A DNA stretch of 12,280 bases from Candidatus Nitrosopumilus sp. Its GTDB lineage: Archaea > Thermoproteota > Nitrososphaeria > Nitrososphaerales > Nitrosopumilaceae. The stretch is from NCBI GenBank assembly GCA_022758935.1, contig JAEMQG010000060.1, positions 1 to 12,280 on the forward strand, given 5' to 3'. A program made the position numbers and the translations under genes. This document shows, one piece after another, positions 1-12,280 of the stretch; position 1 is the stretch's first letter; every line of letters starts with the position of its first letter. The notes beneath the pieces are model-generated. The model was not told where the DNA came from. It saw only the letters and a program-made list of their open reading frames with translations, and did not search any database.

Positions 1-161
1 AACTAATGTCCTTTGTTCAAAGACTCAGACCAAAACTGCGTAGAGTACTTGTTAATCATGGGGAACGAAGAAAATCAGAAAACTTGGCAATGAATATCAG
101 AAGAATGTTTAGAGTTCCTGCTCATTATCCTCAAGTTCAAGAAGCAATAAAACTATTTTAG
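1..161 (+). CDS. C-terminal fragment of aCPSF1/FttA-type beta-CASP ribonuclease (partial)
   Basis: The gene starts before the window. An open frame (codons from base 3) runs to a TAG at 159-161 and gives about 52 residues containing LRPKLRRVLVNHGERRKSEN and ending VQEAIKLF. The VNHGE-xxK-xxxLA pattern resembles the last part of archaeal KH/beta-CASP/metallo-beta-lactamase nucleases (aCPSF1, also called FttA), where the final strand-histidine segment closes the beta-CASP active site. That family works in 3'-end processing and transcription termination in archaea. The stop lies inside the 3' end of the opposite-strand SepF-like gene (9-nt convergent overlap). Only the tail is visible, so the KH domains and the HxHxDH metal motif cannot be checked. 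Other archaeal beta-CASP nucleases are the main alternative. Confidence 0.68.
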   Translation, partial: LMSFVQRLRPKLRRVLVNHGERRKSENLAMNIRRMFRVPAHYPQVQEAIKLF

Positions 162-431
162 ATCGTATTCTGGTTTCCAGATCTTAATATTTGATGGTGC
201 CACAATAATTCTTTCTTCACCTAATCTTGCAATATCTGCACCTTCAGCTTTTGCAATGGAATACAATTCCTCTACTACTTTTCGAAGCTGTTCAACATCT
301 TTTTGAGCCAACGGTGTAACTCTAAGAATCAAAATCATCTCTTTTTTGATATCCTCTTTTATCGAATGAATATCACTGATATCTCTTATAGTAATGGCTT
401 TCAAATATGTGGGATTTTCTTGTTTTTGCAT
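153..431 (-). CDS. sepF: SepF-like protein (DUF552), short form
   Basis: This 92-residue protein matches the core of archaeal SepF: a PTYLKAITI opening strand, then ILILRVTPLAQKDVEQLRKV, the GADIARLGEERIIVAPSNIKIW strand-loop region and a short tail. SepF homologues dimerise through this alpha/beta core and, in other archaea and in bacteria, tether FtsZ to the membrane. The usual membrane-binding amphipathic N-terminus is not visible: the protein begins almost directly with the core, and an in-frame TAG at 450-452 blocks a longer start. The ATG at 429-431 has only a weak AAGG next to it. It lies 73 nt downstream of the PP-loop gene on the same strand and overlaps the FttA-like gene tail by 9 nt. 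Family assignment is good; a division role in this organism is inference, since thaumarchaea are known to divide with Cdv proteins. Confidence 0.82.
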   Translation of the reverse strand: MQKQENPTYLKAITIRDISDIHSIKEDIKKEMILILRVTPLAQKDVEQLRKVVEELYSIAKAEGADIARLGEERIIVAPSNIKIWKPEYDLK

Positions 432-504
432 CCTTGAGGAAAATGCGATCTACTCCTTCTAAAACTCTTCCTTAGTTTTAACTAATTTTAAAAAAATTTC
501 ACGC

Positions 505-1512
505 CTAAATTCTGAACTTAAGGTAAGATTCTTCCCCAACACTTTGTGCGGTAACTTCTTCTTTTGTATTATTCCTAGTGACAATAACGCATACTTGTTC
601 TCCCTTTGGAGAATCAGAATATCTTAGAGTAACAGAAGACGCAAATTTCACATACGAGTCTACATTTTTTCCACGTAAAATTGAAACTGGTCCCATATGG
701 TCACGGACATGAAGTAAAATATCGTTAGGCAATGCAATTGCCTTTATCATTTCATTTTCATCTTTATTTCTTCCAACAACAAATTTTGTTTGTTCATCTA
801 ATCTAAAATGTCTTCCAATCTTTAACAAATCAATATCATTTATTGTCGGAGTCTCAGTATGCGTAAACAAATCTTTTGCACGTAATCCAAATGTTGGATC
901 TGTTAAAAGACAACCACCACCTGCATTTGGTGGATTTTCAATCCCGTATTTTTTTGCCATATCTAATTGTGCTCTCCTAGTTCTTCCTTTAATAGTTCCA
1001 AGATTTTCTCTCTTGATTAATCCACTTCTCTCAGGATCTGTTTCTGGAAGTAATGCTGCAGACAATGGTCTAACAATTTTTCCTACAAGACCAGATTCTT
1101 TTTCAATAGTTCTTAATGCAGGACCATGTTGACTCATTGGTCTCTGTCCTAATACCTCCCCCGAAATTATAAATTCAGCTCCAATCTCATCCATGTGTTT
1201 TTTTGCAGCATCAAACATCATCGCCCTACAATCTATACAAGGATTAAATCCTGCACCTCTACCATATTTTGGATGCTTTAACATCTCAATGTATTCATCC
1301 CCGAGGTATACTGTTTTAAGATTCACATTAAGATCATCTGCTCTTTCCCTAATTTCAAAACCACATCCTCTACCACAATCAAAATCACAAAATGGAGTCT
1401 TTATAGCAACAGCTGAAACTTCAAAGCCTTGTTCTTGCATCATTCTTACTGCAAGCTGGCTATCTAGACCGCCCGACAATAACGCAACTACTTTCTTTTT
1501 TTCCTCTGTCAC
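505..1512 (-). CDS. PP-loop ATP pyrophosphatase with NFACT-R-like C-terminus, predicted tRNA thiolation enzyme
   Basis: With the GTG start at 1510-1512 the protein has 335 residues. The PP-loop SGGLDS is at 13-18, adenylating ATP for sulfur transfer as in ThiI, MnmA and TtuA. Cysteine groups at 42/46/50 (CDFDCGRGC), 92/95 (NPCIDC) and 201 (AGGGC) are candidates for persulfide chemistry or an Fe-S cluster. The C-terminal part (about 235-295: KFVVGRN...LPNDILLHVRDH-GP...ILRG) resembles the NFACT-R/DUF814 RNA-binding domain, reported in the literature fused to predicted thiouridine synthases. An ATG ten codons upstream (1540-1542) is possible, but a TATAAT element at 1534-1539 sits 22-27 nt before the GTG, so a leaderless transcript would start at the GTG and exclude that ATG. 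The modified nucleotide (s4U8 or s2U-type) cannot be told from sequence. Confidence 0.8.
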   Translation of the reverse strand: MTEEKKKVVALLSGGLDSQLAVRMMQEQGFEVSAVAIKTPFCDFDCGRGCGFEIRERADDLNVNLKTVYLGDEYIEMLKHPKYGRGAGFNPCIDCRAMMFDAAKKHMDEIGAEFIISGEVLGQRPMSQHGPALRTIEKESGLVGKIVRPLSAALLPETDPERSGLIKRENLGTIKGRTRRAQLDMAKKYGIENPPNAGGGCLLTDPTFGLRAKDLFTHTETPTINDIDLLKIGRHFRLDEQTKFVVGRNKDENEMIKAIALPNDILLHVRDHMGPVSILRGKNVDSYVKFASSVTLRYSDSPKGEQVCVIVTRNNTKEEVTAQSVGEESYLKFRI

Positions 1513-1533
1513 AATTATAAAAATTAAAATTCC

Positions 1534-1539
1534 ATTATA
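1534..1539 (-). promoter_or_regulatory. TATA box of the PP-loop gene
   Basis: Read on the minus strand the element is TATAAT at -27 to -22 from the GTG at 1512, the spacing for a leaderless archaeal transcript. It argues against the upstream ATG at 1542, which would lie before the transcription start. Confidence 0.55.
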
Positions 1540-1556
1540 CAAACTTTACATCATAC

Positions 1557-1563
1557 ATAAATT
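1557..1563 (+). promoter_or_regulatory. TATA box of the M24 peptidase gene
   Basis: ATAAATT lies at -28 to -22 from the GTG at 1585. No Shine-Dalgarno sequence is present, so a leaderless message is likely. Together with the opposite element at 1534-1539 it makes a compact divergent promoter of 72 bp. Confidence 0.5.
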
Positions 1564-1584
1564 AAGAAACAAAGATGTTTTTTT

Positions 1585-2649
1585 GTGAAAGATCGAAGAA
1601 AAAATCTTCTCAAATTTGCTCAAAAAATAGATTGTGATACACTAGTTACATTTGAGCCTGAAAATTTATTTTACATGACTGGATTTTGGGGCGAAGCTAT
1701 TGGAATATTGGAAAAGGGAGAAAAAACTAGCATAATTGCTCCGGAACTTGAGGTTGGTCGTGCCAAAGAAGAATCTGAAAACTGTGAAGTAATTACAGCT
1801 GATCGAGGTACGGGCCTAATTGCAGCATTAATTGATAATGTAAAAAAAAAGAAAGTATGCACTGATTGTCAGAATTATTCTATAATGACATCTCTCAAAA
1901 AATCAATTCCTACAATAAAATCATCAGCTGAAACATTTTATAATTCTCGTATAATCAAAGATGAAAAAGAGTTAAACATCCTCAAAAAAGGCTCAAAAAT
2001 AATCGACGAAATGTATGATATATGTTCTAAAAAAATGAAAATAGGACAAACAGAATCTGAACTCCAAGCAATCTTGATGTCATATGCAATGGGCGAAAAA
2101 ATGTTTGATACTGGATACAAGTCTACTCTTAACCCTTTAATTATAGCTGGAGGACCAAACGGAGCTTTACCACATGCTCAAGTAACTGATAGAAAATTCA
2201 AAAAAGGAGACCTTGTAGTTGTTGATCTTACATTGCGATACAAGGGATATGTCTCTGATGCTACAAGAACATTTGCAATTGGAAAAATATCTCCACAAGA
2301 AAAAAAAATTTATGAGATTGTAAAAGAGTCACAAAAATTAGGATTAGAATCTGTCAAACCAAACGTAAAGTGCAAAGATGTTGATTTTGCGTGTAGAAAT
2401 TACATTGAAGAACAAAAATATGGAGAATACTTTATTCATTCAACAGGTCATGGCATTGGACTTGAAGTTCATGAATGGCCTACTATTTCATCTAAAAGTG
2501 ATATGAATCTAAAAGAAAATATGGCAATTACAGTAGAGCCTGGAATCTACATACCAAATAAATTTGGAATTAGAATTGAAGATTCATTAATAGTAAAGGA
2601 AAAACCAATCATCCTTCATAAATTCACAAAAGAACTAATTACAATTTAA
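1585..2649 (+). CDS. M24 family metallopeptidase, Xaa-Pro dipeptidase/aminopeptidase-like
   Basis: The 354-residue protein, starting at GTG, has the two-domain layout of PepQ/PepP: a creatinase-like N-terminal domain (about 1-120, opening with the FEPENLFYMTGF signature) and a pita-bread catalytic domain (about 125-354). All five dimetal ligands are visible: D214 (VVVDLT), D225 (SDATRTF), H289 (HSTGHGIGLEVHE), E318 (TVEPGIY) and E332 (GIRIEDS), with likely catalytic-support histidines H197 (LPHA) and H296. The enzyme should release residues N-terminal to proline in cytosolic peptides. The length is normal for archaeal prolidase-like proteins. The first ligand motif reads DLT where many relatives have DxG, so dipeptidase versus aminopeptidase specificity is not settled. 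It stands alone on the plus strand and converges on the CoA-region gene train. Confidence 0.88.
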   Translation: MKDRRKNLLKFAQKIDCDTLVTFEPENLFYMTGFWGEAIGILEKGEKTSIIAPELEVGRAKEESENCEVITADRGTGLIAALIDNVKKKKVCTDCQNYSIMTSLKKSIPTIKSSAETFYNSRIIKDEKELNILKKGSKIIDEMYDICSKKMKIGQTESELQAILMSYAMGEKMFDTGYKSTLNPLIIAGGPNGALPHAQVTDRKFKKGDLVVVDLTLRYKGYVSDATRTFAIGKISPQEKKIYEIVKESQKLGLESVKPNVKCKDVDFACRNYIEEQKYGEYFIHSTGHGIGLEVHEWPTISSKSDMNLKENMAITVEPGIYIPNKFGIRIEDSLIVKEKPIILHKFTKELITI

Positions 2650-2720
2650 GATTGATTTTTTAGAAATAATCTGAAATATTTCGGCAATAATTAAAATAAA
2701 ATATTTAATGTGAAAAATAA
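2650..2720. terminator. Convergent intergenic region with T-tracts on both strands
   Basis: This 71-bp gap separates two convergent stop codons. On the plus strand a T6 run at 2656-2661 follows the peptidase stop. On the minus strand a T5 run (2713-2717) follows the stop of the membrane protein. Archaeal termination mostly relies on such U-tracts without stable hairpins, so both are plausible terminators. No clear hairpin is seen. Confidence 0.35.
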
Positions 2721-3206
2721 TTAATCATAATAATCTACTAAATCTATAATGTGCTTTGATTCTGGATTATTTGATTTTATTTCTGAAGCTTCCACATCTA
2801 CATTCCAACTGTAATTCATTTCTCCTTTGTATGATGTAAAATTCAAAGAAATTTGAAAGTTATCTGACTTTATATTAGAAACTATGAAATTTATCTTTGT
2901 TTTTTTATTGTCATAAATCTTCTCATTTGGATACTCTTCATCTATTTTATTTGAAATTGCATCCATAACACTTAGTCCTTTTTCATTTGGGCCTTTATAG
3001 GACATTAGAATGTCGAATGCCTTTTTTTCATTATCGTTTAACTTATCTGGAAAGCTGCTTTGTAAATTATGTTTTGTTAGTTCTGGAACCACAAAAATTA
3101 TCAACAATGCTATTATGCCAAGATAAATTGGAGCTCTTTTCTTAAGAAAAGCTTTGAAATCTGATTTTTTGGGTTTTTCTTCCCTCTTTCTGTTTTCTTT
3201 TCCCAT
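2721..3206 (-). CDS. Single-pass membrane protein of unknown function
   Basis: No known family is recognised. The 161-residue protein has a strongly basic N-terminus (about 1-25, many K/R), one hydrophobic segment at about 26-41 (APIYLGIIALLIIFVV) and a hydrophilic C-terminal domain of about 120 residues. The positive-inside rule puts the short basic end in the cytoplasm and the larger domain outside. The outer domain alternates charged helix-like and beta-like stretches (FQISLNFTSYKGEMNYSWNVDVEA) and has no cysteine. The ATG has a good Shine-Dalgarno sequence (AAGGAGT, 3214-3220) 7 nt upstream, fitting an internal operon gene. It lies 23 nt after the methyltransferase stop on the same strand. 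It could be a lineage-specific envelope protein. Confidence 0.75.
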   Translation of the reverse strand: MGKENRKREEKPKKSDFKAFLKKRAPIYLGIIALLIIFVVPELTKHNLQSSFPDKLNDNEKKAFDILMSYKGPNEKGLSVMDAISNKIDEEYPNEKIYDNKKTKINFIVSNIKSDNFQISLNFTSYKGEMNYSWNVDVEASEIKSNNPESKHIIDLVDYYD

Positions 3207-3213
3207 TTTAGTT

Positions 3214-3220
3214 ACTCCTT
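3214..3220 (-). promoter_or_regulatory. Shine-Dalgarno sequence of the membrane protein gene
   Basis: Minus-strand AAGGAGT sits 7 nt before the ATG at 3204-3206. It fixes this start and points to translation from a polycistronic message rather than a leaderless one. Confidence 0.6.
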
Positions 3221-3229
3221 ATTAATTAT

Positions 3230-4075
3230 CTAGTATTTTGCAGTTAAAATTAAAACTTGCCAAGGAAATATGATATCTCCATTTTTTTTAGTATATGAAA
3301 TAGTATTTTGTCTTACAATTTCTCTTATTTTTTTCCTTTTAGACATATCTAAAGAATTTAATTTTTCTTTGAGTGGTTTTGCAATATATTTCAGATAATT
3401 TTTCCAATAGTCATCAAATTTACCTGGATTATAGCTAAAAATAAAATCCTTTATTGAAATTTTGGTAAATCCTACCTTTCTAACTTCGTTATACAGTGCA
3501 GTTTTTGTTCCAAATCTATCTAAATTTGGTGTACCCGCTGGAACATAATCTGGAATATACTCGGATATAACATCTAAAATATTGCTAAAAAATGGAACTT
3601 TGTCCCTATGTCCATGAACAGAAATTCCTAATACTCCTGTTTTTTTGAGACTTTTTCTAATGTTTTTCAAAGCTTTTTGTGCATTAGGAAAAAAGAATAA
3701 TGCATATTGACATGTTACAACATCAAATTTTTGAGAAAAGCTAAATTTTTCGGCATCGATATTTAAAAAATCTAAATTAGATTTCAAACCATTCCATTTT
3801 TTTGCAATTTTAATTGCAGCAATTGAAGTATCTGCCCCAACAACATATCCTGAGTCCCCAACTTTTTCTAGAATTTTTTTTGTAACTACACCAGTACCAC
3901 ATGCAAGATCTAAAACCCTGTCACCTTTACTAACATTGACCAATTCAATTAATTTAGATGTGCTCTGAAATGGACCTTCATTTACACTAGCCCATCTCTT
4001 ATGGTACCGTGGTGCTATCTCATTCCATATTTCCATATTCCTTTGCTTAAAATCTGTACGATTAAATTTCATCAT
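3230..4075 (-). CDS. Class I SAM-dependent methyltransferase, UbiE-like
   Basis: The 281-residue protein is a Rossmann-fold methyltransferase. The SAM-binding motif I VLDLACGTG is at 54-62, the acidic ribose-binding residue at the end of the second strand is D82 (VVGADTS), and the post-II strand is at 117-129 (FDVVTCQYALFFF). The N-terminal IWNEIAPRYHKRW stretch is typical of the UbiE/COQ5-like and methyltransferase type 11 group, a cap over the active site. The substrate cannot be read from sequence; quinone, lipid and small-molecule methylation are all possible. Two adjacent ATGs can serve as start (4073-4075 or 4070-4072). An AT-rich ATAAAATA element 21-28 nt upstream may give it its own leaderless promoter despite its place after the CoA genes. 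Confident on fold, low on substrate. Confidence 0.85.
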   Translation of the reverse strand: MMKFNRTDFKQRNMEIWNEIAPRYHKRWASVNEGPFQSTSKLIELVNVSKGDRVLDLACGTGVVTKKILEKVGDSGYVVGADTSIAAIKIAKKWNGLKSNLDFLNIDAEKFSFSQKFDVVTCQYALFFFPNAQKALKNIRKSLKKTGVLGISVHGHRDKVPFFSNILDVISEYIPDYVPAGTPNLDRFGTKTALYNEVRKVGFTKISIKDFIFSYNPGKFDDYWKNYLKYIAKPLKEKLNSLDMSKRKKIREIVRQNTISYTKKNGDIIFPWQVLILTAKY

Positions 4076-4095
4076 GTTTTTGTTAATTAAGGATG

Positions 4096-4103
4096 TATTT
4101 TAT
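4096..4103 (-). promoter_or_regulatory. Possible TATA box of the methyltransferase gene
   Basis: Minus-strand ATAAAATA occupies -28 to -21 from the ATG at 4075 and overlaps the stop codon of the 55-codon ORF. The spacing equals that of the other predicted leaderless promoters here, so the methyltransferase and membrane protein may form a separate unit. The AT-rich background makes chance matches easy. Confidence 0.35.
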
Positions 4104-4267
4104 GTAATCTCTTTGAAATCTATTTTAAGAGTTCTTCCTGTTTCATGAAAATATCTGTGTTCTATTTCTCCTAGTTTTTCTAATAATTTTTTATTTTGCA
4201 TTTTTTTTATTTTCAATTTAGTTTCTTTATATTCAGAAACAAGTTTTCGGATATCTGAATTTTTCAT
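4100..4267 (-). CDS. Small 55-residue hypothetical protein
   Basis: An ORF from ATG (4265-4267) to TAA (4100-4102) fills the gap between CoaBC and the methyltransferase. It begins 1 nt after the CoaBC stop, a spacing suggesting translational coupling. The product starts MKNSDIRKLVSEYKETK and ends RTLKIDFKEIT. It is lysine- and glutamate-rich, and residues about 5-38 should be a long charged helix (possible short coiled coil), followed by a RYFHETGRTLKIDF strand-like tail. No membrane segment or cysteine is present. No family is recognised. Coding status rests on the tight spacing, an internal sequence without stops, and composition like its neighbours. A Shine-Dalgarno sequence is missing, which fits coupling but does not prove expression. 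Confidence 0.55.
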   Translation of the reverse strand: MKNSDIRKLVSEYKETKLKIKKMQNKKLLEKLGEIEHRYFHETGRTLKIDFKEIT

Positions 4268-4268
4268 T

Positions 4269-5561
4269 TTAAGTTTTTAATCTTTTCTCAATTTCTGTTC
4301 TAATAAGTTTAACAATTTTTTCCTTTTTTGTCCATCCGGAATGAATCACCTGATGTGAATCTATAATTAAAATTTCATTATTCTCCGGATTTTTTTTGTA
4401 TCTAACTGATCCAACATCATTTGCTACAATCATATCTGCAGCCGATTCATTCATTTTTATCTTTGCTACTTTGATCAACTCCTTTTTTGAAATATCTGTT
4501 TCAGCCTTGAAACCCACCAAAAAAACATTTTTTTGAATTTTTTTGATCTGATCAATAATTTTTGGTGTTTTTTTGAGGCTAATTTCTATTTGATTTTTGG
4601 TACTTTTCAATTTATTTTTACTAGAATTTACTGGAGCATAATCTGATACAGCTGCTGCCATTATTACTATATCAAATTCTTTCCTCATCTCTTTTTTTAC
4701 AGCTTCAAACATTTCCTTACCTGTGAAAATTTTAATTATCTTTGCACCCTTTGGTGGTTTTACAATTCCTGGACCATAAATCAAAGTGACTTTAGCTCCT
4801 GAAGAAATTAATTCAGAGGCTAACAATACACCTGTTTTCCCTGAACTTTGATTTGTAATTACACGAATCGGATCAATATATTCAACTGTAGGACCTGCAG
4901 TCATTAACACTTTTTTATTTTTAAGAATCGATGAGAATCCAAATTTTCTTAATACATATTCTAAAACATCCTCAGGTTCAGATGCCTTTGCTTTTCCTTC
5001 AACTCTTTGTGGTGTCAAAAATTCAATCTTCTTTTTTAAAAATTCTACATTTTTTTTAATAGCTGGATTATCATACATAGATGCATGCATAGCAGGACAC
5101 ATCAATATGGGAATCTTTGAACCAAATCCAACTGTAAGGATTGTAGATATCGGTGTATCATCAATACCATTAGCTAATTTTCCAAGGGTGTTTGCAGTAG
5201 CTGGATAAACTATGATAAGATCTGCCCGATTATAATCTGCCAATCTAATATGTTCCAATTCACCTGTCAGTTTTGTAATCACCTCATTTCCAGTTGCCCA
5301 TTTAAAATAATCCGGCTGAACTAATTTTGTAGCTGCATCACTTGTAACACATGTAACATTAGCACCATGTCTCATTAGTAATCTTGCCAATTCGATTGCT
5401 TTGTAGGCTGCGACACTTCCTGCAACACAAAGAACTATTTTTTTCCCAGATAATTCAACGCCATGAGAACCTACAATATCTAATGACGGATGATCTCTCT
5501 TTTTACTGACTTTCTTTTTAACTATCAATTTACTCTTGCAACTTTTTGAATTCTTCATCAT
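4269..5561 (-). CDS. coaBC: Bifunctional phosphopantothenoylcysteine decarboxylase / phosphopantothenate-cysteine ligase
   Basis: CoaBC joins 4'-phosphopantothenate to cysteine (CoaB) and decarboxylates the product with FMN (CoaC) to 4'-phosphopantetheine. The CoaC domain spans about 36-205: GSVAAYKAIEL at 48-58, catalytic-type H104 (EHIRLA) and PAMHASMY at 156-163, the counterpart of the PxMNxxMW substrate motif with N to H and W to Y. CoaB spans about 213-430: AGPTVEYIDPIRVITNQSSG at 222-241 with N237, AAAVSDYAP at 302-310, lysines 315/317 and VGFKAET at 349-355. The 430-residue length includes a Lys/Ser-rich N-terminal extension (1-22) before HPSLDIVG. The ATG at 5559-5561 overlaps the PanB reading frame by 32 nt and lacks a Shine-Dalgarno sequence; a TTG at 5526-5528, just past the PanB stop, is an alternative start. 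Function is confident, start less so. Confidence 0.95.
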   Translation of the reverse strand: MMKNSKSCKSKLIVKKKVSKKRDHPSLDIVGSHGVELSGKKIVLCVAGSVAAYKAIELARLLMRHGANVTCVTSDAATKLVQPDYFKWATGNEVITKLTGELEHIRLADYNRADLIIVYPATANTLGKLANGIDDTPISTILTVGFGSKIPILMCPAMHASMYDNPAIKKNVEFLKKKIEFLTPQRVEGKAKASEPEDVLEYVLRKFGFSSILKNKKVLMTAGPTVEYIDPIRVITNQSSGKTGVLLASELISSGAKVTLIYGPGIVKPPKGAKIIKIFTGKEMFEAVKKEMRKEFDIVIMAAAVSDYAPVNSSKNKLKSTKNQIEISLKKTPKIIDQIKKIQKNVFLVGFKAETDISKKELIKVAKIKMNESAADMIVANDVGSVRYKKNPENNEILIIDSHQVIHSGWTKKEKIVKLIRTEIEKRLKT

Positions 5562-6003
5562 CCATTGAAAACCAATGTTCTTGGGCAGGAAATATGCCTA
5601 ATTCAACATCCTTTTTGTAGCTTTCAAGTGCTTTAACAATATCTTCAGACAAATTCAAATATCTTTTTGCAAATTTTGGCTTTATTTTTTCAAACATACC
5701 TAACAAATCTTGTAACACTAATACTTGACCGTTACAACCGACACCAGAACCTATCCCAATAGTGGGTACACTAACAGTATCAGAAATTATTTGCGCTACT
5801 TGATGACAAATCATCTCTAATGTAATACTGAACACCCCAGATTCTTCAAGTCTTTTTGCATCCGCAATTAATTTTATTGCAGAATTTTTTGTTTTACCTT
5901 GTACTTTGTATCCATCATATAACATCGTAGTTTGTGGTTGTAAACCAATATGACCCATAACTGGAATTCCAACATCAACAATCGCTTTGATTGTTTCTGA
6001 CAT
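5530..6003 (-). CDS. panB: PanB C-terminal half (ketopantoate hydroxymethyltransferase, split by in-frame TAA)
   Basis: This 157-codon ORF lies in the same frame as the preceding N-terminal half and begins with the ATG directly after its TAA. It carries helix 4 (SETIKAIVD), strand 5 (IPVMGHIGLQPQ), the GYKVQGK loop, strand 6 (SITLEM), strand 7 (VPTIGIGSG) and the C-terminal helices that pack the decamer. H18 and E63 correspond to E. coli PanB H136 and the catalytic base E181; if the stop codon counts as residue 118 the numbers coincide exactly. A minus-strand AAGGAGG lies 7 nt before this ATG, so independent translation is well supported. Its end overlaps coaBC by 32 nt. Either the two halves assemble, or the stop is a recent nonsense change, read through, or a sequencing error. 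Confidence 0.85.
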   Translation of the reverse strand: MSETIKAIVDVGIPVMGHIGLQPQTTMLYDGYKVQGKTKNSAIKLIADAKRLEESGVFSITLEMICHQVAQIISDTVSVPTIGIGSGVGCNGQVLVLQDLLGMFEKIKPKFAKRYLNLSEDIVKALESYKKDVELGIFPAQEHWFSMDDEEFKKLQE

Positions 6004-6357
6004 TTATGTGCCTCCTTCAAGTTTTACTGCTTCAGCTCCTGCTTTGATTAATCTGCCTGAATTTTTTATTGCATCTTCAATATTTGCTTGATATGACATA
6101 AATGGTAAATCTGCCACTAACAAAGCATTTTTTCTTGCTCTGCTGACTGATTCTGTAAACATACACATTTGATCCATTGTTACAGGGATGGTATTTTCAT
6201 AACCAAGCATTACCATGCCTGCACTATCTCCAACAAGAAGTACATCTATTCCAGATTTATCACATAATGATGCAAGTGTATAGTCATAACTTGTAATTAC
6301 TGAAATTTTTTTTCCATCTTTTTTCATTTTAATGATATCTTGAACCGATTTATGCAA
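6004..6357 (-). CDS. panB: PanB N-terminal half (ketopantoate hydroxymethyltransferase, split by in-frame TAA)
   Basis: PanB transfers a hydroxymethyl group from methylene-tetrahydrofolate (or a pterin analogue) to 2-ketoisovalerate, giving ketopantoate. This 117-residue ORF covers the first half of the TIM barrel: strand 1 ISVITSYD (18-25), strand 2 LLVGDSAGMVMLG (40-52) with metal ligand D44, strand 3 LLVADLPFMSY (79-89) with D83, and strand 4 AVKLEGG (110-116) with K112 and E114. It then ends at TAA 6004-6006 instead of continuing into helix 4. Intact PanB proteins have about 260-280 residues; the two halves plus one codon total 275. The start is TTG at 6355-6357, supported by AAGGAGGT six nt upstream, and overlaps the upstream ligase gene by 8 nt. 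Without the C-terminal half it cannot be active. Confidence 0.85.
   Translation of the reverse strand: MHKSVQDIIKMKKDGKKISVITSYDYTLASLCDKSGIDVLLVGDSAGMVMLGYENTIPVTMDQMCMFTESVSRARKNALLVADLPFMSYQANIEDAIKNSGRLIKAGAEAVKLEGGT
6011..6017 (-). promoter_or_regulatory. Shine-Dalgarno sequence before the PanB C-terminal half
   Basis: Minus-strand AAGGAGG is formed by the codons of the conserved Leu-Glu-Gly-Gly motif and lies 7 nt before the ATG at 6001-6003, with the TAA in between. The layout favours reinitiation or independent initiation at the second half of PanB. Confidence 0.6.
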
Positions 6358-7120
6358 TACATGACCTCCTTGTTAGATTATCTCTAATTTCAATTATATT
6401 ATCTGAGATATTTTTTTTATTATCAAAGTCATTAACAATTTTTTCAAGTATTCTCTTATTCTTTTTTGATAAATTTCTACATTCCACAATTAACAAACCC
6501 ATAGCTCGGGTAACATTATCTATTATTGTTATATTAGCTGTTTGTGAAGTTCTCGAGAGTGGATTTAGATCAAAAGTTATAACTTTTTTTCCAATCTTTC
6601 TTAATGCTATAGTTCTATCACCATCTTCTAAAGGAACAATCACCACATCTGCTGCAAAAATCCCATTTTTATCAACTATTCTTCTTGCTGAATCTAATCC
6701 TGGCAGAATAGTTGATGAACTAGAATTTATGCCTAAAATTTCCTTTGCACCATTCTTTTTGAGAGTATTAATAATATTCCGTCTTCGCTTCGCATTGGCA
6801 TAAAATAGATTTACTTCAATTTTTGCCCTTGATGCATTAGCTAGCCTTACCACCTCTTTTGGACATAGTGCAGCAATATTCCCATTAACAGAGATTACAG
6901 GTAAATCTGCCAAAAGAATTTGGGCAGCAGATGCTCTTATTGCTAATTTTGCTGTCTTCCTTGTTTTTTCTCCAAGTAAATAATCAAAAGCTTCTCCTCT
7001 ACCATGTGCCAAAAGACCTTCTTTAGCTACTAAACCGCGATCAAATCCACTAACAAGCTTTTCTCGAATAAGAAGAGATTTTGCCCTAGGATGAGATTTT
7101 GGAATTAATGACATTAACAT
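6350..7120 (-). CDS. 4-phosphopantoate-beta-alanine ligase (phosphopantothenate synthetase)
   Basis: This archaea-specific enzyme (COG1701, PPS) joins 4-phosphopantoate and beta-alanine with ATP to make 4'-phosphopantothenate, replacing bacterial PanC plus PanK. The 256-residue protein has the family signature IPKSHPRAKSLLIREKLVSG (6-25) followed by GLVAKEGLLAHGRGEAFDYLLGE (29-51). Further family-like stretches are ILLADLPVISVNGN (68-81), the KIEVNLFY strand and FAADVVIVPLEDGDRT (155-170), then FDLNPLSRTSQTA (183-195), which probably forms part of the nucleotide site. Two starts are possible, ATG at 7118-7120 or at 7112-7114 (MSLIPKSHP), neither with a clear Shine-Dalgarno sequence. The first begins 4 nt after the pantoate kinase stop. 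Its 3' end carries the ribosome binding site of panB. Confidence 0.94.
   Translation of the reverse strand: MLMSLIPKSHPRAKSLLIREKLVSGFDRGLVAKEGLLAHGRGEAFDYLLGEKTRKTAKLAIRASAAQILLADLPVISVNGNIAALCPKEVVRLANASRAKIEVNLFYANAKRRRNIINTLKKNGAKEILGINSSSSTILPGLDSARRIVDKNGIFAADVVIVPLEDGDRTIALRKIGKKVITFDLNPLSRTSQTANITIIDNVTRAMGLLIVECRNLSKKNKRILEKIVNDFDNKKNISDNIIEIRDNLTRRSCIA
6364..6371 (-). promoter_or_regulatory. Shine-Dalgarno sequence setting the TTG start of PanB
   Basis: Minus-strand AAGGAGGT lies inside the last codons of the ligase gene and 6 nt before the TTG at 6355-6357. A nearby ATG at 6360-6362 is out of frame with PanB, so this signal is what supports the rare TTG start. Confidence 0.65.
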
Positions 7121-7124
7121 TCAA

Positions 7125-8039
7125 TTAATTGTGAAGGATTCTTGCTCCCTGATCATCCAATTCTGATTTAATAATTATTCCTTCAGAATATTTTTCTAAA
7201 ATTTGAAGAACTCTACATTCTTTTTCTTTTGGTATCATAGTAAAAACAGTTTCACCAAAAAGTGCTACACCACATTTTATTCCACTCAAAGTAAATTCTT
7301 GAATTAAATCCTGCATTCTTGGAGTCATTACATTGACATATTTTGCAAATTCCAAAGACATATCCTGAAAATGTTCATAGTCCTTTGATTCTAGTAATCT
7401 ATTTACCATTTTTCCACCAAGACCATTAATCTGAGAAAGACGTTCTTTGATGAACTTGTTTGTCGAAATTGGTGAAAAACAAATCATAATTATGGATATA
7501 TCATTTGTGCTGATCTTTTCTATTTGACCTATTCCTGGCGCTCCTGGTTTAACTCTAATTTCAAAACCACCATGATATGATGCCAAGACATCACCCAATC
7601 CAGTCTTACAATTTATCTCAGCATTATGGGCAATTTGACCAATGATTGTTCGATGTAATTTTGTTTGAAGAACTTTATCAAGTGCATATGATAATGATAA
7701 TGCAACAGCACTACTTGAACCTAAACCATATCCGACAGGAATGGTAATTTCATGTTTTATATCAAAAAATATATTTCCAAATTTTCCTAGTTTTAAAAAC
7801 TCATTTAAAACATATTCAGAAACGTCTGTCTTATCTGACTGATAACCTATCGTAGTAATTTTAAAGTTAGAATCTTGATTAATTCTTGATGAAATATTGA
7901 CACGTGTAGTAACCCCCTCTCTAATTGAAAATCCTGCTCCCATGGAGCCTAATTTTTCAGGATTTTTTTGATTATCATTCTCTAAATAAGCTTTAAAAAA
8001 ACCTGTAATGTGTGCAGGACAAAATGCAGTAGCCTCCAT
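7125..8039 (-). CDS. Pantoate kinase (GHMP superfamily)
   Basis: Pantoate kinase (COG1829, PoK) phosphorylates pantoate to 4-phosphopantoate, the first archaea-specific step of CoA synthesis. The 304-residue protein has the GHMP ATP-binding motif PVGYGLGSSSAVALSLSYAL at 101-120, an N-terminal substrate segment FCPAHITGFF (6-15) and SMGAGFSI (32-39). After the ATP loop follow HNAEINCKTGLGDVLASYHG at 138-157 and the C-terminal glycine-rich GIKCGVALFGETVF segment typical of GHMP kinases. Length matches archaeal PoK. It is the first gene of the minus-strand CoA operon and has a TATA-like element 22-31 nt upstream of the ATG, with no Shine-Dalgarno sequence, suggesting a leaderless message. The AbrB-PhoU gene is divergent from it. 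Confidence 0.94.
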   Translation of the reverse strand: MEATAFCPAHITGFFKAYLENDNQKNPEKLGSMGAGFSIREGVTTRVNISSRINQDSNFKITTIGYQSDKTDVSEYVLNEFLKLGKFGNIFFDIKHEITIPVGYGLGSSSAVALSLSYALDKVLQTKLHRTIIGQIAHNAEINCKTGLGDVLASYHGGFEIRVKPGAPGIGQIEKISTNDISIIMICFSPISTNKFIKERLSQINGLGGKMVNRLLESKDYEHFQDMSLEFAKYVNVMTPRMQDLIQEFTLSGIKCGVALFGETVFTMIPKEKECRVLQILEKYSEGIIIKSELDDQGARILHN

Positions 8040-8060
8040 TGATCTTCGTTTAAATTCTAC

Positions 8061-8070
8061 ATAAAATATA
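8061..8070 (-). promoter_or_regulatory. TATA box of the CoA biosynthesis operon
   Basis: Minus-strand TATATTTTAT lies at -31 to -22 from the pantoate kinase ATG (8039). It is the most likely promoter for the whole PoK-PPS-PanB-CoaBC train. The 65-bp region 8040-8104 must also hold the promoter of the divergent PhoU gene, for which TATAAGAA (8067-8074) or TTAAATTA (8081-8088) are candidates. Confidence 0.5.
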
Positions 8071-8104
8071 AGAATATGGCTTAAATTATTTAAATTAGTA
8101 TAAA

Positions 8105-9085
8105 TTGACTAAATTCATTCGACGCCTACAAAAGATTGGAAGTAGTATTCTAGTTACATTGCCTAAAGAATGGGTTGTTGCTAATAATCTCAATAAAAGC
8201 AGTCAAGTTGAGTTGGAAACTGGAAATGATACTATCTCAATTTCTGCAAATAAAGAAACGCGCCCAACTAAAGAACTCGTAATATCATACCCATTACCTA
8301 AAAATGAAAACATTGTAGCTGACATTACTGGTGCCTATCTTTTGGGATACGACATTATTCAGATCAATTCAAAGTCAGTCATTCCAGGAGAAGATAGAGA
8401 AAAAATTCGAAATTCAATGAGACGATTAGTTGGAATGGAGATTATCGAAGAAGATGCCTCAAATATTAATATGCAATTTCTTTTAGATGCCACAACTCTT
8501 AATCCAGAAAAAATTCTAAAAAGAATAAGCTCAATTGCACTTGGAATGTATGATGATGTATCAAATGGATTAATTTTAGACGATAAATCTAATTTAGAAA
8601 CACTATCAAAAAGAGATGTTGAGGTTAATAGACAATATTTTCTTTTAGTACGTTTAATCAGGAGTTCACTTGTTGATAAAAAATTAGCCAACGTATTTAA
8701 TTTAGAAAATATTGATATTTTGGATTACCGAGTAGCTGCTAACCTTTTAGAAAATGCAGGGGATACAATCGTAGAACTTGCCAATTTTATTTTTAACTCT
8801 TCTTTATCAAAGGAACACTTACAAAAAATTTTTGATGTAGTACAAAATTTTAATACCCTTGCAGAAAAATCTATTAATGCTTTTACAAAATCTGATAGAA
8901 GGTTAGCCATAGAAGCAATATCATTACACAGAAAATACCAAGAAAATCTTTCTAAGCTTAGAATTACCTTGGGAAATAAAAAACAAATTCCAATTGATTT
9001 TCTTGATCTTGTTTATATGTTTGAAAGAATTGCAAAATCTTGGGCAGATCTTGTAGATCTTGTAAAACCTATTTACAACAAATAA
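8105..9085 (+). CDS. AbrB/PhoU-domain phosphate uptake regulator-like protein
   Basis: The 326-residue protein begins with a SpoVT/AbrB-type swapped-hairpin DNA-binding domain (about 1-50; FIRRLQKIGSSILVTLPKEW is the family signature). This is followed by a helical PhoU-like region (about 120-326) built of two three-helix repeats, with VRLIRSSLVDKKLA and FERIAKSWADLVDLV near the ends. Archaeal proteins of this build are annotated as phosphate uptake regulators, but no pst transporter gene is near, so the signal sensed here is unknown. The start must be TTG at 8105-8107, because an in-frame TAG lies at 8096-8098. No Shine-Dalgarno sequence is visible. The gene is divergent from the CoA operon (65 bp) and its stop directly abuts that of the Nudix gene. 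Confidence 0.88.
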   Translation: MTKFIRRLQKIGSSILVTLPKEWVVANNLNKSSQVELETGNDTISISANKETRPTKELVISYPLPKNENIVADITGAYLLGYDIIQINSKSVIPGEDREKIRNSMRRLVGMEIIEEDASNINMQFLLDATTLNPEKILKRISSIALGMYDDVSNGLILDDKSNLETLSKRDVEVNRQYFLLVRLIRSSLVDKKLANVFNLENIDILDYRVAANLLENAGDTIVELANFIFNSSLSKEHLQKIFDVVQNFNTLAEKSINAFTKSDRRLAIEAISLHRKYQENLSKLRITLGNKKQIPIDFLDLVYMFERIAKSWADLVDLVKPIYNK

Positions 9086-9598
9086 CTAATTCAATTTGTT
9101 TTTTGCAGCATATGTCATTACTGCACAAATCGTCTTTGAATCTTGAATTTTTCCAGTTTTTATCATGCGAATTACTTTTTTAAGATCCATCTTTACAACA
9201 GACAATATTTCATCCTCATCTAGATTCAAATCTGCAATCTTCTTCAGTCCTGAGGCTACAAAACAGTGAATAGCCTCAGTATTGTAGCCTATAGACGGAT
9301 AATAAGTAATCAGTGGTGTCATTTTTCTGGCTCTATAGCCAGTCTCTTCTTCTAACTCTCTGAATGCACATTTTTTGGGATCTTCTCTTTTCTCTAGAGT
9401 CCCCGCAGGAATTTCAATTACATATCCATGAGGAAATCTATGTTGTTTTACAAGGATTATCTTATTATTTTCATCAAATGCCAACATTGCCGCAGCTCCT
9501 CTATGTTCTATCATCTCTCGTTTTACCTTTCTACCCTCAACTACTAAATCATAAACACTAAGACCTAAAATTTTTCCTTGATAGATCCTCTTCTTCAT
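9086..9598 (-). CDS. Nudix hydrolase, ADP-ribose pyrophosphatase-like
   Basis: A complete Nudix box (G-x5-E-x7-REUxEExGU) is at 66-88: G66, E72, R80-E81-L82-E83-E84-E85, G87-Y88. The 170-residue size, the [11 protein letters not shown] strand before the box and the [17 protein letters not shown] segment after it match ADP-ribose pyrophosphatases, which split ADP-ribose to AMP and ribose-5-phosphate in the cytosol with Mg2+. Specificity for other NDP-sugars or dinucleotides is not excluded. It lies 24 nt after the Lrp-like gene on the same strand, but a TTAAATA box at the right distance suggests its own leaderless promoter. The stop at 9086-9088 directly follows the stop of the convergent PhoU gene. 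Confidence 0.9.
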
Positions 9599-9619
9599 AA
9601 TAATTCTAACTTTTATTGT

Positions 9620-9626
9620 TATTTAA
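9620..9626 (-). promoter_or_regulatory. Possible TATA box of the Nudix gene
   Basis: Minus-strand TTAAATA is at -28 to -22 from the ATG at 9598 and overlaps the stop codon of the Lrp-like gene. It is the same heptamer as the predicted ABC permease promoter box, at nearly the same distance. Confidence 0.4.
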
Positions 9627-10525
9627 TTTGTTTGATATCCAAGATGAAGTGTTGGTGATTTTTTAGCATCGTTAATAGCTTCCCTTAACCATTTTAATGG
9701 AAGAGATATTGTTTTTGGAATAAACAGATCTACTGACTTTACGTTATCCATGTTTCTAACTCTTTGTGTTAATTCATCCATTCCAAATATATCATTACTA
9801 TACATGAATAATACTATCTGATTTTTTGCAATAAACGGTATTTGCATAAATGAATCATGAAATTCCTCATTCATTTTTTTTAATGTTTCTCTAAGATCAC
9901 CATCAATCCATGCAAGTATAGCATGTGGAATAAAACCTTGAATTTTTATTGGATCATAAATTACTGTAAATTGAATCCCCTCATTTTCATGTAATTTTTC
10001 AATGCATCTTGTAATGGTTTTTGTAGATAAACCTGAATCTTTTGATATACTTTCAATTTTTTTCCTTGGGTCTTTTATCAGTTGTTCTAAAATTTCTAAA
10101 TCTGTTTTAGTCAGATTGGAATTAAATCCTAGACTCTCTGCCTCAAAGATAGATAGCACTCTCACATCTTTCATCAATTTATTTGCAAGTTTAATTTTTT
10201 GTTGCAAGTTTTCTTTTACTACAATACCGCATACAGTAATTCCTCCAATACAAGGCACAACAAAAAATGGTTCACCCACCAAAGTAATCTGTTCTAGAAT
10301 TTCTTCGATATTTTGACCTGAAACTACTATATACAAAACACCAAATCCTAAAATTGGTGGTTCTACTTTAATTGTGAAATTTTCAATCATTTTATTTTCT
10401 TCCATTTTTTTAATTCGTGCCCTAACAGCACCTCCTGAAATCCCCAATTCTTTCCCAATGTTTCTATCAGATTCTCTGCAATTATTCAATAATCTACTCA
10501 AAATTTTGATATCTAATTTATCCAA
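9623..10525 (-). CDS. Lrp/AsnC-like transcription regulator with two winged HTH domains
   Basis: The 300-residue protein contains two AsnC-type winged HTH units. The first is at about 1-48 (LDIKILSRLLNNCRESDRNI...GISGGAVRARIKKME), the second at about 139-185 (KTDLEILEQLIKDPRKKIES...GLSTKTITRCIEKL). Regions with RAM-like alternating strand/helix patterns follow each one (about 50-130 and 186-275). This tandem arrangement is known among archaeal, especially thaumarchaeal, Lrp-like proteins and may act as a monomeric equivalent of an Lrp dimer. The start is TTG at 10523-10525, backed by AGGTGAT three nt upstream. It is divergent from an ABC exporter gene, with a palindrome between them, making autoregulation or control of the exporter a reasonable inference. 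The ligand is unknown. Confidence 0.85.
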   Translation of the reverse strand: MDKLDIKILSRLLNNCRESDRNIGKELGISGGAVRARIKKMEENKMIENFTIKVEPPILGFGVLYIVVSGQNIEEILEQITLVGEPFFVVPCIGGITVCGIVVKENLQQKIKLANKLMKDVRVLSIFEAESLGFNSNLTKTDLEILEQLIKDPRKKIESISKDSGLSTKTITRCIEKLHENEGIQFTVIYDPIKIQGFIPHAILAWIDGDLRETLKKMNEEFHDSFMQIPFIAKNQIVLFMYSNDIFGMDELTQRVRNMDNVKSVDLFIPKTISLPLKWLREAINDAKKSPTLHLGYQTN

Positions 10526-10528
10526 GTT

Positions 10529-10535
10529 ATCACCT
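10529..10535 (-). promoter_or_regulatory. Shine-Dalgarno sequence setting the TTG start of the Lrp-like gene
   Basis: Minus-strand AGGTGAT matches the 3' part of the consensus AGGAGGTGAT and ends 3 nt before the TTG. In that register the spacing equals about 6 nt for GGAGG, so the TTG start is credible. No in-frame ATG is seen in the nearby upstream sequence. Confidence 0.6.
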
Positions 10536-10579
10536 AAATCAACCTCATAAAATATGAAAATAATTAATAAAATATAAAA

Positions 10580-10607
10580 TTGTCTATAATGTTAGCACTA
10601 TACACAA
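10580..10607. promoter_or_regulatory. 28-bp imperfect palindrome, candidate operator
   Basis: The dyad has half-sites TTGTcTATAaTG and CAcTATAcACAA around a TT/AG core; 11 of 14 base pairs are complementary (mismatches at 10584/10603, 10589/10598 and 10592/10595). It sits between the predicted promoters of the divergent Lrp-like gene and ABC permease gene, 6 bp from the permease TATA box. The size and symmetry suit a dimeric or tandem-HTH regulator such as the adjacent Lrp-like protein. Confidence 0.5.
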
Positions 10608-10613
10608 AACACA

Positions 10614-10620
10614 TTAAATA
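10614..10620 (+). promoter_or_regulatory. TATA box of the ABC permease gene
   Basis: TTAAATA lies at -29 to -23 from the GTG at 10643. With no Shine-Dalgarno sequence before the GTG, a leaderless transcript is likely. Confidence 0.5.
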
Positions 10621-10642
10621 CTAGACTATTTTTAATATTTTT

Positions 10643-11830
10643 GTGGATTATAGATTACGTTTAGCAAAAAGAATGCTATTTAACAAAAAAGGAAGTCTAA
10701 TTGGTGCAGTTTTAGCCGTTACAATTGGAATCTTGGTAATTCATGTTAATTTTGTAATATTTCAGGGATTGTTTGATGCCATTGTTAGAGATATCTCAAA
10801 TTACCGTAATGGGGATATTCTAGTTACCGACGAGGAAGATTATATCAATAAATCAGATTTATCAATAGTCAAATGGTTTGAAAGAATTCCATATGTCAAA
10901 GCTGCAACCCCGCGACTATCTACATCGGGTTCAATTAACATGACATCATTTGGTAAACTAAATGAACAAACAAGAATTTCTGTTGTAGGAATTGATCCTC
11001 TTTTAGATGTTAAGGCTTCCACTGTTTATAAAACCATATCAGACGGAGAATATGTTTTTTCCAGAAATTCTATTGTATTAGGATCCAGTGTTGCAAAAGA
11101 TCTCGGAGGAGCTAAAGTTGGAGACAGTCTAAAATTAAAAATTGTTGATAGATTTGGTCAAGATCAAATAAAGAGATTCATTGTTACTGGAATTGCTTCA
11201 TCACCAGGTGGTCAAGGTTTTGATTATAGTGTAGTTGTTCATATTGATACTTTACGTGATTTGATGAAAAGAGATGGTGAAACAAGTTCAATATTGGTAA
11301 AACTGAATGATCCATCAAAAGCTACTGAGGTAAAAAATTTATTTTTGACTGCTTTTCCCAATGATGATTTTGTTGCAGAAACAATTGAAGAATCAGCTGA
11401 ACAACAATTAGCAGGTTTCAGATCTGGCATTGCAATGATAAGCATGATAGGATATTTTGGTATGGGCTCATCAGCTTTTGCCATTGTTACTATTCAAATG
11501 ATGTTAGTTAATGGAAAAACTAGAGAAATAGGTGTAATGAGATCAATAGGTGCAAAAAGAAAAGATATTTTGCTCATTTTTATCTTTCAGGGAATGATAA
11601 TTGGAGCAATTGGTGCAGGGGTTGGAACAGCTGCGGGATTAGGATATACATTTTATGCAAAGGAAACTAAAATGTCGTTTAATAATAGTCTCCCACTGGA
11701 AGTTAGTTATAATTGGGAAAAAATCATTCAAACCGCATTAACATCATTTGTTCTAGCAATAATTGCATCTCTTTATCCATCGTATAGAGCAACCAAACTA
11801 TTACCTGTGGAGGCAATGCGAAATGTCTAA
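10643..11830 (+). CDS. ABC transporter permease, FtsX/MacB (LolC-like) family
   Basis: The 395-residue protein has the type VII ABC layout. TM1 is at about 18-40, followed by an extracellular MacB-PCD-like domain (about 45-255), then TM2 (262-288), TM3 (308-336) and TM4 (360-381). The cytoplasmic coupling segment KTREIGVMRSIGAKRKDIL (292-310) and the terminal SYRATKLLPVEAMRN (380-394) are hallmark FtsX features. Such proteins use ATP for mechanical work on substrates at the outer face (lipid or peptide extrusion, or activation of hydrolases) rather than classical import. The start is GTG at 10643-10645. The 3' end carries the Shine-Dalgarno sequence and first bases of the ATPase gene (8-nt overlap). 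The substrate is unknown, and no outer-membrane partner is expected in an archaeon. Confidence 0.92.
   Translation: MDYRLRLAKRMLFNKKGSLIGAVLAVTIGILVIHVNFVIFQGLFDAIVRDISNYRNGDILVTDEEDYINKSDLSIVKWFERIPYVKAATPRLSTSGSINMTSFGKLNEQTRISVVGIDPLLDVKASTVYKTISDGEYVFSRNSIVLGSSVAKDLGGAKVGDSLKLKIVDRFGQDQIKRFIVTGIASSPGGQGFDYSVVVHIDTLRDLMKRDGETSSILVKLNDPSKATEVKNLFLTAFPNDDFVAETIEESAEQQLAGFRSGIAMISMIGYFGMGSSAFAIVTIQMMLVNGKTREIGVMRSIGAKRKDILLIFIFQGMIIGAIGAGVGTAAGLGYTFYAKETKMSFNNSLPLEVSYNWEKIIQTALTSFVLAIIASLYPSYRATKLLPVEAMRNV
11809..11813 (+). promoter_or_regulatory. Shine-Dalgarno sequence of the ABC ATPase gene
   Basis: GGAGG inside the permease coding region stands 9 nt before the ATG at 11823-11825. It supports this start and coupled translation of permease and ATPase. 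Confidence 0.55.
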
Positions 11831-12280
11831 AGTTCTTGAACTTAGGAGTGTGACTAAAATTTACGGTGAAAAAGAAAATAGAGTAAAAGCTCTCGATGAT
11901 GTAACATTTTCCATTGAAAAGGGAGAATTTGTGTTAATTGTAGGTAGTTCTGGTTCAGGAAAATCTACATTACTCAACATGATTGGATTATTAGATCGTC
12001 CTACAAATGGTACAATTCACATTGATGGAATTGATACGACAAATCTTTCAGACAATAATATCTCATCATTTAGAAACAACAAATTAGGATTTATTTTCCA
12101 ATTTTCTAATCTTTTAACCGATCTAACAGTTTTTGAGAACGTATTACTACCAAGACAAATTGCAGGAAGCAAGGATTCTGCAGAAAAAGATGCTATGGAA
12201 TTGCTAAAAGCAGTTGGAATTGAAGATCAAATTAATAAAAGAGCAAATAAAATTTCTGGTGGTCAAGCTCAAAGGGTAGC
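11823..12280 (+). CDS. ABC transporter ATP-binding protein, MacB/LolD family (partial, cut by window end)
   Basis: The frame from ATG 11823-11825 stays open to the window end, giving about 152 residues. It starts MSKVLELRSVTKIYG, with the aromatic A-loop Tyr before the Walker A motif GSSGSGKST at about 42-50. The Q-loop FIFQFSNLL and the ABC signature ISGGQAQRVA follow, the latter at the very edge. Walker B and the H-loop lie beyond the window. The insert after the first strand (GEKENRVKALDDVTF) is typical of the LolD/MacB/FtsE-like group that partners FtsX-type permeases. The gene overlaps the permease by 8 nt (ATGTCTAA), so the two form one transcription unit and should assemble as a permease-ATPase complex. 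Confidence 0.92.
   Translation, partial: MSKVLELRSVTKIYGEKENRVKALDDVTFSIEKGEFVLIVGSSGSGKSTLLNMIGLLDRPTNGTIHIDGIDTTNLSDNNISSFRNNKLGFIFQFSNLLTDLTVFENVLLPRQIAGSKDSAEKDAMELLKAVGIEDQINKRANKISGGQAQRV

Follow-up and report, generated by a model that had tools for sequence, protein, structure and literature searches.

The interrupted PanB frame and its neighbours

The window, by which we mean the whole stretch of 12,280 nucleotides that was analysed, is an entire contig (C64) from the draft assembly of an uncultured archaeon, Candidatus Nitrosopumilus sp. (G000; 205 contigs totalling 1.61 Mb, with 85% completeness and 4% contamination). On its minus strand lies a single-strand run of CoA-pathway genes: a pantoate kinase-like GHMP kinase (7125..8039) upstream of phosphopantothenate synthetase (PPS, 6350..7120), then PanB and CoaBC (4269..5561). 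PPS overlaps the start of PanB by 8 nt, and the longest CoaBC open reading frame begins within the PanB 3' end, with an overlap of 32 nt. All three neighbours of PanB have open frames that match family profiles; the kinase-like gene scores under the NCBIfam pantoate kinase cut-offs. A reading made from the sequence only (the sequence-only reading) had called the pathway around PanB complete. The three genes adjoining PanB agree with this, but the word is too strong, as a PanE-type ketopantoate reductase (TIGR00745, PanE/ApbA) was not found in a profile search of G000, a genome that is 85% complete.

PanB is ketopantoate hydroxymethyltransferase, an enzyme of vitamin B5 (pantothenate) synthesis, and its frame runs from 6357 to 5530 on the minus strand. 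Translation gives 117 residues, a TAA and then 157 residues from an ATG, all in a single frame. The N-terminal piece (6004..6357, TTG start) holds beta-1 to beta-4 with D44, D83, K112 and E114. The in-frame TAA (6004-6006) stands at residue 118 and is directly followed by the ATG of the C-terminal piece (5530..6003), which holds helix 4 and beta-5 to beta-8 with H136 and E181. These six residues (window numbering), which we take to be catalytic or active-site positions, are invariant in a 45-sequence alignment. Against Pfam PF02548 the N-terminal piece matches profile positions 3-116 with 155.5 bits and the C-terminal piece positions 120-258 with 190.2 bits; read across the stop, the match extends over positions 3-258 of 259 with 358.7 bits, a whole-length PanB. 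Either piece alone scores above the Pfam cut-off and below those of TIGR00222 and NF001452, as expected for half a protein. These matches and the translation confirm that one frame is split only by a TAA with an ATG behind it. The numbering had been proposed by counting the stop as residue 118, and it fits E. coli PanB (1M3U) on either side of the junction: residue 116 aligns with chain residue 116, and residue 3 of the C-terminal piece with chain residue 121. There is no indel relative to other copies, which supports the replacement of a single sense codon.

A whole-genome search of G000 returned one PanB, reported with '1 TAA' inside, and no second, intact copy; in this assembly PanB is not an uninterrupted chain. 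When 201 bases around the junction were searched against 18 genomes, G000 gave the window's own place only and each of 15 other genus genomes gave one strong match, while G017 gave a weak 37-base match and G013 none.

Residue 118 in related genomes

PanB was matched in 102 of the 121 genomes searched (G000 included), and an internal stop was seen in G000 only; likewise, in 101 loci aligned across residue 118 the stop is confined to the window's own copy (L001). Of the 19 genomes that lack a match, 12 belong to the 84 with a completeness of 90% or more and a contamination of no more than 5%. In a wider family search PanB was found in 223 of 250 genomes (127 of the 131 of good quality), and the 150 family matches listed, the window's own not among them, contain no internal stop. 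A fixed fission should be split in more than one genome; here this is so in one of the 102 PanB genomes and in none of the 150 listed family matches. The sequence-only reading had asked whether the split recurs in related thaumarchaea. No relative that was read is split, and at position 118 these have a sense codon instead. A second genome of the same species was not found, and a split PanB did not appear among the titles and abstract openings searched, a scope outside which most subscription journals lie.

Within the genus, the site is reached by 15 copies, all of which have a sense codon at 118 and ATG for Met119; the contig of G017 ends short of the site and G013 has no match. Codon 118 encodes Ser in 12 copies (nine TCT, two TCC, one TCA), Ala in two and Thr in one. 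The place of the start codon, as chosen by script, is occupied by TTG in 14 of the 15 and by ATG in the other. The window is 82-89% identical to genus copies in PanB, 79-86% in PPS, 79-85% in CoaBC and 81-88% in the kinase-like gene, some of these alignments being partial. Only TCA, present in one of the 15 copies, is one base away from a stop. Judging from these codons, TAA118 is likely to have arisen by a single-base change. In the window's PanB 106 of 275 codons are one base from a stop. We estimated post hoc that a nonsense codon would fall directly before Met119 with a chance of ~1%, and at a one-step codon anywhere within 112-118 with a chance of ~4%. We regard the position of the stop as a mild coincidence.

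The AAGGAGG motif before Met119

The ATG of the C-terminal piece (6003-6001) is preceded at 7 nt by AAGGAGG (6011..6017, minus strand), which lies in the Glu-Gly-Gly codons. The description of this element as AAGGAGG 7 nt before the new ATG, encoded by the conserved Leu-Glu-Gly-Gly codons, is exact (AAGGAGG-N7-ATG). The same motif stands at the same spacing before the native TTG start of PanB (6365..6371, minus strand), and an SD-like sequence is found at the native start place in the 15 genus copies. For these reasons initiation at ATG119 seems plausible.

The motif is also found where PanB is intact. The K-(L/I)-E-G-G site was matched in 99 loci, some of which are one organism entered twice; 24 of the 99 have an ATG at the place of Met119, and in five of these (L017, L019, L035, L036 and L037) an intact PanB carries AAGGAGG-N7-ATG. 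The intact genus copy L189 has it as well, and at the Met119 place the full AAGGAGG occurs in two of 16 genus copies, the window included. The motif was thus rejected as a mark of the split. The claim of a 'ready-made' ribosome binding site holds for the motif itself; the site pre-exists in conserved codons, is seen in intact genes and is not unusual for the group. In 800 kb of the genome G014, an internal AAGGAGG suitably spaced before an in-frame ATG was found six times in 222,991 ORF codons, and GGAGG occurs in the 16 nt upstream of eight of 754 crude ORF starts. From such counts strong SDs look rare in the genus and not the rule. In the intact genes L189, L035, L036, L037, L017 and L019, internal initiation of a C-terminal fragment is conceivable.

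The break in the predicted fold

An AlphaFold2 model of the read-through chain, based on the 45-sequence alignment, has a mean pLDDT of 86.9 and a TIM-barrel fold; it is silent on the separate pieces, and residues 217-234 are of low confidence. Compared with the PDB, its 28 best matches are all PanB, 1M3U among them. Solved PanB enzymes (PF02548, TIGR00222; 1M3U, 1O66, 1OY0, 3VAV, 3EZ4) resemble the window's read-through in end-to-end sequence, in active-site positions and in the predicted TIM-barrel fold, and the neighbours of the window's PanB are CoA-pathway genes. PanB is a single chain in the solved structures found (264-281 residues) and in the relatives that were read, whereas the PanB frame of the window is broken at 118.

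In the model beta-4 spans residues 110-114 and helix 4 residues 117-128. The stop was said to fall after strand 4 and before helix 4. It does lie past beta-4, but, at four residues past E114, it already falls within the first turn of that helix. The N-terminal piece would consist of four strands without helix 4, its new C-terminus three residues past E114. The active site of a TIM barrel lies on the side of the beta-alpha loops. Because the new C-terminus would be on that side, the break appears poorly placed for a tolerated split, though such a split would not be impossible.

Selection on the gene and soundness of the assembly

We compared pN/pS pairwise between the window and the 15 genus copies, with other pairs of like divergence as controls (45 pairs for the N part, 58 for the C part). 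Window pairs gave 0.127 in the N part (0.083 in other pairs), 0.169 in the C part (0.144), 0.236 in PPS (0.199), 0.196 in CoaBC (0.172) and 0.193 in the kinase (0.158). In relative terms the N part shows the largest excess of the five, and few changes underlie it; it would speak somewhat against a neutral reading. At sites otherwise invariant in up to 24 other copies, the window has changed two of 75 in the N part and four of 76 in the C part. For L189, a genus copy with a comparably long branch, the numbers are one of 74 and three of 75; the window's own placement in the tree has low support. These values suggest that PanB has been constrained over most of its branch, which would be the same for one chain or two. 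A long-standing pseudogene was rejected, since the gene has no other lesion and its changes at invariant sites are close to those of L189. That nothing else in the gene looks degraded is thus upheld by the relatives' alignments, pN/pS, the invariant sites and the active-site positions.

The state of the assembly was judged from 761 ORFs of 800 kb of G014 compared with 61 of the 205 G000 contigs (435 kb, window included). With a floor of 55% identity this gave 155 best matches (39,658 codons), of which 14 lie in the window; stops in the 15 alignment columns nearest an end were left uncounted. The panB stop is the only internal stop in these codons. A reassignment of the stop codon and a general decay of the genome were both rejected on this ground. 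The only other orthologue in the sample that the stop and frameshift test showed to be broken is a gene that we take to be Elp3-like from its sequence (L125, contig C35, ~2320-2370); its frame shifts at ten consecutive A, either an assembly error or a strain variant. Of four short-match flags in the sample, one belongs to the Elp3-like frameshift and one to a match beginning at a contig edge; genes broken in other ways may have escaped notice. As panB holds the sole stop and the Elp3-like gene a frameshift, the assembly is mostly sound, yet it holds at least one lesion of the kind usual for sequence errors or strain differences.

Discussion

In this study we describe a PanB frame that is interrupted by a single TAA in one draft genome. 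It is probable that TAA118 is private to this assembly, due either to an error in sequencing or in the consensus or to a nonsense mutation that arose recently in this strain, and that the PanB of the species is one chain. For this speak the restriction of the stop to G000, the sense codons in all 15 genus copies, the fragmented draft and the Elp3-like frameshift. A sense codon 118 would have become TAA by an error in the draft or by mutation; a mutation, if real, would be recent, as the gene bears no other trace. The normal PanB of the species would most likely be a single chain as in its relatives, and the adjacent ATG and AAGGAGG would be inherited PanB features (the native Met119 and the Leu-Glu-Gly-Gly codons) and not adaptations to a split. 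We infer that the change was recent or erroneous. However, several points count against a private nonsense codon. Substitution-type lesions are rare here, with none besides panB in 155 orthologues. A TAA directly before the native Met and 7 nt behind a full AAGGAGG is an unlikely spot for a random change, and the native TTG start carries the same motif and spacing. Finally, this is the sole PanB found in G000, and as a biosynthetic enzyme it is presumably needed.

The sequence-only reading had suggested a functional two-subunit PanB and had named strain-level nonsense and sequencing error among the alternatives. The alternatives fit better, given the lack of recurrence, the ribosome binding site in intact genes, the site of the break and the draft source. 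A functional two-chain PanB, in which TAA is fixed, ribosomes reinitiate at the adjacent ATG aided by AAGGAGG and both chains form the barrel in a PanB oligomer, is possible but doubtful. The lack of any gap (0 nt) between the stop and the ATG, the motif 7 nt upstream and the little RNA structure predicted over the SD would suit it. Overlaps already exist in this gene run, at PPS/PanB (8 nt) and where the CoaBC ORF starts within the PanB 3' end. Both pieces keep their active-site positions and have pN/pS well below 1 (0.127 and 0.169). Against this, the value of the N-terminal piece is somewhat raised (0.127 vs 0.083, on small counts), and constraint before the stop arose is inseparable from constraint after it. 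The break is near the active site and leaves the N-terminal piece without helix 4; strong SDs look rare in the genus (8/754 starts in G014), the motif is shared with intact genes, no relative read shows a split and the sequence comes from one draft assembly. The two-subunit view is therefore plausible in itself and unsupported by comparison. We think it unlikely that a nonsense codon before a native Met, together with a pre-existing ribosome binding site, has produced by one-codon fission a co-translated two-chain TIM-barrel enzyme. In such an enzyme the active site would be divided, with K112 and E114 on one chain and H136 and E181 on the other, and the precondition would already stand in intact relatives as AAGGAGG-N7-ATG. 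If true, nature would have turned a single-chain TIM barrel into a two-subunit enzyme in one step, with the active site divided and initiation supplied by pre-existing codons, and the case would offer a direct test of how fission is tolerated. If not, the case is a caution that 'split genes' in draft assemblies can be private nonsense codons with a pre-existing start site.

The junction can be compared with known cases of coupled translation. According to the available text of PMC10666635, reinitiation coupling as tested in Haloferax and E. coli requires overlaps or very short distances, a rule which the TAA-ATG junction would satisfy, and subunits of heteromeric complexes are enriched for short gene overlaps. 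In overlapping pairs the downstream gene usually has an SD in most groups (PMC6728339, in the part available, where the term 'Thaumarchaeota' does not occur). The PanB junction resembles the termination-reinitiation pairs of these two sources, as far as their available text describes them, in its short distance, in the SD within the upstream ORF and in direction, both ORFs lying on the same strand with the ATG directly behind the TAA. It differs in spacing, the commonest being -4 and -1 nt (PMC6728339, available part) and that of the junction 0, in that both ORFs derive from one enzyme, and in that the coupling is putative. Archaeal gene fissions as presented in the available text of PMC11237513, the main text of which does not mention 'PanB', likewise concern proteins that are normally composite but that a minority of genomes encode in two neighbouring ORFs; the PanB pieces of the window are one codon apart and belong to one genome. 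Many archaeal fissions are speculated in the same text to stem from incorrect assembly of metagenomic records.

A real loss of PanB function, with the strain taking up pantothenate or a precursor, is very unlikely. Relatives without a PanB match (19 of 121; 12 of 84 of good quality) and the ketopantoate reductase TIGR00745 not found in G000 would be in line with it, though the latter says little because the genome is 85% complete. Against it, the three neighbouring genes (kinase-like, PPS, CoaBC) all have open frames with matches to their families, PanB has no second lesion, and 127 of 131 good family genomes have the gene.

That a real stop is read through or recoded into a full-length chain is extremely unlikely: the frame stays open with PanB similarity past the TAA, but the absence of any other internal stop in the 155 sampled orthologues argues against general reassignment, RNA structure around the stop is at chance level (z -0.05 and -0.15) and gives no signal for readthrough, and we know of no archaeal recoding system that uses TAA.

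The named records closest to the window's PanB belong to Nitrosopumilaceae, including Nitrosarchaeum, the best with 88% identity over PanB. One record titled Candidatus Anammoxibacter (L042), a bacterium, holds a PanB 67% identical to this archaeal one, owing to contamination or transfer.
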